From: Glycocaulis sp. | GTDB lineage: Bacteria > Pseudomonadota > Alphaproteobacteria > Caulobacterales > Maricaulaceae | Reading direction: 5' to 3' | Assembly (NCBI GenBank): GCA_022565665.1 | Contig: JAIUMI010000005.1 | Coordinates: forward strand, 87,069-151,068 | Length of the DNA: 64,000 bases | Shown here: one piece after another, positions 1 through 64,000 of the stretch | Numbering within the stretch: position 1 is the first letter of the stretch | Layout of the letters: the number at the start of each line of letters is the position of its first letter | The notes under the pieces: generated by a model | What the model saw: the letters and a program-made list of their open reading frames with translations, nothing else | What the model was told of the DNA's origin: nothing | Databases searched by the model: none | Made by a program: the position numbers and the translations under genes

Positions 1-2
1 CC

Positions 3-626
3 CATATGGCCAGAGGCGATGTGGCGCTCTCCATCTCGCTCACCGCGCTGACCAGTCTCACCTCCATGTTCACCGTGCCGGTGGTGCTGATGATCGCGCT
101 CGCGCTCTTCATGGGGCCGGACGCGCCCTCGGTCGGCCTTGTCACGACAGGGCTCGTCATCTTCCTTTTGACCGTGGTGCCGGTCGCGATCGGCATGGCG
201 ATCCGCCAGTTCGCGCCGAAAGCCGCTGATGTGCTCGACCGGCATTCGCGCCTGCTCTCCGGCGTGGTGTTCACCGCCGTGGTGCTGGCCACGCTCATTG
301 CCGACCGGGACGAACTGGCCCAGCGCTTCCTCGATGCAGGCGGGATCGCGCTCGCGCTCAATGTCGCCGCGATGGCGGTTGCGTTTGCGGCGGCAAGCCT
401 GTTGTCCCTGAAAATGCGCCAGCGCATCGCCCTGACGCTCGAATGCGGCCTGCAGAACGCCACCCTTGCCATCGTGGTATCGGTCTCGATGCTGGGCAGC
501 GTGTCCTATGCGGTGCCGGCGGCGATCTACGGCCTTCTCATGTTCGTGACGGCAGGTGCGTTCATCCTGTGGGCCAGGCGCTGGTCAGGCGTCGCTACGC
601 GGGCGAGGCGGATGGTGGGGGTTTAA
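3..626 (+). CDS. Bile acid:sodium symporter (BASS) family protein, C-terminal part
   Basis: The reading frame is open to the left edge, so this is the 3' part of a gene. About 207 residues remain, rich in hydrophobic segments (roughly six membrane spans). Two stretches are typical of the BASS/SBF transporter family: ARGDVALSISLTAL near the left edge and LECGLQNATLAIV about 60 residues from the end, the latter resembling the conserved GxQN ion-binding region. The family imports organic anions or small metabolites with Na+. The substrate cannot be told from this fragment. The ATG at 6 is almost certainly internal. The stop overlaps that of the convergent pseudouridine synthase gene by four bases. 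Confidence 0.8.
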   Translation, partial: HMARGDVALSISLTALTSLTSMFTVPVVLMIALALFMGPDAPSVGLVTTGLVIFLLTVVPVAIGMAIRQFAPKAADVLDRHSRLLSGVVFTAVVLATLIADRDELAQRFLDAGGIALALNVAAMAVAFAAASLLSLKMRQRIALTLECGLQNATLAIVVSVSMLGSVSYAVPAAIYGLLMFVTAGAFILWARRWSGVATRARRMVGV

Positions 627-1630
627 ACCCGCTTCAGGGCCGCATGCAGAACCTGAAGGTCTTCGGGCAGTCCGGTCTCGAACACCATTTCCTCGCGCGT
701 TTCCGGGTGGATGAAGCCGAGCACGGCGGCATGGAGCGCCTGACGGCCGAGTGACTTGATCTCCGGAATATCGGGCACGCCCTTGAGCTGGTTGACGCGC
801 TGCGGGCCATAGATGCGGTCGCCGACAAGGGCGTGGCCGATATGGTCCATATGGACGCGTATCTGGTGGGTGCGCCCGGTCTCCAGCCGGCATTCCACCA
901 GCGCGGCGAGCGGCGTGCCGATAGGGGCTTTGGCTTCCTGCCCGAAGGTCTCGAGCACCTGGTAATGGGTGATCGCTTCCTTGCCGGCCGTGCCGTTCCA
1001 GTCGAGCGCGGTCATTTTCAGCCTGTCGCGCGTGGAGCGGGCGATGCGGGTTGCTACCGTGCCCGAACGCGGGCGGGGCGCGCCGCGCGTGAAGGCCATA
1101 TAAGCGCGCTCCACGCTATGCCTGGCGAACTGTTTGGAGAGAAAGCGGTGGGCCATGTCGGTCTTGGCCACGACCAGCACGCCGGACGTGTCCTTGTCCA
1201 GCCGGTGCACGATGCCCGGCCGCTCCACCCCGCCAATACCCGACAGCGTGCCCTTGCAGTGATAAAGGAGGGCATGGACCAGCGTACCGGTCCACGCGCC
1301 CGCGCCGGGATGCACGGTCAGTCCCGCCGGCTTGTTGATGACGATCAGCGCATCATCCTCGTGCAATATGTCGAGCGGGATGTTTTCCGGCTTCGGCACC
1401 GCCGGTTCCAGCGGCGGCACGGTGAGGGTGTAGACATGGCCCTTGCGCAGCTTTGCGGCAGGGTCGGTCACCACCTCGCCATTGACGGCAAGCGCGCCTG
1501 CCTCGACCAGCGCCTTGCAGCGCGAACGCGACAGTTCAGGCCATTGCGCGGCCATCCAGCGGTCCAGCCGCTCGCCCTCATCGGCCTCGCTGGCCGTTAT
1601 GCTGCGGATATCATCTTGTGAACCCGTCAT
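623..1630 (-). CDS. rluD: RluA/RluD-family 23S rRNA pseudouridine synthase
   Basis: A 335-residue protein of the usual RluD length. An S4 RNA-binding domain lies at about residues 18-65, followed by the catalytic domain with the signature HRLDKDTSG, in which Asp145 is the expected nucleophile, and ETGRTHQIRVH further on. The enzyme converts specific uridines to pseudouridine, in RluD's case in helix 69 of 23S rRNA. Family membership is certain. The choice of RluD over RluA/RluC is inferred from the S4 domain and overall length. The ATG is preceded by AGGAT. The gene converges on the BASS gene with a TTAA overlap of the two stop codons. Confidence 0.9.
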   Translation of the reverse strand: MTGSQDDIRSITASEADEGERLDRWMAAQWPELSRSRCKALVEAGALAVNGEVVTDPAAKLRKGHVYTLTVPPLEPAVPKPENIPLDILHEDDALIVINKPAGLTVHPGAGAWTGTLVHALLYHCKGTLSGIGGVERPGIVHRLDKDTSGVLVVAKTDMAHRFLSKQFARHSVERAYMAFTRGAPRPRSGTVATRIARSTRDRLKMTALDWNGTAGKEAITHYQVLETFGQEAKAPIGTPLAALVECRLETGRTHQIRVHMDHIGHALVGDRIYGPQRVNQLKGVPDIPEIKSLGRQALHAAVLGFIHPETREEMVFETGLPEDLQVLHAALKRV

Positions 1631-1806
1631 AATTCATCCTGAGCGGCTACTCAGCGAGCGTGCTTTTTGTGCAACGCCGCCCGCAATGCTGCAGCGCGTC
1701 AAATATCTGTAACGCGGCTGAAGCGGTCCCGTCACATTGGCCAGTTAGCAGCGCATAGAGAGCCCGGCAAGCGTGCCGGGCGGGCGCTATTCAGGAGCAC
1801 CATGCC

Positions 1807-4136
1807 ATGATCCGCAAATCTGTCCTCATGTCGGCTGTCGCGCTGGGTGCGGTATCCGCCCCGGCTTTTGCCGGACTGAACGAGACGGCCCAGCCCGTCG
1901 AGGTCATCCGCGTCACCACCCAGTTCCGCGATCAGTCGCTGGCCGAGGTGCCGATCAATGTCACCGCCTTTGACGCAGAACTGATCGACCGGCTGGACAT
2001 CCGCAATCTGGAAGACATGGCCGCCTTCACGCCGGGCCTCGTCATTCAGGAGCAGAGCCCGAACAATACCGGCTATTCGCTGCGCGGCATCACCACCGAT
2101 AGCGGCGCGGCCAACGCCGAAGCCCGCGTGGCCCTGTTCCAGGACGGTGTCTCCATCACCCGCTCGCGCGCATCCTATGTTGAACTGTTCGACATGGAGC
2201 GCATCGAGGTGGCCAAGGGCCCGCAGCCGACCCTGTTCGGGCGCGGCGCGCTGATCGGCGGGATCAACCTGATCCAGAACAAGGCCGCTCAGGAAAACAG
2301 CGGCAGCCTGTTTGCAGGCTATGGCAATTTCAACCAGCGCGAACTCGGCGGCCACGTGAACCGCGATCTGGGCGCAGGTTATGCCTTCCGCCTCGCCGGT
2401 GTCATGCGTGCGCGCGACGGCTCTATCGAGAATCTGGGCGACGGCGCAGACCTGCAGGGCCGCCACGTCGCGGGTGTACGCGCGGTATTCAGCGGCGAGC
2501 CGACCGATACCTTCCGCTTCCACGTGATTGCGAACTGGCAGGAAGACTCCGGTCCTGGCACCTCATTCAAGTCTGGCGTGCTTGTCGCCCCCGGCACCAA
2601 TGTGTCGCCGTACACCGCGGCGGACCTTCGTGTCATTCCGGGCTTTCTTGGCGGCCGCCCCTCGGGCTCAACCGCACCGTGCAGGGGCTTACCTTCCTGA
2701 CCGAGTGGGAGCTTACCGACGCGCTTCAACTCTCGACCATCACCGCATATCGCGATTATGACTCGCTGGAGGTCTTCGACCCTATCGGGGCCGGCATCAA
2801 TTTCGTGAACTTCGCCGAAGATGCCTCGGGGCGCCAGACCAGCCATGAAATGCGCCTGACATTCGACGATGGTGGCCGTCTGACGGCCTTTGGCGGCGTC
2901 GCATACTTCTATGAAGCCAATACCCAGCGGGTGCCGGGCATTTATAACGAGGCGGTCGCCCAGGCTTTCTTCGTGTCTACCGGCGCATTTGGCGATCCCA
3001 ACGTGCTGGGCGGATTGCTGGGCGTGCCGGCATCGGCGCTGACCGATCTGCGTAATCCCTTCCCCTTCTCCATCGCTGCGCTGGCTGGCGGTCAGGGCTT
3101 TGTGCCACTGCGCCCGAACTATACCGAGGAATCGGCTAATGCTGGGCGCACCGAGTCTTGGGACGTCTTCGCGGATGTGTCATATGCGGTTACCGATCGC
3201 CTGACCCTGACCGGGGGGCTTCGCTACACCAATGAGGACAAGGTTGCCTCCGGTTATGGTGGCACGGCCATGGGCCCCAACCGGGTGACTTTCGGTCCGG
3301 CGCTCATACTGCCGGCTACGCCCAATGGCGCGGAAGTGAGCGAGACCGCCAGCTTCGACGCGTGGACATGGCGCATGGTCGCCGCTTACGAGCTGAACGA
3401 CCGGGTCAATACCTGGCTGAGCTATGCGCGTGGCCGCCGTCCTGATGTCATCGCGCTGGACACCGGGTCGCCGACCTTCTTCTCCATCGCACCGGCTGAA
3501 ATCGTGGAGTCGCTGGAAGCTGGTGCCTTCGTAAGCTTCGACCGTGGCAATCTCTCCGGCTCGATCTTCCGCGCCGAGTACGAGAACTTCCAGTCGGCCG
3601 TGTTTGATCCGACCTCCAACACGTTTGCGCCGACCAATGCGGGTAACGCCACCCAGTACGGACTTGAGCTGCAGGGCGACATGCGCATCGGTGAAGAGGT
3701 CAATGTGTTCTTCACCTACGCCTACAATCTGGCCACCTTCGACTCGACCTCGGGCGGCCAGCCTCAGGCGCTTGCCGGAAACCGTTTCCGCTATTCGCCC
3801 GAGCACGCCCTGTCGTTCGGCACGCGTATCCGTCTGGCAGATGGGCCCTGGGGTGAGGTGACTTTCCTGCCGAGCTATACTTGGCAGTCGCACATCTATT
3901 TCGACAACGACAATCAGGAGTTTGACGGCGTGCGTCAGGACTCCTACGGCCTGCTGCGCGCGCGTCTGCGCTATGAAACGGCCGATGGCGGCCGCTTTGC
4001 CGAGGTGTTCGGCAACAACCTGACCGATGAACGCTATCTCATCGACGCAGGCAATACCGGAGGGGCGTTCGGTCTGCCGACCTTCATCGCAGCCGCGCCT
4101 CGCACCTATGGCATCCGCTTGGGTGTGAACTTCTAA
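1807..4136 (+). pseudogene. TonB-dependent outer-membrane receptor, interrupted by one frameshift
   Basis: Two frames together make one receptor of about 776 residues. The 5' frame (1807-2700) has a signal peptide (cut after APAFA), then a plug domain with PINVTAFDAELI, SLRGI and RIEVAKGPQPTLFGRGA. The 3' frame, open from about 2655 and running to 4136, holds the beta barrel and ends with the family-typical aromatic terminus (RLGVNF). The break falls at the CCCC run at 2658-2661. Adding one C gives GGRPLGLNRTVQG and joins the frames without loss. Downstream lies a PhoD-like phosphatase, so uptake of a phosphorylated compound is possible but unproven. Ribosome site AGGAGC precedes the ATG. It is either a sequencing undercall or a genuine mutation. 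Confidence 0.85.
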
Positions 4137-4164
4137 GAGCGGCACACGGCCGGGGGGCGGTGCG

Positions 4165-4209
4165 AAGGGCCGGGGACTGCTTGAGGGAGCAGTGACCCGG
4201 CCCTTTTTC
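4165..4209 (+). terminator. Rho-independent terminator after the TonB receptor
   Basis: AAGGGCCGGG at 4165-4174 pairs perfectly with CCCGGCCCTT at 4196-4205. A second internal stem ACTGCT/AGCAGT sits in the loop. A run of five T follows immediately. It separates the receptor from the phoD-like gene, so the two may not share one transcript. Confidence 0.8.
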
Positions 4210-4268
4210 TTGTGCCTGTCACATCGACCATGCACACTCGCTGACAAAGCATTCAAGGGGAGAGAGCC

Positions 4269-5978
4269 ATGTTCAAACCGTTCACCCTCACACGCCGGGG
4301 CGCCTTGCTGGCCGCTGCCGGAGCAGGCGCGGGGCTCGCTGCGTGCTCTGAAGAGGTGCGGTTCGATCCGCTTCCCTTGCCCGATGGCCCGTTCAAGCAT
4401 GGCGTGGCCTCCGGCGATCCTGACCAGACGAGCCTGGTTGTGTGGACGGCCGTTACGGCTGAGGGCGATGCGCGCACCACGCTGGACATTGCCACCGAAG
4501 AAACCTTCAACACCATCGTTGAAACGCGCGATCTCGCCCCGCGTGACGGCGTGATCGCAGTCAATGGCGCGCGCCCGATGAAGGCGCTGATCGAGGGGCT
4601 GGAGCCAGGCCGGGAGTATTTCTACCGCTTCCATCATGGCGGCGAGGTCTCCCCGGTGGGCAAGACGCGTACCCTGCCCGATGGTCCGGTGGACCGGTTC
4701 CGCATCGCGGCCTTTTCCTGCTCCAACTATCCGTTCGGCTTCTTCAACGCCTACCGCGACGCCGCCAATGAGGGTTTCGACCTGATGGTGCATCTGGGCG
4801 ATTATATCTATGAGTACGGCCATGGCGGGTATGGCACCGAAGATGCCGAACGGCTCTCGCGTGTGCCCGATCCCATGCATGAAACGCTGTCGGAAGAGGA
4901 TTATGCGCGCCGTCACGCGCTCTATTGCTCCGACCCCGACCTGCAGGCGGCCAAGGCCGCCGCGCCATGGATACTGATCTGGGATGATCACGAGACGGCG
5001 AACGATTCCTGGCGCTATGGCGCAGAAAACCATGATCCCGAAACCGAGGGTGACTGGTTCACGCGGCGCGATAATGCGCTGCGCGCCTATCATGACTGGC
5101 TACCCGTGCGTGAGGCCGAGCCGCTGAAGAAGCGCTATGGCGCTGTGGAGATCGGCGATCTGGCAACGCTGGTCTTTCTGGAAACGCGGCTGACCGCGCG
5201 CTCTGAAGAACTCACCCTCGACAGCTTCCCGATTGATCCTGCCTCCGACCCTGAAGACCCGGAGAACCGCGCCGCCGTGCAGCGCTGGCGCGATGAGGTG
5301 ATCGGCGATCCCGAACGCCGCCTCCTGTCTGAAGACCAGCGCGCCTTTGTCGGCGGCGCTCTGGCCGCGTCCGTGCAGGCGGGCAAGCCCTGGCGCATCA
5401 TCGCCAATCAGGTACTGATGGGACGCTTGGAAGCGCCCAACTACATGACCCAGACCCCGCTCTGGCTGCGCGCCTATATGCGCCTGCGCGGCGGGTTCGT
5501 GTGGGAGTTTGCCCAGCGCACCGCCCATGACGTGCCGATGAACCTTGATAGCTGGGACGGTTTCCCTGCGGACCGCGAGCGCTTCTACCAGACCGCGCGC
5601 GAGGCCGGAGCCGACTTCGTGGTCATCACGGGCGATACGCACAATACCTGGGTCAATGATCTCCACGACGGGCAAGGCAACCGCGTCGGGACGGAGTTTG
5701 GCGTCACCTCGGTGACCAGTCCCTCGCCTTTCGAGGCGGTCAATGCGCCGGGCGTTGATTTCGGCAAGATGGCCGAGGACCGCAATCGCGAAATCCTGCG
5801 CAATAACGCATGGGACAAGGGTTATACCCGCCTCACCCTGACCCGCGATGAGCTGATCGCCGAACAGATGATCCTCTCCACCATCAAGGAACGCGAATTT
5901 GCCGTCCGTCCGGATGGCGTTTGGCGGGTGCGCCCTGCCAATGGCGGGCCAGTGCCGCAGGTGGAGAAGATCGGCTAG
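4269..5978 (+). CDS. PhoD-type alkaline phosphatase/phosphodiesterase, Tat lipoprotein
   Basis: A 569-residue protein of the PhoD family, which hydrolyses phosphate mono- and diesters outside the cytoplasm using Fe/Ca. The N-terminus has a twin-arginine motif (TLTRRGALL, Arg9-Arg10) and a lipobox LAAC with Cys26, so Tat export followed by lipidation is likely. An N-terminal PhoD domain begins around GVASGDPDQTSLVVWT. Metal-site motifs are visible in order: FSCSNYPFG, HLGDYIYEYG, WDDHETANDSW and GDTHNTW. Ribosome site GGGGAGAG precedes the ATG. It follows the TonB receptor but a terminator lies between them. Its role in phosphate scavenging is inferred from the family; no Pho box was identified. 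Confidence 0.88.
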   Translation: MFKPFTLTRRGALLAAAGAGAGLAACSEEVRFDPLPLPDGPFKHGVASGDPDQTSLVVWTAVTAEGDARTTLDIATEETFNTIVETRDLAPRDGVIAVNGARPMKALIEGLEPGREYFYRFHHGGEVSPVGKTRTLPDGPVDRFRIAAFSCSNYPFGFFNAYRDAANEGFDLMVHLGDYIYEYGHGGYGTEDAERLSRVPDPMHETLSEEDYARRHALYCSDPDLQAAKAAAPWILIWDDHETANDSWRYGAENHDPETEGDWFTRRDNALRAYHDWLPVREAEPLKKRYGAVEIGDLATLVFLETRLTARSEELTLDSFPIDPASDPEDPENRAAVQRWRDEVIGDPERRLLSEDQRAFVGGALAASVQAGKPWRIIANQVLMGRLEAPNYMTQTPLWLRAYMRLRGGFVWEFAQRTAHDVPMNLDSWDGFPADRERFYQTAREAGADFVVITGDTHNTWVNDLHDGQGNRVGTEFGVTSVTSPSPFEAVNAPGVDFGKMAEDRNREILRNNAWDKGYTRLTLTRDELIAEQMILSTIKEREFAVRPDGVWRVRPANGGPVPQVEKIG

Positions 5979-5987
5979 GCTGATGCG

Positions 5988-6016
5988 AAAACGGGCGGCC
6001 CTGACAGGCCGCCCGT
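5988..6016 (-). terminator. Terminator of the DUF4168 gene
   Basis: ACGGGCGGCC (5991-6000) and GGCCGCCCGT (6007-6016) form a perfect 10-bp stem with a 6-base loop. Read on the minus strand it is followed by TTTT, so it best fits the minus-strand gene that ends at 6040. It may also stop the phoD-like transcript from the other side. Confidence 0.75.
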
Positions 6017-6039
6017 CCCCTGATCCATTGGTGGCCTGC

Positions 6040-6441
6040 CTACTGAGGCTGGCCCGTCATGGTGGCGGCTTCGGCATTGATGCGCTCGGCCAGTTCAGGA
6101 TCGCTCTGCGAGCCAGCCACGATCGCGTTGTATTCATCAACGGTCAGTCCGGCCTGCTCCACGACCGCAATCATCTGCTGCTCGGCTTCCTGCTGAATGG
6201 CCATGGCAGTTTCCTGATCTTCGGCGGCCTCAAGCTGAGGCTGATAGCTCTGGGCAATCATGCCCACGCCTTGCGCTGCGGTGATGTAGGATCTGATCTG
6301 CTCATCCGTCACATCGGCAGAGCCAACAGGCGCAGGCTGCTGCATTGTAGCGCCTTCCTGCTGTGCCAGAGCAGCGGGCGCAGCCGCGCCAGCAGCAAGG
6401 ATCGTGGAGGCCAGCATGGCGGTGAGAAACGATTTTTTCAT
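6040..6441 (-). CDS. DUF4168 secreted protein
   Basis: A 133-residue protein. The start is set at the ATG at 6441 because it gives a clear signal peptide (MKKSFLTAML..., cut after ALAQ) and is preceded by GGAAGAGG; the frame continues upstream but without secretory sense. The mature part carries the DUF4168 pattern VTDEQIRSYITAAQGV and LTVDEYNAIV, with an acidic, Gln-rich helical middle. Function of the family is unknown; a periplasmic location is expected. A GGAAC-N16-CGTT promoter lies about 60 bases upstream, pointing to general-stress control by an EcfG-type sigma factor. A terminator follows the stop. Confidence 0.8.
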   Translation of the reverse strand: MKKSFLTAMLASTILAAGAAAPAALAQQEGATMQQPAPVGSADVTDEQIRSYITAAQGVGMIAQSYQPQLEAAEDQETAMAIQQEAEQQMIAVVEQAGLTVDEYNAIVAGSQSDPELAERINAEAATMTGQPQ

Positions 6442-6916
6442 AGGATTGCCTCTTCCCGGTTGCAGAACGTAAGCGCTGTATTGCGCGTGATAAAGCGGGA
6501 ACGTTTGAGTCTTAGCATCGTTCCCGGCCAATATCACCCTCATTACTGCGACCAATAAATCTGCCCATATATATGACACAATATTACAAAATTTTATGAC
6601 GATATATACGTCAGATGATTTTCGAGAATTCCAAATTCCATCAAACACATAGAAATAACGCACAAAGCGCGGGGTTTATCTCGGTCTGATCCGCAAACGC
6701 GACACCGATTTCAGTGCGATGACCGGGAAGGACGCCCCCAACTCCTGAAAACGATACCTGGTCAGGGGCGGTGATGCGCCAACCGTGGAACGGATCAGGT
6801 AGCGCTAAGCCCCACATTACCGCAAATTACGTGGACAAAAGCCGGCCTCCCGGCCATCTCTGTAACTGGATGCCTGCACATCTTTGCGGGCGGGGCTGAC
6901 CAATGGGGAATACAAG
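6442..6916. other. Intergenic region with an AT-rich island between DUF4168 and sppA
   Basis: A 475-base divergent spacer. The stretch 6541-6660 is only about 31% GC by hand count (37 of 120), against a GC-rich surround, with TATATA-type tracts at 6567-6574 and 6602-6607. The part 6661-6900 returns to high GC and should contain the sppA promoter, which was not identified. No coding region longer than a few dozen codons is credible here. Confidence 0.6.
6500..6524 (-). promoter_or_regulatory. EcfG-type (general stress) promoter GGAAC-N16-CGTT
   Basis: On the minus strand GGAAC (complement of 6520-6524) is followed by 16 bases and CGTT (complement of 6500-6503), the established consensus of alphaproteobacterial EcfG promoters. 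The ends are palindromic, so the plus strand also reads GGAAC-N16-CGTT. A start site near 6493 would give a leader of about 50 bases for the DUF4168 gene. Confidence 0.7.
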
Positions 6917-8761
6917 ATGGGCTTTGTAGCAAGGGCGTGGAGCGGTCTTGGCGCGATACAGCGTGGGATCATGCGGGTCATCGGTCTGATCGTGATGATC
7001 CTGGTATTGTTCTGGCTTGTCGGCGCGCTCTTTTCCAGCGATGCCGTGCGGGTCGGCCAGTCCGGCGCACTGGCGCTGGATCTTAACGGCCGTATCGTGG
7101 AGGAGCGCACCGTGGTCACGCCCACAAGCGCCCTGCAATCGGCGCTGTTTGGCGGCGGGCCCGCAGTGGAGATCCTGCTGGACGATGTGGTTCACGGCCT
7201 GCGTCTGGCGCGCGAGGATGACAGCGTTTCCACCATCGTCCTGGACCTGTCGCGCTTTGCCGGCGCTACGCCCGCCAGCCTGCACACCATCGCGGGTGAG
7301 ATGACCGCGTTCCGCGAGGCGGGCAAGACGATCCTCGCCCATTCGGGCATGTATGGCGATTCCAGCTGGTTCCTGGCGGCTCACGCGGACGAGGTGTTCC
7401 TGCACAATCAGGGCGTGGCCATGATCGAGGGCTATTCCAGCTTCCCGATCTATCTGCGCGGCCTGCTCGACCGGCTGGGCGTCACGGTGAACATCTTCCG
7501 GGTGGGCGAGTTCAAGTCAGCTATCGAACCGCTGGAACGTGCGGATATGTCCGAGGCTGACTATGAGGCGCGCGCCTATCTCTATGGCGATCTGTGGAAC
7601 GCCTATACCCGCGCTGCCGAGGCGGCGCGCGGGCTGCCCGCCGGTACGCTGCAGCGCCTTGGCGATACCGCTGACGCGGCCGTAATCGCTGCCGAGGGTG
7701 ATCTGGCCCGCGCTGCGCTGGATGCGGGTCTGGTAGACCAGCTGGTCAGCCGCACCAGCTTCAACGCCCTTCTGGATGAGCGCTTCGGCACGGTGGAGGA
7801 CGGCAAACGCCCGGACACCACCGACTTCTTTGAGTGGTTCAATGCCAACCGGCCCGAACCCGCGGGCCGCCAGCGCGATGTGATCGCAGTCATCAATGCC
7901 GTCGGCACCATTATTGATGGCGAGGCCGATGGCGGTGTGGTCGGCGGGGATATCCATGCCCGCCTGATCCGTCAGGCCCGGCTGGACCCGGAAGTGAAGG
8001 CGATCGTGCTGCGCATCGATAGCGGTGGTGGCGGGGTTTTCGCCTCCGAACTGATCCGCGAGGAGCTGGCGCAGGCCCGCGAAGACGGCCTGACGGTCAT
8101 TGCCTCCATGGGCGGGGTTGCAGCCTCTGGCGGCTACTGGATCGCCACGCCGGCCCATGAAATCTGGGCCCACCCCACCACGATTACCGGCTCGATCGGC
8201 ATTTTCGGCTTCGTGCCGACGTTCGAGACCGTGCTGGAGAATATCGGGGTCACCTCGGACGGCTATGCGTCCACCCGGTTGGGTGGCGCGATCTCGCTGG
8301 AACGGGGCATTGACGAATATGCCGCACGGATTTTCCAGGCCAGCATCGAGCGAGGCTATGAGAACTTCCTGGAGATTGTCGGCGAAGCCCGCGGCATGAG
8401 CCGGGACGAGGTGGACGCGGTAGCCCAGGGCCGGGTCTGGACCGGCACGCAGGCCCTCGAACGCGGGCTGGTCGACCGGCTGGGCACGTTTGACGAGGCC
8501 GTTGCACGCGCCGCAGAGCTCGCAGAGCTGGAAGACGGGCGCTGGCGCACCAAGGTGTTCACCGAGGAACGCTCCCAGCTCGAACGCATCCTGGCGGCGC
8601 TGGGCATGGACGCAGCAGCACGGGCGGGCGCTGGCGAGGGCGGATTGCTGGCCCGCCTGATCGGACAGGCCGCCGATGAAGCGCGCACCGTGGAGCTAAT
8701 GAACGACCCCACGGGCCGCTATGCGGTCTGCCTTGAATGCCCGGCTCTGGCGGTCCGGTAG
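6917..8761 (+). CDS. sppA: Signal peptide peptidase SppA, 67 kDa type
   Basis: A 614-residue membrane-anchored serine protease that degrades cleaved signal peptides and regulates membrane proteolysis. The start is set at ATG 6917, preceded by GGGGA at proper spacing. An upstream in-frame start would add 11 residues without a ribosome site. One N-terminal transmembrane helix (about residues 20-42) anchors a tandem pair of ClpP-fold domains. The N-terminal repeat carries the catalytic Lys in EFKSAIEPL (about Lys200). The C-terminal repeat carries the Ser nucleophile in GGVAASGGYW (about Ser404). Double-domain length matches E. coli SppA rather than the short SppA form. A strong terminator follows. 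Confidence 0.92.
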   Translation: MGFVARAWSGLGAIQRGIMRVIGLIVMILVLFWLVGALFSSDAVRVGQSGALALDLNGRIVEERTVVTPTSALQSALFGGGPAVEILLDDVVHGLRLAREDDSVSTIVLDLSRFAGATPASLHTIAGEMTAFREAGKTILAHSGMYGDSSWFLAAHADEVFLHNQGVAMIEGYSSFPIYLRGLLDRLGVTVNIFRVGEFKSAIEPLERADMSEADYEARAYLYGDLWNAYTRAAEAARGLPAGTLQRLGDTADAAVIAAEGDLARAALDAGLVDQLVSRTSFNALLDERFGTVEDGKRPDTTDFFEWFNANRPEPAGRQRDVIAVINAVGTIIDGEADGGVVGGDIHARLIRQARLDPEVKAIVLRIDSGGGGVFASELIREELAQAREDGLTVIASMGGVAASGGYWIATPAHEIWAHPTTITGSIGIFGFVPTFETVLENIGVTSDGYASTRLGGAISLERGIDEYAARIFQASIERGYENFLEIVGEARGMSRDEVDAVAQGRVWTGTQALERGLVDRLGTFDEAVARAAELAELEDGRWRTKVFTEERSQLERILAALGMDAAARAGAGEGGLLARLIGQAADEARTVELMNDPTGRYAVCLECPALAVR

Positions 8762-8781
8762 GACCGGCCACGCCACAACAA

Positions 8782-8813
8782 AAAAACCCCGGACGGAAAC
8801 GTCCGGGGTTTTT
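8782..8813. terminator. Bidirectional terminator between sppA and folE
   Basis: CCCCGGACG (8787-8795) and CGTCCGGGG (8800-8808) form a 9-bp stem around a GAAA tetraloop. A-run before and TTTTT after make it a terminator in both directions, as fits the convergent genes on each side. Confidence 0.9.
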
Positions 8814-8832
8814 CATGCGCAGATCTGTAAGC

Positions 8833-9468
8833 CTAGCGCTTGGATTGCTCGCACAGGCGCATGAAGCGCTCGCGCAGTTCCGGATTGGCCTTGAACTCGC
8901 CGGTAAAGGTGGTGGTAATGGTGGAGACGTGCGGATGGTGCACACCGCGCGTCGTCATGCACTGGTGCTTGGCATCCACGAACACGGCCACGCCGCGCGG
9001 TGCCATAGCATCATTGATGGCGTCGGCGATCTGGGCCGTCATCGTCTCCTGCGTCTGAAGACGCTTGGAGAAGGCCTCGACCACTTTGGCGATCTTGGAA
9101 ATGCCGACCACCGCGCGGTCCGGCAGATAGGCGACGCACGCCGTGCCGAGGATCGGGGCCATGTGGTGCTCACAATGGCTCTCCACATCGATATGGGTGA
9201 GCATGACCATGTCATCATAGCCCTGCACATCCTCAAAGCGCTTGCCGAGGATTTTGCCGGGATCTTCGTGATAGCCGCGGAACCATTCCTCATAGGCCTT
9301 CACCACGCGCTTGGGCGTTTCGATCAGGCCTTCGCGGCGCGGATCATCGCCCGCCCAGCGAAGGAGGGTGCGCACCGCTTCTTCCGCCTCTTCACGGCTG
9401 GGGCGTTGCACGGGTTCGAGCATTTCGGCGGCAGCGCCGAGCGTATTCTTGTTCACAATCGCGTCCAT
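8833..9468 (-). CDS. folE: GTP cyclohydrolase I
   Basis: A 211-residue enzyme making 7,8-dihydroneopterin triphosphate from GTP, the first step to tetrahydrofolate. Zinc ligands are visible: Cys99 in [10 protein letters not shown], His102 of the same motif, and Cys170 in [10 protein letters not shown]. The motif [18 protein letters not shown] of the active site is intact. Length and domain order are standard for type IA FolE. The ATG is preceded by AAGGA about 16 bases away. The gene stands alone and is convergent with sppA. Confidence 0.95.
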
Positions 9469-9786
9469 GGAAATGACGGATCCTTTCGTTGTCGGGTCCC
9501 GGTTCGGCTTTTCAGGGCCTTGCCGGTGTAGTGCCGGTTTCCGGATCCAGCGGCGGGGCGGGCGGGTGGAAGGCCCTTGTCACATGCTCCAGCGCCGGGT
9601 CGAGCGTTTGGCGTACCGGGAAAACCTGTCCGGCCCGCAACGCATATAAGCCGTCCGCGCCCGCTTTCCATGGCGCGTGCGGCTCTTTTTAGATGTAGCG
9701 GCTGGGGCGTTTTGTCACAAGCATGTGACGCGGCGCATCATTGGGGGGCTGCACGCGCGCCCTGCTTGCGCTAAGAGGCTGATCCC
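9469..9786. other. Divergent spacer folE/cysS
   Basis: A 318-base GC-rich spacer holding the leaders of folE (minus) and cysS (plus). No ORF with credible codon use, no strong hairpin and no riboswitch could be recognised. AGAGG at 9773-9777 is the ribosome site of cysS. Confidence 0.5.
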
Positions 9787-11175
9787 ATGAGCCAGATAAC
9801 GCTATACGACACCGCCGCGCGTAAAAAACGCGCCTTCATTCCCGCCGATGAACGCCGGGTGACGATGTATGTGTGCGGACCGACCGTCTATGGCCCGGCC
9901 CATATCGGCAATTTCCGCCCTGCGGTGGTGTTTGACGTGCTCTTCCGCCTGCTGCGCCATCATTACGGGGCGGGCCATGTGCTCTATGCGCGCAATTTCA
10001 CCGATGTAGATGACAAGATAAACGCCGCCGCCGCCGAGGCAGGCGTAGATATCTCCGTCATCACCGGGAAATACACCGCCATCTATCACGCTGACAGCGA
10101 CGCGCTGGGCATCATGCGTCCGACCTTCGAGCCGACCGCGACCGGGCATATGGCCGAGATCATCGAGACGATCGATGCGCTGATAAAGGCCGGTCACGCC
10201 TATGTGGCGGAGGGCCATGTCCTGTTCGCGGTGGACAAGTGCGAGGGCTATGGCGCGCTCTCGCGGCGCAGCCAGGACGACATGATCGCCGGTGCGCGCG
10301 TGGAAGTGGCCCCCTACAAGAAGAACCCGGCCGATTTCGTGCTGTGGAAGCCGTCAAGCGAGGACGAGCCGGTCTGGCAGAGTCCGTTCGGGCCGGGCCG
10401 GCCGGGCTGGCATACCGAGTGCGTGGCTATGATCGGCGCGGCGCTGGGGCCCTCCATCGATATACATGGCGGGGGGATGGATCTGGTCTTCCCCCACCAT
10501 GAGAACGAGGTGGCGCAGGCCAAATGCCTGCATCACGAGGCCCCGCTGGCGCGCTACTGGGTGCATAACGGCTTCGTCTCGATGGACTCTGAGAAGATGT
10601 CCAAATCGCTGGGCAATATCATCCGTCCGAGCGAGCTCTTGGCGCGCGGGGTGAAGGGCGAGGTGATCCGCTACGGGCTCCTCTCCGGCCATTACCGCGC
10701 CCCGCTGGACTGGACCGACCGCCTGATCGAGCAGAGCCGCAAATCTCTGGATCGCTTCTACGGCGTGCTGCGCCGTTTAAGCGATGTGAAGGCCGCCGAC
10801 GTGCCAACCCCTCCCGCCGTGCTGGAAGCGCTGGGCGATGATCTCAACACGCCCAAGGCCCTTGCGGCCCTGTTCGAGATTGCCGGCCGGGCCAACAAGG
10901 CGGAGACGGATGCCGAGCGGGGGCAGGCCAAGGGCGAATTGCTGACGTCTGGCGCGCTGATGGGCTTTCTCCAGGCTGATCCCGACCACTGGTTCGGGCT
11001 CGACAGCGTGGATGCAGGCCGCCGGGCCGAGATCGATGCGCTGCTGGATGAGCGTCAGGCCGCACGGCTGGCGAAGGACTTTGCCACCGCCGATGCCCTG
11101 CGCGCGCGGATCGATGCCATGGACGTGCTGGTTGATGACACGCCCGAAGGGCCTGTCTGGCGGCTGAAAGGGTAA
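9787..11175 (+). CDS. cysS: Cysteinyl-tRNA synthetase
   Basis: A 462-residue class I synthetase that charges tRNA-Cys. The HIGH motif is GPAHIGN (about residues 37-42) and the KMSKS motif is EKMSKSLGN (270-274). Zinc ligands that select cysteine are Cys30 (MYVCGPTVY), Cys212 (HTECVAM) and the PHHEN motif near residue 237. The C-terminal DALR-like anticodon-binding region is present (about 340-462). Length is typical. The ATG has AGAGG upstream. A methyltransferase gene follows after only four bases, so the two are likely co-transcribed. Confidence 0.96.
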   Translation: MSQITLYDTAARKKRAFIPADERRVTMYVCGPTVYGPAHIGNFRPAVVFDVLFRLLRHHYGAGHVLYARNFTDVDDKINAAAAEAGVDISVITGKYTAIYHADSDALGIMRPTFEPTATGHMAEIIETIDALIKAGHAYVAEGHVLFAVDKCEGYGALSRRSQDDMIAGARVEVAPYKKNPADFVLWKPSSEDEPVWQSPFGPGRPGWHTECVAMIGAALGPSIDIHGGGMDLVFPHHENEVAQAKCLHHEAPLARYWVHNGFVSMDSEKMSKSLGNIIRPSELLARGVKGEVIRYGLLSGHYRAPLDWTDRLIEQSRKSLDRFYGVLRRLSDVKAADVPTPPAVLEALGDDLNTPKALAALFEIAGRANKAETDAERGQAKGELLTSGALMGFLQADPDHWFGLDSVDAGRRAEIDALLDERQAARLAKDFATADALRARIDAMDVLVDDTPEGPVWRLKG

Positions 11176-11179
11176 GGCG

Positions 11180-12010
11180 ATGAGCGGTCCCAGCGCAGGC
11201 GCGCCAGCCGGGTTCGGACGCGGTATGCTGCCTGCGTGGGCCAAGCCGCTGGCCGGGCGCCTGCTCAGCCTGCCGCCGGTTTTCCGCAGCTGGGAGCTCT
11301 ATGCCGCCAGCCGCTATCCGCGCCCGCCCGCAACGGACGGGAACGGCCTGCCCATCCCTGACAGGCTGCGCATGGTGCAGGTCGTCGCCCATGCCGACTG
11401 GCGCACCTTCCTGCAGACAGGAGCCGCTACCATTGAAAGCTTTGACGCGCTACTGACGCGTCATGGCGGCGGATTTGACCGGGCGGGCGCGGTTCTCGAT
11501 TTCGGCTGCGGGTGCGGGCGCCTGATCCGCCACCTGCCCGCACGCACCGATGCCGCGCTTTATGGAACCGACCTCAACCCCCGGCTCTCCGGCTGGTGCG
11601 CCGGGCATCTGCCCGGCCAGTTCTCCGCCAACGCCCTGCACCCGCCCCTCGCCTATGAGGATGGGCAGTTTGATGTCCTGTATGCGCTGTCGGTCTTCAC
11701 CCATCTGCGGGAGGCAACGCAGCGCGCCTGGCTGGCCGAGTTCGCGCGCATCCTCAAGCCCGGTGGACGGGCCATCATCACCTTCCATGACGAGCACCAG
11801 CCCGGCGCGGACGCGGCCTTGCGTACCGAGCTTGCCGCGAGCGGGTTTCTGGTGCGCCGTGATGCGATGGAGGGCTCCAACCTGCCTGCAACCTACCAGA
11901 CCCATGCCTATATGAACGCCATGGCCGCGCCTGCGTTTACGGTGCTGGAAACGGTGCCAAGCCCGGAAACGCCCTTCGGCCAGGCCATGGCGCTATTGCG
12001 CCGCGCATGA
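11180..12010 (+). CDS. Class I SAM-dependent methyltransferase
   Basis: A 276-residue protein. The SAM-binding motif I is VLDFGCGCGRLIRHL (about residues 105-119); motif II region YGTDLNPRL and motif IV FDVLYALSVFTHL follow in the usual order, then a post-motif GGRAIITFHDE. The substrate is not predictable. It lies 4 bases after cysS and 16 bases before the U-type Fe-S scaffold gene, so an operon cysS-methyltransferase-scaffold-yidD is likely. The C-terminal part (SPETPFGQAMALLRRA) resembles secreted-sugar or polyketide type methyltransferases only weakly. Confidence 0.8.
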   Translation: MSGPSAGAPAGFGRGMLPAWAKPLAGRLLSLPPVFRSWELYAASRYPRPPATDGNGLPIPDRLRMVQVVAHADWRTFLQTGAATIESFDALLTRHGGGFDRAGAVLDFGCGCGRLIRHLPARTDAALYGTDLNPRLSGWCAGHLPGQFSANALHPPLAYEDGQFDVLYALSVFTHLREATQRAWLAEFARILKPGGRAIITFHDEHQPGADAALRTELAASGFLVRRDAMEGSNLPATYQTHAYMNAMAAPAFTVLETVPSPETPFGQAMALLRRA

Positions 12011-12026
12011 GGAAGGCTCGCAAACG

Positions 12027-12476
12027 ATGAGCACGGCTGATCCGTATTCGCGTGACGTGCTGCAACTGGCTGCCAACATCCCCCATCTGGAGCGGCTGGC
12101 GGAGCCCCATGGCAGCGCGCGCAAGGTCTCGCGCCTGTGTGGATCGGAAGTGGCCGTGGACCTGCTGCTGGACGGAGAGCGGGTCAGCGCCGTAGGGCTG
12201 GACGTCTCCGCCTGCGCGCTCGGCCAAGCCGCGGCCAGCGTGCTGGGTGCCAATATCACCGGGGCTGACCGGGCAGAGATCGCCGCCGGTCTGTACGCGC
12301 TCAATGCCATGCTGACCGGTGCGGGCGAAGGACCGCAGGGGCGCTTCGAGGCACTGCGCGTGCTCGCGCCGGCACGCAGCTATCCCGCCCGGCACGGATC
12401 GATCCGCCTCGCCCTTGAAGCCGCACTCGCCGCGTTCGATGATGCCCGGAACAATCCCGCCACGAGGCTATCGTGA
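12027..12476 (+). CDS. IscU/NifU-like iron-sulfur cluster scaffold protein (third Cys missing)
   Basis: A 149-residue U-type scaffold with N-terminal NifU fold. The first two cluster-ligand cysteines are recognisable in SRLCGSEV and DVSACALGQAAASV. Where the third Cys of IscU/SufU is expected, the sequence is PARHGSIRLALEA, with Gly-Ser in place of Cys. Such a protein may have lost cluster assembly or may use another ligand. AGGAAGG precedes the ATG. The stop overlaps the yidD start (TGATG), so the two are translationally coupled. This scaffold-yidD pairing is known from other alphaproteobacteria (recalled, not checked). Confidence 0.75.
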   Translation: MSTADPYSRDVLQLAANIPHLERLAEPHGSARKVSRLCGSEVAVDLLLDGERVSAVGLDVSACALGQAAASVLGANITGADRAEIAAGLYALNAMLTGAGEGPQGRFEALRVLAPARSYPARHGSIRLALEAALAAFDDARNNPATRLS

Positions 12477-12787
12477 TGCAATGTCAGAAAAAAAATGCGC
12501 TCACGCCTTCGAAACGGGTTGGAATTGTCCTCATCACAGCCTACAGGTGGACATTGTCGCCAGTCTTCTACGCGTTCGGCGTGAGGTGCCGGCATGAGCC
12601 GAGTTGTTCGGCTTACGCCATGGACGCCATCATCGCTCAAGGGCTGTGGAGGGGAGGCTGGCTGGCACTTGGCCGCATCGGCAGATGCCGGCCGGGGGGA
12701 AGTCACGGGTACGACCCGGCGCCCGCTGCAAGGCAGAGGGTGGCGTGGTGGAAAGTCTGGGCGTTCAAGGGAACGCCGGGGGACTGA
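12476..12787 (+). CDS. yidD: Membrane protein insertion efficiency factor YidD
   Basis: A 103-residue small protein of the YidD (DUF37) family, which assists YidC-dependent insertion of membrane proteins. Diagnostic motifs are AYRWTLSPVFY, GVRCRHEPSCSAYA (conserved Cys residues) and LGRIGRCRPGGSHGYDP. The ATG at 12476 overlaps the TGA of the scaffold gene by one base; a GTG three bases upstream is the alternative. In most bacteria yidD lies next to rnpA and yidC; here it is with a Fe-S scaffold gene. The C-terminal tail after HGYDP is about 28 residues and poorly conserved. Confidence 0.92.
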   Translation: MQCQKKNALTPSKRVGIVLITAYRWTLSPVFYAFGVRCRHEPSCSAYAMDAIIAQGLWRGGWLALGRIGRCRPGGSHGYDPAPAARQRVAWWKVWAFKGTPGD

Positions 12788-12856
12788 ACGGCGTAGAAGC
12801 GCCATGAAGCTGCCTTCGGCAGCATGAATATGGCGGCCGTCAGAGGGGGTCTTGCA

Positions 12857-13789
12857 GTGTCTGCAGCGCGCATCAGCGCCGTGATGGTGAGTTACCGGAC
12901 AGGCCCTGTCCTGTTTGACTCCATCCGTGCGGTCCTTTCCGACCCTGATATCGCCGAGCTCATCCTTGTCAATCACGACAACCCGACCAATGTGACCGTG
13001 CGTCTGGATACGCTGGACAGCGCCGAGCCGCGCCTGCGCGTCATCCATACCGGTGCCAATCTCGGCTTTGCGCGCGGCTGCAATATTGGCGCACGCGCAG
13101 CCTCTGGCGATCTGCTGCTGTTTCTCAACCCCGATACGCTGATCGGGCGCGGCACTGCGGCCCTCCTGGCCAGCACGGTGGATGCGCTGGACGTGCCGGC
13201 CATTGTCGGCGCGCGCATCCTCAATCCCGATGGCAGTGAGCAGCGCGGCGCGCGGCGCGGGGAGCTGACGCTTCTCAGCGCGGCGCTCAGCTTTAGCGGG
13301 CTGGCCCGCCTGCTGCCCGGTGTGCGCGATTTCCACCGCGAGAACGAACCTCTGCCCGCCGGCCCGGTGGAAATGCCCTCGGTATCGGGCGCGGCCATGA
13401 TGATGAGCCGGGCGAGCTACAGGCGGCTTAACGGGTTTGACGAGCGCTATTTCCTCCATGTGGAGGATCTCGATATCTGCAAGCGCACCTGGCGCGTGGG
13501 CGGCAAGGTGGGGTTCGAGCCGCGCGCCTCGCTGGTCCATGTCGGCTCAACCAGCTGCGTGAATCTGGTCTTCGTGGAGTGGAACAAGGCTGCCGGGCTG
13601 CGCCGCTATTTCCGTACCCATGCCGGAACGCCAGCCCGCGCCCTGCTGTGGCTGGCGGGGCCCTTGCTGACCTTCGCGCTCCTGTCACGCGCCGTTGTGA
13701 TCCGGTCAGGCCAACGCGCGGTGCAAGCCCGTCAGCGCCTGCGCGCCCGGGCCCGTCTGGCCCAGCGCCGCCGCGGCACCGGCCAGTAG
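12857..13789 (+). CDS. Glycosyltransferase family 2 (rhamnosyltransferase-like)
   Basis: A GT-A fold transferase of about 310 residues. GTG 12857 is chosen as start because GAGGGGG stands seven bases before it; an in-frame ATG at 12824 would add 11 residues and follows a small hairpin (12809-12823) rather than a ribosome site. Motifs: ISAVMVSYRTG at the N-terminus, NLGFARGCNIGARAASGDLLLFLNPDT (metal motif as NPD), VSGAAMMMSR and GFDERYFLHVEDLDICKR. A hydrophobic segment near the C-terminus (LLWLAGPLLTFALLSRAVV) suggests membrane association. Likely role is addition of deoxysugars to polysaccharide or LPS; sugar unknown. Confidence 0.85.
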   Translation: MSAARISAVMVSYRTGPVLFDSIRAVLSDPDIAELILVNHDNPTNVTVRLDTLDSAEPRLRVIHTGANLGFARGCNIGARAASGDLLLFLNPDTLIGRGTAALLASTVDALDVPAIVGARILNPDGSEQRGARRGELTLLSAALSFSGLARLLPGVRDFHRENEPLPAGPVEMPSVSGAAMMMSRASYRRLNGFDERYFLHVEDLDICKRTWRVGGKVGFEPRASLVHVGSTSCVNLVFVEWNKAAGLRRYFRTHAGTPARALLWLAGPLLTFALLSRAVVIRSGQRAVQARQRLRARARLAQRRRGTGQ

Positions 13790-13810
13790 TCTCACATCTT
13801 TTCGCAATGC

Positions 13811-13857
13811 CAGTACTGCGTCCCGGACGGCCATGCCGGTCCGGGATCGCAGTACTG
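13811..13857. terminator. Long perfect hairpin between convergent genes
   Basis: CAGTACTGCG (13811-13820) pairs with CGCAGTACTG (13848-13857), and inside it TCCCGGAC (13821-13828) with GTCCGGGA (13839-13846), with one bulged T. The 18-bp stem lies between convergent genes. There is no long T run after it, so intrinsic termination is plausible but not textbook. A repeat-element hairpin is the alternative. Confidence 0.5.
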
Positions 13858-13867
13858 TCTCAAAGTC

Positions 13868-14266
13868 CTAGCCGTCGCCGACCGCAAGGTCGCGGCGGGC
13901 CGCCACGATGGTGACAATAAAGCCGGCCACGGTGTCGATCAGGGCCAGCAGCACCAGGATGAAGAAGGTGGATGTCGCAAATTGCGGCACCAGGAGGAAC
14001 AGTACCAGACCGGCGATGAACACCAGCATGGACATGCCGTGATTAATGATCGAGGCCGTGCCCGTGTCGGATGATTTCACCATCTCGATGAACAGGAAGA
14101 ACAGGGCCAGCATCAGATTGAGATCACCCGGCGTAAGTCCCCATTCGGCGCCGGAGATCATGTTGATGGAAAACAGTTGCGTCGTCATTGAATCGACGCC
14201 GAAAACGAAAACCAGAACGGTGTAAAGCAGCATCGAGATGCTGATCTTCGGGAATATGCTGAACAC
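13868..14266 (-). CDS. Small four-helix membrane protein, unknown function
   Basis: A 132-residue protein with four hydrophobic helices (about residues 10-30, 47-63, 75-93, 99-118). The start is GTG at 14266, preceded by AAGGAGGGG at about seven bases, the best ribosome site in this part of the window; longer in-frame starts lack one. No family was recognised. Sequence features include ISGAEWGLTPGDLNLMLALF and a helix-helix motif of small residues. It lies 130 bases downstream of, and on the same strand as, a DPM1-like glycosyltransferase. It is not the lipid A biosynthesis N-terminal domain that often accompanies such transferases. Role unknown. Confidence 0.6.
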   Translation of the reverse strand: MFSIFPKISISMLLYTVLVFVFGVDSMTTQLFSINMISGAEWGLTPGDLNLMLALFFLFIEMVKSSDTGTASIINHGMSMLVFIAGLVLFLLVPQFATSTFFILVLLALIDTVAGFIVTIVAARRDLAVGDG

Positions 14267-14396
14267 GGAAACTCCCCTCCTTCTAGGCTGATGGCCACCA
14301 CGCCGGCGCCTTTCGGCCGCCCGCATCCCCATGAATATGCCGCTGCCTGCGGAACCTGGCATAGTATCACTCCTCACCCGGCAGCGCAGGGAGGTG

Positions 14397-15131
14397 TCAG
14401 ACCTCGTCCCAACCGCCTGTCTGCCTTGCGCGGCTATTTAGCCACATTACGCCCATCATATCACTGATAGAGGCGAAAAGTCGGCCAATATTGGTGTATT
14501 TCGATTTTCCTGCCGTGCGTGGCCTGTGGCTCACATCACGGAACTCGACAAGGAAACCCTCCCGCTTCATCAGGGCCGGCAGGAAGCGGTGCTGGTGATC
14601 GAAAAACGGCAGCATGAGATAGGACTCTCTGCGCAAGGCCTTGATTCCACAGCCCGTATCGTCCGCGTCGTCATTAAGCAGGCGCTTGCGCACCCCGTTG
14701 CCAAGACGCGAGGCGAGCTTCTTGCCCGCACTGTCCTGGCGGCCCACGCGCCGCCCGCCCACCATGGCAAGCCCCTCGGGGGCATCGGCCCGCGAGAGCG
14801 CATCGACAAGGGCGGGAAGGTCCGCCGGTGGGTTCTGCCCGTCCCCGTCCAGCGTCGCCACGATGGGCGCGCGCGCGGCAAGAATACCCGTGCGTACCGC
14901 GCGCGACTGACCGGCATTCCTGCGGTGGCTGACAATGCGCAGCTGCGGCACTTCACCTTTGATTTCAGTCAGTTCGCTCAGCGTGCCATCCCGGCTGGCA
15001 TCGTTGACGGCAACGATCTCGAAATGGCGCCCGTCAAGCGCCGCGGCGATCTCGCGCACCAGCGCGGCGGCATTGCCCTCCTCATTATGCATGGGCACGA
15101 CTATCGAGACATCAGGGGTTCGCCCGGCCAT
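14397..15131 (-). CDS. Polyprenyl-phosphate glycosyltransferase, DPM1/GtrB-like (GT2)
   Basis: A 244-residue GT2 enzyme without the C-terminal membrane helices of GtrB. Motifs: VSIVVPMHNEEGN, IVAVNDASRDGT, GQSRAVRTGILAA, then the metal-binding ATLDGDGQNPP and a DTGCGIKALRR motif. Such enzymes move a sugar from a nucleotide donor to undecaprenyl phosphate. ATG 15131 is preferred over a TTG three bases upstream; GAAGGAAAG lies upstream. It is divergent from an ArnT-like transferase that would use exactly such a lipid-linked sugar, so joint action is likely. Confidence 0.87.
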   Translation of the reverse strand: MAGRTPDVSIVVPMHNEEGNAAALVREIAAALDGRHFEIVAVNDASRDGTLSELTEIKGEVPQLRIVSHRRNAGQSRAVRTGILAARAPIVATLDGDGQNPPADLPALVDALSRADAPEGLAMVGGRRVGRQDSAGKKLASRLGNGVRKRLLNDDADDTGCGIKALRRESYLMLPFFDHQHRFLPALMKREGFLVEFRDVSHRPRTAGKSKYTNIGRLFASISDMMGVMWLNSRARQTGGWDEV

Positions 15132-15243
15132 CAAACATCACTTTCCTTCAGCCGCACCGCTTGCAGGCGCGCGCGTGCCGATACATACCCGTTAGCGGCG
15201 CGTCTGCCATCCCGCTAATGCAACTTGCCAGCAAAGGGCCGTT

Positions 15244-16923
15244 ATGGGCAAAGCATTTCAAACCCTTACCTCGCCCGCACGGGCCTGGATGCTGGTGGTG
15301 GCGGTCAGCATGATGGCGGGGCTGGCGGGGATGTTCACCCTGCCGGTGATGGACCGCGACGAGGCCCGCTTCGCCCAAGCCACCGCGCAAATGCTTGAAA
15401 CACAAGACTTTGTGCGCATCGCCTTCCTGGATGAAGACCGCAACAAGAAGCCGGTCGGCATTCACTGGCTGCAATCGGTGACAGTGGGCGCGGCGCAGAT
15501 GGTCACCGGCGCGCTGGAAAACCGGCAGATATGGGCCTGGCGCATCCCGTCACTGCTCGGTGCGGTGCTAACCGCGCTTGCAACTTTCCTTATTGCAAAC
15601 AGGCTGTTGGCCCATCCGGCGGGGCTCATCGCGGGCACGCTCATGGGCGCAACCGTGCTGCTGGGCGCCGAAAGCGGGATCGCCAAGACCGATGCCATGC
15701 TGGCCGGGATCACCACGTTCGCGCTCTATGCGCTGATCCGGTTGAAATCGGCCAACACCCTGTCAGAACAGAGGAAATGGGCGATTGCGCTATGGGCTTT
15801 GATGGCGCTGGGCGGGCTCATCAAGGGACCGGTTACCCCGCTGGCCGTCGGGCTCGCCGCGATCACGCTCAGCCTCTGGGAGCGTAAAGGTAACTGGCTG
15901 AAACCACTGGCTTTCTGGCCGGGGCCGGTCCTCGCCGCCCTGATCCTTATTCCCTGGCTCGTCTCAGTGCAGATCGCGACCGATGGTGCTTTCCTGCGCG
16001 AGGCGCTGGGCGAGGATCTGGGCCCGAAAGTCGTCACCGGCCATGAAAGCCATGGCGGCCTTCCCGGCTATCATCTCCTTCTTTTATCTGCGCTTTTCTT
16101 TCCCGCCATCCTGTTTCTCCCGGCCGGCATTGCCGCCGCATGGCGCGCGTTGAAGGAGAAGAGGCCGGACGCGGAAGAGGCCGCGCGCTGGCTGATCGTG
16201 ATGAGCCTGCCCTTCTGGCTGCTCTTCGAGATATTGCCGACCAAGCTGCCCCACTATGTGCTTCCCGCCTACCCTGCACTGGCCGTTTTGAGCGCATGGG
16301 GCGCGCTGGAATGGGGCAAGGCAGGGCGCATTTTCACCTATTCAGGGGCCGGATTTGCAGTATTCGGAGGCGCCATCATAGGGGCGGTTCTGGTGTATCT
16401 CGCCGCCGCGCACGAAGGTCCGCTCGGCCTCGCCATTTTTATGTCTATACTTATTTTTGCGGCCCTGCTCGCCGCCCTCGTCCTCGCCTTCCGGGGCCGG
16501 GCCGTCCCCGCCCTCATCCCGCTGATCGCCGCCGGTCTGATCTGGCAGGGGGCAGGCCGCGGGGTGATCGCACCGGCAACCGATCTCTTCCCCTCGCGCG
16601 ATGCCGCCCAGCTCATCCAGGAGGCCGGGCTCATTGATCCGGATACAGAGCTTCTTTCCAGCTATACCGAGCCGAGCCTCGCCTTCGCGCTTCGCAGCGA
16701 TATCGCGCTGATTGATATCGATGATATCCGCGAGCGCGCCGGAGCGCTGACCACCCGCCAGCTTCTGATCATTGACCTGTCGCGTACCGGCGAGGCTGAT
16801 GCCGGTTTCATCGCGCGGGTACGGGCGCGGGCCTGCGATCTGTATGAGACAAGCGGCTATAATTATTCGCGCGGACGGGCCACGGCGCTGCTGATCGCGC
16901 GCACGGGCCCGTGTGAGGAGTGA
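15244..16923 (+). CDS. ArnT/PMT-like lipid-linked sugar glycosyltransferase (GT39/GT83 type)
   Basis: A 559-residue multi-spanning membrane protein. The N-terminal periplasmic motif MDRDEARFAQATAQML, with the acidic pair of GT-C enzymes, and the KKPVGIHWLQS motif are typical of ArnT-type transferases, which move a sugar from undecaprenyl phosphate to lipid A or another envelope acceptor. About 11-12 membrane helices follow, then a soluble C-terminal domain (about 440-559). The start ATG at 15244 lies a few bases after GGGCC with only a weak ribosome site. The divergent DPM1-like gene is the likely source of the lipid-linked sugar. Acceptor unknown. Confidence 0.85.
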   Translation: MGKAFQTLTSPARAWMLVVAVSMMAGLAGMFTLPVMDRDEARFAQATAQMLETQDFVRIAFLDEDRNKKPVGIHWLQSVTVGAAQMVTGALENRQIWAWRIPSLLGAVLTALATFLIANRLLAHPAGLIAGTLMGATVLLGAESGIAKTDAMLAGITTFALYALIRLKSANTLSEQRKWAIALWALMALGGLIKGPVTPLAVGLAAITLSLWERKGNWLKPLAFWPGPVLAALILIPWLVSVQIATDGAFLREALGEDLGPKVVTGHESHGGLPGYHLLLLSALFFPAILFLPAGIAAAWRALKEKRPDAEEAARWLIVMSLPFWLLFEILPTKLPHYVLPAYPALAVLSAWGALEWGKAGRIFTYSGAGFAVFGGAIIGAVLVYLAAAHEGPLGLAIFMSILIFAALLAALVLAFRGRAVPALIPLIAAGLIWQGAGRGVIAPATDLFPSRDAAQLIQEAGLIDPDTELLSSYTEPSLAFALRSDIALIDIDDIRERAGALTTRQLLIIDLSRTGEADAGFIARVRARACDLYETSGYNYSRGRATALLIARTGPCEE

Positions 16924-16927
16924 CGCC

Positions 16928-17833
16928 ATGAGCCGGACGATCAGCATTGTCGAGGTGGGCCCGCGTGACGGGCTGCAGAACGACCCCGTCCTCCTGCCGA
17001 CGGAGGTGAAGCTGGAATTCATCGACCGGCTGATCGCGGCCGGCGTGAAGCGCATGGAGGCAGCCAGCTTCGTCAATCCGAAGCTGGTGCCCGCCATGGC
17101 CGATTCAGCGGACATCATGGCGCGTGTGCCGAGAGACAAAGGCGTCTCCTATATCGGCCTGGCGCTCAACGAGCGCGGCATGCGCGCGGCCATCGAGGCC
17201 AGGTGCGACGAGATCAATTTCGTGATGGTCGCCTCTGAGGGTTTCGGCAAGGCGAACCAGAACGCCACCCCTCTGGACACGGCAGACCTGCTGGACCGGA
17301 TCGCCATTCTCGCCCATGACGCTGGCATTCCCCTCTCTGCCACCATTTCGGTGGCGTTCGGCGATCCGTTTGACGGCGAGGTCGATCCGGCCATCCTTGG
17401 CGAGCTGGCGGCGCGCGCCGCGGCCGCCGGTGCGGTGGAAGTCGCGCTCGGTGACACGATTGGTGTGGCGACGCCCTGGCAGGTGACCAAAGCGGTTGAG
17501 ATCGTGCGCGAGGCCGCGCCGGAGCTGACCTTGCGCCTGCACTTTCACAATACGCGCAACACCGCCATCGCCAATGTCTATGCGGCTATTCAGGCAGGCG
17601 TGAGCGTGATTGATGCCTCCGCCGGCGGGATTGGCGGCTGCCCGTTTGCACCCAGAGCCACCGGCAATGTGGCGACCGAGGATGTGGTCTATATGCTCGA
17701 ACGGGCGGGCTTTGATACCGGCATTGATCTCGATGCCATGATCGCAACGGCGCGCTGGCTGGAGACCGAAGCCCTCAGACACCCGATCGCCTCGGCTCTG
17801 GCGAAAGCAGGCGGCTTTCCGGGAAGACGCTGA
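16928..17833 (+). CDS. Hydroxymethylglutaryl-CoA lyase family protein
   Basis: A 301-residue DRE-TIM metallolyase. The N-terminal VEVGPRDGLQND carries the catalytic Arg-Asp pair, LHFHNTRNTA the metal-binding histidines, and GGIGGCPFAPRATGNVATED the HMG-CoA lyase signature with the active-site Cys. It should cleave 3-hydroxy-3-methylglutaryl-CoA to acetyl-CoA and acetoacetate, as at the end of leucine breakdown. No other leucine-catabolic gene is near. The ATG at 16928 follows GAGGAGTGACGCC, five bases after the stop of the ArnT-like gene, so a shared transcript is possible although the functions are unrelated. Confidence 0.88.
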   Translation: MSRTISIVEVGPRDGLQNDPVLLPTEVKLEFIDRLIAAGVKRMEAASFVNPKLVPAMADSADIMARVPRDKGVSYIGLALNERGMRAAIEARCDEINFVMVASEGFGKANQNATPLDTADLLDRIAILAHDAGIPLSATISVAFGDPFDGEVDPAILGELAARAAAAGAVEVALGDTIGVATPWQVTKAVEIVREAAPELTLRLHFHNTRNTAIANVYAAIQAGVSVIDASAGGIGGCPFAPRATGNVATEDVVYMLERAGFDTGIDLDAMIATARWLETEALRHPIASALAKAGGFPGRR

Positions 17834-17881
17834 TGCGGGCGAAGCTTCCCCGGCGGATGAAGTGCCGCCACACTTGATCCC

Positions 17882-18577
17882 ATGAGCGCCCGATATCCGG
17901 CCCTGCTGGGTCTTGTCATTCTTTGCCTGCTGGCTGCGCCGGCCAGAGCCGAGCCGCCTGACGCGGCGCTGATGGAGGCCGTGCCGGCCGAGCGGCTATT
18001 GCCCTTCTGGCGGCAGTATACGGCCCGCTTCGCCCCCGGAGAGGCGCGCTTTGAACCGGCCTACCGGCTGGATTCCGAACCGGCCTCCGAAACGGGGAGA
18101 TCCGGACTGTGGCTGGAGACCGCGCCCGGCGAGTTGCACGCCATTGGCCTTGATGCGCGCGGCTATCTGGTCCTGCCTGCCGTCGCCGCCGAGGCGGGCG
18201 CGGTGCACCGCCAGACCCGGATCTGGCTTGATCCGGCCTTGCGCCCGCCCGTGGTGCGGCTGGAAATCCACCCCCGCCTGCCGCTGGCCCGCCGCTATGA
18301 AATCTCCGTGCTGGCAGAGATCGCAGCCGAGGTGGAGCGGTTCCAGCGCCAGAGCATGGGGCTGATGTTCCTCGCCTCGCCGCGCTGGAGCGAGCTGGTC
18401 TTCCGCTTTGACGGAGCCGCGCCCGATGGCTGGCTGGTCCGCTCAGGCGGCCAGCGAGTGGCGCTCACCGCGTTTGAAGACACGCTCACCCTGCGCCTTG
18501 ACGGGCGGGCCATGCGCGCGGGCGGGCATGTGGAACTGGACGCGGCGCCGGTACTGATCGTGCTGGAGGCGCGCTAG
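17882..18577 (+). CDS. Secreted protein of unknown function
   Basis: A 231-residue protein with an N-terminal signal peptide (cut after ARAEP, about residue 23). The mature part is soluble, rich in Arg, Leu and Ala, with no motif recognised. It contains two sites suggestive of beta-rich secreted domains, ETAPGELHAIGLDARGYLVLP and a C-terminal DTLTLRLDGRAMRAGGHVEL. The stop overlaps the stop of hisN on the other strand by four bases (CTAG). Codon use is like its neighbours, so it is a native gene. Confidence 0.6.
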   Translation: MSARYPALLGLVILCLLAAPARAEPPDAALMEAVPAERLLPFWRQYTARFAPGEARFEPAYRLDSEPASETGRSGLWLETAPGELHAIGLDARGYLVLPAVAAEAGAVHRQTRIWLDPALRPPVVRLEIHPRLPLARRYEISVLAEIAAEVERFQRQSMGLMFLASPRWSELVFRFDGAAPDGWLVRSGGQRVALTAFEDTLTLRLDGRAMRAGGHVELDAAPVLIVLEAR

Positions 18578-19380
18578 CGCTTCGCTGCCGGGGCGAGAAG
18601 GGCGAGTATCTCTTCATGCAGGGCGGGGTGGGCGCTGGCGAGCACCTGTCCGCCCCCGTGAGCCGGCCCGCCCGCCCAGTTGGTAACGATGCCGCCTGCA
18701 CCTTCCACGACGGGAATGAGCGCGGCCACATCCCAGGCGTGAAGCCCCGATTCCACAACGAAATCGAGCCCGCCCGCCGCAACCATGGCGTATCCATAGG
18801 CATCCAGCCCGTAGCGGAAGAGCCGCGCCTTGCCGCGCACGGCCTGAAACGCGTCCCACTCCGCGCCTTCGAACAGAAAGGCATCTGTCGTCTCGCCAAG
18901 CGCGCTGGACAGCCGGGCGGTGCGGCGGGTGGCCAGCGCGCTGCGCGCGCCGTTGCGCTCAAGATGCGCCGTCCGGCCGGCGCTGCCGCGCGTGCCGAAA
19001 AAGCGCTCGCCGGTAAAGGGCTGGTCGATAACCGACAATACCGGGCCCGTCTCGTCAGTCAGCGCGATCAGCACGCACCAGCTGGGCAGGCCGGTCAGGA
19101 AGGCGCGCGTGCCATCGATGGGATCGATGATCCAGGTGCGGCCAGACCGCGAGGGCGTGTCCGCGCCCTCCTCTCCCACGATCCCGTCATCGGGCCGGTG
19201 CTCGGCGAGGAGGCGGCGGATCGCGTCCTCAACGGCGGTGTCGGCAGCCGTAACAGGATCAAAGCCCTGATCAAGCTTGTTTTTCGCGACAACGCCATTG
19301 CGGAACCAGGGCAGGCTGGCCGCGCGCGCCGCGTCGGCGAGCCGGTCCAGAAGCGCGATATCGCCCTGCCATTTTTCCAC
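18574..19380 (-). CDS. hisN: Inositol-monophosphatase-family histidinol-phosphatase
   Basis: A 268-residue Mg-dependent phosphatase. The start is GTG 19380, because upstream in-frame sequence is Arg/Pro-rich and non-conserved; AAGGG lies upstream. Motifs: DPVTAADTAVEDAIR, IVGEEGADT, then DPIDGTRAFLTGLPSWCVLIAL (metal ligands of the DPIDGT box) and SGLHAWDVAALIPVVEGAGG. The WC/LIAL region and IDQPFTGERFFG resemble HisN, which makes histidinol in histidine biosynthesis, more than SuhB or CysQ. Substrate assignment is inference. Its promoter region overlaps the end of the XRE regulator gene upstream. Confidence 0.82.
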   Translation of the reverse strand: MEKWQGDIALLDRLADAARAASLPWFRNGVVAKNKLDQGFDPVTAADTAVEDAIRRLLAEHRPDDGIVGEEGADTPSRSGRTWIIDPIDGTRAFLTGLPSWCVLIALTDETGPVLSVIDQPFTGERFFGTRGSAGRTAHLERNGARSALATRRTARLSSALGETTDAFLFEGAEWDAFQAVRGKARLFRYGLDAYGYAMVAAGGLDFVVESGLHAWDVAALIPVVEGAGGIVTNWAGGPAHGGGQVLASAHPALHEEILALLAPAAKR

Positions 19381-19435
19381 GCCGCCAAGCCCTTCATGCC
19401 CGATACCCGTCCGCGCCGGGCACGGGCCCGGCCGG

Positions 19436-19831
19436 TCACACCTGACGGGTATCGGTTGCCGGGCCTGCCGGGTCAAGGGCGGCCTGAAGCGTCTTGGCAA
19501 GATCGAGAAGGCGCTGGCGAGGCGCGCGGCCGAGACGATAGTAAGCCCTTACCAGTTCAAGCGTTTCACGCCTGGCGAGCAGATCGCCCTGCGCGCCCTT
19601 CATGCCGCCCTCCCCGTTCAGCCCCTCATAGAAATGCTCCACCGGCGCACCGAGCGCCCGGGCGAGCTCATACAGCCGGCTGGCCGTCATCCGGTTGATC
19701 CCGGTCTCGTATTTGTGGATCTGCTGGAAGCGTATGCCGACCCGCTCGGCCAGCTCCTTCTGGGTCAGTCCCATGAGCCGGCGGCGGCGGCGCAGCCGCT
19801 CCCCGACATGGCGGTCTATGTCTGTCTGCAT
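19436..19831 (-). CDS. XRE-family transcriptional regulator
   Basis: A 131-residue protein with an N-terminal Cro/CI helix-turn-helix (about residues 7-62: RLRRRRRLMGLTQKELAERVGIRFQQIHKYETG). The FQQIHKYETGINRMTASRLYELA pattern is shared by a family frequent in alphaproteobacteria. The C-terminal part (LLARRETLELVRAYYRL) is helical and may mediate dimerisation. The ATG at 19831 is chosen since it matches the family N-terminus (MQTDIDRHVGERL); an earlier in-frame start would add 14 residues. It lies 55 bases upstream of hisN on the same strand. Targets unknown. Confidence 0.85.
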   Translation of the reverse strand: MQTDIDRHVGERLRRRRRLMGLTQKELAERVGIRFQQIHKYETGINRMTASRLYELARALGAPVEHFYEGLNGEGGMKGAQGDLLARRETLELVRAYYRLGRAPRQRLLDLAKTLQAALDPAGPATDTRQV

Positions 19832-19922
19832 GCGCTTTACCCCTGATTGCACAATTTCGCCAAGCAGACGCATTTCCTAGCCCGCTTCGCGAATATGCAC
19901 AACTATTGGTTTAATGCGTCAG

Positions 19923-20804
19923 CTATTCCGCCGCGCGCGCAAGACCGGTATCAGTGGCGATCAGACCGGCCGTCACGCGGGCGATCTTCTCGCGCAGGCG
20001 GTCAAATCCCACCGTGCGCGCCAGCGAGCGCTCATGCATGTAAAGCGCGCGGTTGATCTCGATCTGCAAGGCGTGGCGGCCTTCCGCCGGACAGCCATAA
20101 TGCTCCGTACTGAACCCGCCCGCATAGGGCCGGTTGCGCACCACCCTGAAACCCTCTGCCCGGAACAGCCTTTCTGCACAATCGGTTATTTCCGGCGCGC
20201 AGGAGGCACCGAACCGGTCTCCCAGCACGATATCGGCCCCGCGCGCACTCGCTGACGGCATGGAATGGCAGTCGATCAGCACGCTGGAACCAAAGCCCGC
20301 GCGTGCCGCCTCCAGCTCCGCCGCGAGCGCGGCGTGATAGGGCCGGTAATACAGCCGGATGCGCGCCTCGGCCTCTGCCATCTCCAGCGGGCCGTCATAG
20401 ATGGCGCAGCCCTCCCCGGCCAGGCGCGGCACAATCCCCAGCCCTGCCGCGGCGCGCTGGCTGATCCTGCCGGCAATGGCATGGGCCTGCGGGCCGAACA
20501 GAACCGGATCAAGCTCGGTCTCGGCGCGGTTGGGATCGATGAAGGAGCGCGGGAAGAGCGCCCGGACGAGCGGCGCGCCAAGACCGGGCGCATCGGCCAT
20601 CAGCGCATCGACATGGGCATCCTCAGACCGGCGCAGCTCGGCAAGGGAGAGGGCGGACCGGTCAAGAAACGCCGCCGGATAGGCGCTGCCTGAATGCGGC
20701 GAGGCAAATACGAAACGCGAGCGCAGGCCGGTTGGCCGGATGACCTGCACGGCCGCGTCCGGCGCCGCATCCGGCGCGCCATGATGGGGAATCTCGTTCA
20801 TCAT
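19923..20804 (-). CDS. N-formylglutamate amidohydrolase family protein
   Basis: A 293-residue zinc hydrolase of the FGase (HutG-like) family. Motifs in order: FASPHSGSAYPAAF (zinc His), SEDAHVDALM, RSFIDPNRAETELDP, VLIDCHSMPS (zinc His) and ILQIEINRALY-like HALQIEINRALYMHE. The classical enzyme releases formate from N-formylglutamate in histidine degradation, but no other hut gene is nearby, so the real substrate may differ. Two in-frame ATGs overlap at the start (20804 or 20801). Spacing to the XRE regulator downstream is about 90 bases. Confidence 0.85.
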   Translation of the reverse strand: MMNEIPHHGAPDAAPDAAVQVIRPTGLRSRFVFASPHSGSAYPAAFLDRSALSLAELRRSEDAHVDALMADAPGLGAPLVRALFPRSFIDPNRAETELDPVLFGPQAHAIAGRISQRAAAGLGIVPRLAGEGCAIYDGPLEMAEAEARIRLYYRPYHAALAAELEAARAGFGSSVLIDCHSMPSASARGADIVLGDRFGASCAPEITDCAERLFRAEGFRVVRNRPYAGGFSTEHYGCPAEGRHALQIEINRALYMHERSLARTVGFDRLREKIARVTAGLIATDTGLARAAE

Positions 20805-20937
20805 GCCATCATGGACCGGGCGCGCGCCGGGTCAATGTGCAACCTGCCGCGCGGATGCATCTGCGTTCAACGCATTTTTACCTCCTTGCCCTAGAAGGGG
20901 CTTGCGGTGGATAAATCACGAGCCGGAGGGGATGGCC

Positions 20938-21306
20938 ATGGCCAAGATATTGCTGGCAGAAGACGACGATTCCATGCGGGACTTCCTGGCCAAGGCGCTT
21001 GGACGCGCCGGCCATGAGGTGACCAGCGTGGCCGATGGCGAGGAGGGTCTCGAAGCCCTTGGCGATGCGCCGGGCGCGTTCGAGCTTCTGCTGACCGACA
21101 TCGTGATGCCCGGCGTGGACGGGATCGAGCTGGCGCGGCGCGCCGCCGAGATCGATCCGGGCCTGCGCATCATGTTCATCACCGGGTTTGCCGCCGTGGC
21201 GCTCAATGCGGGCCTCACGACGCAGAAAGAGGCCAAGGTACTCTCCAAGCCCTTCCATCTGCGTGACCTCGTCACGGAAGTGGAGCGGGCCATGCAGGCT
21301 GCCTGA
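20938..21306 (+). CDS. cpdR: Response regulator CpdR, receiver domain only
   Basis: A 122-residue stand-alone CheY-like receiver. Near-identity to Caulobacter CpdR in key segments: MAKILLAEDDDSMRDFLAKAL, phospho-acceptor Asp54 in LLLTDIVMPGVDGIELARRAAEIDPGL (shown here in parts), IMFITGFAAVALN and AKVLSKPFHLRDLV (invariant Lys). Unphosphorylated CpdR primes ClpXP for degradation of CtrA-pathway proteins; phosphorylation via CckA-ChpT blocks this. The second ATG (20938) is selected because GGAGGGG lies six bases before it; the ATG at 20932 is too close. The gene stands alone, followed by a tRNA. Confidence 0.93.
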   Translation: MAKILLAEDDDSMRDFLAKALGRAGHEVTSVADGEEGLEALGDAPGAFELLLTDIVMPGVDGIELARRAAEIDPGLRIMFITGFAAVALNAGLTTQKEAKVLSKPFHLRDLVTEVERAMQAA

Positions 21307-21379
21307 AGCCGCGCAGCGGTGGTGCTTGCGCGAGGCGTTGGGCCGGGCTATATCGCCCGCCTGTTTCGCCAAGGCGAGC

Positions 21380-21456
<77 letters not shown>

Positions 21457-21642
21457 TTTTCCTCGTCCTCCCTCACATCCGTTCGGTCGGTTCGGGCAAA
21501 ACTGCCCGGCGGCCTTTGGCCTCTCGGGCCGCAAAGCGGCCCGCAAGCGCGAACGCGCGTACAAGCTAATGCGAGGAGCGAAGCCCGGATGGGCTGAGCA
21601 TAGGAAAAAGCGCGCGGAGCATCACTAAAGCCGCGCTCCCCC
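21457..21642. other. tRNA trailer with two hairpins
   Basis: Directly after the CCA there is TTTT. Farther on, GGGCA/TGCCC (21494-21507) and CGGGCCGC/GCGGCCCG (21525-21543) make two short hairpins that may end the tRNA transcript. No gene is visible. Short antisense reading frames through the tRNA are artefacts. Confidence 0.4.
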
Positions 21643-22080
21643 TTAAACCCCACGCAGCTTTTCCAGGAAACCGGCTGGCGGGGCGCAGGGCGTGCGCGGC
21701 TCGGCGCGTGTGGCCCAGGCATAGATCATGCACCCGCCTGTCAGTATCTGCTCGCCCCTGAAAATGCCGAACCGGAAGGTGAGCGAGCTATTGCCCACCC
21801 GTTCCAGCCGCACGCCTATATCGATCATCTCGTCGAACACGGCCGGGGCGTAATAGTCGGCCTGCGCGCTGACGGCGAAGGACTCGCCCTCCCCGCTGGC
21901 CAGATCGTTGATGATGTCGATGCCGGCCGCGCGCCAGTACTCGGTCAGCGCCACGTCGAAATAGAGAAAATAGTGCCCGTTAAAGACAATCCCTTGCGGG
22001 TCTGTCTCCGCCCAGCGCACGCGCAGCGGATGAAAGAAGGTGAAATCGGCGCGGCGCGGCGCTTGCGGCTTGCTGCTCAA
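21643..22080 (-). CDS. Acyl-CoA thioesterase, 4-hydroxybenzoyl-CoA thioesterase/YbgC type
   Basis: A 145-residue hotdog-fold protein. The active-site segment is RVRWAETDPQGIVFNGHYFLYFD with the catalytic Asp of the 4HBT type, followed by the long helix and YYAPAVFDEMIDIGVRLERVGNSS. It hydrolyses acyl-CoA thioesters; substrate unknown. TTG 22080 is taken as start because CAAGGAG lies nine bases before it; the frame also holds an earlier TTG at 22122 without a ribosome site. Both starts are uncertain, but the conserved domain begins well after either. Confidence 0.85.
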   Translation of the reverse strand: MSSKPQAPRRADFTFFHPLRVRWAETDPQGIVFNGHYFLYFDVALTEYWRAAGIDIINDLASGEGESFAVSAQADYYAPAVFDEMIDIGVRLERVGNSSLTFRFGIFRGEQILTGGCMIYAWATRAEPRTPCAPPAGFLEKLRGV

Positions 22081-22145
22081 TTGCGGGGCTCCTTGAGGGG
22101 AATCATCTCGCTTCCAAGCCAAGCCGCTCCGCGCTGACAGGTCAA

Positions 22146-23009
22146 TCAGTGCTGGCTTTTTGCAGCCAGTACACGCTGGGCAAAGGATTTCTCAAACGCG
22201 CGCAGCCTGGCCCGCGCCCGGCGCCACTCCCACCAGATGATCAGCACGCGCGGGCCATCCACCAGATAACGCCGCCACATGCGCTTGGGCTCGTCGGCGA
22301 GCCGGTGCAGCCATTCCAGCCGCGCGGCCTGCATCCATCTGGGCGCGCGCCTGGCCTTGCCGGAGAGGAAATCGAGCGAGGCGCCGACGCACAGGCCGAC
22401 ACCCGTGCAGTCTTCACGCAGCAGGCAGGCCTCCGCGATCATCTCCTGCTGGGGCGAGCCCACGCACAGGAAGACGAAGCGGGCGGGATTGGCCGCCACG
22501 AAGGCCGCGCATTCGGCAATGGCTTCAGGGTTCTTGCGCAGGCCCATGGGCGGCTGGTGCCACTGCACCTTCGTGAGGCCATAGCGCGCCTTCACGCCCT
22601 CGATCACGTCTTCATCCCCGCCAATAATGGTTACTGCCTCGTGCGGATCGATGGCGTGATCGAACAGGGCGGCGGTAAGATCCGATCCCGGGGTCACCTC
22701 CACCTCTTCGCCCGAGAGCGATGCAATCAGCTCCAGCACGCGGCTGTCGCACACGGTGAGCCAGGCCTGTGCATAGAGCGGGGCCAGCTCACCCCCGCGC
22801 GACAGGCGCACGAGGTGATCGACATTGGGCGTGACCACGAAGGCGAAGGGGCGGTCAGGGTCACGGCGCACGATGCGTTCCAGCGCGGTGTCAAACCCGA
22901 TCCGGTCAAAAGCCGAATTCAAAAACCAGATATGGCGCGCCCGCACGCGCCGGTCCGCGCCCTGAACAGGGCGGGCATCAAGTGCGTGAAGGTTAACAGG
23001 CAGCGTCAT
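22146..23009 (-). CDS. WecG/TagA/CpsF family glycosyltransferase (GT26)
   Basis: A 287-residue membrane-associated transferase. Motifs: FVVTPNVDHLVRLSR (catalytic region), WLTVCDSRVL, GSDLTAALFD, then FVFLCVGSPQQEMI and GLCVGASLDFLSGKARRAPRWMQAARLEWLHRL, which is the most diagnostic block. The family transfers N-acetylmannosamine-type sugars onto lipid-linked intermediates for wall polymers, enterobacterial common antigen or exopolysaccharide. It stands apart from any polysaccharide cluster. The TRP-rich C-terminus (WRRYLVDGPRVLIIWWEWRRA) probably mediates membrane binding. Confidence 0.9.
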   Translation of the reverse strand: MTLPVNLHALDARPVQGADRRVRARHIWFLNSAFDRIGFDTALERIVRRDPDRPFAFVVTPNVDHLVRLSRGGELAPLYAQAWLTVCDSRVLELIASLSGEEVEVTPGSDLTAALFDHAIDPHEAVTIIGGDEDVIEGVKARYGLTKVQWHQPPMGLRKNPEAIAECAAFVAANPARFVFLCVGSPQQEMIAEACLLREDCTGVGLCVGASLDFLSGKARRAPRWMQAARLEWLHRLADEPKRMWRRYLVDGPRVLIIWWEWRRARARLRAFEKSFAQRVLAAKSQH

Positions 23010-23071
23010 GGCGTTCCATTCCGGGCCATGCGGACGGGCCCTTGCGCCATGATGTGCAAGCGGGGTGCCGG

Positions 23072-24853
23072 TTAACCCTTTCCGCGGCCGCCTTTTTTCA
23101 GGGCGCGCAGGGCAAAGCGGCCGGGATGCAGGCTGGCGGCGCCTGCGCGCTCCAGCGGGGATGGTTCGCCCGTGATCGCGCTGGCGATGGTTTCAGCCAG
23201 AAGCGGCGCGTGGGCAAAGCCGCGCGCACCCAGCCCGGCAAGCGTCCACAGGCCGTCAATGGCCTCGCCCCTGTCATCGCAGACAGGGCCGGCGGCGGGC
23301 AGACGGTCCGGCAGGGTGGCGCGCACGCCGCGCCAGGTCTGCTCCACATTGCCAAGGTGTGCACCCAGCTCCGGCAAGGCTTCGGTGATGGCGGCGCGGA
23401 TCTGTGACACCGCCTCCTCCGCACTCAACGTCTTGCCGCGTTCGTGTGTGGCCCCGGCCAGCAGGCGGCCCTCGCCAAGACCCGCCACATAGTGCCCCCA
23501 CGTGACCGGCGCGGGCGGTGCGTCACCTTCCAGCGCAAACACCGCTACCTGACCGGGCAAAGCTTCAACCGGCAGGCGGGCGGGCACGCCTTCAGGCCAG
23601 TCTCCCGCGCCAGTAGCAAGGATCACATGAGCCGCTTCAGTGAGCCTCTGCCCGTCTTCGCCCAGCACCGCCCAGCCGCCATTATCCAGAGGCCGCACGG
23701 CCGCAGCGCGGTCCGCGATATGCGTCATTTCGCCTTTCAGGGCGGGTAGCAGGGCATCGGGGCGGATCAGTCCAGCACGCTCCATGACGAGGCCGTCTTC
23801 ATAGTGCAGCCCTGCCCCCGCCATCATCGCGGCGAGGCGTTCGAGCCGGTCTGCCCCCTCTCCAGCCGCCCGCCGTAGCGCGCCGCTGGTCTCAAAGCCC
23901 GGCAGGGCCTCATACATCGCGCGGCCATATTCGAACGCGGCGAGCGTGGCGCGAACATGGGGACGGTCAGCCGCTTCAAGGCGCGGCGTCATCAATACGG
24001 CCGGTCCGGCCGAGGCGCTTTTCCCGGCCCCTACAAGCGTCACAGGGAGGCTTCTGGCGGCAAGGGATCTCGCACATGCCAGGCCTGCGATTCCCGCTCC
24101 TATGACCGCTACAGGGCCATTTGCGGGGGTGTTGGCCCGCGCTCTGGCCGGGCCTTCGAACACCGCTTCGAGACGTTCGCGCTTGCGCCCGAAACCTGGC
24201 ACTTTTTCCACTGCGAACCCGGCTTGCGACAGCCCGCGCCGCACCGCGCCCGCAACCGTAAACGTGCCCGCACGCGCACCGGGCTTTGACAGCCGTGCGA
24301 TATGGGCAAAACCCGCATCGGCCCACATCTCGGCGTTCAGCGCAGGCGCAAAGCCATCGAGGAACCAGGCATCGGCGGCAAAGTCCATCTGCGCCAGCGC
24401 CGCTGCCACCTCATCATGAAAAACGGTGAGCACCACGCGTCCGCCCGCAAACACGCGCCGCTGCGGGCCTTTCAGAGGCAGCGGCCAGTGTGCGGTGAGC
24501 GCTTTGGCGTGCCTTGAGACTTGCGGGAAGGCCGCGAGCGCCCGCACGGCGTCTTCCTGCCTGAGTGGAAAGCCCTCCACCGAGACGAAATGCAGGCGGG
24601 CGTTTTCCGGCGCCACCCGCTCGAAAAGCTGCCAGGCGGCGAGGAAGTTCAACCCCGTGCCAAAACCCAGCTCGCCGATAATGACCGTGCCGCCCGCGCC
24701 AAAGCGCTCTTCCAGCCGGCAGGCTTTCACGAAGACGGCTTCGGTTTCGGCCAGCCCGTTTTCCGCCGAGAAATAGACATCGCCCCCGGCCGCGCGCGGG
24801 GCGGCGGGGTCAGACCAGTCAATCTGCGCGAACGGGCGGACAAGGCTTTCCAT
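23072..24853 (-). CDS. mnmC: Bifunctional tRNA 5-methylaminomethyl-2-thiouridine biosynthesis protein MnmC
   Basis: A 593-residue fusion. The N-terminal MnmD domain (about 1-240) is a SAM methyltransferase with GELGFGTGLNFLAAW and DAWFLDGFAPALNAEMW. The C-terminal MnmC domain (about 250-593) is FAD-dependent, with PVAVIGAGIAGLACARSLA for dinucleotide binding and GVRATLPDRLPAAGPV. Together they convert cmnm5s2U to mnm5s2U at wobble position 34 of some tRNAs. ATG 24853 is chosen; a TTG 18 bases upstream is possible. Slightly shorter than the E. coli protein (about 668). Confidence 0.92.
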   Translation of the reverse strand: MESLVRPFAQIDWSDPAAPRAAGGDVYFSAENGLAETEAVFVKACRLEERFGAGGTVIIGELGFGTGLNFLAAWQLFERVAPENARLHFVSVEGFPLRQEDAVRALAAFPQVSRHAKALTAHWPLPLKGPQRRVFAGGRVVLTVFHDEVAAALAQMDFAADAWFLDGFAPALNAEMWADAGFAHIARLSKPGARAGTFTVAGAVRRGLSQAGFAVEKVPGFGRKRERLEAVFEGPARARANTPANGPVAVIGAGIAGLACARSLAARSLPVTLVGAGKSASAGPAVLMTPRLEAADRPHVRATLAAFEYGRAMYEALPGFETSGALRRAAGEGADRLERLAAMMAGAGLHYEDGLVMERAGLIRPDALLPALKGEMTHIADRAAAVRPLDNGGWAVLGEDGQRLTEAAHVILATGAGDWPEGVPARLPVEALPGQVAVFALEGDAPPAPVTWGHYVAGLGEGRLLAGATHERGKTLSAEEAVSQIRAAITEALPELGAHLGNVEQTWRGVRATLPDRLPAAGPVCDDRGEAIDGLWTLAGLGARGFAHAPLLAETIASAITGEPSPLERAGAASLHPGRFALRALKKGGRGKG

Positions 24854-24874
24854 CAGACAAGCGGCGTACAAAGG

Positions 24875-24902
24875 AAAACGGGCCGGAGCAATGCCCCGGC
24901 CC
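24875..24902 (-). terminator. Terminator after motA
   Basis: GGGCCGG (24880-24886) pairs with CCGGCCC (24896-24902). On the minus strand the stem is followed by GTTTTCC. It lies 30 bases after the motA stop and before mnmC. Confidence 0.65.
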
Positions 24903-24932
24903 GGTCAGTCTCACTCCCCCGTTATTCTTTGC

Positions 24933-25799
24933 CTATTCGACGCTCACATTCGACAGCGCCTCTTCCAGCTCCAGGAAGGAGGGCTGCATCTTGGAGGGTA
25001 CATTGCCCCGGCCGATCTCCACCGAGATCTGGGCCGCATTGCCGTGCAGGTGCGCCACGAGCACACTCTGGATGATCTTGTAGAAGATCGCTTCCTCGTC
25101 ATAGACGTTCTTCATCCGCACCGCGAACGGGCCGACAAAGCCATAGGCGAGAAACACGCCAAGGAAGGTACCCACCAGCGCCGAACCGATCATCTTGCCG
25201 AGCACGGCGGGCGGCTCTGTGATGGCGCTCATCGTCTTGATGATGCCGAGCACCGCCGCCACGATCCCCAGCGCCGGCAGCGCATCGGCCATGTTCTGCA
25301 GGGCATAGGCCGGGCCCATTTCCTCGTGATGGTGCTTTTCCAGCTGCTTTTCCATCGCGTCTTCGACCTGGTGCGGATCTTCCAGGTTCATCGTCATCAT
25401 GCGCAGCGTGTCGCAGATGAAATCGACCGCGAAATGGTCTTTCAGGATACGCGGATATTTCGAGAAGAGCGTGCTTTCATGCGGCTTCTCGATATGGGCT
25501 TCCAGCGCGATGACACCCTTGGTCTTCATCGTCTTGGTCAGCGCAAAGAGCAGGGCCAGCAGGTCCTGATAGTCCTGCGGCTTCCATTTCGGCCCGCTGA
25601 CCAGCTTGGCCAGATCGCCGGCCGTCTTGGCAATCGTCTTGCCCGAATTGCCGATGAAGAAGGCGCCCATGGCCGCGCCCATGATCATCATCATCTCGAA
25701 GGGAAGCGCCTTGGCGATAACGTCGAACTTGCCGCCTGCCAGCATGAACCCGCCAAACACCATGACGAGCACAACGCCCACGCCCATTATCTGAAACAT
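24933..25799 (-). CDS. motA: Flagellar motor stator protein MotA
   Basis: A 288-residue stator subunit with four membrane helices. Typical features are the N-terminal MFQIMGVGVVLVMVFGGFML, a cytoplasmic loop with charged residues (MKTKGVIALEAHIEKPHESTLF) that meets FliG, and the conserved LPALGIVAAVLGIIKTM with the functional Pro, followed by GSALVGTFLGVFLAYGFVGP. MotA and MotB conduct protons (or Na+) to turn the flagellum. No motB lies next to it within this window, so the two are probably at separate loci, as in some Caulobacterales. A terminator follows. Confidence 0.95.
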   Translation of the reverse strand: MFQIMGVGVVLVMVFGGFMLAGGKFDVIAKALPFEMMMIMGAAMGAFFIGNSGKTIAKTAGDLAKLVSGPKWKPQDYQDLLALLFALTKTMKTKGVIALEAHIEKPHESTLFSKYPRILKDHFAVDFICDTLRMMTMNLEDPHQVEDAMEKQLEKHHHEEMGPAYALQNMADALPALGIVAAVLGIIKTMSAITEPPAVLGKMIGSALVGTFLGVFLAYGFVGPFAVRMKNVYDEEAIFYKIIQSVLVAHLHGNAAQISVEIGRGNVPSKMQPSFLELEEALSNVSVE

Positions 25800-26000
25800 C
25801 GTCTCACCATCCCGCGTTCTGCCGGAACCTGGTCTTTGCCGGGTCTGGAGCTGGCGGCTTTTTTGCCGCTCTTCTTGATGCTCCAGCCCGGTCTTTGTGT
25901 CCGGTTTCGGGACGTTTCTACGCGAAGATGCTTAAAGCCCGGTTTGCGTGCTGTTAGCGGAGCGTTTACGGGCGCGGCGGCGAGGCGTATCCCTCGCGCC

Positions 26001-27290
26001 ATGCGCGATGAACCGCAAACCAGCACGCGAAAAGACAGGCGGGCCGCTTTCGGTCTGCTCTTTGTCTGCCTGATGATGGTGGGCGTCGGCAATTCCATGC
26101 TGTTTGCGATTCTGCCCCCGCTGGCACGCGATATTGGCGTGGCAGAGATTTATGTCGGCGCGATCTACACCCTCTCCGCCCTGATGTATCTGACCATGAG
26201 TCCGGTCTGGGGCGGGCTGTCCGACCAGTATGGCCGCCGCCCGCTGGTGGTGTTCGGCCTTGCCACCTATTCAGCCTCCACCCTGATCCTGGCCGCCGGC
26301 GCGTGGGCGGGTCAGAGCGGGCTTCTGGCGCCTCTGGCTGCCGTGCTGGCCATGGCGCTGGCGCGCACGCTGTTCGGCGCTCTCGGCTCGGCCACCGGGC
26401 CCGCCGCGCAGGCCTATGTGGCAGACCGCACCGCGCCCGGCGAACGCACGCAGGCGCTGGCGGGGATGACAGCGGCTTTCGCTCTGGGAGGGATGATCGG
26501 CCCTGCGCTCGCCGCCGGGTTTTCAGACCGGATCGGCATGGTGCCCTTCATGGTGATGGTCGCGCTGCTGGTTGGCGCGTGCGCGATTGCCGTGCGCCTC
26601 ACCTTGCCGGAGAACACACCGCCGAGCGCGCGGGAGCGCCGTCCACTCAACCCGCTCGCCCAGTTCGCCTTTGCCGGAGACCGGCGCGTGCGCGCCTTCG
26701 TCATGTATGGCTGTGCGAGCTGGCTGGTGCAGGCGGCGAGCCTGCAGGCCATCGGCTTTTTCATCATGGACAGGCTGGCGCTGGACACTTCCGCCGGGCT
26801 GCAACTGGCCGGCGTGGCGCTGACGGCAGGCGCTGCCGCCCTGATCTTCGTCCAGCTGGTCGCGATCCCGGCGCTGAAAGTCTCCCCGCGCATGCTGATG
26901 ATCATCGGTGCGGCCCTGACCCTTGCCGGGCAGGTGGAGCTGATCTTTTCAGGCGGCTATGCCTCGATCGTACTCGGATTTCTTTTAAACTCGATGGGCT
27001 TCGGCTTTGCACGCTCGGGCTTTACCGGCGGGGCGAGCCTTGCGGTCAGCCCGGAAGAACAGGGCCAGGCGGCCGGGGTGACGGCGGCAACCGCCGGGCT
27101 CGGCTTTCTCATCGCGCCTTTGACGGGGCTATGGCTCTATCAGGCCATCGGCCCCACCGCGCCCTTCATGCTGAATGTGGCTTTGAGCGTGCTGGCGGGC
27201 GCCATTGCGCTTCTCCACCCGCGCGTGCGCCTTGCCATAAAGCCGGTCGGGCCTGCCGAACCGCGCGAGGATGAAGGCGGGGTGGTTTAG
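26001..27290 (+). CDS. MFS transporter, TetA/drug:H+ antiporter type
   Basis: A 429-residue, 12-helix major facilitator protein. Motif A between helices 2 and 3 is GGLSDQYGRRPLVVFG; the motif C region (FALGGMIGPALAAGFSDR) is typical of drug antiporters of the 12-TMS family. The start is ATG 26001 (MRDEPQTSTRKDRR); the same frame stays open far upstream through motA on the other strand, but that part is a shadow. Substrate unknown. Convergent with an MltB-type gene, with only three bases between the stops. Codon use is ordinary. Confidence 0.85.
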   Translation: MRDEPQTSTRKDRRAAFGLLFVCLMMVGVGNSMLFAILPPLARDIGVAEIYVGAIYTLSALMYLTMSPVWGGLSDQYGRRPLVVFGLATYSASTLILAAGAWAGQSGLLAPLAAVLAMALARTLFGALGSATGPAAQAYVADRTAPGERTQALAGMTAAFALGGMIGPALAAGFSDRIGMVPFMVMVALLVGACAIAVRLTLPENTPPSARERRPLNPLAQFAFAGDRRVRAFVMYGCASWLVQAASLQAIGFFIMDRLALDTSAGLQLAGVALTAGAAALIFVQLVAIPALKVSPRMLMIIGAALTLAGQVELIFSGGYASIVLGFLLNSMGFGFARSGFTGGASLAVSPEEQGQAAGVTAATAGLGFLIAPLTGLWLYQAIGPTAPFMLNVALSVLAGAIALLHPRVRLAIKPVGPAEPREDEGGVV

Positions 27291-27293
27291 ACC

Positions 27294-28526
27294 CTACCGC
27301 GCCCTGTCCGCTTCCATCACCGCATTATAGAGTGACAGGCCCGCATAGCCGTCCGGCGTGCGGCCCGTGGCGCTCTGGAAGGCGCGGATGGCGCGGCGCG
27401 TATTGGGGCCGATCATGCCGTCCACCCCGCCCGGATCATGGCCGAGCCGGGCCAGTGCTTCCTGCAATTCGCGCGATTGCGAGCGGCTGATCGGCGGATT
27501 GTCGACCGGCCAGCCCGTCGCCATGCCGGCATCGCCATGCTCGAACGCGCGCGCCAGATAGGCCACGCCGAGCGCATAGGCGGTGGAGTTGTTATAGCGC
27601 AGCAGCGCCTCGAAATTGCGGTAGACAAGGAAGGCCGGTGCGTTCGCGCCCGCCGGGATGACAAGGCGCGCGGAGCGATAGAGGTCATCGCTGGACCATT
27701 CCCCGCCCTTGGGACGGATGCCTTGTGCGGCCCAGTGCGCCACATCGCGGCGCTGTGTCTCTGTCCAGCCGGCAAAATCGAACCCGTCCGGCAGGGTCAC
27801 TTCGGTGAAGACCGGCTGGCGGAACTCCCAGCCCGCACGCGCCAGAAGATTGGCCGCACTGCCCAGCGCATCGCCTTCATTGCGCCAGATATCGCGGCGC
27901 CCATCGCCGTCAAAATCGACAGCGCGCTCCATATAGGTGGCCGGGATGAACTGGGTCTGGCCCATGCCGCCCGCCCACGAGCCAACCAGCTCGGCGCGCG
28001 TTGCATAGCCGCGCTCCAGCATCTGCGCGATGGCACGCAGCTGCGCCTCGGCAAAGCCGCGCCGGCGCCCTTCCCAGGCGAGCGTGGCCAGCGAACGGAC
28101 AATGTCGAAATTGCCCTGGATCTCGCCATAGGCGCTTTCCAGCCCCCATATGCCGGTGAGGATGTGCCGGTCCACCTCGAAACGGTCTTCCACCGCCTGC
28201 AGCGTATCGGCGATCCGCGCTGCCGCGCGGCGGCCATTGGCCACGCGCGCCTCGGAGACCGCGCCTTCGAGATACTGCCACATGGGCCGGACGAATTCGG
28301 GCTGGGTCTGGTCGCGTTCGATCACGCGCGGATCAGGCTCAAGCCCATCCAGCATGGAGGCCACGATATCGGCCCGCACGCCTTCAGAGCGCAGATCAGA
28401 CGCAAATCCGTCCCGCCACGCGGTAAAGGGAATGTCCTGCGCCAGCGCAGCGGCGAAACCGCCCAGCGCCATTACCCCCGCCAGTGCCATGCCGGCAAGT
28501 GACCGTGACCAATTCAAAACCTGCAT
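27294..28526 (-). CDS. Lytic murein transglycosylase B family with peptidoglycan-binding domain
   Basis: A 410-residue secreted protein: signal peptide to about residue 29 (AALAQ), SLT-type MltB domain (about 35-330) and a C-terminal PG_binding_1 domain (about 345-405, LQEALARLGHDPGGVDGMIGPNTRRAIRAFQ). The catalytic Glu is in TGIWGLESAYGEIQGN. GGMGQTQFIPATY is another MltB signature. It cleaves the glycan strand to 1,6-anhydro-muropeptides. Unlike E. coli MltB no lipobox is seen, so it should be soluble in the periplasm. Divergent from the TadG-like gene. Confidence 0.92.
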   Translation of the reverse strand: MQVLNWSRSLAGMALAGVMALGGFAAALAQDIPFTAWRDGFASDLRSEGVRADIVASMLDGLEPDPRVIERDQTQPEFVRPMWQYLEGAVSEARVANGRRAAARIADTLQAVEDRFEVDRHILTGIWGLESAYGEIQGNFDIVRSLATLAWEGRRRGFAEAQLRAIAQMLERGYATRAELVGSWAGGMGQTQFIPATYMERAVDFDGDGRRDIWRNEGDALGSAANLLARAGWEFRQPVFTEVTLPDGFDFAGWTETQRRDVAHWAAQGIRPKGGEWSSDDLYRSARLVIPAGANAPAFLVYRNFEALLRYNNSTAYALGVAYLARAFEHGDAGMATGWPVDNPPISRSQSRELQEALARLGHDPGGVDGMIGPNTRRAIRAFQSATGRTPDGYAGLSLYNAVMEADRAR

Positions 28527-28773
28527 GGTGCGCTACACCCTCAATTGCCGCCCTGCCCGTCCCTTTCATTACGCTAGCACCGGCTTTGCCAACACTCCAT
28601 GAACGATCGGCAGGGCGAGGCCATCTCGCGCAGCGCATCATGGTTACTCCAATCTTTACGCTAACCACCTCGTTTTAATCATGTTTTCTTACCCGCCATT
28701 AAGGTGTCCCCCGTATTATCCCGCGTGAAGTCTGCGTGGCGTGTGCGCGTGGGCGCTGTTAAGGGGTGGGCAG

Positions 28774-29883
28774 ATGCGGGTTCGCGGGTTCCGACAGCTT
28801 GTCACGGAGAAGACCGGCAATGTGGCCATGGTCTTCGCGCTTTCGCTGGTGCCGATTTTCGGTCTGGCAGGCATGGGCGTGGATACGGCCCGGCTGGTGC
28901 AGGTGCGTTCAGCCCTGCAGGCCGAGGCCGACGCCACGGCGCTCAATGGCGCGGTAGGCGGGCCGCAGGGCAACTACACCGCCCAGATCAGCGCCATGAA
29001 TGAACGGGTCATGTCCAGCTTCGGCAATGCAGGCCTGTCCGATCTCAACATCAATGGCAGCTGGTCGGGTCTGAACTTCCGGGTCGACGCCAATGCGCGG
29101 GTCAATACCGTGCTGGTCCACGCCGTGCCCGGCATCAGCGACAATGTACGCGTCTCGGTGCGCGCCACCGCGCGCCTGCACCAGCCGCTGCAGCAATACG
29201 AAGTGCCGGAAGTCACCTGGCTGGACCCGGATGCGGGCGATTACAACCGCCTCTATGTCTATTGTTTCGACCCGGACCCGAACTCGGGCAAGACGCTGGA
29301 GGAGCGCCGCACCCAGCGCACGCCGCTGCAGGACAATAATGGCCGCAACTTCCTGCATGAAGGCTTCAGCTGGCCACGCTGCGAGCGCGGCGAAACCATC
29401 AGCTTCGAGCTTTACAATGTGCGCTTCTCGCGCACCAGCCCGCAGCGCGCGGAGAACCCGGCCGGGCCGCCGGAAACCTTCGGTCTGGATACCGGCTCAT
29501 GGTGTCATGCCAATCACAACCAGCGCTGCCGCTACCGCTATTTCACCGACACCGTGCTGGTGAACGGCGTGGAGCGCCATACCGGGCTTGATTTCGACAT
29601 TCTTGAAACGGTGCTGTGCGACACGCGCGAGCAGTGCTCGCCGGGCCCCGAATCGATCATTCCGACAGGGACGAACCGCACCCCGCAGAAGGACACGATC
29701 GGCTGCACGCCCGGCAAGTACATGTACTACGGCTGGGAAGACCGCCCGCCCGGCGTGCCCGGCGGCACGGCAAACTGGACCTATCCGGGCTGGACCGACC
29801 GTGATTATGACGACATCCGCATCGTGGTGCAGTGTCCGGACTATGACCATGCCGGCGAGCGCTATGTGCGCCTTGTCGAGTAG
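28774..29883 (+). CDS. TadG/TadE-like pilus assembly protein
   Basis: A 369-residue protein with the TadG/TadE-like N-terminal segment: a short basic start, then EKTGNVAMVFALSLVPIFGLAGMGVDTARLVQVRSALQAEADATALNGA. This single helix anchors Tad pilus-like proteins in the membrane. The remainder is a periplasmic, Cys-containing beta-rich part without the VWA domain of some TadG proteins; conserved pairs such as PRCERG and HNQRCRYRYF suggest disulfides. AAGGGG lies ahead of the ATG at 28774. No other tad/cpa gene is in the window, so it may be a stand-alone paralogue. A hairpin terminator follows. Confidence 0.75.
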   Translation: MRVRGFRQLVTEKTGNVAMVFALSLVPIFGLAGMGVDTARLVQVRSALQAEADATALNGAVGGPQGNYTAQISAMNERVMSSFGNAGLSDLNINGSWSGLNFRVDANARVNTVLVHAVPGISDNVRVSVRATARLHQPLQQYEVPEVTWLDPDAGDYNRLYVYCFDPDPNSGKTLEERRTQRTPLQDNNGRNFLHEGFSWPRCERGETISFELYNVRFSRTSPQRAENPAGPPETFGLDTGSWCHANHNQRCRYRYFTDTVLVNGVERHTGLDFDILETVLCDTREQCSPGPESIIPTGTNRTPQKDTIGCTPGKYMYYGWEDRPPGVPGGTANWTYPGWTDRDYDDIRIVVQCPDYDHAGERYVRLVE

Positions 29884-29900
29884 GGCAAAGCTGCGCGCAC

Positions 29901-29936
29901 AGGGCCGCCACGGTTGACTTGCGGGCGGCCCTTCTG
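29901..29936 (+). terminator. Terminator after the TadG-like gene
   Basis: AGGGCCGCC (29901-29909) pairs with GGCGGCCCT (29924-29932) around a 14-base loop. Only TCTGT follows, so it is not strong. It lies 18 bases after the stop codon. Confidence 0.6.
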
Positions 29937-30000
29937 TAACTAGCGCGCTCCCTGAAATTCGGCGGCCTGCAAAGGTGGCCAGAGTGACGAGACCAGACCG

Positions 30001-30126
30001 ATGAAAGTGCGCAGCTCAATCCGCTCCCTGAAAGGCCGGCACCGTGATTGCCAGGTCGTGCGCCGCCGTGGCCGGGTCTATGTCATCAACAAGACTGATC
30101 CGCGCTTCAAGGCCCGCGCCGGCTAG
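30001..30126 (+). CDS. rpmJ: 50S ribosomal protein L36
   Basis: A 41-residue protein that begins [20 protein letters not shown] and continues with [21 protein letters not shown], matching the bL36 family of alphaproteobacteria. It lacks the full four-ligand zinc site (only one Cys is visible), as is usual for the zinc-independent C- form. It is too small to be seen as an ORF by length alone. It is isolated from the ribosomal protein operons, which is common for rpmJ in this class. A HAD hydrolase starts two bases after its stop. Confidence 0.95.
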
Positions 30127-30128
30127 GC

Positions 30129-30749
30129 ATGCCTGACACTGTCAGGCCGGATGCCATTCTCTGGGATATCGGCAACACGCTTGTCGACTGGAACCCTGAC
30201 TATCTCTATCGCAAGCTGATACCCGGCGCGCAGGAGCGGGCCGGGTTTCTCGCGTCGGTATGCACGATGGCCTGGCATGCCGAACATGATCGCGGCGTGC
30301 CGATGGCGGACAATCGCCGCCATCTTGTCGAGGCCCACCCGCATCTCGAGGACCTCATCCTTGCGTGGGAAACCCGCTGGGACGAGATGTTCGACGGGTA
30401 TGTGGACGGGATGGAGGGCATTATAGACGCGCTTGCCGCGCACCGGCTCGCCCAGCACGCCCTGTCCAACATGCCGGCCGAGAAATGGCCATGGGTGCGC
30501 GCCCACTATCCCGATCTCGACCGCTTCGAAACTGCCGTGATCTCGGGCGAGGAAGGCATCATCAAGCCTGACCCGGCTATCTACGAACTAACGAAGGACC
30601 GCATCGCGGCTCCCGCGTATAAGACGCTCTTCATCGACGACCGGCTGGACAATGTCGAGGCGGCTATTGCGGCCGGTTTCATGGGCCATCATTTCCACGA
30701 CGCGGCCACGCTGAAGGCCGATCTGGCGGCACGCGGCATCGCGCTGTGA
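30129..30749 (+). CDS. HAD-superfamily hydrolase, subfamily IA
   Basis: A 206-residue phosphatase-like protein. Motif I is LWDIGNTLVDWN (nucleophile Asp; the second acidic residue is Asn, as in YihX/YjjG-type members), motif II is ALSNMPAE, motif III KPDPAIYELTKDRI (Lys) and motif IV FIDDRLDNVEAAIAAG. A four-helix cap of about 80 residues lies after motif I. Substrate unknown; YihX-like members act on sugar phosphates. It starts two bases after rpmJ and is probably translationally coupled with it. Confidence 0.85.
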   Translation: MPDTVRPDAILWDIGNTLVDWNPDYLYRKLIPGAQERAGFLASVCTMAWHAEHDRGVPMADNRRHLVEAHPHLEDLILAWETRWDEMFDGYVDGMEGIIDALAAHRLAQHALSNMPAEKWPWVRAHYPDLDRFETAVISGEEGIIKPDPAIYELTKDRIAAPAYKTLFIDDRLDNVEAAIAAGFMGHHFHDAATLKADLAARGIAL

Positions 30750-30852
30750 CCTGATCAGCCGCAGCGGGCCGATACGATTCCCCTTTGTTTTGGAACCGCG
30801 CGGCCTCATATTCTGTTTGAGGACTGGGACGGCAATTCGGGAGTTGAATGCA

Positions 30853-31374
30853 ATGTTGCGCCTATTGTCCGGTTTCTTCGCCAGCGCGGTCCTGATCGCG
30901 GCTTGCGCGGAATCCACCCCCTATCAGCGTGCCGCCACGCCCGGCGGCTTTGGCTATTCCGAACAGCGGATCGAGCAGAACCGCTTCATGGTCTCGTTCT
31001 CGGGCAACTCGCTTACCGACCGGCAGGGCGTGGAAACCTTCCTGCTCTACCGGGCGGCCGAGCTGACGCGCGAGCAGGGCTATGACTATTTCCGCCTCGT
31101 GCGCCGTGACACGGATGCCGAGCGCCGTATCACCGGCACGACGGGTTTCCGCAGCCGGTTTGATGTCGGCTATCGCTACTATCACCCGCGCTATGGCTGG
31201 TATGGCTGGCGTGATCCGTTCTGGGATGATGTCAATCTGCGCGAAGTGACGCGCTATCAGGCCATGGCGGAAATCCAGCTGGGACGCGGTGAAACGCCCG
31301 ACAGCCCCGACGCGTTCGATGCGGCTGACGTTATCCGCAATCTCGGCCCGCTGGTGCGCCCGCCGGCCAGCTGA
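30853..31374 (+). CDS. CC0125/CC1285-family lipoprotein
   Basis: A 173-residue lipoprotein. The signal peptide ends in a lipobox AAC with Cys at about residue 18 (FASAVLIAACAES). The mature part has a conserved middle with GNSLTDRQGVETFLLYRAAELTREQGYDYFRLV and an aromatic cluster YRYYHPRYGWYGWRDPFW. This pattern is found in a family named after two Caulobacter genes; function unknown. ATG 30853 is chosen for the signal peptide. Presence supports a caulobacterial-type host. Confidence 0.8.
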   Translation: MLRLLSGFFASAVLIAACAESTPYQRAATPGGFGYSEQRIEQNRFMVSFSGNSLTDRQGVETFLLYRAAELTREQGYDYFRLVRRDTDAERRITGTTGFRSRFDVGYRYYHPRYGWYGWRDPFWDDVNLREVTRYQAMAEIQLGRGETPDSPDAFDAADVIRNLGPLVRPPAS

Positions 31375-31399
31375 TCCGACAAGCGGGTGAAGTTCGTCA

Positions 31400-31426
31400 A
31401 GCGCGGCTGGATCACCCGGCCGCGCT
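31400..31426. terminator. Hairpin between lipoprotein and aminotransferase genes
   Basis: AGCGCGGC (31400-31407) pairs with GCCGCGCT (31419-31426), between two convergent genes. No T run follows on either strand, so intrinsic termination is only possible. Confidence 0.35.
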
Positions 31427-31435
31427 GCCCCTGCC

Positions 31436-32617
31436 TTAGAAGAACCCTTTCAGGCTCCTGGCGGCCTGACGGATGCGCTGCTCGTTCTCGACCAGCGCCA
31501 GCCGGATATGGGTGTCCCCGCGCTCGCCAAAGCCGAGCCCCGGCGCGACCGCAACGCCGGTCTTCTCCAGCAGCAGCTTGGCAAATTCCACCGAGCCCAT
31601 GTGCGCATGGCTTTGCGGGATCGGCGCCCAGGCGAACATGGTCGCCGGGGGTGAGGGAATGTCGAAGCCTGCGCGGGTGAAGCTCTCCACCAGCACGTCG
31701 CGTCGCTTCTTGTAGGTCTCACGCGCAAACGCGACATGATCCTGCGGACCGTCCAGCGCGGCGACAGCGGCGATCTGGACCGGCGTGAACGCGCCATAGT
31801 CGAGATAGGATTTTACCCGTTTGAGCGCCGCGATGAGGCGCGGCGATCCGGCGGCGAAACCGATGCGCCAGCCCGGCATGGAATAGGTTTTCGACATGGA
31901 GGTGAACTCCACCGCCACATCGCGCGCGCCCTCGACCTGCAGGAGGGAGGGCGGCGGATTGCCGTCGAAATAGATCTCCGAATAGGCCAGATCGGAGATC
32001 AGAACGATATCGTTGGCCTTCGCAATCTTCACCGCCTCCCGGTAGAAATCGAGATCGACCACCTGCGCGGTCGGGTTGGACGGGAAGTTCAGCACCATGG
32101 CCGAGGGCGCCGGTACGGAGCGCTTGCACGCCATCACCGCGTCGGCGAGGAAGCGGTCCGGATCGGTAAAGCTCACCGGGCGTACGGCTGCACCCGCGAT
32201 GATGAAGCCGAACATGTGGATCGGGTAGGACGGGTCCGGCACGATGATCACATCGCCCGGCGCGGTGATCGCCTGGGCCAGATTGGCCAGTCCTTCCTTG
32301 GAGCCGAGCGTTACGCAGACTTCCGTTTCCGCGTTGAGCCCCACGCCGAAGCGCCGGTCATAATAGCGGGTGAAGGCGCGGCGAAGGGCCGGCACGCCCT
32401 GACTGGCCGAATAGCGGTGCGCACGCGGATCGGCAGCAACCTCTTTGAGCTTGTCGATAATGTGCGGCGCGGGCGCGAGATCAGGATTGCCCATGCCGAA
32501 ATCAATGATGTCGCGCCCCTCCTTGCGCCAGGCCGCCTTCATCCGGTTGACCTCGGCGAAGACGTAGGGCGGCAGGCGGCGTTCCCGGTAGAAGGGTTCA
32601 GGATGCAGGGCGCTCAT
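31436..32617 (-). CDS. Class I/II aminotransferase, AlaC/LL-diaminopimelate type
   Basis: A 393-residue PLP enzyme. The PLP Lys is in EFTSMSKTYSMPGWRIGFAAG. Other fold-type I motifs are FGMGNPDLAPAPHIID, YSASQGVPALRRAF, FPSNPTAQV and the C-terminal Arg in THIRLALVENE. This N-terminal region and the length resemble AlaC (glutamate-pyruvate aminotransferase) and LL-diaminopimelate aminotransferase rather than AspC. The donor and acceptor are therefore likely alanine or a related amino acid; not certain. Convergent with the lipoprotein gene. Confidence 0.88.
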   Translation of the reverse strand: MSALHPEPFYRERRLPPYVFAEVNRMKAAWRKEGRDIIDFGMGNPDLAPAPHIIDKLKEVAADPRAHRYSASQGVPALRRAFTRYYDRRFGVGLNAETEVCVTLGSKEGLANLAQAITAPGDVIIVPDPSYPIHMFGFIIAGAAVRPVSFTDPDRFLADAVMACKRSVPAPSAMVLNFPSNPTAQVVDLDFYREAVKIAKANDIVLISDLAYSEIYFDGNPPPSLLQVEGARDVAVEFTSMSKTYSMPGWRIGFAAGSPRLIAALKRVKSYLDYGAFTPVQIAAVAALDGPQDHVAFARETYKKRRDVLVESFTRAGFDIPSPPATMFAWAPIPQSHAHMGSVEFAKLLLEKTGVAVAPGLGFGERGDTHIRLALVENEQRIRQAARSLKGFF

Positions 32618-32633
32618 GGGGCTTGGCCGGTCT

Positions 32634-34112
32634 CTATTCCTCTGACTCTGACGCCTTCTTACGCGAGAAGATGCGCTTTACCGAGTCCGCATTGGCATGG
32701 CCCAGCGCGCCCTGCTGGAAGACGCTGGACGCGCCCCAGATCACCAGCACCATGGTCAGCACCATCAGCCCGGTCGTGCCGGCAATCTCCCACAGGGGCG
32801 GCTCGTCCGGCAGGCGGGCAATCATGATGAAGGGCGTCCAGATCGGCACCCAGGATGCGATCTGCACCGCAACGGAGTCGATCGAGCGCATCGCGAAGAC
32901 GAGGATCATGATCGGGACCATCAGGATCAGGATGACCGGACCCATCAGCGTCTGCGCGTCCTGAATGGTCTCGCACAGCGAGCCCATCGCCAGGAAGAGC
33001 GCGCCATACATCAGATAGCCCACCATGAAATAGCCCAGCGCCGCCAGGAACAGGCCGGGACGGAAGGCCTCGCTGATGAAACCGGCGATGCCCGGATCCA
33101 TCGCGCTGAGGAACTGTACCGCCACCAGCGAGGCCAGCGAGCCTATGAAGCCCCATATCGCAAAGAGCGTCAGAGACACAGCCGCAACGCCCAGAAGCTT
33201 GCCGATCAGCAGATCACGCACGCGCACCGTGGCCAGCAGCAGTTCGAGAATCTTGCCGCCCTTCTCCTCCACCAGGCTGGTCAGCAGCATGTTGGCGACC
33301 GAGAAGATGGCCGTCCACAGAAGGAAGGCCAGCACGACGGCGATGATGAAGGGCGCCCAGTCGGCAGCCGTCACCTCGGCCTCTTCTTCCACCACCGCAG
33401 GGTTTAGATTGCGATAGCCCGGCTCGATATCGGACAGGGCGCGGATCTCACCAGGATCAAGCCCGCGCTCCTGCAGGGCCTGGTCGCGCAGATACTCGCG
33501 CAGGGCACGCCGGGCGGCGCCGGACAGCGCCTGCTCGGTCACATTGGTCGAGTAATAGGTGATCTCCGGCACGCCGGTCTGTGGATCGGCGCTGATGATC
33601 AGAGCGGCAAACAGGCTGCGCGAACCTTCGGGCGTGCTTACGCGTGACTCGCCGAGGAGATAAGGCCTCAGCCCTTCAATATCGCGCGCGGGCGCCTCCA
33701 CCCGGATCATGCGGCCATTACCGGCGGCGAAGGCCGCGGCATTGTCCTCCATACCGAGGATTTCCAGCGCCTCGGGCAGGCCGTCCAGCCCGGCCGGATC
33801 GGCGTCAAACGCCGCCATGGCCCGCTGCCTGCGCGTCTGGTCAGCGACCATCAAAGAGGCCGCCTCCAGCGCCGCCCGGGTCTGTTCGCGCCGTTCGCGC
33901 TCCAGCGCAGCCTGCACCACATTGTCCAGCCCCGTGCCGGTCTGGTCGATCACCACATAATGGCGCACCGGCTGGGATGACTGGATAAGGGCAGGGATGG
34001 ACGCACCGATCACCATGAAGAAGGGCACAGAGGCCAGCGACAGCCAGAAACCCCAGGTGGCGACATAGGACAGGTATTCACGCCGGGCGATAAGGAAGAT
34101 GGATCGGAACAT
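32634..34112 (-). CDS. ABC-2 type exporter permease (NatB-like)
   Basis: A 492-residue membrane protein: N-terminal helix, a large extracytoplasmic domain (about 50-270) and five to six C-terminal helices (for example NMLLTSLVEEKGGKILELLLAT, the coupling segment that meets the ATPase). This shape is that of NatB/CcmB-like ABC-2 permeases. ATG 34112 overlaps the TAA of the ATPase gene by one base (TAATG), so the two are co-translated. Substrate unknown; NatAB extrudes Na+, while other members export lipids or peptides. Confidence 0.87.
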   Translation of the reverse strand: MFRSIFLIARREYLSYVATWGFWLSLASVPFFMVIGASIPALIQSSQPVRHYVVIDQTGTGLDNVVQAALERERREQTRAALEAASLMVADQTRRQRAMAAFDADPAGLDGLPEALEILGMEDNAAAFAAGNGRMIRVEAPARDIEGLRPYLLGESRVSTPEGSRSLFAALIISADPQTGVPEITYYSTNVTEQALSGAARRALREYLRDQALQERGLDPGEIRALSDIEPGYRNLNPAVVEEEAEVTAADWAPFIIAVVLAFLLWTAIFSVANMLLTSLVEEKGGKILELLLATVRVRDLLIGKLLGVAAVSLTLFAIWGFIGSLASLVAVQFLSAMDPGIAGFISEAFRPGLFLAALGYFMVGYLMYGALFLAMGSLCETIQDAQTLMGPVILILMVPIMILVFAMRSIDSVAVQIASWVPIWTPFIMIARLPDEPPLWEIAGTTGLMVLTMVLVIWGASSVFQQGALGHANADSVKRIFSRKKASESEE

Positions 34113-35089
34113 TACGCGGTCTCCAGCGCTCGGGCGTCTTGCGGATCGGAAACGAGGCGCACGAAGGCATCGTGCAGATGGGGGCGGACCGGCTCGAACC
34201 GGGTCAGCTTCACGCCGGCCTCCACACATGCCTTGAGCACGTGCTGGGGATTGACGCCGGCGTTCAGCGTCACCTTCCAGACGGCATTGCCGTCAGGATC
34301 GGGCTCGCCCCGCTCCACCGCGCCAAAGCGCGAGAGCAGTTCGGTGTGATCATCGCCAGAGGCTACGCCAATCGTGACCACGCGCGGCACCACGGCCAGC
34401 GCCTCGTCCACCTTGCCGTCGAAAATCTTCTGGCCGCGCGCCATCAGCACGATCCGGTCGCAGACCCGCTCGGCCTGCTCCATCACGTGGGTGGAGAACA
34501 GGACGGTGCGCCCGGCGGCCGCCTGCTCGCGGATCATCTGTTCGAGCAGGGCCTGATTGACCGGGTCGAGACCGGAGAAGGGCTCGTCGAGGATTATGAA
34601 GTCCGGCTCGTGGATCAGGGCGGCGATGATCTGGACCTTCTGGGCCATGCCCTTGGAGAGTTCCTTGATCTTCTTCTGCCCGCTGGCGCCGAGGCCAAAC
34701 TGGTCCAGCGCCTCTCGCGCACGGGTGCGGGCGATCCCTGCCGGCACCCCCTTCAGGCGCGCAAACAGCGTGATCACCGCCTCGGCGGTCATCTTGCGGT
34801 AGACGCCGCGCTCTTCAGGCAGGAAGCCCACCCGGTCCATGGCGCGGGTCGTGGGCGGCTCGCCGAACAGGCGCGCACTGCCGCTATCGGGGCGGATAAT
34901 GCCCAGCGCCATGCGCAGCGTGGTGGTCTTGCCCGCGCCATTGGGGCCCAGAAATCCCGTGATCGAGCCTTGCGGCACGGTGAAGGACACGTCGCGCACG
35001 GCGCGAAAGCCGTTAAAGCTCTTGGACAGGCCTTCCACCTCCAGGGCGGCAGCCTGTGACGGGGAAGTCTTGCTGGGCTGTGCACTCAT
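34112..35089 (-). CDS. ABC transporter ATP-binding protein (NatA-like)
   Basis: A 325-residue ATPase with Walker A GPNGAGKTTTLRM, Q-loop, signature LSKGMAQKV, Walker B FIILDEPFSGLDP and switch His in FSTHVM. The C-terminal 90 residues form the extension found in NatA/CcmA-like exporters. It energises the permease encoded immediately downstream. ATG 35089 is preceded by AAGGTG; a TTG three bases upstream also lies in frame. No regulator is adjacent. Confidence 0.92.
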   Translation of the reverse strand: MSAQPSKTSPSQAAALEVEGLSKSFNGFRAVRDVSFTVPQGSITGFLGPNGAGKTTTLRMALGIIRPDSGSARLFGEPPTTRAMDRVGFLPEERGVYRKMTAEAVITLFARLKGVPAGIARTRAREALDQFGLGASGQKKIKELSKGMAQKVQIIAALIHEPDFIILDEPFSGLDPVNQALLEQMIREQAAAGRTVLFSTHVMEQAERVCDRIVLMARGQKIFDGKVDEALAVVPRVVTIGVASGDDHTELLSRFGAVERGEPDPDGNAVWKVTLNAGVNPQHVLKACVEAGVKLTRFEPVRPHLHDAFVRLVSDPQDARALETA

Positions 35090-35207
35090 CAATCACACCT
35101 TTTCACGCCATCGGGCACGCGCCCGTGTTTAGGCGGGCCTTGCCGCGCTGTCATCCTTTGAACCATGAATTCGAAGTCATTTTGCGCGCCTGCGCGCGGC
35201 GCGGCGC

Positions 35208-35705
35208 TCAGGCGGAGGGAAGCGCGAAGTAAAGCAGGTCCAGCGCAGGCGGTTCCGCCACGCCCAGCTGGCGCAGAATATGGCTCGCCTGACCCCTGTG
35301 ATGGGTCTGGTGATTGAACAAATGGGCGAGGATCACGCCCAGTGGCAGCTCCTTCGCCTCGCCGCGCGTATTGCCATAATGGATGACGCGGCCGAAATCG
35401 GACGCTTCCAGGCCCGCCACATAGGCGATGATGCGCTTGTCCTCGGCCTCGCGCGCGGCGCGCAGCTCCCCGAAGTTTTCATAGAGAACCGTATCAAGAC
35501 CGGTGGGCGCCTCACCCTCCCCCGTCAGGCGGTGCAGCCAGATCCGGTCTGCCACCAGCAGATGGTTCAGCGTACCGTGCAGGCTGCGGAAATAGCCCTT
35601 CACGTCCTTCTTGCGCTCGGTGTCCTTGAGGGCCGTGGCAGCATCGTAGAGCCGGGCATTGGCCCAGCCATTATAGGCGGCGAAACGTCGGAAATGGTCC
35701 TGCAC
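35208..35705 (-). CDS. DinB family protein
   Basis: A 165-residue four-helix bundle protein. Three His of the metal site are visible in GTLNHLLVADRIW and HLFNHQTHHRGQ. Members of this family act as thiol-dependent S-transferases (bacillithiol, mycothiol, glutathione) or are DNA-damage-induced; substrate here is unknown. The start is GTG 35705 with no clear ribosome site. It is a single gene followed by a hairpin and then the desaturase gene. Confidence 0.85.
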   Translation of the reverse strand: MQDHFRRFAAYNGWANARLYDAATALKDTERKKDVKGYFRSLHGTLNHLLVADRIWLHRLTGEGEAPTGLDTVLYENFGELRAAREAEDKRIIAYVAGLEASDFGRVIHYGNTRGEAKELPLGVILAHLFNHQTHHRGQASHILRQLGVAEPPALDLLYFALPSA

Positions 35706-35755
35706 GGGCGCGGGTTATCCTGTTGGCAAACGATAGGCTTATCTGTTTAGCCGAA

Positions 35756-35781
35756 GGCCGGGGACGGTCAAATCCCCGGCC
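35756..35781 (-). terminator. Hairpin upstream of the DinB stop, downstream of the desaturase
   Basis: GGCCGGGGA (35756-35764) pairs with TCCCCGGCC (35773-35781) around an 8-base loop. It lies 11 bases after the desaturase stop and is followed on the minus strand by TT only, so it is moderately convincing as a terminator. Confidence 0.5.
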
Positions 35782-35791
35782 CGCAGGAAAG

Positions 35792-36823
35792 CTATTGCCG
35801 CGCGATCGCAGGCTGCGCGGCAAATTGCGGCGCAATCTTCAGATCGCTGGCCCATTTCAGCTTTTCAAACAGCAGGAGAAGCGTGCCGTTATAATCCACG
35901 ACACGATTGATAAGGCCCCTGCGCGGCAGGTGCAGCGCGCTTTGCGGCTCCTCATGGTGATGGTCATGAATGGCTTCACCGCCCGTCAGCAGGGCCAGCG
36001 TCCAGTCCAGCCAGGCCGGCGTCTTCAGATGGCCGAACACATTCACGCCCAGCGTGGTGGCATGGAACTGCACCCCGCGCGCGGTCACGGCGGCTGCGTG
36101 CAGGAAGAAGGTCAGGAGAAGCGAGCCGCCGGCCAGGAACACGGCCAGATAGATCAGGGCCGGGACCACCAGATGCACCACCAGCGACAGCCAGTTATAG
36201 TGCTTGTCGACCCATTTCACGCCCGGCATGTCACGCACCCACATGGCCAGCGGGCGCTGCAGGTCGTTAGGGTCACGGAAGATGATCCAGCCGAACCAGG
36301 CCCACACCTTGCTCTCGTGGGGATTGTGCGGATCGCCGGGCTTGTCCGACAGGCGGTGATGCTGGGAGTGGTAATTGATCCAGTCCTTGAACCGGCCCTG
36401 CATGGCGATGATGCAGTTGATCGCGGTGAGCACCTGGGCGGGCCATTTCAGCTCGCCTGCCCGGTGCTGCCAGACACGGTGCAGCACACCGATGCCGAAA
36501 TTGCAGATCACGAGAGTGACCGCGCCAACGCCCATGGCCAGCGGCACATACCACCAGTGGAAGGTGAGCGAAGACAGCGCCAGTCCCAGCGCCATGGCTC
36601 CGGCCATGCCGACAACACCGATGGCGGGATAGATGAGAGCGGCAAAAACGCTGGTCCAGTCCAGATTTCCCCAGCTCTTTTCAATGGCTTCAGAGCGCGG
36701 GCGGGCAACAATATTGTTCAAGGCACGATCCTCACCTGGTCGATCAAAGGCAGGCCCCAAGGGCAGCTGCTCCGGCTCTGACGCTTGCATGATCTGCCGC
36801 ATCTGGCCAGTGACTTTGGCCAT
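35792..36823 (-). CDS. Fatty acid desaturase (stearoyl-CoA/delta-9 type)
   Basis: A 343-residue integral-membrane di-iron desaturase. Three histidine boxes are present: HRVWQHR, NYHSQHHRLSD and HDHHHEE, with helices between them. The order and spacing fit delta-9 acyl-CoA or acyl-lipid desaturases that make palmitoleate- or oleate-type fatty acids. A rare extra feature is an N-terminal extension of about 50 hydrophilic residues. Start ATG 36823 is tentative. It lies divergently to fabI, so both genes of unsaturated/saturated fatty acid metabolism share the spacer 36824-36978. Confidence 0.87.
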   Translation of the reverse strand: MAKVTGQMRQIMQASEPEQLPLGPAFDRPGEDRALNNIVARPRSEAIEKSWGNLDWTSVFAALIYPAIGVVGMAGAMALGLALSSLTFHWWYVPLAMGVGAVTLVICNFGIGVLHRVWQHRAGELKWPAQVLTAINCIIAMQGRFKDWINYHSQHHRLSDKPGDPHNPHESKVWAWFGWIIFRDPNDLQRPLAMWVRDMPGVKWVDKHYNWLSLVVHLVVPALIYLAVFLAGGSLLLTFFLHAAAVTARGVQFHATTLGVNVFGHLKTPAWLDWTLALLTGGEAIHDHHHEEPQSALHLPRRGLINRVVDYNGTLLLLFEKLKWASDLKIAPQFAAQPAIARQ

Positions 36824-36978
36824 GATACCCAGATCAAATTGACGTCATTATGACCTGCCGGTTCACGCGCGTGCGGCTCGACGCCGCAGGCTGCATGGGC
36901 TATGCGACGGGAAACGGATTTGCGTCCGCCCGGTCAGCAGGCAGGCGCAGCAGACACAGATCGGGAGGGTTCAAACCC

Positions 36979-37797
36979 ATGAGTGACAGCGTTTTTCCGG
37001 CCGGCAATCTGATGAAGGGCAAGCGCGGGCTTGTCATGGGCGTGGCCAACAAGAATTCCATCGCCTGGGGGATCGCCCAGCAGCTTGCGGCGCAAGGCGC
37101 GAAGCTGGCCTTCTCCTATCAGGGCGAGGAACTGGAAAAGCGCGTGCGCCCGCTGGTGGAAAGCCTGCCTGGCAACCCCTTCATGGTCACCGCTGACGTT
37201 ACCGATGACGCCTCCATGGACGCCTGCTTTGACGCGCTCCAGAAGAAATGGGGCAAGATGGATTTCCTCGTTCATGCGATCGCCTTTGCGGGCAAGGACG
37301 AGCTGAAAGGTTCCTTCACCCACAACACGACGCGCGAGGGCTTCAAGCGGGCCATGGATGTATCGGCCTTCTCCTTTGTGGATGCGGCCAAGCGTGCCAG
37401 CGCCCTGATGCCCGATGGCGGCGCGATGATCTCCATGACCTATCTCGGTTCGGAGCGCGTGGTGCCCAATTACAATGTGATGGGCGTGGCCAAGGCGGCG
37501 CTGGAAGCCTCCACCCGCTATATTGCGCGCGATCTCGGCCCGGCGGGTATCCGGGTCAACGCCATCTCGGCCGGTCCGATGCGCACCCTCGCCATGGCCG
37601 GGATTTCCGGCGGCAAGACGCTGATGAAGACCGGCAAGGACTGGTCCATGCTCAAAGAAGACACGCGCATGGAAGGCGTGGCCGGGGCCGCGCTTTACCT
37701 CCTGTCCGACCTCGGCCATTCCTGCACCGGCGAAGTGCTGCACGTCGATGCCGGCTTCCACGCGGTCGGCGTTCCGGACATCGCCGACGAAGGCTAA
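36979..37797 (+). CDS. fabI: Enoyl-[acyl-carrier-protein] reductase (NADH)
   Basis: A 272-residue short-chain dehydrogenase of the FabI type. The N-terminal GLVMGVANKNSIAWGIA binds NADH. The catalytic Tyr and Lys are in VPNYNVMGVAKAAL (Y-x6-K spacing of FabI). It performs the last step of each fatty acid elongation round. The ATG at 36979 follows GGGAGGG. Convergent with an acyltransferase gene; the stop codons overlap by four bases. Triclosan target residues (FabI Tyr and Gly region) were not examined in detail. Confidence 0.96.
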   Translation: MSDSVFPAGNLMKGKRGLVMGVANKNSIAWGIAQQLAAQGAKLAFSYQGEELEKRVRPLVESLPGNPFMVTADVTDDASMDACFDALQKKWGKMDFLVHAIAFAGKDELKGSFTHNTTREGFKRAMDVSAFSFVDAAKRASALMPDGGAMISMTYLGSERVVPNYNVMGVAKAALEASTRYIARDLGPAGIRVNAISAGPMRTLAMAGISGGKTLMKTGKDWSMLKEDTRMEGVAGAALYLLSDLGHSCTGEVLHVDAGFHAVGVPDIADEG

Positions 37798-38942
37798 GAC
37801 CTGAACTTCATCCCCATCAGGGGCCGCAGGATCGCAATGCGTGATGCGGCCTCTGCCGCGGCCCAGCTGCCAAGCAGCGTAATGGCGGCAACGAGCAGAA
37901 ACTCGCCCGGCCCGCCCAGGCGGATATTCCATGCCGTGATCAGATAGATCGCGCTGACCGTGATCGTCTGATGGACGATGAAAACCGGGAAAATCAGCAC
38001 ATTGAGCCGCGAGAGCATGGCCGAGCCTGAGCGGATCAGCCGCCGGGCGAGCCAGATCAGCGTGACAATCATCCACCAGGCATAGGCAAGGCGCAGGACC
38101 CGCCAGAGCGTGGCTTCGGCGGGATGGGCAAAGCGGGCATCGAAATCGAGATAGGCAAAAGCCAGCAACGCGCCGCCCGCAACCGTCAAGCCAAGCGCAA
38201 ACTTTCCTACCCGGTCCACCGCCTGCCAGAAACCTTCCGATCTGGCGGCCAGCGCCCCGAAGATCACGAAGCTCAGCGAATAGGCGTGGGTCGCCCAGTC
38301 GCGCGTGAGATTGTGCGTGGTCGGAAAGCTGTCTGCCAGCGTGAAGCGGATCAGCAAGAGCGGCAGGACGGGCAGGATAAGGAAGGCAATGAGGCCGGCA
38401 TTCCCCTGCCACGCCCGCTCCAGCCGCAAGCGCGCCAGCGCGCCCGTATGGGGCAGGAAAGGCGCGAGGATCAGCGCGTAGACGAAGATATAGGCAACAT
38501 ACCAGAGATGGTTCCAGGTCGGCGTGGTGATCGAAAATCCGCTGGCGAAATCGAGATAGCGCGGCCAGAAGGCGAAAATGCCGGGGTCAATCTCGCCATT
38601 TGTGCGCAGCTCGAAATAGGCTTGCGGCATCACGATCACGGCCATGGCGAAGACGAGCGGCACGAAGAGCCGCCAGACCCGCTCCAGCATGAACCGGCCC
38701 GTGCCGAGCTTTGCCGCCAGCATCGCCATTGCAACGCCGGAGATGAAGAAGAGCAGAGGCAGGCGCCACGGGCTCATCAGCATCATGGGCAGTTCGAGCG
38801 TCGTGCCCGCATAGGCGCTTTTGACGTGCCAGCCCCACGTCACATAGCCCATGCCGGTGTGATAGAGGATGAGCATGGCGAAAGCGAAGACCCGCAAGGC
38901 ATCCAGATCCGGGCGGCGGGAAGAAGGCGGTGTATCGATCAT
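37794..38942 (-). CDS. Acyltransferase 3 (OpgC/OafA-like) membrane protein
   Basis: A 382-residue protein with about ten membrane helices. The N-terminal RPDLDALRVFAFAMLILYHTG carries the conserved RxxDxLR and His of acyltransferase 3 proteins; SPWRLPLLFFISGVAMA and TWNHLWYVAYIF are further motifs. Members O-acylate sugars of lipopolysaccharide, exopolysaccharide, glucans or antibiotics. ATG 38942 is chosen. A LytTR regulator gene is divergent from it, which suggests control, but no binding site was identified. Confidence 0.85.
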   Translation of the reverse strand: MIDTPPSSRRPDLDALRVFAFAMLILYHTGMGYVTWGWHVKSAYAGTTLELPMMLMSPWRLPLLFFISGVAMAMLAAKLGTGRFMLERVWRLFVPLVFAMAVIVMPQAYFELRTNGEIDPGIFAFWPRYLDFASGFSITTPTWNHLWYVAYIFVYALILAPFLPHTGALARLRLERAWQGNAGLIAFLILPVLPLLLIRFTLADSFPTTHNLTRDWATHAYSLSFVIFGALAARSEGFWQAVDRVGKFALGLTVAGGALLAFAYLDFDARFAHPAEATLWRVLRLAYAWWMIVTLIWLARRLIRSGSAMLSRLNVLIFPVFIVHQTITVSAIYLITAWNIRLGGPGEFLLVAAITLLGSWAAAEAASRIAILRPLMGMKFRS

Positions 38943-39128
38943 GGGGAGGCGTCCTGCGGGCTGAAGGAAACTTGCCTGCCGTTCTGCATCCGGCCGCGGT
39001 CCCCGTCGTGCGGCATGTGACGAAATCCGCCCCTCGCGGGATGTTGGTGTGCAGCGCTGGGCCGGACGGTGGCGGATGAGGGACGAGCGGCATTGCCGGA
39101 ATCGCTGCCCGGCGCCATGCTCCGCGCC

Positions 39129-39980
39129 ATGAGTGACAGGACCGCACATCTCGACCCGCAGCGCCGCGCCGAACGCCGGGCGGGTCTTCAGGCCGGGCTG
39201 ATCTTCTCCGCCTTTGCCTGCGCCTCCGTTGTGGTCAATGCACTTTCGATCAATAGCGAACTGGCGCGTGGCACAGCTGCCTTTAACCCGGCGCAGGCCT
39301 GGCTTCTCGAGCTGACAAGCCTCGTCGTCCTGCTGGCGCTGGTGCCTGCGGTGATCGCGCTCGACCGACGTATTCCGCTGGCGCTCGGCTGGCGGGTCGC
39401 CCTGCCCTTGCACCTCGTTGCGGCGCTGGCTTTCACCACCGCCCATGTCTGGGGGATGATGCTGCTGCGCGAGCTCTTATGGCCGGCCGTGATAGGCGGC
39501 AGCTACACGTACTTTGATCTTTTGGTGCGCGACTTCATCTATGAGGCGCGCAAGGACTTCCTCACCTATGCCACGCTGGTGCTGGTGATCCGTTTTGCGC
39601 GACGGATCGAGGATTACCGGCTGGAACTGGCCGAAAGCCATTCCCGTGCGAAGGGCGATAGCGTCATCGTGCTCAAATGCGGCGGGCGCGAGCTCCGCCT
39701 GCCGGCAGCTGAGATCATCTCGGCAGAGGCGGCAGGCAATTATGTCGAGGTTGCCACCCCTACCGGCGCCCATCTCGCGCGGATCACGCTTGGCGGACTG
39801 GAGACGCTGCTGAAGGAAGCCGGTGCCGATCCGGTGCGGGTCCACCGCTCCCGCCTTGTCGCCCGCCCCGCCGTGCGCGAGATCATTCCCGGCGAGAGCG
39901 GAGACGCCATTGCGGTGCTTTCCAGCGGTGCGCGCATACCCGTCAGCCGCCGCTATCGCGCGGGGCTGAGCAGGGGCTAG
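39129..39980 (+). CDS. Membrane-bound LytTR-family DNA-binding regulator
   Basis: About 283 residues from ATG 39129 (other in-frame starts at 39117 and GTG 39069; no clear ribosome site settles it). Four N-terminal helices are followed by a LytTR DNA-binding domain (about 185-283) with motifs LRLPAAEIISAEAAGNYVEVATPTG, LGGLETLLKEAG and VRVHRSRLVARPAVREI. Membrane-anchored LytTR proteins act as regulators without a receiver domain. The acyltransferase gene lies divergently at 38942 and is a plausible target. The stop overlaps that of the hydrolase gene by four bases (CTAG). Confidence 0.85.
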   Translation: MSDRTAHLDPQRRAERRAGLQAGLIFSAFACASVVVNALSINSELARGTAAFNPAQAWLLELTSLVVLLALVPAVIALDRRIPLALGWRVALPLHLVAALAFTTAHVWGMMLLRELLWPAVIGGSYTYFDLLVRDFIYEARKDFLTYATLVLVIRFARRIEDYRLELAESHSRAKGDSVIVLKCGGRELRLPAAEIISAEAAGNYVEVATPTGAHLARITLGGLETLLKEAGADPVRVHRSRLVARPAVREIIPGESGDAIAVLSSGARIPVSRRYRAGLSRG

Positions 39981-40945
39981 AACCGCCGCTTCAGCCAGTC
40001 TAGGAGGTGGGCGTTGAGTACCTCGGGCGCCTCGTACTGCGTCCAGTGGCCGATATCCGGGATGATGTGCATCTCCAGATCCTTGCACAGGGCCGGCATC
40101 CAGGCGGTGAGCTTGGGCGGCAGCATGAAATCGCATTCGGCAGAGATCATCAGGCAGGGCATGGATAGCCGGTGATCGACCCCGCCCAGACGCTGCCAGT
40201 TCGCATCGAAATTGCGATACCAGTTGATCCCGCCCCTGAAGCCTGTCTCCGCGTAGATGCGCGCATACTCGGCGCGGGCGTCCTTTGGCACCACCACATC
40301 GTCTTCCGATTTCAGCCCGCCGCGCGTGACGAATTTCTCGAAGCGCTTGGGCAGATGCGTGATGGAGGGCGGCAGTTTTTCCATATCAGCGGACGGAAAG
40401 GAGGCACCAAACACGAAGTCGAAGAAATCGCTTTCCCGGCCTTTGAAAATTCCGTCAGCCGCCTCGTCCTGGAAGCGCACGATATAGTGCTCCTCCCCGC
40501 CCATCTCGCGGAACACGTCTGTGGGCGGCTTCGAGCCGCGCGGCAGGTGCGGTGTGTTCACGCCTACCGCACCCAGAAAACGCTCCGGGATCAGGCAGGC
40601 AGCGTGCCACATCAATATGCCACCCCAGTCATGGCCGACGATTACCGCTCTTTCGATGCCAAGCGCGTCCAGCAGACCGGCAATATCGCCGGTCAGCCGG
40701 TCGACATGGTAGGCGCTGACCTCGTGGGGTGCGTCGGAGGCGCCAAAGCCGCGATTATCCGGCGCGATGACGCGGTAGCCCGCGTCCGCCAAAACCTCGA
40801 TCTGCGCTGCCCATGATAGCGCCAGCTCCGGCCAGCCATGCAGGAGCAGAACCGGTACTCCGTCCTGCGGTCCCGCCTCATGAACGGAGAGCGTCACCCC
40901 GCCCACATTCACTCGGCGGGCGGGCGGCATGGGCGGATGGGACAT
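39977..40945 (-). CDS. Alpha/beta hydrolase, epoxide hydrolase type
   Basis: A 322-residue alpha/beta-fold enzyme. HGWPELALSW holds the oxyanion region, GHDWGGILMWHAA the nucleophile Asp, and GHWTQYEAPE the catalytic His; two Tyr in the cap region (HYIVRF, YRNFDANWQRL) fit epoxide ring opening. Family members are soluble epoxide hydrolases or haloalkane dehalogenases; an Asp nucleophile fits both, so substrate is open. ATG 40945. Three bases separate it from rarD upstream, implying an operon. Confidence 0.85.
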   Translation of the reverse strand: MSHPPMPPARRVNVGGVTLSVHEAGPQDGVPVLLLHGWPELALSWAAQIEVLADAGYRVIAPDNRGFGASDAPHEVSAYHVDRLTGDIAGLLDALGIERAVIVGHDWGGILMWHAACLIPERFLGAVGVNTPHLPRGSKPPTDVFREMGGEEHYIVRFQDEAADGIFKGRESDFFDFVFGASFPSADMEKLPPSITHLPKRFEKFVTRGGLKSEDDVVVPKDARAEYARIYAETGFRGGINWYRNFDANWQRLGGVDHRLSMPCLMISAECDFMLPPKLTAWMPALCKDLEMHIIPDIGHWTQYEAPEVLNAHLLDWLKRRF

Positions 40946-40948
40946 GGA

Positions 40949-41911
40949 TCAGCTCGCGATTTGTTTGAGGGCGCGTTGTCGCGAGCTTAGAAGATCATAG
41001 GCAAAGACGGCCAGCCCCGACCAGATGAAGGCGAAGGTGATGGCGTGGGCGAAGGTGAAAACCTCGCCCCAGATGATCCCCACCGCGAATTGCAGGGTCG
41101 GCGCGACGAACTGCAAAAGACCGATCGTGGCAAAGTGCAGCCCCCGCGCCCCGATGATGAAGAGCAGCAAGGGCGCGACCGTCATCGGCCCGGTCAGGAT
41201 CAGGAGCAAAGCCTGCCACGGGCTTTCAAGGAAGCTGCCGCCATGGCCTGATGCCTCCAGGAAGAACAGGGCGACCAAAGAGGGCAGCGAGATTATCAGT
41301 GTCTCCCAGAACAGACCGACCCGGCCATCGGTTGCGATGGTCTTCCTGATATAGCCATAGGCCGTGAAGGACGCCGCCAGAAAAAGTCCGATCCACGGGA
41401 TCTCGCCCACGGCCACGATCTGGTTGATCACCCCGGCGACGGCGAGGCCCACCGCGATCATACGCAGGCGGCCGAAGCGCTCGCCCGCGATGAACACACC
41501 GACAGCGACATTCATCAGCGGGTTGATGAAATAGCCCAGTGAAACATCGAGCACCCTGTCGGCATTGATCGCCCAGACGAACACCCACCAGTTCGAGGCG
41601 ATGAGAATGGCGCTCAGCAGCAGTGTCGCCATGGCGCGCCGGTCCAGAATGAGCCGCCAGGCAGAGGGCGCCCGGCCTGCCATCCAGACCAGAAGCGCCA
41701 GCAGCGGCACCGACCAGACCGCGCGGTGCAGCACGATCTCTGTGGCGCTGGCAAAATCGAGGAATTTGTAGAAGGCCGCCGACAGGCCCCAGATACCATA
41801 GGCCGAGAGCGCGGCGATCCCGGCCCTGCCTGCATCCAGCCGGCCGCTATCGGGCGGCGGGGCAACTGGGGCGGCGGACGGGTCGGCAGGAGCAGCCATG
41901 CCCGCGCTCAT
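40949..41911 (-). CDS. rarD: EamA-type transporter RarD
   Basis: A 320-residue protein with ten hydrophobic helices in two EamA halves. The strong RarD pattern includes GIWGLSAAFYKFLDFASATEIVLHRAVWS and SNWWVFVWAINADRVLDVSLGYFINPLMNV. RarD-like proteins may export chloramphenicol-like or amino-acid-like compounds; true substrate unknown. The long N-terminus (about 25 residues, Ala/Pro-rich) is unusual, and an internal Met may be the real start. Lies just upstream of the hydrolase gene. Confidence 0.85.
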   Translation of the reverse strand: MSAGMAAPADPSAAPVAPPPDSGRLDAGRAGIAALSAYGIWGLSAAFYKFLDFASATEIVLHRAVWSVPLLALLVWMAGRAPSAWRLILDRRAMATLLLSAILIASNWWVFVWAINADRVLDVSLGYFINPLMNVAVGVFIAGERFGRLRMIAVGLAVAGVINQIVAVGEIPWIGLFLAASFTAYGYIRKTIATDGRVGLFWETLIISLPSLVALFFLEASGHGGSFLESPWQALLLILTGPMTVAPLLLFIIGARGLHFATIGLLQFVAPTLQFAVGIIWGEVFTFAHAITFAFIWSGLAVFAYDLLSSRQRALKQIAS

Positions 41912-41969
41912 ACTCCCGTCCGGACCGGCCCGTCATGCTTAATTTTCCGCAAGGTGCAGCGGGGGACGG

Positions 41970-43928
41970 TTACTGCCCGGCCCCTGCCTCCCACACATCG
42001 GTGCGGAAGCGGGCGGGCGGGCGCGTCCCGCGTACCTCGAACACGATCTCGTCGGTATAGCTACGCCCATGCCGGTCGGTGCTGGTCAGGCTGAGCACAT
42101 GCACGCCTTCGGGCAGGTCGGCCGGCAGGCGCGCCGTCCACAGATGCATGTTGCGGTCGGCCAGCGCGGTCTGCGGCTGGGGCGGGCCCTGGAAGGCGCG
42201 GCCCCGGAAGCCTTCAAAGCCCCGGTTACGCTCTTCGCCGGACCGGCTCTCGATCGCGTAACGGCCGACACTTGCCTGACGCTTCACGGAGAACGGATCG
42301 GCATACATGGCCCCGATGCGGATTTCCTCGCCTGCGCCCTCCTGCGTGCGCTCCAGCACCAGGGGCGAGCCGCCATTGATGCGTGCCTCGACAATCGTTT
42401 CGGCCGCACCGTTCCATACATTGGCGGTCAGATACGTGCCTTCGGCGAGATCCTGACGGGTCAGAAGGCGGGTATCGGCCAGATCATTGATGGAGACCGG
42501 CGGGACGCTATCGCGCTCGCGCCAGTTCTCATTGCGCCAGGTGTTGATCGCGTCAAACCATTCGCGGAAGGCGGGCGTATTGAAGTCCACCCACTGGCCA
42601 CGATCCTCGCCCAGCCGTGATCCGACATAGCGTTCCTGGTAGCTGGTGCCGGCAAAGTCGATCATCAGTACACCCTTGGGCGCACCCATGCGCTGCAGGG
42701 CCTGTGCATCGCCATCCAGGTTGAAATCACCCTGCCACCAATTGCCCGAGGCTGCGCCTGCCACAATGTGGCGGAAGGGCAGCGGGCCAACGCCGACACT
42801 TTCCTGCCAGCCCTCGAAATACTGGCCCGGAGAATGGTTCTCCAGCGTATGAGTGTGGCCGGAGAGCGAGAGCGCTTCACGGCCCTCCAGAAGGGCGTAG
42901 ATAGCGGTGGCATTGTCGGTCTGGTGGACCGGGCTTGCTGCATCGACAAAGCTGACCATCGGCCCGTGATGAGCGATGACGATCAGCCGGTCTTCGGGCA
43001 CTTCAGCCAGCAGGTTTTCCAGCCACGCCATCTGCGTGTCATCCACGCGCACATTATAGCGCGGGTTCGTGCTCTCGGTGCAGAACTCGCGCCCCGGCAC
43101 GCCGGCATCCTCTCCGCCGCAGGGGAAGTAGATATTGTTCAGCGCAATGAAAGTGACCTCGCCGATCTCGAAGGCGTAATAGGCCGGGCCATAGAGCCGG
43201 CGCCAGGTATCGGCAGAGTTGGCATAGGCGGTCGCATCCAGATCGATGTCGTGATTGCCGATCACGCCCCATTGCGGCACGCCAACGGCGGAGCCGACCT
43301 CGAAAATGCGTGTCAGAAGCTCAAGATCGTCGCCGACAACGTCACCCAGATAGAGCATGCAATCATTGCCAGACAGATCGGCGGCCACGAGATCGGCAAT
43401 CGCGCTGTCGCGGAACTGGCTGATCTCGTGGTTGGAGTAGGTCTGGCTGTCGCCGATCATGGCGCAGGTGAAATTGTTCCCTTCATCCGCGCGCTGCAGC
43501 GGGAAGTTCACTCCGGCCGGTGCGGGGCCGGTATCGGGCAGTCCGCCAAAGCGCAGGGCTTCAGGCGTACCGCCGGGCTTGTGGGTGTAGGAAAACTGCG
43601 GGATCTGGCTGTCATTGACCGGCACGCGCCAGCCGGAGGGCTGGATCACAAACAGGTCCATATCCTCGCGCACGGGCAGGGTGTAGGCGCCCGCACGGTC
43701 GGTCATAACCACGTCCAGCCCGTTGGAGACCAGGACGCGCTCCACGCCCGGCTCGCCGCGCTGATGGATGCCATCGCCATTGAGGTCTTCAAACACCACG
43801 CCGCGGATATAACCGTCAGACGGCCCCTCGATCACTTGCGGGGACGCGATCCAGGGATCGGCGAGTGCGGAGGCCGGGAGCGCCATAAGGGCCAGAAAGG
43901 TGAGTGCAAGAGGGGTGCGGTGAGCCAT
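41970..43928 (-). CDS. Secreted calcineurin-like phosphoesterase with N- and C-terminal metallophosphatase accessory domains
   Basis: A 652-residue protein with signal peptide (cut after ALADP). An N-terminal MetallophosN-type beta domain includes FEDLNGDGIHQRGEPGV (a Ca-binding-like segment). The phosphoesterase core has IGDSQTYSNHE, YLGDVVGDDLE, GNHDID, HHGPM and SGHTHTLENH; the first site has Gln where DxH is usual, as in related families. A C-terminal MetallophosC domain (about 450-652) follows. It probably cleaves phosphate esters in the periplasm. Ribosome site AAGGATT. Substrate unknown; together with PhoD at 4269 it could serve phosphorus scavenging. Confidence 0.82.
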   Translation of the reverse strand: MAHRTPLALTFLALMALPASALADPWIASPQVIEGPSDGYIRGVVFEDLNGDGIHQRGEPGVERVLVSNGLDVVMTDRAGAYTLPVREDMDLFVIQPSGWRVPVNDSQIPQFSYTHKPGGTPEALRFGGLPDTGPAPAGVNFPLQRADEGNNFTCAMIGDSQTYSNHEISQFRDSAIADLVAADLSGNDCMLYLGDVVGDDLELLTRIFEVGSAVGVPQWGVIGNHDIDLDATAYANSADTWRRLYGPAYYAFEIGEVTFIALNNIYFPCGGEDAGVPGREFCTESTNPRYNVRVDDTQMAWLENLLAEVPEDRLIVIAHHGPMVSFVDAASPVHQTDNATAIYALLEGREALSLSGHTHTLENHSPGQYFEGWQESVGVGPLPFRHIVAGAASGNWWQGDFNLDGDAQALQRMGAPKGVLMIDFAGTSYQERYVGSRLGEDRGQWVDFNTPAFREWFDAINTWRNENWRERDSVPPVSINDLADTRLLTRQDLAEGTYLTANVWNGAAETIVEARINGGSPLVLERTQEGAGEEIRIGAMYADPFSVKRQASVGRYAIESRSGEERNRGFEGFRGRAFQGPPQPQTALADRNMHLWTARLPADLPEGVHVLSLTSTDRHGRSYTDEIVFEVRGTRPPARFRTDVWEAGAGQ

Positions 43929-44073
43929 GGCGTGAATCCTTCCGGAAGGGCGTATCGAGACCCTGTCTAGGGCGGGCCCTTGTCAGTTGTGTGAAACCAG
44001 CTGGCAAATGAAAGGGACGCGCTCCGGTCTGGCACGCGCCCCTCGTCATGCGGTGGGAGGTAAGGCGGCTCGC

Positions 44074-46275
44074 CTAGCCTTCCACCTCGGTCAGCAGGCC
44101 GCGATTGCGCAGCAGCGGCTCTACCGAAGGCTCACGCCCGCGGAAGCCGGTATACATCTCCATCGCAGGACGCGTATTGCCGCCGGAGAAGACCTCATAG
44201 AGGCGCTGGGCCGTTTCCGGATCGAAGATGTCACCGGCCTCTTCAAAGGCGGCAAAGCCGTCATTGTCGAGCACGCCCGCCCACAGATAGCTGTAATAGC
44301 CGGCCGCATAGCCCTCGCCGGAGAAGCTGTGCAGGAAGTGGGTGGAGCGATGACGCATCGGGATCTGGCGCAGATTCTGGCGGCTCTCCAGAATCTCCTG
44401 CTCGAAGGCCTGAACGTCGATGCTAGCCGGGTCTTCATGCAGGTGGAAAGCCATGTCCATGAAGCCGGAATTGAGGAATTCCACATTCTCGAACCCGGCA
44501 TTGAAGGTGGACGCAGCCAGCACACGCTCCAGAAGCTCCATCGGCATGGGCTCGCCGGTTTCGTGGTGCACCGCAAAGCGCTGGAGGATTTCGGGTTGTT
44601 CCAGCCAGTGCTCCAGGATCTGGGCCGGGAACTCCACGAAATCACGGTCCACCGCCGTCCCCGCCAGCGACGGGAAGTCGGTATTGGACAGAATGCCGTG
44701 CAGGCCATGGCCAAGCTCGTGGAAGAGCGTGGACGCGTCGATGAAGCTGATCAGGGCCGGTTCGCCCTCATCTGGCTTGTTGTAGTTGCAGTTATTGAGG
44801 ATGAGCGGGATTTCGCCGGTAATCCCGTTCTGGGCCCGGAAGCTGCTCATCCATGCGCCCGAGCGCTTGCCCGGACGGGCGAAAAAGTCGCCGTAGAACA
44901 GGGCGATGGTCTCGCCGCCCGCATTGTGGACTTCCCACACCCGCACATCGGGGTGATAGACGGGGATGTCGTGACGTTCATGGAAGGTCACTCCGAACAG
45001 GCGCTCGGAGGTGTAGAACATCGCGTCGATCATGCGGTCGAGATCGAGATACTGGGCGACTTCGGCCGGATCGAGATCATAGCGCTCGGCGCGCACGCGC
45101 TCGGTGTAATAGCGCCAGTCCCAGCCCTCGGCCTCGAAATCACCGCCTTCAGCGTCGATCATGGCCTGAATGTCGGCGAGCTCTTCCAGCGCGCGCTGGC
45201 GGGCCGGCCACCAGACCTGTTCCATCAGGTCAATCGCGGCTTCGGGCGTCTCGGCCATCGTGCCGGCAGTGCGGTAATGAGCCCAGCTTTCAAAGCCCAG
45301 CATCCGGGCCTGTTCGCGGCGCAGGACCAGAATGTCACGGATCAGCTGGTTATTGTCGAACTCATTGCCGTTATTGCCGCGCTCATAGAAGCCGTTCCAG
45401 GCAATCTCGCGCAGATCCCGGTCCGGCGAGGTCTGCAGGAAGGGTTCCACGCTGGAGCGGTCCAGCGTGATGATATGGCCTTCCATGTCGCGGGCGCGGG
45501 CCGCAGAACGCGCCGCGCTCACCATGGAGGAAGGCAGGTTGTCGAGGGCTTCCTGCGGCAGTTCCAGGCTCCACAGCTCGCGGTCGCCCAGCTCGTTCTG
45601 GGCAAACTGGGTGTAGAGCGAGGAGAGCTCAGTGCGGATTTCCGCATAGCGCTCGCGCTGCTCTTCGGAAAGCTGGGCACCGGCGCGCACGAAATTGTCG
45701 TGCGTCACTTCCAGAAGGCGCGCCTGCTGATCGGTCAGGCCCAGCGCAGCGCGGTTCTGATAGAGCGTGTCGATACGCTCGAAAAGCTGCGCATTGAGCG
45801 TGATCGAGGCGGAGTGACCGGCGAGCATCGGGCTCACCTCGCGCTGGATGGCGCGCAGCTCGTCATTGGAGGCAGAACTGGTCAGATTGCCGAACACGGC
45901 GCTAACGCGCGACAGATCGCGCCCGGCCAGCTCCATGGCCAGCAGAGTGTTTTCAAAGGTGGGCGGCTCAGGATTGGTCGCGATGGCGTCAATCTCGGCC
46001 GCGTGGTCTGCCATGGCCGCCTCGAAGGCCGGCATGAAATGCTCTTCGCGAATCTGGTCGAGCGGCGGGGCGCCGAAATTCTCGGTCCATTCTGCCGCAA
46101 ACGGATTGCCTTCCAGCGCGGCCATCGCGCCACCCGGCGCGGTAGCCTCTACAGTGTCTTCGGCGGCAGGTGTCACGGTTTCGGTCTCACCATTGGCGGC
46201 CGGCTGGGTGGTGTCCCCGCAGGCGGCCAGCAGAAGCGCGGCAGCAGCCACGCCGTAAATCAGGCGATCAGTCAT
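44074..46275 (-). CDS. M3-family metallopeptidase (peptidyl-dipeptidase Dcp-like), lipoprotein
   Basis: A 733-residue zinc peptidase of the thimet oligopeptidase family. The active site is FHELGHGLHG (HExxH), with the distant Glu in FNAGFENVEFL. N-terminal lipobox LLAAC (Cys19) suggests a lipoprotein in the periplasm, like other Dcp relatives of alphaproteobacteria. ATG 46275 is chosen for the lipobox; upstream in-frame residues are non-conserved. It trims dipeptides from oligopeptides. A spacer with an inverted repeat GAATTG/CAATTC (46302-46317) lies in front. Confidence 0.92.
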   Translation of the reverse strand: MTDRLIYGVAAAALLLAACGDTTQPAANGETETVTPAAEDTVEATAPGGAMAALEGNPFAAEWTENFGAPPLDQIREEHFMPAFEAAMADHAAEIDAIATNPEPPTFENTLLAMELAGRDLSRVSAVFGNLTSSASNDELRAIQREVSPMLAGHSASITLNAQLFERIDTLYQNRAALGLTDQQARLLEVTHDNFVRAGAQLSEEQRERYAEIRTELSSLYTQFAQNELGDRELWSLELPQEALDNLPSSMVSAARSAARARDMEGHIITLDRSSVEPFLQTSPDRDLREIAWNGFYERGNNGNEFDNNQLIRDILVLRREQARMLGFESWAHYRTAGTMAETPEAAIDLMEQVWWPARQRALEELADIQAMIDAEGGDFEAEGWDWRYYTERVRAERYDLDPAEVAQYLDLDRMIDAMFYTSERLFGVTFHERHDIPVYHPDVRVWEVHNAGGETIALFYGDFFARPGKRSGAWMSSFRAQNGITGEIPLILNNCNYNKPDEGEPALISFIDASTLFHELGHGLHGILSNTDFPSLAGTAVDRDFVEFPAQILEHWLEQPEILQRFAVHHETGEPMPMELLERVLAASTFNAGFENVEFLNSGFMDMAFHLHEDPASIDVQAFEQEILESRQNLRQIPMRHRSTHFLHSFSGEGYAAGYYSYLWAGVLDNDGFAAFEEAGDIFDPETAQRLYEVFSGGNTRPAMEMYTGFRGREPSVEPLLRNRGLLTEVEG

Positions 46276-46382
46276 GTCCTCTCCCTGAGGCTTTTGGTTG
46301 GAATTGATACCAATTCTAGCGGCCCGGGCGCGCTTGGGAAGGCGCACACGCTGTCGTGATAGTATAACACCGGCTTCGGGCC

Positions 46383-46416
46383 AAAAAAAAGCGGAAGGAC
46401 GAAACCGCCCTTCCGC
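46383..46416 (-). terminator. Terminator of the cold-shock gene
   Basis: GCGGAAGG (46391-46398) pairs with CCTTCCGC (46409-46416). On the minus strand the stem is followed by eight T (complement of the A-run at 46383-46390). It lies about 65 bases after the stop. Confidence 0.85.
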
Positions 46417-46481
46417 TCTTTCTCGTGTGTCAGCGGCCTGCCGCGTCCGGCGCGATGAGACCGCCTGAAACCCGTAACGGC

Positions 46482-46694
46482 CTAGTCGGCCAGTTGCAGG
46501 TTGACCGCTTTGGGGCCCTTGCCACGGGTATCCGGCTCGGTCTCGAAAGAGACGCGCTGGCCGTCATTGAGGCCTGCCAGGCCGGCCGATTGCACGGCGG
46601 TGATGTGCACGAACACATCCTTGCCGCCATCATCCGGGGTGATGAAGCCGAAGCCTTTGGTGGTATTGAAGAATTTGACAGTACCGGTAGTCAT
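46482..46694 (-). CDS. Cold-shock protein (CspA family)
   Basis: A 70-residue nucleic-acid chaperone with RNP1 KGFGFITP and RNP2 VFVHITAV. It opens RNA structure and may act in cold or growth-phase adaptation. ATG 46694 is preceded by AAAGG; the same frame goes further up without sense. The leader on the minus strand up to about 46750 could hold a temperature-responsive structure, but nothing obvious was seen. The terminator noted above follows. Confidence 0.95.
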
Positions 46695-46944
46695 TTCGGG
46701 GGTAACCTTTCCCGTAGAATTGCGCCGCGTCCGGCGCAAGAGTTCAGTCGCGCCCGGCGTCCCGGTCGCGGCGAACGGACTTGCAATGCGGGGAAGGCTG
46801 AATGTTCAGGCGTGGTCTCACGCGGGGTCTTCCAGTATTCCGCCGGGCCGAAACGGCCGCCCGTGCACGCTCTTTATGCCCGAAAAACAGCGTTCTCACA
46901 AGCCGAGCTTTCGCGGCCACCGGCCGGGCTGCTAGTCTGTAGCC

Positions 46945-47244
46945 ATGAGCCGGCGTCCTTTCCTCTCCCGCACGCATCGCGCCCGCGAAGCGCGCAACCG
47001 CCAGCGCATGGCCGCCGATCCGGGCGGCACGATGCGTCTGGCCGTTCTGGTGGCGCTGGTATTGGTGGCGCTCGCCGTGGCGGCCGGGTTTCGCGGAGAG
47101 GAGACGGCACGCGAGGCCGGAGGCTGGCTGGCCCGGCTCGGACCGCTCGCCGAACCACGTATTTTTGGGGCATCCATACTGGAAATCGGGGCCATTCTTG
47201 CGGTTCTGGCCGTTTGCGCGCTGATCCTCTGGCGTCGGCGCTAG
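46945..47244 (+). CDS. Small two-helix membrane protein, unknown
   Basis: A 99-residue protein: a basic, Arg-rich N-terminus (SRRPFLSRTHRAREARNRQR), helix 1 (about 31-47), a short loop and helix 2 (about 76-93), ending in RRR. No family recognised. The stop overlaps that of arsR by four bases (CTAG). The reading frame has codon use like neighbours; a purine-rich AGCC start region gives no strong ribosome site, so it is moderately supported. Confidence 0.5.
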   Translation: MSRRPFLSRTHRAREARNRQRMAADPGGTMRLAVLVALVLVALAVAAGFRGEETAREAGGWLARLGPLAEPRIFGASILEIGAILAVLAVCALILWRRR

Positions 47245-47564
47245 GCTTCCAGATCCGCTTTTAGCCGGTCGAGCACATTGACCGCCTCGGCGGCGTAGGG
47301 GCCGATCCACCGGTCATGGATATGCTTGATCGGCAAAGGGTTGAGATGGTTCCAGCGTTCGCGCCCCTTGCGCTGGACGATGACGAGATCGGCCCGCTCC
47401 AGCACCCGCAAATGCTGCATCACCGTGCACCGGTCCAGCGCAGGGAACTGCACACACAGATCGCCCGTCGTCTGCGGTGCATCCTTCAGGCAATCGAGGA
47501 TTTCCCGCCGCGTCGATGACGCCAACGCCTTGAAAACACGCTCTATTTTTGCATCACTTGACAT
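47241..47564 (-). CDS. ArsR-family transcriptional repressor
   Basis: A 107-residue winged-helix protein: VFKALASSTRREILDCLKDAPQTTGDLCVQF and the recognition helix DRCTVMQHLRVLERADLVIVQRKGRERWNHLNP. Unlike metal sensors it lacks the Cys motif ELCVCDL, so it belongs to the subgroup paired with SRPBCC genes. It is divergent from such a gene with a 22-bp palindrome at its start codon, an ideal autoregulatory site. No ribosome site precedes the ATG, so the mRNA may be leaderless or poorly translated. Confidence 0.88.
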   Translation of the reverse strand: MSSDAKIERVFKALASSTRREILDCLKDAPQTTGDLCVQFPALDRCTVMQHLRVLERADLVIVQRKGRERWNHLNPLPIKHIHDRWIGPYAAEAVNVLDRLKADLEA

Positions 47565-47583
47565 GTTATAAATTTATAACATG
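47562..47583. promoter_or_regulatory. Perfect 22-bp palindrome, likely ArsR operator
   Basis: The half-site is CATGTTATAAA (47562-47572); its exact reverse complement is at 47573-47583. It includes the arsR start codon (complement of 47562-47564). TTGACA at 47558-47563 could be a -35 box for the plus-strand SRPBCC gene, whose leader the palindrome would occupy. Binding here would shut off both genes. Confidence 0.75.
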
Positions 47584-47631
47584 ATTTGATACAAGGCACG
47601 CAAGCCCTTTTTTGAGACAGGCAGGTGAACA

Positions 47632-48087
47632 ATGAACATGGAACTGAAATTCAAGGTGGCCGGGCGGATATCAAAACCCGTTGCAGAAGTGTTCGAGGCG
47701 GTGGTGAACCCCCAAACGCTTTCGCGCTATTTCACGACCGGTGGTGCCAAGGGGCGTATGGAAACCGGCGTGACGGTCTACTGGTCATTCCATGATTTTC
47801 CGGGCCGCTTCCCGGTGGATGTCGTGGAGGTGGTGGAGAACGAACGCATCGTGTTCGACTGGGACTCAGATGATCCCGGCACGCCGTACAAAACGCGCGT
47901 CACGATGAGCTTCGAAACGCTGGAGGATGGACGTACCCTGGTCTCGGTACAGGAGCAGGGCTGGCGTCCGGAACCGGATGGCCTCAATGCCTCATACTGC
48001 AATTGCAGTGGCTGGATGCAGATGCTGTGCGCCCTGAAAGCGTGGACCGAGCACGGCATCAATCTGCGCGAGGGCATGTTTCAATAG
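47632..48087 (+). CDS. SRPBCC/AHSA1-like protein
   Basis: A 151-residue START-like fold protein. FKVAGRISKPVAEVFEAVVNPQTLSRYFTTGGAKG is typical of AHSA1 members that pair with ArsR repressors; FDWDSDDPGTPYKTRVTMSFE and the C-terminal WMQMLCALKAWTEHG follow. The cavity may bind a lipophilic ligand or modulate a partner protein. Ribosome site CAGGTG. The first of two nearby ATGs is used. Expression is probably controlled by the divergent ArsR. Confidence 0.85.
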   Translation: MNMELKFKVAGRISKPVAEVFEAVVNPQTLSRYFTTGGAKGRMETGVTVYWSFHDFPGRFPVDVVEVVENERIVFDWDSDDPGTPYKTRVTMSFETLEDGRTLVSVQEQGWRPEPDGLNASYCNCSGWMQMLCALKAWTEHGINLREGMFQ

Positions 48088-48093
48088 CCCGGA

Positions 48094-48900
48094 TTAAAAC
48101 CAGCCCCCCTCACGCAGGGCAGGATAGAAGCTGCGGCTGACGGGCGCCTCGCTGCCATCTTCCAGGATCAGCGTGGCGCGCCCGTCACCCTTCTTCACAT
48201 CGCGCACCGCTGCGCGCGCCACCCATCAGGACCGGTGCACCTGCGCCCCGTCCAGCGCCTCGCACGCCGCGATGCCGTCTGACAGACGCATCAGGATCAG
48301 GGCATCGCCGGAATCGGTACGCACGCGCAGATAATGGTCCTCTGCATTCATGGAGATGAGGCGGGCCTGGCGCAGCCGATGGGGCAGCTTGGTGGTCAGT
48401 GCCGGTGACGGGCGGGCACTGCTGCCCGCTGGTCCGGCGCTCGCCGCCTCGCGCAGCGCGGCCACCCGCAGCTGGCGCAGATAATCTGCCAGCCAGGCAA
48501 TAATCGTCACGAAGGCGGAGATCACCAGCACGAAGAACCAGGTGATTGGCAGAGCGGACCAATGGACGGTTCCGGCCATCATTACGTTGATAGCAAAAAC
48601 AGCGGCGGTCACGGGGAGCGATATGGACAAAGCAATGATCGTGTAAAGGCCCCACTGCGGCAGGGCGGTGAACAGGTGCTGGACCAGCTTTCCTGTTATC
48701 CAGCCCACAATGGCACCCAGCGCGATCAGCCCGACCCAGTAGACCCAGACTTGCGGCCAGCCCACGCGCCCGGTTCCGTAGGGGCCCAGAATGGCGAGGA
48801 AGGTGCCAATGGCGACGATCCATGCCGCGCGGAGGGCCCATTTGCGCAGGGTTTCGGGAAGTGCGGCGGTCAAGTCCTGTGCCCTCTCTGTGTCATTCAC
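48094..48900 (-). pseudogene. Second membrane LytTR-family regulator, interrupted by an in-frame TGA
   Basis: The frame runs from GTG 48900 through four membrane helices and most of a LytTR domain, then meets TGA at 48226-48228 (after QVHRS). The same frame continues without further stop to TAA at 48094 and encodes WVARAAVRDVKKGDG and PVSRSFYPALREGGWF, the rest of the LytTR domain. Alignment with the LytTR gene at 39129 (VRVHRSRLVARPAVREI) places the TGA where Trp or Arg is expected (TGG or CGA by one transition). So the intact protein would have 268 residues and the truncated one 224, missing the last strands of the DNA-binding domain. Either a real nonsense mutation or a sequencing error. 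Confidence 0.85.
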
Positions 48901-49121
48901 GAAGCGCGAACAGAAGGCTTACCGCCATTCGCGAACAGGTCCAGTCCGCCAGCGAAATTCGCGTTCCGTGCGCGCCCGGCCCGATGCATCAGGCCTATGC
49001 CGGTAGCGCCCTGCCGGCCCACCAGCCGCCTTGCCGAAGCCGGAGCTGTTTCATGGCCTTCAATCTTGCCCTGCTGGCTGTTGCCGCGCTGCTTCTGATC
49101 TAGCAGAGGGATCCTCTCATC

Positions 49122-49508
49122 ATGGATATCGACGCCTTTCTCGCCGCGCCCTGGCATGTCCAGCTGCATGCTGCCGCCGCCATAGCGGCTGTAGGTCTGG
49201 GCGCGGTGCAGCTTGCCGCACCAAAGGGCACCCTGCCCCATCGCCAGCTTGGCTATGTGTGGGTGGCGCTGATGCTCATCGTGGCCATCACCGCGATCTT
49301 CATCCGCACAGGCGGCAGTTTCAGCTGGATCCACATCTTCGTGCCGCTCACCCTCTTCGGCGTGGCCGGGCTGATCATACAGGCCCGCAAGGGACTGGTG
49401 GCCCGTCACCGGGGCACAGTGTTGGGCCTTTATATCGGCGCACTGATGATACCGGGCGTGTTCAGCTTCCTGCCGGGCCGGCTGATGCACACCGTGTTTC
49501 TCGGCTAG
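49122..49508 (+). CDS. DUF2306-type membrane protein
   Basis: A 128-residue protein with four helices. The pattern WHVQLHAAAAIAAVGLGAVQL, PHRQLGYVWVALM and ARHRGTVLGLYIGALMIPGVFSFLPGRLMH is typical of DUF2306; conserved His residues in helices 1 and 4 may bind heme. Function unknown. AGAGGGATC precedes the ATG. Upstream (49053-49103) is a 16-codon hydrophobic mini-frame that is not annotated here. Confidence 0.78.
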   Translation: MDIDAFLAAPWHVQLHAAAAIAAVGLGAVQLAAPKGTLPHRQLGYVWVALMLIVAITAIFIRTGGSFSWIHIFVPLTLFGVAGLIIQARKGLVARHRGTVLGLYIGALMIPGVFSFLPGRLMHTVFLG

Positions 49509-49628
49509 GGCCTGAGCCTCACCCGTTGCCATAAAGCCATAGTGACCGGCTTTGCGGCGCGCGCTTGAAAGCGTGCTGATTGCATGGCGGCAGTGCGCCA
49601 CTATCATGCCCCTTAACAGGGGGGATGG

Positions 49629-50198
49629 ATGCGCGAAGAACGCACCGGCAGATTTATCCGGCTTTACGCGGGCACAGGCAGGATGAGCGCCGAAGGCGAG
49701 GCCGCGGGTCCCGGCGCCCACCCGATGGATTCCTGGTGTCCGCCCTGCCCGCCCCCGCGCCGCCATGGCGGCACACCCATCGATGCCATTGTTGGTCTTG
49801 CCATCCGCATCGGCCTGGCTGCAGCGCTGTGGAGCTGGGCGCGGTCCAATGCCCTGCCGGTTTCCGACTGGGGTAACTGGCAGACCTGGTTTGCGCCCGA
49901 GCCGGGCTTTGTCAGCGCGGTCTCGGTCTGGCTGCCCGGCTTTGCCGATGCCGCTGGCGCCGCATTCTTTCTCATCCTTGCTGCCAGCCTCTTGCCGGTG
50001 GCCCTCGTGGCAGGCCTTCTCACCCGGCTTGCCGGTCTCACCGTTATCCTGTGCGCGGGCTTTTTCGCTCTGGCCATCGCGCCTGAAGGGTGGACGTTCG
50101 CGCTCGTCGCCGGGGCGCTTGGCATTTATCTCCTGCTGCGCGGGGCCGGGCCGCTCTCTGTGGACTGGGGCGCAGCGCGCCTCGCCCGGATGGGGTAA
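49629..50198 (+). CDS. DoxX-like membrane protein
   Basis: A 189-residue protein with four to five helices (about 50-66, 92-116, 122-140, 148-170), resembling DoxX/DUF-type proteins. The soluble N-terminus (about 50 residues) has a WCPPCPPPRRHGG motif with two Cys. GGGGGG precedes the ATG at 49629; a second ATG at 49683 would remove 18 residues. Function unknown; DoxX members are linked to respiratory or redox processes. Confidence 0.6.
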   Translation: MREERTGRFIRLYAGTGRMSAEGEAAGPGAHPMDSWCPPCPPPRRHGGTPIDAIVGLAIRIGLAAALWSWARSNALPVSDWGNWQTWFAPEPGFVSAVSVWLPGFADAAGAAFFLILAASLLPVALVAGLLTRLAGLTVILCAGFFALAIAPEGWTFALVAGALGIYLLLRGAGPLSVDWGAARLARMG

Positions 50199-50301
50199 TG
50201 GTCAAGTGCGGGCAGTTGCAGCCTTGAACCGGTGGTCCGGGCGTGATGAGTTGGCTTTCCGCTGCTGACAGGCCTGTTCAACTCCCGGACCCTCTCTACT
50301 C

Positions 50302-51567
50302 ATGCTGATTTACAGAAATGTCGGTGCCGTTATGGGTGGAGCCCTGCTGCTGCAGGTGTCCGTGGGCGTTCTGGGGGTCTCGCTGCCGCTCGCCATGGCC
50401 GCTGCAGGCTGGACAGGGTCAACCATCGGCCTTGTCGCGGCTGCCTACGGGGCGGGCTTCATGGCGGGGGCCTGGATCGCGCCGGGCTCGATCCGCAGGA
50501 TCGGTCATATCCGCGCCTATGCCGCCTTTGCAGGGCTTTCCGCTGCGCTGACGCTCATGCTGGCGCTGGAATCCCATGTGGTCTGGTGGCTGCTCGCCCG
50601 GTTCGGGTTTGGTTTGTGTACCGCAGGCCTGTTTGCTGTGGCGGAAAGCTGGATTGCTGACGCCACCCCGTCACAGCGGCGCGGTGCGGTCATTTCGGCC
50701 TATCAGATCGTCGGCCGGGCGGGCCTGATCCTCGGCCCGTTCATCATCGCGCTCTCAGGCTTGGAGCTGACCCAGAGTTTCATCGTCGCGGGCATATTCC
50801 TGGCGCTCGCCCTGGTACCGATGACCGTGACCCGCCGGGCTCAGCCCGCCATTCCGGAAGGTGAGCGCGCCCCGCCCTGGCGGGTGTTTGCCATTGCCCC
50901 CACCGCCGCCGTGGCGGCTTTTGCGGCAGGTCTCGTCAATTCGGGTCTGCTGGCCTTCGTGCCGATCTGGGCAGACAGTCTTGATCCGGCCCGTGCCACG
51001 GGTGCGGCAGCCCTGATCATGGCGGTGATCTACGGCACCTCCATGCTGGTGCAATGGCCGGTGGGACGCATTTCGGACAAGCTGGACCGCCGCCTGGTGA
51101 TCGCTGTCAACGCGGGGCTGGCGGCCGTGATGGCGGGATTGCTGGCCCTTTTCGTCACGCCGGGCCTGCTCTGGGGCGCGGTCATGGCCGGAGCCTGGGG
51201 CGCGGCCAGCCTGTGTTATTACGGCGTCGCGGTTGCTCATGCCGCTGACCGTGCAAAGATCGAGGAACTGCCCGCCATTGCCTCGGGCGTCCTGCTGCTC
51301 TGGGCCGCCGGGTCCATGGTCGGCCCGCTGCTCGCAGGCTTCGCCTATGAAAGCGCGCTGGCGAGCCGCGGCCTCTTTCTTGTCGGTCTGGCGGGTAATC
51401 TGGGCTTGTGCGTGTTTGCGCTCCTGCGCTCACGCACACGGGTGGCGGTGCCGGAAGAGGAGCGCGAGCCGTTCGTCAATCTGATGGCGACCTCGGCACA
51501 GCTCGCCGAGATTGATGCGCCCGAGGATGAGGCCGAACCCGCCCGCCGCGAGGAGACGATGGAATGA
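50302..51567 (+). CDS. MFS transporter, YcaD/Bcr-type
   Basis: A 421-residue 12-helix protein. Features: GLVAAAYGAGFMAGAWIAPGSIRRIGHIRAYA (motif A-like), RFGFGLCTAGLFAVAESWIAD with the AESW motif of YcaD-like members, and WPVGRISDKLDRRLVI at the second-half motif A. The C-terminal 30 residues are acidic and soluble. Substrate unknown. The TGA overlaps the ATG of the next small membrane protein gene (ATGA), implying co-translation. Confidence 0.87.
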   Translation: MLIYRNVGAVMGGALLLQVSVGVLGVSLPLAMAAAGWTGSTIGLVAAAYGAGFMAGAWIAPGSIRRIGHIRAYAAFAGLSAALTLMLALESHVVWWLLARFGFGLCTAGLFAVAESWIADATPSQRRGAVISAYQIVGRAGLILGPFIIALSGLELTQSFIVAGIFLALALVPMTVTRRAQPAIPEGERAPPWRVFAIAPTAAVAAFAAGLVNSGLLAFVPIWADSLDPARATGAAALIMAVIYGTSMLVQWPVGRISDKLDRRLVIAVNAGLAAVMAGLLALFVTPGLLWGAVMAGAWGAASLCYYGVAVAHAADRAKIEELPAIASGVLLLWAAGSMVGPLLAGFAYESALASRGLFLVGLAGNLGLCVFALLRSRTRVAVPEEEREPFVNLMATSAQLAEIDAPEDEAEPARREETME

Positions 51568-51845
51568 TCATCATCATTATGGTGGCCGCTCTGGCCGGAG
51601 CGCTGGCGGCTTTCTTCCTGCGGCGCGCACTCGCCCGGCTGTCCTTCCTGACGTGGATAGGCTGGCTGCTGGTCGGCACGGGCCTTCCGGTGCTTGCAGG
51701 CCAGCTGGGCTTTCTGGCGCTGGCGGAAAGCCCCGGCGAGGGCGCGGCACTGGCCATTCCTGTCCTTGTTGCGGGGCTGGGGGCCGGTATTGGCTGGGCG
51801 GCCTGCGTGGCGGGCCTGCGCCTGACAGGCGGCCGGGTCCGCTAA
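51564..51845 (+). CDS. Small three-helix membrane protein, unknown
   Basis: A 93-residue protein with three hydrophobic segments (about 2-20, 29-52, 60-83). It begins MIIIIMVAALAGALAAFFLRRA. No family recognised. Start overlaps the MFS gene stop by four bases, so it is presumably an accessory of that transporter or a passenger in its operon. Ends in GGRVR. Confidence 0.55.
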   Translation: MIIIIMVAALAGALAAFFLRRALARLSFLTWIGWLLVGTGLPVLAGQLGFLALAESPGEGAALAIPVLVAGLGAGIGWAACVAGLRLTGGRVR

Positions 51846-51959
51846 CGCATCATGGTGCGTTGCACCACACAGGCGCGATGCTATAACGCGCCCGACTCCC
51901 GTCCCTGACGGGCCGGGCTCCCGGTCCGCCCTTCCTGACACAGAAGGTGATACGACCCC

Positions 51960-53156
51960 ATGAACATCCATGAGCATCAGGCCAAGGCCGTCCTGAAAGC
52001 CTTCGGCGCCCCCGTTGCAGACGGCGTTGCGATCTTTTCCGCCGACGAAGCCGGCGCGGCAGCTGACAAACTGCCCGGACCGCTCTGGGTCGTGAAATCG
52101 CAGATCCATGCCGGCGGGCGTGGCAAGGGCAAGTTCAAGGAACTCCCCTCTGATGCCAAGGGCGGTGTGCGCCTCGCCTTCAGCCGCGATGAAGTAATCG
52201 CCCACGCCAAGGACATGCTCGGCAATACGCTGGTGACCCACCAGACCGGCCCGGCCGGCAAGCAGGTCAACCGGCTCTATATCGAGGACGGGGCCGATAT
52301 CGAGACCGAGCTCTATCTCTCGCTTCTGGTCAATCGCGAAACCGGCCGGGTGGCCTTCGTGGTCTCCACCGAAGGCGGCATGGATATCGAGGCGGTCGCC
52401 GAAGAAACGCCGGAGAAGATTCTCACCATCAATATCGACCCGGAAACGGGCGTGACCTCGGGCGACGCGGGCAAAATCGCCGATGCGCTGAAGCTTTCCG
52501 GCACGGCGCGCGATGACATGCTCTCGCTGGCACCAATCCTCTACCGGGCCTTCACCGAGAAGGATATGAGCCTTCTGGAGGTGAACCCGCTCATCGTGAT
52601 GAAGGACGGGCATCTGCGCGTACTGGACGCGAAAGTGTCCTTCGATGGCAATGCGCTCTTCCGCCATGAGGACATCCAGGCCCTGCGCGACCTCACCGAA
52701 GAGGACGAGAAGGAAATCGAGGCGTCGAAATACGACCTCGCCTATGTGGCGCTGGATGGCAATATCGGCTGCATGGTCAATGGCGCAGGCCTTGCCATGG
52801 CCACGATGGACATCATCAAGCTCTATGGCGCCGAGCCTGCCAACTTCCTCGATGTGGGCGGGGGCGCGTCGAAGGAGAAGGTGACCGCCGCCTTCAAGAT
52901 CATCACCGCCGACAAGAACGTCAAAGGCATCCTCGTGAACATCTTCGGCGGCATCATGCGCTGTGACGTCATCGCCGAAGGCGTGGTGGCCGCCGTGAAG
53001 GAGGTGGGCCTGAAAGTGCCGCTGGTGGTGCGCCTTGAGGGCACCAATGTCGAGCTTGGCAAGAAAATCCTCGACGAGAGCGGGCTCGACATCAATTCCG
53101 CCAATGATCTCGACGATGCCGCCCAGAAAATCGTCGCTGCCGTGAAGAAGGTCTAG
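51960..53156 (+). CDS. sucC: Succinyl-CoA ligase (ADP-forming), beta subunit
   Basis: A 398-residue ATP-grasp protein. The N-terminal [16 protein letters not shown] is diagnostic. Other marks are [41 protein letters not shown] and [14 protein letters not shown]. With SucD it makes ATP from succinyl-CoA in the TCA cycle. AAGGTG precedes the ATG. sucD follows after five bases. Family and order are standard. Confidence 0.97.
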
Positions 53157-53161
53157 GAACC

Positions 53162-54070
53162 ATGTCCGTACTCGTCAACAAAGACACCAAGGTTCTCGTT
53201 CAGGGCCTCACCGGCAAGACCGGCACCTTCCACACCGAGCAGGCGCTGGCCTATTACGGCACCCGCATGGTCGGCGGCATCCACCCGAAAAAGGGCGGGG
53301 AAAGCTGGACCAGCGGCATGGACGGCGCGGCCTCGCTGCCGATTTTCTCTACCGTGGCCGAAGGCAAGGAGCGCACCGGCGCAACCGCTTCGGTCGTCTA
53401 TGTCCCGCCTGCAGGCGCGGGCGCGGCGATCATCGAAGCCATCGATGCAGGTATGGAGCTGATCGTGTGCATCACCGAGGGCATCCCGGTCATGGACATG
53501 GTGAAGGTCAAGGCCCGCCTCGAAAAGTCGAACTCGCGCCTGCTGGGTCCGAACTGCCCCGGCGTGCTGACCCCCGAAGAGTGCAAGATCGGCATCATGC
53601 CGGGCAACATTTTCAAGAAGGGCTCGGTCGGCGTTGTCTCGCGTTCGGGCACGCTGACCTATGAAGCCGTGTTCCAGACGACGGCTGAAGGCCTTGGCCA
53701 GACGACCGCGGTCGGCATTGGCGGCGATCCGGTGAAAGGCACCGAGTTCATCGACATCCTGGAAATGTTCCTGGCCGATGATGAGACCAAATCCATCATC
53801 ATGATCGGCGAGATCGGCGGCACGGCGGAAGAGGAAGCCGCCCAGTTCCTGCGCGACGAAGCGAAGAAGGGCCGCAAGAAGCCGATGGTCGGCTTCATTG
53901 CCGGGCGCACCGCGCCGAAGGGCCGCACGATGGGCCATGCGGGCGCGATCGTCGCCGGTGGCAAGGGCGATGCGGAAAGCAAGATCGAGGCGATGAAGTC
54001 GGCCGGGATCGTGGTCTCCGACAGCCCGGCGCGCCTTGGCACGACGCTTAGCGACGTGCTGAAGGGCTAG
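53162..54070 (+). CDS. sucD: Succinyl-CoA ligase, alpha subunit
   Basis: A 302-residue CoA-binding subunit: [18 protein letters not shown] at the N-terminus, the [19 protein letters not shown] segment, and phospho-His in [21 protein letters not shown]. Co-transcribed with sucC. The stop overlaps that of the BLUF gene (CTAG at 54067-54070). Downstream transcription into sucAB would have to cross the oppositely oriented BLUF/EAL-like pair. Confidence 0.97.
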
Positions 54071-54576
54071 CCGCCGCGCGCCTTCAACCGCAGACTCATC
54101 ACCGCATCGACGTCATGAATCTCGGTCAGGCGCCTCAATAGCGTCTCCCTGTCCATCTCCTTCCAGCCACTGCTGGCCCTTGTCGGCAGTGGCACTTCAC
54201 TGGCATTAGCAAAAGCCATGGCCCAGTCGTCGAACAGGCGCTCGCTGGCGGGCTCCTTCAGAAGCACGGTGACTTCGGTGTGACGCCTATCCTCGCAGAT
54301 GCGCGCGTAGATCTCGTCAACGGCAGCCTGCGGCCCTTCCAGCATCTGGATGAAGCGCCCCCGGTCATACACCAGCACACCGGTAACGCCCGCGCGGCGG
54401 TTATGGCGCTCGCACGCGGCCATGATGTCGGAAATCTCGGCGCGGAAATGACCCTGCCCACGCGGTATGGCAACCGCCGACACATAGACCAGACGGATGA
54501 GCCTGGCGGCCTTTGTGCCGGAACCGGGTGCTTGCCCGAGATATAGCTGGCGCTCACGGCGTTCAGGCATGCTCAT
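54067..54576 (-). CDS. BLUF-domain photoreceptor protein
   Basis: A 169-residue protein whose main part is a BLUF (blue light using FAD) domain, about residues 25-125. Visible key residues are the flavin Tyr in [11 protein letters not shown], the Asn in [20 protein letters not shown], the Gln in [21 protein letters not shown] and a Trp/Met in FDDWAMAF. About 24 residues precede and 45 follow the domain; no output domain is attached. The ATG overlaps the TGA of the upstream EAL-like gene (ATGA), so the two are coupled. Blue light probably alters its contact with that partner. Converges on sucD. Confidence 0.87.
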
Positions 54577-55819
54577 GATGCTCCCTCCGATGCATCCTCG
54601 CGCTCGCCCGGCGTGAACCGGAAAGGCAGGGCGGGCTGTCTGCGTTCTTCTGCAACCGCTTTGCCACTGAGATAATCCGGGCCGATGGCCAGCCAGCCCG
54701 CCAGCGTTACGGGATCATGGCACTCCTCCACGGCCAGCATGATGCGCTGGTGCGTCAGCTTGGCTGCAAATGCCGCCAGCGCCACGCTATGGCGCGCGAA
54801 CACTTCCGGGGCGGGCGCAGAGACGGAGAAGATATCGACCCGGGAATCGTTGAAACGGTCCAGCCGGACGGTACGCGGGTCGATCCGCACCATGATGCGG
54901 CGGGTCAGAGTCCGGGCCAGCCGGCACACCTCGGTCAGACTGCCCATCGGCGCATCCATGCCTGTACCAAGAATGTGCAGGATCAATGCGGAGCGCGTCT
55001 TCTCGTCCAGCGCATTGATCGCGGCCATGTAAGGCAGGCGGTATTTCACCGTCACCAGCGTCTCGAAATGCACGGGTACGGCGAGGGCGCCCGGTGTGCC
55101 CCTGTCTGAGGCTTCCTGCCACGCCCTGCCAGCGGCCATCAGTACGTCACGGTCAAACTCCATGCGCATCGCCCCGCCGCCCTCGCTGGGTGAGAGAACA
55201 TGCCCGCGTACCAATGGGCCGTCGCCGCGCAGGCGGCCGACAGGGTGAACAATGTTCAACGCCGCAAACCCCGTTGCCGATGCCCAGACCGGCTCGAAAC
55301 GCAGCTCGAAGGCGGGCAGGCGGACAGGTTCTGGCGAGCGTGAAGGCGGTATCGGCCTCACGCCTTCATCGACATCAAGCGCGTCCTCCTCTTCCGCAGC
55401 CTCATGGGCGCGTGCGGCCGCGTCCATCGGGTCGGAATGGATGCCGCCAAACAGGTCTGACAGCGCGATGTCCACGGTCTCGGCGTGCAGTCCCAGGCCA
55501 GCGAGATAATCGTGCCAAGGAAAAAGGCCTTCAGCTCAGTCTCGATACGGCGGGTGAAGGCTTCAGCCTCTTCTGCCCGCGACGGGCCGGGCAGGACGAT
55601 AAATCCGTTGGCCGCGCACAGAATAAGATCATCTGACCCGATACGCTTGGAAATGAACTGTTCGCACGTGTCAAAGATGCGTTCCTTCACGCGCGGCCAC
55701 TTGTCCTTGTACTGTGCTTCGAGCACATCCAGATTGATCAGCTGGAGCTGTGTGGTCTCCAGCCGGGCAGCTTCCTTCAGTTTGGGACGGAAGCGGGCCA
55801 GTGTTGACAGAACCGACAT
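54573..55819 (-). pseudogene. Degenerate GGDEF/EAL-like protein, interrupted by a frameshift
   Basis: One gene in two frames. The 5' frame (from ATG 55819, MSVLSTLARFRPKLKEAARL) has a GGDEF-like pattern LQLINLDVLEAQYKDKWPRV and RIGSDDLILCAANGFIVLPG, where the catalytic GGDEF reads ANGFI. The 3' frame (open to 54573) looks like an EAL domain with start LRFEPVWASATGFAALNIVHPV (EAL replaced by ALN) and end RIMLAVEECHDPVTLAG, then AIGPDYLSGKAV. Break: T5 run (complement of 55521-55525). One more T joins ELKAFF to PWHDYLAGLGLHAETVDIALSDLF. Full length about 415 residues. Likely a catalytically dead c-di-GMP-type effector paired with the BLUF protein. Domain calls are by eye. Confidence 0.62.
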
Positions 55820-56172
55820 CACATCACTTGTGCGGAGCTGCGGGCTGTTCGCGCTCCTGACAGGAATTAAAATATTCCAAGCATGAAACTTCAAATTACA
55901 AACAGAAAGACAGTTAACCGCACACTATGCTTTATGTGTTGTTCATGAGTGTGATGGCGTGGCGCAACTGTCCCCGGCCGGTGCGCGGCCGACCAGGCAC
56001 GCCGCGATATCGTGCAGGTGTGCACCACACGAACGTACGTTCGTGCCTATTGCCGTTCCAGAGCACGATTTGCATCCATTTGGGCTTCTCAATTGCGTCC
56101 AACACGCATAGATGTGAAGCCATCCCCCTTGTGCGCCCTTGTGCGCTGCACTCCCTGCCCTGAAGGGCCAAG
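55820..56172. other. Spacer between the GGDEF/EAL-like gene and sucA
   Basis: A 353-base divergent spacer. It holds a perfect 18-bp palindrome at 56028-56045, a GC-rich hairpin-prone stretch (55972-56000), and an AT-rich piece at 55868-55940 that probably contains the EAL-like gene promoter. No coding region is credible. The sucA ATG at 56173 is preceded by TGAAGGGCC. Confidence 0.55.
56028..56045. promoter_or_regulatory. 18-bp perfect palindrome upstream of sucA
   Basis: CACGAACGTACGTTCGTG reads the same on both strands. It lies about 130 bases before sucA and 210 bases before the EAL-like gene start. Size and symmetry fit a TetR-like dimer site; the protein is unknown. Confidence 0.5.
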
Positions 56173-59160
56173 ATGACCGACGCTCGCTCCTCCACGAACC
56201 AGACTTTCCTCGACACTTCTTTCCTTTTCGGCGCCAACGCCATCTATCTGGAAGACATGGCCGCCCGCTATGCCAGCGATCCGGCCTCGGTCCCGGCGAG
56301 CTGGCGGAAATTCTTTGAAGCGGTCGGCGATGAAGCCTCCGCCGCCACGCGCGCTGCGAAGGGACCGGGCTGGAAGCGCAAGGACTGGCCGCGCGAGGCT
56401 AATGGCGAAATGGTCTCCGCGCTGGGCGATATCGAGCGCGCCGTTCCTGCCCTGCCGGAGAAAATCGCCGCCCGCATGGATGGTGCTGCTCCCGCTGACA
56501 TTCACGCGGCCGTCAAGGACAGCATCTCGGCCATCATGCTGATCCGCGCCTACCGCATGCGCGGGCATCTGGCGGCCGACCTCGACCCACTGGGCCTGTC
56601 AGAGCGCGAGCCGCAGCCCGAGCTCGATCCGGGAAATTACGGGTTTGGCGAGGCCGATCTCGACCGCGAGATTTTCATCAATGGCTATCTCGGCCTTGAG
56701 ACCGCGACCGTCCGCGAAATCCTCGACATCCTGCAACGCACCTATTGCGGCACGTTCGGCGTGGAGTTCATGCACATCTCCAATCCGGAGGAAAAAGCAT
56801 GGCTGCAGGAGCGTATTGAAGGGCCGGACAAGGAGATCGCCTTTTCCGACAACGGCAAGAAGGCGATCCTGAGAAAGCTGGTCGAGACGGAAGCCTTCGA
56901 GCGCTTCCTGCACAAGCGCTATCCCGGCACCAAGCGCTTCGGCATTGATGGCGGCGAGGCGATGGTTCCCGCGCTCGAACAGATCATCAAGCGCGGCGGG
57001 GCCATGGGCGTCACCGATATCGTGCTGGGCATGCCCCACCGGGGCCGGCTGAACGTGCTCGCCGCCGTGATGGGCAAGCCCTATCATGTGATCTTCCACG
57101 AATTCCAGGGCGGCTCGACGCTGGGCGAGGACGAGTTCTCGTCAGGCGATGTGAAATACCATCTGGGTTCGTCATCCACGCGCGAGTTCGACGGCAATAC
57201 CGTCAACCTGTCGCTCACCGCCAACCCCTCCCACCTGGAGGCCGTTGACCCGGTGGTGCTGGGCAAGGTGCGCGCCAAGCAGTTCAAATACCGTGTGCAG
57301 CTGGGCGATGATGCCAATACCGCTGAAAAGGTACTGCCGCTCCTGCTGCACGGGGATGCGGCCTTTGCCGGGCAGGGCATTGTGGCAGAATGCTTCGGCC
57401 TGTCGGGCCTGAAGGGCCACCGAACGGGCGGGGCCGTCCACTTCATCGTCAACAACCAGATCGGCTTTACCACCGACCCGAAGGATTCCCGGTCCTCGCC
57501 CTATCCGTCCGACGTGGCGCTGATGGTGCAGGCCCCGATCTTCCATGTGAACGGGGATGACCCCGAAGCGGTCGTCTTTGCCGCCAAGATCGCCACCGAA
57601 TACCGTCAGACCTTCGGCAAGGATGTCGTCATCGACATGTTCTGCTATCGCCGATTTGGCCATAACGAGGGCGATGATCCCTCCTTCACCCAGCCGATCA
57701 TGTACAAGGCGATCGCCGGGCATAAGCCGACCCGCGACCTTTACACCGAACGCCTGATGGATGAGGGCGTCGTCACCAAGGACGAGGTGGATGGCTGGGT
57801 CAGCGAGTTTGAGGCCTTCCTTGATGACGAGTTCGAGCTCGGCAAATCCTACAAGACCAACAAGGCCGACTGGCTGGACGGCGTGTGGGCCGGGTTGGGC
57901 CTGCCCGACGAGGATGACCGGCGCGGCCAGACCGCCGTGGACATGGACCGGCTGAAGGATGTCGGCCAGGCGATGACGGAAATCCCGTCCGGCTACAACA
58001 TCCACAGAACGCTGCAGCGCGTGATCAAGGCCCGCCGCGACGCCATCGAGGCGGGCGAAGGCATTGACTGGGCGACCGCCGAGCATCTGGCCTTCGGCAC
58101 GCTGCTGACCGAGGGCTTCCCCGTGCGCCTTTCGGGCCAGGATTGCGGCCGGGGCACGTTCTCCCAGCGCCATTCCCACCTGATCGATCAGGAAACCCAG
58201 GAGCGCCATACCTTCCTCAATCATCTGAGTGAGGATCAGGCGCGCTATGAAGTGATCGATTCCATGCTGTCGGAAGAGGCCGTGCTGGGCTTTGAGTATG
58301 GCTACTCGCTCTCCGCGCCCAATACGCTCGTGATGTGGGAAGCCCAGTTCGGCGACTTCACCAACGGCGCGCAGGTCATCATCGACCAGTTCATTTCCTC
58401 TTCGGAGCGCAAATGGCTGCGCATGTCCGGCCTCGTCATGCTGCTGCCCCATGGCTATGAGGGGCAGGGCCCGGAGCACTCCTCGGCCCGCCTTGAGCGC
58501 TTCCTGCAGCAATGCGCCGAGGACAATATGCAGGTGGCCAACTGCTCCACCCCGGCGAACTATTTCCACATTCTGCGGCGCCAGATCCACCGGGGCTTCC
58601 GCAAGCCGCTGGTGATCATGACGCCCAAATCGCTTCTGCGTCACAAGCGCTGCGTGTCCGATCTCTCCGAGTTCGGTCCGGGCTCCTCCTTCCACCGCGT
58701 ATTGTGGGATGATGGTGATCAGAGCGTGCGCAAGGACCGGGGCGAGTTCGCCCAGCTGAGCGCCGAACCGCTGGCCGCGGACAAGGATATCCGCCGCGTC
58801 GTGCTGTGCTCGGGCAAGGTCTATTATGATCTGCTTGAAGCGCGCGAGGCCAAGGGCATCAACGATGTCTACCTCTTGCGCGTGGAGCAGTTCTATCCCT
58901 TCCCCGCCAAGTCTATCATTGACGAGCTGAAGCGCTTCCCCGACGCCGACATTGTCTGGTGTCAGGAGGAGCCGAAGAATATGGGCGGCTGGACCTTCGT
59001 GGAGCCCTATCTGGAATTCTGCCTTGAGAAGGTGGGTGGCAAGTCGACCCGTCCGCGCTATGCGGGCCGGGCCGCCTCCGCCTCGACCGCGACAGGGTTG
59101 CTCTCACGCCATCAGGCCCAGCAGAAAGCCCTCGTTGACGAAGCCCTTTCCGACGACTGA
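56173..59160 (+). CDS. sucA: 2-oxoglutarate dehydrogenase E1 component
   Basis: A 995-residue thiamine-diphosphate enzyme that decarboxylates 2-oxoglutarate. Motifs: N-terminal lipoyl-E2-interacting helix region (NQTFLDTSFLFGANAIYLEDM), GMPHRGRLNVLAAVMGKP, the ThDP/Mg site GDDPEAVVFAAKIATEYRQTFGKDVVIDMFCYRRFGHNEGDDPSFTQP (seen in parts), and the C-terminal QEEPKNMGGWTFVEPYLE. Length and order are those of alphaproteobacterial SucA. sucB follows after 30 bases. A palindrome upstream may regulate it. Confidence 0.98.
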   Translation: MTDARSSTNQTFLDTSFLFGANAIYLEDMAARYASDPASVPASWRKFFEAVGDEASAATRAAKGPGWKRKDWPREANGEMVSALGDIERAVPALPEKIAARMDGAAPADIHAAVKDSISAIMLIRAYRMRGHLAADLDPLGLSEREPQPELDPGNYGFGEADLDREIFINGYLGLETATVREILDILQRTYCGTFGVEFMHISNPEEKAWLQERIEGPDKEIAFSDNGKKAILRKLVETEAFERFLHKRYPGTKRFGIDGGEAMVPALEQIIKRGGAMGVTDIVLGMPHRGRLNVLAAVMGKPYHVIFHEFQGGSTLGEDEFSSGDVKYHLGSSSTREFDGNTVNLSLTANPSHLEAVDPVVLGKVRAKQFKYRVQLGDDANTAEKVLPLLLHGDAAFAGQGIVAECFGLSGLKGHRTGGAVHFIVNNQIGFTTDPKDSRSSPYPSDVALMVQAPIFHVNGDDPEAVVFAAKIATEYRQTFGKDVVIDMFCYRRFGHNEGDDPSFTQPIMYKAIAGHKPTRDLYTERLMDEGVVTKDEVDGWVSEFEAFLDDEFELGKSYKTNKADWLDGVWAGLGLPDEDDRRGQTAVDMDRLKDVGQAMTEIPSGYNIHRTLQRVIKARRDAIEAGEGIDWATAEHLAFGTLLTEGFPVRLSGQDCGRGTFSQRHSHLIDQETQERHTFLNHLSEDQARYEVIDSMLSEEAVLGFEYGYSLSAPNTLVMWEAQFGDFTNGAQVIIDQFISSSERKWLRMSGLVMLLPHGYEGQGPEHSSARLERFLQQCAEDNMQVANCSTPANYFHILRRQIHRGFRKPLVIMTPKSLLRHKRCVSDLSEFGPGSSFHRVLWDDGDQSVRKDRGEFAQLSAEPLAADKDIRRVVLCSGKVYYDLLEAREAKGINDVYLLRVEQFYPFPAKSIIDELKRFPDADIVWCQEEPKNMGGWTFVEPYLEFCLEKVGGKSTRPRYAGRAASASTATGLLSRHQAQQKALVDEALSDD

Positions 59161-59190
59161 CCCCTTACCCCTGACCGGAAGCACGAAACC

Positions 59191-60774
59191 ATGAGCACCA
59201 TCACCGTTCCCACCCTTGGCGAGTCCGTTTCGGAAGCCACTGTCGGCACCTGGCTGGTCAAGGAAGGTCAGTCCGTGAAGAAGGACGACATTCTGGTCGA
59301 GCTGGAAACCGACAAGGTGTCGGTTGAAGTGCGCGCGGAGGAAGATGGCGTCATCACCTCCATCGCCGCGCAGGAGGGCGATACGGTGGAGATCGGCGCC
59401 AAGCTGGCCGATTTCGAGGCCGGTGCGTCGGGTGGTTCGAAACCTGCTGCCAAGAAAGACGACAAGGCCGACGCCAGGCCGGAAAAGAAGGCTGAAAGCA
59501 AGAAGGATGACGCCGGGAAGGACGAGGCCAAGTCCGGCGACGACAAATCCGGCGATGACAAGTCCGGTAATGGCAAGTCCGGCGGCGGTGATCTCGTTGA
59601 TGCCAAGGTTCCCGTGATGGGCGAGAGCGTAGCCGAAGGCACGGCAGGCAACTGGCTGGTCAAGCCCGGCGAGGCGGTCGAGATGGATCAGGCGATCCTG
59701 GAGATCGAAACCGACAAAGTGGCCGTGGAAGTGCCCTCACCGGCCGCTGGCGTGCTGGAAGAGACGCTGGTCAAGGAAGGCGACAGCGTGGAGCCCGGTC
59801 AGGTGATCGCGCGCATCCGCGAAGGTGCCTCTGCCGGAAAGTCCGGGAAATCCGAAGCCGCGCCTGCACCGGCCAAGGCCGCGTCCAGTGGCTCTGGCGA
59901 TGTGAAGGCCATGCCGTCAGCAGAACGCGTGGCGAAGGAAAACAATCTTGACCTCTCCAAGGTCGAAGGTACGGGCCGCGATGGCCGTGTGACCAAGGGC
60001 GATGCGCTTGCTGCCCTGTCTGCCCCCGCCAAGGCGCCCGAACCTGCCAAGGCGTCTGCACCGCGCGAGACCGGCGAGCGCGAGGAACGGGTGAAGATGA
60101 CCCGCCTGCGCCAGACCATCGCCCGGCGTCTGAAGGAAGCCCAGAACAGCGCCGCCATGCTGACCACGTATAACGAGGCGGACATGAGCGCGATTCAATC
60201 GCTGCGCAAGGAAATCCAGGAAGATTTCGTCGCCAAGCACGGCGTGAAGCTCGGCTTCATGAGCTTCTTCGTGAAGGCCTGCGTCGCTGCGCTGCAGGAC
60301 ATCCCGGCGGTCAATGCCGAGATCGACGGCACCGACATCATCTACAAGAATTACTACGATATCGGCGTGGCCGTCGGCACCGACCGGGGCCTTGTCGTAC
60401 CGGTCGTGCGCGATTGCGACAGCCGCTCGCTGGCCGATATCGAGAAGGGCATCATGGATCTGGGCAAGCGCGCCCGCGATGGTCAGCTGGGCCTTGAGGA
60501 CATGCAGGGCGCGACCTTCACCATCTCCAATGGCGGGGTGTATGGCTCGCTGATGAGCTCGCCCATCCTCAATGCGCCGCAATCGGGCATTCTGGGCATG
60601 CACAAGATCCAGGAGCGCCCTGTGGCCCATAACGGGCAGGTCGTGATCCGCCCGATGATGTATCTGGCGCTTTCTTATGATCACCGGATCGTGGACGGCA
60701 AGGAGGCCGTGACCTTCCTGGTGCGCGTGAAGGAAAGCCTGGAGAAGCCGGAACGGCTGCTGCTGGATATCTAG
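59191..60774 (+). CDS. sucB: Dihydrolipoyllysine-residue succinyltransferase (E2o) with two lipoyl domains
   Basis: A 527-residue E2. Two lipoyl domains are present: residues 1-77 with ETDKVSVEV and about 135-210 with ETDKVAVEV, each with its lipoyl Lys. Between them is a Lys/Asp/Gly linker with tandem KSGDD units (59530-59585 DNA). A peripheral subunit-binding domain follows (about 236-270: [31 protein letters not shown]), and the catalytic core ends with [13 protein letters not shown] (catalytic His). It transfers succinyl to CoA. The classical E. coli E2o has one lipoyl domain; the doubling is noted as a finding. Confidence 0.97.
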
Positions 60775-60778
60775 GCGG

Positions 60779-61297
60779 CTAGTGCCGTAGCGGCGGGATC
60801 AGCCCCAGCGCGCGCCAGCAGAACGCGATCGAGAGCCCGAAGACGAGGATGGCGATCACCGCCTCCCCCGCCGAAGGCACACCGCCCAGCAGGTTCAGTA
60901 TCCCGGCGGCGATCCCCGTGCCTGCGAGCAGGGCGATAGTGCCGCGCACCAGCGCGCCGCGGCTGTGCGTGATCGTGACCATGTAAAGCCCGCTGACAAT
61001 GCCGAGCGTGGCCAGTACCGGCGTGGTGGCGGCTACAGTGCCCGCGCTCTGATCGGCCAGCATGCCGCTGATCAGCCAGCCGCCCGCCCCTGCGCCCAGT
61101 GCCACCAGCGTCCAGCGGGCTGCTGTCAGCGCCCACAGGGCGGCCTTGTGGCGCGGCCGGTTATGATCGGAGACGAAGAGCCGCCCGGACAGGCGCGTTG
61201 CGCCGGAATGGCGTCGGCGGGCGTCAGGCACATGCAGCAGCTCGAATATGGCGGAGGCCGCCAGCCCGGCCGCGAGGGCGATGAGAAACGCTTCCAA
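60779..61297 (-). CDS. Membrane protein, unknown function
   Basis: A 172-residue protein, with the start set at TTG 61297 (GAGG upstream); longer starts exist up to 61444 but encode non-conserved, basic sequence. Four to five hydrophobic segments: about residues 2-18, 55-76, 87-107, 115-135 and 145-160. A hydrophilic stretch (VPDARRRHSGATRLSGRLFVSDHNRPRH) lies between helix 1 and 2. No family recognised. Its end is four bases from the sucB stop, so both strands are very compact here. Confidence 0.55.
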   Translation of the reverse strand: MEAFLIALAAGLAASAIFELLHVPDARRRHSGATRLSGRLFVSDHNRPRHKAALWALTAARWTLVALGAGAGGWLISGMLADQSAGTVAATTPVLATLGIVSGLYMVTITHSRGALVRGTIALLAGTGIAAGILNLLGGVPSAGEAVIAILVFGLSIAFCWRALGLIPPLRH

Positions 61298-61470
61298 AAC
61301 CTGCCTCTTGTTCTTACCTGACCCTTCACCATGAAAGGCCGGAGCGGCGCGATGATCAACAGGCCATTTCTTAACGACGCAGATGATTGACGCGCGGGCG
61401 TGCTTGGCTAGGTTGCCTTTCAGCGCCCGGCCCCTCCCCTTCACTCCCCGCCGGGCATGAGGATACTCCC

Positions 61471-62874
61471 ATGGCAGACAGTTATGACGTTGTAATCATT
61501 GGCGGTGGCCCCGGTGGCTATAACTGCGCGATCCGCGCCGGCCAGCTGGGACTGAAGACGGCATGCGTTGAAATGCGCAAGACGCTGGGCGGCACCTGCC
61601 TCAATGTCGGCTGCATCCCCTCCAAGGCGCTGCTGCATGCCTCCGAGCTCTATGAGGCCGCCGGCAAGGAGTTTGCCAGCCTTGGTATCGAGACCGGCAA
61701 GGTATCGATCAACATGGAAAAATTCATGGGCCAGAAGGATGAGGCGGTATCCGGCCTCACCAAGGGTGTGGCGGGCCTTCTGAAGAAGAACAAGGTCGAT
61801 CATATCGAGGGCAAGGGCCACATTGCGGGCAAGGGCAAGGTCGTCGTTACTGCCGCTGATGGCTCGAAAAAGACGCTGGAGACCAAGCATATCGTCATCG
61901 CCACCGGCTCGGAGGTCACTCCGCTGCCGGGCGTGGAGATTGATGAAAAGCAGATCGTCTCCTCCACCGGCGCGCTGGAACTGGACAAGGTGCCCGGCAA
62001 GCTGTTGCTGATCGGGGCCGGCGTGATCGGGCTGGAGCTTGGCTCGGTCTGGCGGCGTCTCGGCTCGGAAGTGACCGTGGTGGAGTATCTCGACCGCGTG
62101 CTGCCGACCATGGACGGCGAGATTTCCAGGCAGGCCAAGCGCCTGTTTGAAAAGCAGGGCATGATCTTCAAGCTGTCGCGCAAGGTGACCGGCGTGGAGA
62201 AGTCCAAATCGGGCCTGAAGGTCACCACCGAAGCGGCCAAGGGCGGCGAGGAAGAGGTGCTGGACGCCGACGTGGTGCTGGTCTGCATTGGCCGGCGGCC
62301 GTACACGGAAGGTCTCGGCCTTGAGAATGTCGGTGTCGAGGCCGACAAGCGCGGCTTTATCCCGAATGATCATTTCAGGACATCGGCCGAGGGCGTGTGG
62401 GTGATCGGCGATGCCACGCACGGCCCGATGCTGGCCCACAAGGCCGAGGATGATGGCGTAGCCTGCGCCGAGCTGATCGCGGGCAAGGCGGGCCATGTGA
62501 ACTATCTGGCCACGCCCAGCGTCGTCTATACGCGCCCCGAGATCGCCAGTGTCGGCTATACCGAGGAGCAGCTGAAGGAACAGGGCCGGGAATACAGGGT
62601 CGGCAAGTTTCCCTTCATGGCAAATTCGCGTGCGCGCACCAATCACGATACGGACGGTTTCGTCAAAGTGCTCGCCGATGCCAAGACCGACGAGATACTC
62701 GGCGGCCATATCATGGGCCCGCATGCCGGCGAGATGATCGGCGAGCTGGCGCTGGCCATGGAGTTCAGGGCGGCATCCGAAGACATTGCCCGCACCAGCC
62801 ATGCCCACCCCACCCTGTCGGAAGCCATCCGCCAGGCCAGCATGGGCGTGGAAGGCTGGACCATGCAGATGTAG
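61471..62874 (+). CDS. lpdA: Dihydrolipoyl dehydrogenase (E3)
   Basis: A 467-residue flavoprotein with FAD motif VVIIGGGPGGYNCAIRAGQLG, redox disulfide GGTCLNVGCIPSKALL, NAD motif LLIGAGVIGLELGSVWRRLG and the C-terminal catalytic HAHPTLSEA (His-Glu pair). It reoxidises dihydrolipoyl groups of E2. It completes the 2-oxoglutarate dehydrogenase set of sucAB. ATG 61471 is chosen since it gives the standard N-terminus MADSYDVVIIGG; AGGA lies ahead. Confidence 0.98.
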   Translation: MADSYDVVIIGGGPGGYNCAIRAGQLGLKTACVEMRKTLGGTCLNVGCIPSKALLHASELYEAAGKEFASLGIETGKVSINMEKFMGQKDEAVSGLTKGVAGLLKKNKVDHIEGKGHIAGKGKVVVTAADGSKKTLETKHIVIATGSEVTPLPGVEIDEKQIVSSTGALELDKVPGKLLLIGAGVIGLELGSVWRRLGSEVTVVEYLDRVLPTMDGEISRQAKRLFEKQGMIFKLSRKVTGVEKSKSGLKVTTEAAKGGEEEVLDADVVLVCIGRRPYTEGLGLENVGVEADKRGFIPNDHFRTSAEGVWVIGDATHGPMLAHKAEDDGVACAELIAGKAGHVNYLATPSVVYTRPEIASVGYTEEQLKEQGREYRVGKFPFMANSRARTNHDTDGFVKVLADAKTDEILGGHIMGPHAGEMIGELALAMEFRAASEDIARTSHAHPTLSEAIRQASMGVEGWTMQM

Positions 62875-62905
62875 CAGGGCGCCTGCTCACAAGGACACGC
62901 GGCTC

Positions 62906-63472
62906 ATGGCCATCAAGGATACACCGTCAGACCGCCCCGCAGCCGCCACCGCGCGCCTGCGCCTTGTCGGACTGGACCGGGAGCTGGCCCGGATGCAGGT
63001 CGAGGACCTGCCCGGGTTTTTCCGTGCACTGAATGTCAATCCGGAAGCGGCCTGGCCACCCGAACTGCATGATGACGCCACCATGCGCCATACGCTGGAC
63101 CGGCTAGAGGCCCGTCCGGACGAAACCGGCTGGCATGGCTGGGTCTTCATCATGCGCTGGGCCGATGATGCGCCGGGCCGGCTGGTCGGCGCAGGCGGCT
63201 TTTACGGGCCGCCGGGCGGGAATGGAACGGTCGAGATCGGCTATTCCATGCTGCCAAGCTTTCGCGAGCAGGGCATGGCCACCGAAGCGGTCAAGGGCCT
63301 TGCTGGCTGGGCATTTGGGCAGCAAGGCGTCCGGACGATCCGTGCACGGACTCTGGCAGACGGCCGCGCCTCGCGCCGGGTGCTGGAAAAGGCAGGCTTT
63401 GCCCTGCAGGGTGAGGAGACCGACCCGCAGGACGGCCGCATCGCCCTTTATGCGCTGGAGTGTCCGCGCTGA
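62906..63472 (+). CDS. GNAT-family N-acetyltransferase
   Basis: A 188-residue GNAT protein. The acetyl-CoA motif A region is EIGYSMLPSFREQGMATEAVKGLAGWAF (R-x-x-G-x-A form), followed by motif B SRRVLEKAGFALQGEE. This type resembles RimJ/RimL-like acetyltransferases that act on protein N-termini or on small molecules. ATG 62906 has AAGGACACGCGGCTC in front. TGA overlaps the start of cobB (TGATG), so both are coupled; co-expression of an acetyltransferase with a deacylase is notable. Confidence 0.85.
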   Translation: MAIKDTPSDRPAAATARLRLVGLDRELARMQVEDLPGFFRALNVNPEAAWPPELHDDATMRHTLDRLEARPDETGWHGWVFIMRWADDAPGRLVGAGGFYGPPGGNGTVEIGYSMLPSFREQGMATEAVKGLAGWAFGQQGVRTIRARTLADGRASRRVLEKAGFALQGEETDPQDGRIALYALECPR

Positions 63473-63996
63473 TGAGCGCGCCGGCGCGTGGCAATATCGT
63501 AATCCTCACCGGAGCCGGCATCAGTGCGGAATCCGGGCTGGGCACCTTCCGCGACAAGGGCGGCATCTGGGAGACATTCGACTGGCAGAAGCTTGCCACG
63601 CCTGAGGCGTTCGCCGCCGATCCGCATAGCGTTCACGCCTTCTACAATGCCCGCAGGGACAATCTTCTGGCCGCCGAGCCCAATGACGCCCACCGCGCGC
63701 TCGCGGCGCTGGAGACGCTCTGGCGGGGCGAGGGGCGCGGGGACTATCTGCTGGTCACGCAGAATATTGATGATCTGCATGCGCGCGGCGGCTCCATGGA
63801 AGTGCTGCATATGCATGGCGAGCTGCTCAAAAGCCGCTGCAACCATTGCGGCCATTTGTTCGAGCACGAGCGCCCGATCACCGCAGGCACGCCCTGCCCC
63901 GGCTGTGGCAGGACGGGAGGGTTGCGCCCGCACGTGGTCTGGTTCGGCGAAATGCCGCTGGGGCTCGACACGATCTATGAGGCGCTGGGCACTTAA
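63472..63996 (+). CDS. cobB: NAD-dependent protein deacylase (sirtuin, CobB-type), possibly truncated
   Basis: A sirtuin of 174 residues in this window. Motifs: VILTGAGISAESGLGTFRDKGG (NAD site), VTQNIDDLHARGG, HMHGELLKSRC (catalytic His) and four zinc Cys (KSRCNHC, PCPGCGR). AFYNARRD carries the Tyr-x2-Arg pair typical of class III desuccinylases. The usual length is about 230-245 residues; here TAA at 63994 ends the frame just after YEALGT, at the right edge, where the family continues with GTSG and the NAD-binding end. Either a real truncation or an edge error. The TGATG overlap with the acetyltransferase gene fixes the start. Confidence 0.85.
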   Translation: MSAPARGNIVILTGAGISAESGLGTFRDKGGIWETFDWQKLATPEAFAADPHSVHAFYNARRDNLLAAEPNDAHRALAALETLWRGEGRGDYLLVTQNIDDLHARGGSMEVLHMHGELLKSRCNHCGHLFEHERPITAGTPCPGCGRTGGLRPHVVWFGEMPLGLDTIYEALGT

Positions 63997-64000
63997 AATC

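Follow-up and report, generated by a model that had tools for sequence, protein, structure and literature searches.

A short gene for a blue-light receptor of the BLUF type lies head to tail with a gene for an apparently degenerate GGDEF-EAL protein, and both are set among genes of the TCA cycle. The question raised by this locus is whether the two proteins make up a light switch whose output is no longer enzymatic, and, if so, whether that switch is still in working order in the genome in which it was found. The window, that is the whole stretch of 64,000 nucleotides that was analysed, holds the following features at this place:

53162..54070, (+): sucD, convergent neighbour, its 3' end overlapping that of the BLUF gene by 4 bases
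54067..54576, (-): stand-alone BLUF photoreceptor gene, 169 aa, Pfam PF04940
54573..54576, (-): ATGA overlap of the partner-frame stop with the BLUF start, GGAGGG a few bases upstream
54573..55523, (-): pseudo-EAL (C-terminal) frame of the partner gene, family match from about 55511 down, profile positions 104-403
55511..55513, (-): frame-change site, one base fewer in the window than in G008
55358..55819, (-): pseudo-GGDEF (N-terminal) frame of the partner gene, ATG at 55819, stop at 55358, profile positions 1-103
55820..56172, no strand: divergent intergenic region from the partner gene to sucA
56173..59160, (+): sucA, divergent neighbour, named by eye

The BLUF protein and the predicted fold of its partner

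The preliminary description of this DNA had reported a stand-alone BLUF gene joined to an upstream gene by an ATGA overlap, and the open reading frame at 54067-54576 does match Pfam BLUF PF04940 with an E-value of 2.6e-29 (101.6 bits, residues 26-121), followed by a C-terminal helix at residues 143-157. Y31, N59, Q77, W118 and M120 are invariant across the 11 paired BLUFs of alignment A3, in which the frameshifted G010 and G076, whose BLUF lacks the Trp and Met, were left out; these are the Tyr, Asn, Gln and Trp/Met positions of the flavin site. The AlphaFold model of the protein (pLDDT 80.9) found PixD Tll0078 as its top PDB match in Foldseek (E 2.3e-10). By profile and fold, the window protein is a BLUF photoreceptor domain, for which FAD binding and a red-shifted photocycle would be expected, and its gene is probably translated together with that of the partner.

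For the partner, single-sequence scans of both window halves against Pfam and NCBIfam gave no GGDEF, EAL or other informative match. A degenerate GGDEF and EAL outline had nevertheless been proposed by eye, with profile and Foldseek searches as the way to check it, and both searches returned GGDEF-EAL similarity. Pfam EAL was matched by 4 of 22 family members (best E 0.011), and the profile of this 22-member family had FimX (4foj, E 4.7e-4) as its best PDB match. The AlphaFold model of the intact partner of G008 (pLDDT 86.4) was matched in Foldseek by the GGDEF-EAL structures of PA0575 (5m3c, 1.4e-12) and LapD (3pjw, 1.6e-11), then by PA0861 and DosP, and the EAL domain of FimX (3hv9) gave a TM to target of 0.72. 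The whole-chain TM of this model is only about 0.4-0.5, probably because its domains sit at a different angle across a flexible linker, residues 143-162, where the pLDDT is below 50. Judged on the model of the intact G008 protein and on the family profile, the partner is a GGDEF-EAL tandem in its predicted fold.

The residues of the GGDEF and EAL motifs have catalytic roles, and their sites were located by profile comparison with the source genome's own canonical GGDEF-EAL proteins. The strength of this mapping was weak in local runs with two canonical proteins (E 0.005-0.014, probability 3-7%) and higher in global runs (E about 1e-6, 81-83%) and in runs that took the EAL regions from four proteins (E 5.9e-7, 92%). 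In G008, GGDEF falls on A-N-G-gap-F and the first Asp of DLD on Asn29. In the second domain, the Glu of EAL corresponds to Leu190, the Asn of NxS to Pro249 (His251 in one run) and the first Glu of ELTE to His282, with a register that is unsure (Ser294 in local runs); the two Asps of DDFG correspond to Glu312 and Asp314, the Lys to Ser332, the Glu of EGVE to Gln365 and the Gln of QG to Ala385. The second Asp of DDFG is thus the sole catalytic residue that this mapping retains; close to the first Asp lies an acidic residue. Both strings that had been read as the relics of the two motifs, ANGFI and ALN, do occur; ANG-F does stand in place of GGDEF, but ALN is not the EAL site, which maps two residues further on, to LVH in G008 and to IVH in the window protein, and in neither register is there a Glu.

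The GGDEF signature of an active diguanylate cyclase and nearly all positions of an active EAL phosphodiesterase are consequently missing, and the partner is, by its sequence, catalytically dead. Most of the mapped EAL metal and substrate positions are not conserved across the family (A1). All 22 A1 rows keep Asn29 and the FFLG that closes the first domain, but neither is invariant in the most distant Caulobacterales relatives. Elsewhere in the source genome, 5 EAL and 6 GGDEF matches exceed the Pfam cut-offs, so that routine turnover of c-di-GMP does not depend on the dead partner.

Inheritance of the pair and the broken partner gene

The co-occurrence survey that had been suggested as a second check covered the 137 genomes of the family. 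Matches were found to the window C part in 54 of them, to the family profile in 68 (some of the weak ones may be ordinary EAL proteins) and to BLUF in 89. A pair-type locus is present in 14 genomes: the source genome of the window (G000) and its congeners G008-G012, among them Glycocaulis albus (G009), G. profundi (G011) and the MAG HLUCCA04 (G012), together with G081, G082 (Marinicauda pacifica), G084 (Alkalicaulis satelles), G089, G090, G093, G094 and G076. Both genes are there, at least as remnants, in 13 of the 14, G009 being without BLUF. In the partner tree (35 rows, the split window gene and the remnants of G090 and G094 left out), the 11 pair-type partners, including those of G009 and G076, form one clade with 100/100 support. 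Eleven of the 12 paired BLUFs likewise form one clade (94/86) in the BLUF tree, with the long-branched G076 outside, and a single clade of all 12 was not rejected (AU p 0.285). Measured from the beginning of the partner stop codon, the BLUF start lies anywhere from 1 base ahead to 26 bases beyond in all nine readable loci, and the ATGA overlap itself recurs in five of the nine with a readable partner stop. No BLUF was found by tblastn with the window BLUF near the other members of the dead family that were examined (flanks of about 1.5-5 kb). The pair is co-inherited across at least three genera within a narrow set of aquatic bacteria. Neither of the outcomes that the preliminary description had named as refuting, a lack of profile similarity and a lack of the pairing in all relatives, was thus observed.

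Some further observations were made in the course of the survey. A second BLUF gene of the source genome (L002, G000:C9:105111-105395) falls outside the paired clade. The locus of G076 (L104, about 6024-7867) has the reverse order, with its BLUF, devoid of the Trp and Met, upstream of the partner. A contig scan with the window C part gave no match, and a scan with A2 gave seven named loci. In G602, a genome of the same order, the dead GGDEF-EAL family is matched six times, and a single contig carries four of these matches. Among the best-scoring 60 BLUF loci, 29 of them from a class-wide search, a motif scan of flanks of up to 1.5 kb, which a weaker or more distant EAL would escape, detected an intact EAL gene beside BLUF in L142 only (G241); there the two genes are on opposite strands, possibly in a PapB-PapA-like neighbourhood.

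In the window, the partner gene (54573-55819, minus strand), upstream of BLUF, is broken by one frame change. The part of its N-terminal frame that matches the family spans 55514-55819 (102 aa), after which translation continues out of frame to 55358. In G008, the nearest relative, of the same genus and 80% identical, the partner is an open frame of 441 codons, and a single frame runs across the break site in all 22 relatives aligned (A1). The wording "frame-restored" in the preliminary description was therefore apt, since these relatives keep one frame where the window is split; its suggestion of a two-protein light switch is not supported as it stood, the partner in the window being frameshifted and 6 of the 14 family loci damaged.

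Each of the six is damaged in one partner. The window has the partner frameshift and G010 a BLUF frameshift; the partner of G093 goes out of frame around profile position 385 and extends beyond the start of BLUF; G090 and G094 keep partner remnants only, at profile positions 1-85 plus 330-404 and 316-406 respectively; and G009 has no BLUF, the gap from its partner gene to sucD being below 20 bases. Seven of the 14 loci (G008, G011, G012, G081, G082, G084 and G089) show the usual gene order with both frames open, and G076, with its reversed order, belongs to neither set. Between the window and G008, dN/dS is 0.031 for the N part of the partner, 0.150 for its C part and 0.171 for BLUF, the control values being 0.041 for sucC, 0.039 for sucD and 0.097 for sucA, and it lies between 0.07 and 0.40 in the other pairs compared. 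The pseudo-GGDEF value is below that of the C part in the window-G008 comparison and in all six other pairs. Both genes are under purifying selection, and because this has held since the split from G008, the break in the window is probably recent. With so recent a change of frame, the window switch has probably ceased to work, or survives as no more than BLUF and a pseudo-GGDEF fragment, and the pair is probably non-functional in the source genome.

Alternatively, the frame change could be an artefact of sequencing or assembly, with an intact pair in the organism. The difference of one base only and the strong purifying selection on both parts since the G008 split speak for this. On the other hand, when 24 G008 ORFs were compared with their window counterparts, the partner gene alone was split between frames, which makes a generally error-ridden assembly unlikely, and the losses in G009, G090 and G094 exceed what one-base errors explain. 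In the reverse comparison, 3 of 26 window ORFs match more than one frame of G008, one antisense to sucC, one with pieces more than 1 kb apart and one with a 32-residue start stretch abutting the main match; these were not taken as frameshifts, which is clear for the first two only. A single sequencing error at the frame change may have occurred, and an intact pair is possible, at something under one chance in three by our estimate. Programmed ribosomal frameshifting joining both partner frames in the source genome, at the TTTTTCC run found less than 15 bases upstream of the frame change, is highly improbable and was rejected because the 22 A1 relatives keep one frame; a slip at that run would moreover replace the LGT after FF, including a Gly that is invariant in A1.

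BLUF persists where most of the pseudo-EAL is gone (G090, G094), and the pseudo-EAL where BLUF is missing or broken (G009, G010), so that the partners may not be strictly co-dependent. A relative-rate test for faster pseudo-EAL change after the BLUF loss in G009 was nominally significant with one of three outgroups. From damage and selection together, the pair looks like a useful but dispensable accessory.

The suc neighbourhood

The pair had been placed between sucCD and sucAB, and the flanking genes were recognised as described: by eye, the window neighbours look like sucCD, sucAB, lpd and an MFS gene. Pfam confirmed sucC and sucD in a relative, and sucA and sucB were recognised by eye. In its own genus, the pair lies between sucD and sucA in 4 of 6 genomes; G009 has the partner alone at that place, and in G011 the pair is located elsewhere. 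In the genus of Alkalicaulis satelles (g15), the pair adjoins sucA in 5 pair loci. The search for suc genes came up empty within about 6 kb of the pair in G011, G081, G082 and G076, and likewise around 11 relatives belonging to other Caulobacterales families, where most stretches reached about 5 kb to each side.

Unexpectedly, 17 of the 18 genomes examined in another genus, g12, have members of a BLUF-free group of the dead family immediately upstream of sucC and in the same orientation (for example L113 3099-6675, G063). sucD comes next wherever the stretch reached it, and the one exception is G072, where none was seen within flanks of 1.5 kb. One clade of both suc-linked groups, as from a single ancestor already in place, was rejected (AU p 0.0005, with 9 g12 rows in the tree), so that the suc linkage is either ancient with frequent losses or arose twice. 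The TCA-cluster setting given in the preliminary description is only partly conserved, and it is shared with the BLUF-free group.

The linkage suggests a metabolic connection and no more. The wider proposal, that the Caulobacterales dead GGDEF-EAL family has become, in the bacterial family studied, a regulator tied to the suc genes (2-oxoglutarate to succinate), with one group upstream of sucC without BLUF and another beside sucA with BLUF, is regarded by us as distinctly unlikely; if true, one lineage would have brought a signalling scaffold that is linked to the TCA cycle and works without c-di-GMP under the control of blue light.

Two other features of these neighbourhoods were observed. 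A third group of the family is found between S9-peptidase-like and TonB-receptor-like genes (L116, L119, L122, L126, L127), and malate synthase matches lie beyond the TonB receptor in four of these (L116, L119, L126, L127) and in L125 as well. A perfect palindrome, ACGAACGTACGTTCGT, occupies window positions 56029-56044 in the region from the partner gene to sucA; it has a near-copy in G008 and is, by eye, partly conserved upstream of the partner in G009, G010 and G012. With up to 2 mismatches allowed, the frequency of this pattern does not exceed chance (3 matches vs 2.12 expected).

A proposed two-protein switch and its known counterparts

Short BLUFs of the PixD type (Tll0078, Slr1694), the closest structural match of the window BLUF, signal to a separate partner, PixE, which is not known to be a GGDEF-EAL protein. 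The partner shares its GGDEF-EAL fold with FimX, LapD and PA0575, the last of which we take to be RmcA; no separate BLUF is known to belong to these. FimX and LapD are also degenerate, and FimX, LapD and RmcA carry sensory or membrane parts of their own. papA and papB are neighbouring genes, and the BLUF and EAL-fold partner genes of our locus are likewise separate and adjacent.

According to excerpts of PMC8846402, the short BLUF PapB of Rhodopseudomonas palustris drives a separate EAL protein, PapA, in a heterotetramer; PapB-PapA is already a split BLUF/EAL switch, so that a separate short BLUF protein with an EAL-fold partner, which the preliminary description had set apart from the known fused proteins, is not without precedent. 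PapA is in the same excerpts a solo-EAL phosphodiesterase, whereas here, in a comparison by description, a GGDEF-EAL tandem has lost its catalytic positions. The BluF (YcgF) of E. coli, with a degenerate EAL devoid of phosphodiesterase activity that acts on BluR by protein contact (excerpts of PMC3509220), has the same BLUF input and degenerate EAL output, but in one fused chain instead of two chains and a pseudo-GGDEF. Among the genes named by eye around the pair in the window, none was recognised as a counterpart of bluR, the adjacent MerR-type gene of that system. In BlrP1 of Klebsiella, a BLUF also controls an EAL fold, but the two are fused and enzymatically active (excerpts of PMC8846402). 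As far as these excerpts go, neither PapB-PapA nor BluF has a dead GGDEF-EAL tandem as a separate partner, and the searches made of open-licence PMC papers did not turn up a pair of BLUF with a dead GGDEF-EAL protein.

From sequence, models and analogy with these systems, the short PixD/PapB-type BLUF and the dead GGDEF-EAL protein may well act together as a blue-light switch of two proteins, with a non-enzymatic scaffold under the control of BLUF, a reading that we hold with moderate confidence. The BLUF would bind the dead GGDEF-EAL protein, and blue light would alter the contact between them; the dead partner would then gate some third partner through protein-protein contact, as the degenerate EAL of BluF does with BluR, and c-di-GMP would be neither made nor broken in the process.

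Two other readings of the pair, both unlikely in our estimation, were weighed. The dead GGDEF-EAL protein could be a c-di-GMP receptor of the FimX/LapD kind, with BLUF modulating its ligand binding or its partner; FimX is indeed the best PDB profile match and among the nearest EAL folds, and the source genome encodes canonical GGDEF and EAL proteins, but the metal and substrate positions of active EALs are replaced except for one Asp, and most are unconserved in the family. The genes could also be neighbours with no joint function, BLUF acting alone or with another partner and the pseudo-EAL being a separate scaffold. Partners that persist alone or beside a remnant (G009, G090, G094) are consistent with this, as is a pseudo-EAL neighbour in only 13 of the genomes against BLUF in 89 of 137. 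Against it stand the co-inheritance over at least three genera, the short spacing or overlap of the genes and the fact that the pair stays together away from the suc genes in G011, G081 and G082.

Taken as a two-protein switch, the pair would join the split BLUF/EAL arrangement of PapB-PapA with the dead EAL output of BluF, and would provide a clean example from nature of GGDEF-EAL enzymes converted entirely to a scaffold gated by light. With close relatives that have intact pairs, others that have lost a single partner and paralogues free of BLUF, the family offers ready comparisons for the roles of such dead enzymes and for their possible contact with central metabolism.

Follow-up and report, generated by a model that had tools for sequence, protein, structure and literature searches.

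Two adjacent minus-strand genes between sucCD and sucAB, in a 64,000-nucleotide stretch of Glycocaulis sp. DNA (hereafter the window), appear to form a two-gene blue-light switch that signals by protein contact, without c-di-GMP turnover, and that is probably impaired or inactive in this genome. We put the probability of this reading at slightly better than one half (about 0.53). The downstream gene would encode a short BLUF photoreceptor, and the upstream gene a GGDEF-EAL protein, hereafter the partner, that by its residues should be unable to make or cleave c-di-GMP.

In BLUF proteins, light changes the hydrogen bonds around the flavin, and we propose that the same change opens the signaling path here. 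The BLUF protein and its partner would bind each other, and the light signal would pass through the C-terminal helices of the BLUF protein to the partner, as in the PapB-PapA pair. The output would be altered protein contacts, as suggested by the lost active sites of the partner and by E. coli BluF. A two-protein switch, proposed in an earlier note on this DNA, is the best reading because a BLUF gene coupled to a degenerate GGDEF/EAL gene is conserved as a pair in relatives.

Gene order at the suc locus

The order at the locus is sucC+, sucD+, BLUF-, EAL-like-, sucA+, sucB+, so that the pair lies between sucCD and sucAB in opposite orientation, just as the earlier note described. sucC and sucD (51960–54070, +) converge with the pair, and sucA and sucB (56173–60774, +) diverge from it. 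We take these four genes to be the suc genes of those names, and in our analysis they were compared only among themselves. The BLUF gene (54067–54576, -) encodes 169 amino acids, including a C-terminal extension, and shares four bases with sucD, end to end. Upstream of it lie the C-terminal, EAL-like part of the partner (54573–55535, -) and, in another frame, its N-terminal, GGDEF-like part (55520–55819, -), whose ATG at 55819 is 353 bases from the divergent sucA.

In the C-terminal part of the partner, the open frame runs from 55535 to 54576 and then reaches the stop; its first listed start is a GTG at 55475. The resulting reading frame (54573–55475, -) and the BLUF frame overlap by four bases, ATGA (54573–54576), which combine the partner stop with the BLUF start. 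This overlap, noted earlier and confirmed here, would couple translation of the two genes. No sigma-70-like promoter was found, and terminator-like sites did not exceed the shuffled level.

The surrounding region has several further features. Only five bases separate sucC from sucD in the window, against a gap of roughly 0.8–1.8 kb between these genes in G008, G010 and Glycocaulis albus (L134, L135 and L063). An inverted repeat, GCCCTTCAGGGC, lies near the sucA start (about 56157–56168) and is identical in five aligned genomes of the Glycocaulis group. A small membrane-protein-like gene at 49629–50198 (+) has no Pfam match at E ≤ 0.001; a similar gene occurs near suc in relatives, and one relative's copy matches PF04173 (DoxD; E 5.1e-6).

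The BLUF photoreceptor

A stand-alone BLUF gene had been recognized from the sequence by eye, and the profile search agrees: the product of 54067–54576 (-) matches PF04940 with E 2.6e-29 and covers all 92 model positions. Alignment with other BLUF proteins finds all four of the Tyr, Asn, Gln and Trp residues that we take to serve the flavin site. Judged by domain and flavin-site residues, this protein is a BLUF photoreceptor.

BLUF proteins that neighbor a partner are related to one another, although not cleanly so. They cluster in a BLUF tree, where four changes suffice against a shuffled mean of 9.7 (0 of 500 shuffles were as low). They do not form one resolved clade in that tree, and the G076 BLUF sits elsewhere on a long branch. 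The tree and the divergent G076 protein, which lacks the Trp and is encoded upstream of its partner, count against the proposed switch.

Of 13 paired or remnant BLUFs, 11 carry a C-terminal pattern, S-[VEI]-[LMI]-[SRN]-[VL], or AVM[SN]L in the window and G008; none of 24 others does. These 24 comprise L002, which encodes another short BLUF in the genome of the window, and 23 of 28 unpaired BLUF loci (L039, L040, L042, L045 and L051 were left out). Because the pattern was written after viewing the aligned paired sequences, it is descriptive and does not constitute a test; as a motif, it would fit a docking tail.

The distance between the flavin-site Tyr and Asn also differs, at 26–27 in all 12 paired BLUFs measured and 21–23 in 23 of the 24 others. 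We considered the long spacing as a marker of pairing and rejected it as not clean, since the second BLUF of the same genome has it too. That gene lies at about 1342–1791 (-) of L002 (G000:C9:103611-106895), beside what we take, by eye, to be a cytochrome bd subunit II-like gene and a small CydX-like gene.

The partner protein

The outline of a GGDEF and an EAL domain had been traced in the upstream gene by eye. Single-sequence searches detected it weakly at best. With E allowed up to 10, the partner pieces of the window have no Pfam GGDEF or EAL match. PF00563 (EAL) is matched by 4 of 28 relatives (best E 0.011), and NCBIfam returned only weak matches for the 28 (best E 0.047). Assigning domains to the partner therefore needed profile and fold comparison.

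Profiles built from the 28 relatives recovered both domains. The C-terminal-half profile aligned with 30 same-genus EAL domains at probability 94.5 and E 8e-8 over 223 columns. The N-terminal-half profile aligned with 30 GGDEF domains at probability 60.9 and E 8e-5 over 88 columns; when six GGDEF domains were used, the probability was 8.8. E for the controls (reversed profiles, wrong halves, SucD, malate synthase, S9 peptidase and TonB receptor) ranged from 0.13 to 0.94 over both halves, at 0.19 or worse for EAL and 0.13 or worse for GGDEF.

We also compared folds, using AlphaFold2 models, made from seven sequences each, of an Oceanicaulis relative (L062; mean pLDDT 71.8) and, separately, of the 153 residues at its N terminus (76.2). 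Foldseek matched the first model to the solved GGDEF-EAL protein 5m3c across both domains (E 2.9e-13, TM 0.43), with LapD, FimX and similar proteins among the further matches. The N-terminal model had a single PDB match at E ≤ 0.001 (5euh, E 8e-4). Among its best 50 PDB matches, 44 are GGDEF or diguanylate cyclase structures, and the other six are CRISPR subunits or an adenylyl cyclase. The controlled profiles and the Foldseek matches thus uphold the outline. The C-terminal half is assigned the EAL domain fold on these grounds, and the N-terminal half, which matches less strongly, is assigned the GGDEF domain fold with moderate confidence.

Neither half appears to be catalytic. The GGDEF hairpin of the window partner aligns with R-AAN-GF, placing AANGF at the motif position, and [GS]G[DE]EF is absent from all 46 family members. 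In the EAL half, 11 catalytic positions were mapped through the profile alignment, in which the first Glu column may be off by two. All 11 relatives keep 1–3 canonical residues per row, compared with 9–11 in 29 of 30 same-genus EAL domains (the thirtieth row is gapped there). Of the DD motif, all 11 relatives retain the second Asp. The reported loss of both catalytic motifs is thereby corroborated. Judged by its residues, the partner can neither make nor cleave c-di-GMP and lacks the motifs of both an EAL phosphodiesterase and a diguanylate cyclase.

A protein that does not turn over c-di-GMP could still bind it, as FimX and LapD do, and light sensed by the BLUF protein could tune that binding. 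The FimX EAL domain is the nearest PDB sequence to the family profile (E 0.0017), and the Foldseek matches to LapD, FimX and similar proteins point the same way. Against this stand the few canonical residues left in each row at the mapped EAL positions, which in FimX include ligand-binding residues. E. coli BluF, which is likewise degenerate, does not bind c-di-GMP (PMC3509220). We consider a light-tuned c-di-GMP receptor very improbable and favor the contact-based switch.

Conservation of the pair in relatives

Within the bacterial family, a 300-amino-acid piece of the partner has a match in 54 of 137 genomes, and PF04940 in 89. On named contigs, the first protein scan returned no relative and the alignment query gave six named loci. 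In a 46-member family tree, drawn with its root at the midpoint, 12 partners are set off from the rest by a branch supported at 100/100. These BLUF-clade partners come from the window (G000), G008–G012, G076, G081, G082, G084, G089 and G093. They include Glycocaulis albus (G009), G. profundi (G011), Oceanicaulis sp. HLUCCA04 (G012), Marinicauda pacifica (G082), Alkalicaulis satelles (G084) and an Oceanicaulis MAG (G089). Of these, G009, G011 and G012 belong to the same genus, g1, as the window.

The survey of related genomes that the earlier note called for shows that the two genes do co-occur. A BLUF gene adjoins the partner in 11 of the 12 clade genomes (downstream in ten, upstream in G076) and is absent in G. 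albus. BLUF and partner are separate reading frames in the window and in relatives alike. Eight of the 12 clade members adjoin sucA or sucD. In the remaining four (G011, G076, G081 and G082), no suc gene was found within the 13–15 kb examined, and BLUF is still adjacent. In two further genomes, G090 and G094, BLUF lies beside sucA and the partner is reduced to fragments. Neither gene strictly needs the other, given the G. albus partner without BLUF and the two genomes that combine BLUF with partner remnants.

The two genes might also be neighbors that share no mechanism, with BLUF serving another protein and the dead GGDEF-EAL protein acting alone. Such independence would suit the 34 of 46 tree rows in which the family member has no adjacent BLUF, as well as the solitary partner of G. 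albus. It accounts poorly for the coupled frames and for an adjacency that is kept through changes of location, and we find it the hardest of the readings to believe. A shared switch remains our preferred account of the pair.

An order-wide search for the partner matched 102 of 398 genomes, a sample without G076. In it, the ten BLUF-clade members besides the window scored at least 565 bits, the split window copy 378, and the rest, among the matches listed, at most 223. Class-wide, 63 of 387 genomes matched, with at most 121 bits among the matches listed, the window apart.

Frame break and decay of the module

The upstream gene has the domain outline ascribed to it, but the earlier note's single upstream gene is not intact in the window. 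Its N-terminal part is open in frame 0 (55900–55361) and its C-terminal part in frame 2 (55535–54576). Relative to the nearest relative, G008 (80% identity), the DNA has a one-base length difference near 55512, which places the frameshift within 55505–55520 (-). The partner frame is single and intact in 10 of 11 relatives (alignment A1; open frames of 393–498 amino acids); G093, the exception, loses the frame over its final part. The intact frame in relatives marks the break as a lesion of the window copy. We set aside a programmed frameshift on the basis of those ten relatives and of the lack of an obvious slippery run, by eye.

Substitution rates between the window and G008 speak to the history of both genes. 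For the partner, dN is 0.018 and dS 0.595 in the N-terminal part (99 codons), and 0.119 and 0.882 in the C-terminal part (292 codons); for BLUF (166 codons) they are 0.206 and 1.228. The corresponding values are 0.019 and 0.473 for sucD and, over the first 269 codons, 0.068 and 0.623 for sucA. With dN/dS well below 1, BLUF and partner have, by this comparison, both been under past selection, so that the frame break is either recent or an assembly error. Ahead of the hairpin, a position that is Arg in 10 of 11 relatives is Cys in the window partner, which leans towards real decay over an assembly error. With its partner split, the switch has probably lost some or all of its function in this genome.

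Damage extends beyond the window, and the module is also undergoing decay. Six of the 14 genomes with the module or its remains are affected: the window and G093 in the partner frame, G010 by a broken frame in its downstream BLUF, G. albus by the absence of BLUF, and G090 and G094, whose partner is down to fragments. The latter two loci show partner remnants beside an open BLUF frame, at about 6722–7119 of L138 and 6180–6347 of L139; one keeps the first and last parts of the partner and the other the last part.

These lesions, together with the Cys substitution in the window, raise the possibility that the module is a former light switch, now dispensable, that is being lost piecemeal and no longer functions in the window. 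The low dN/dS of both genes is at odds with this, as is an N-terminal part of the partner as conserved as SucD, and no break in BLUF or partner was found in the remaining eight of the 14 genomes. We consider so general a loss unlikely, if less so than the other alternatives, and we retain the reading of a contact-based switch that is impaired in this genome.

The wider family and the suc genes

Family members also occur near suc genes without BLUF. In genus g12, which is probably Maricaulis, 15 of the 16 genomes examined have a family member on the sucC strand, 105–117 nt upstream of that gene. This genus comprises 19 genomes, of which G067, G074 and G075 were left out; in G072, a histidine kinase gene intervenes between the family member and sucC. 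The g12 members fall outside the BLUF-partner clade in the 46-member tree. At L143, L163 and L164, all in g12, two family members stand in tandem upstream of sucC, and the gene looks to have been duplicated in place.

Other family members lie elsewhere. Ten tree rows adjoin TonB receptor or S9 peptidase genes (L145, L146, L147, L150, L154, L158–L161 and L168), and a gene of a malate synthase cluster occurs in eight of these ten loci; one member of each of these gene clusters was checked against Pfam, two for TonB. The neighborhoods come from 40 regions, hand-chosen from search matches, besides shorter loci, and represent part of the wider family.

This distribution raises the question of whether the family regulates SucCD or SucAB, a TCA-cycle step, with BLUF serving as the light input in one clade. 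In its favor are the eight of 12 BLUF-clade genomes in which the pair adjoins sucA or sucD, and the second clade upstream of sucC in g12. The position may nonetheless come from a common ancestor, four of 12 BLUF-clade members and the TonB receptor/S9 peptidase clade lie elsewhere, and the window pair runs opposite to the suc genes. We regard such regulation as quite improbable. In its fullest form, the dead GGDEF-EAL family of Maricaulaceae would regulate the succinyl-CoA synthetase/2-oxoglutarate dehydrogenase step, and one clade would have recruited BLUF, letting blue light influence the TCA cycle through protein contact and independently of c-di-GMP; to this we give slightly less credence again. 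Among the matches listed from the c-di-GMP and suc literature, none, judged by title and abstract start, concerned the action of a degenerate EAL protein on the enzymes encoded by suc genes. The link between module and TCA cycle is so far positional and suggestive.

Comparison with known systems

The architecture of the partner resembles that of FimX, LapD and CsrD, GGDEF-EAL proteins with degenerate domains. To our knowledge, none of the three has a BLUF partner. FimX, as seen above, also shows weak sequence similarity to the partner family profile, and PMC5635695 describes CsrD as a degenerate GGDEF-EAL protein.

BLUF proteins coupled to EAL domains are known as single chains. E. coli BluF (YcgF), as portrayed in PMC3509220, has a degenerate EAL domain without phosphodiesterase activity and antagonizes a repressor by contact. 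The window pair likewise joins BLUF to a degenerate EAL domain, and the contact-based output that we propose follows this example. Unlike the pair, E. coli BluF is one chain, has no GGDEF half and is encoded next to its MerR-type target gene; the pair is flanked by suc genes on both sides, with no MerR-type gene beside it. BlrP1 of Klebsiella pneumoniae also couples BLUF to an EAL domain; it is a single-chain, active, light-stimulated phosphodiesterase, according to PMC8846402, whereas the window module has separate chains and has lost the catalytic residues.

Separate chains, too, have a precedent, in Rhodopseudomonas palustris PapB, a short BLUF protein, and PapA, a solo EAL protein, which form a two-protein pair and assemble as a heterotetramer (PMC8846402). 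The earlier note's two-protein switch stands as the best reading of a conserved, coupled pair, but not its suggestion that separation is itself distinctive. As in PapB-PapA, a short BLUF and an EAL-type protein occupy separate chains and are encoded together. The PapB-PapA complex is demonstrated and the BLUF-partner complex is proposed by analogy, a likeness drawn from the description of PapA and PapB. PapA is phosphodiesterase-active in the same account, in contrast to a window partner with GGDEF-like and EAL-like halves that both lack active-site residues. According to a review (PMC4844311), short proteins make up 64% of BLUF proteins, and 34% carry EAL domains, some of them degenerate. Given these examples and counts, neither split chains nor a dead EAL domain is new alone.

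What appears new is the combination of a separate-chain BLUF with a dead GGDEF-EAL protein, and the second clade of the family upstream of sucC in g12. The literature searched, which covered few subscription journals, yielded no description of this combination and no papers on BLUF with EAL in Maricaulis or on blue light in Glycocaulis. The recurrent suc location of the partner family, with or without BLUF, offers a testable link between signaling proteins and central metabolism, and the intact, half-lost and remnant versions in relatives provide material for following the decay of a light switch.

The genes papA and papB are neighbors, as are the two genes described here. Set beside PapB-PapA and E. 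coli BluF, the pair would unite departures already known singly, a BLUF protein on its own chain and a catalytically dead effector, and add a GGDEF-like half. It may thus offer a natural case for how a BLUF signal reaches a partner without enzymatic output.
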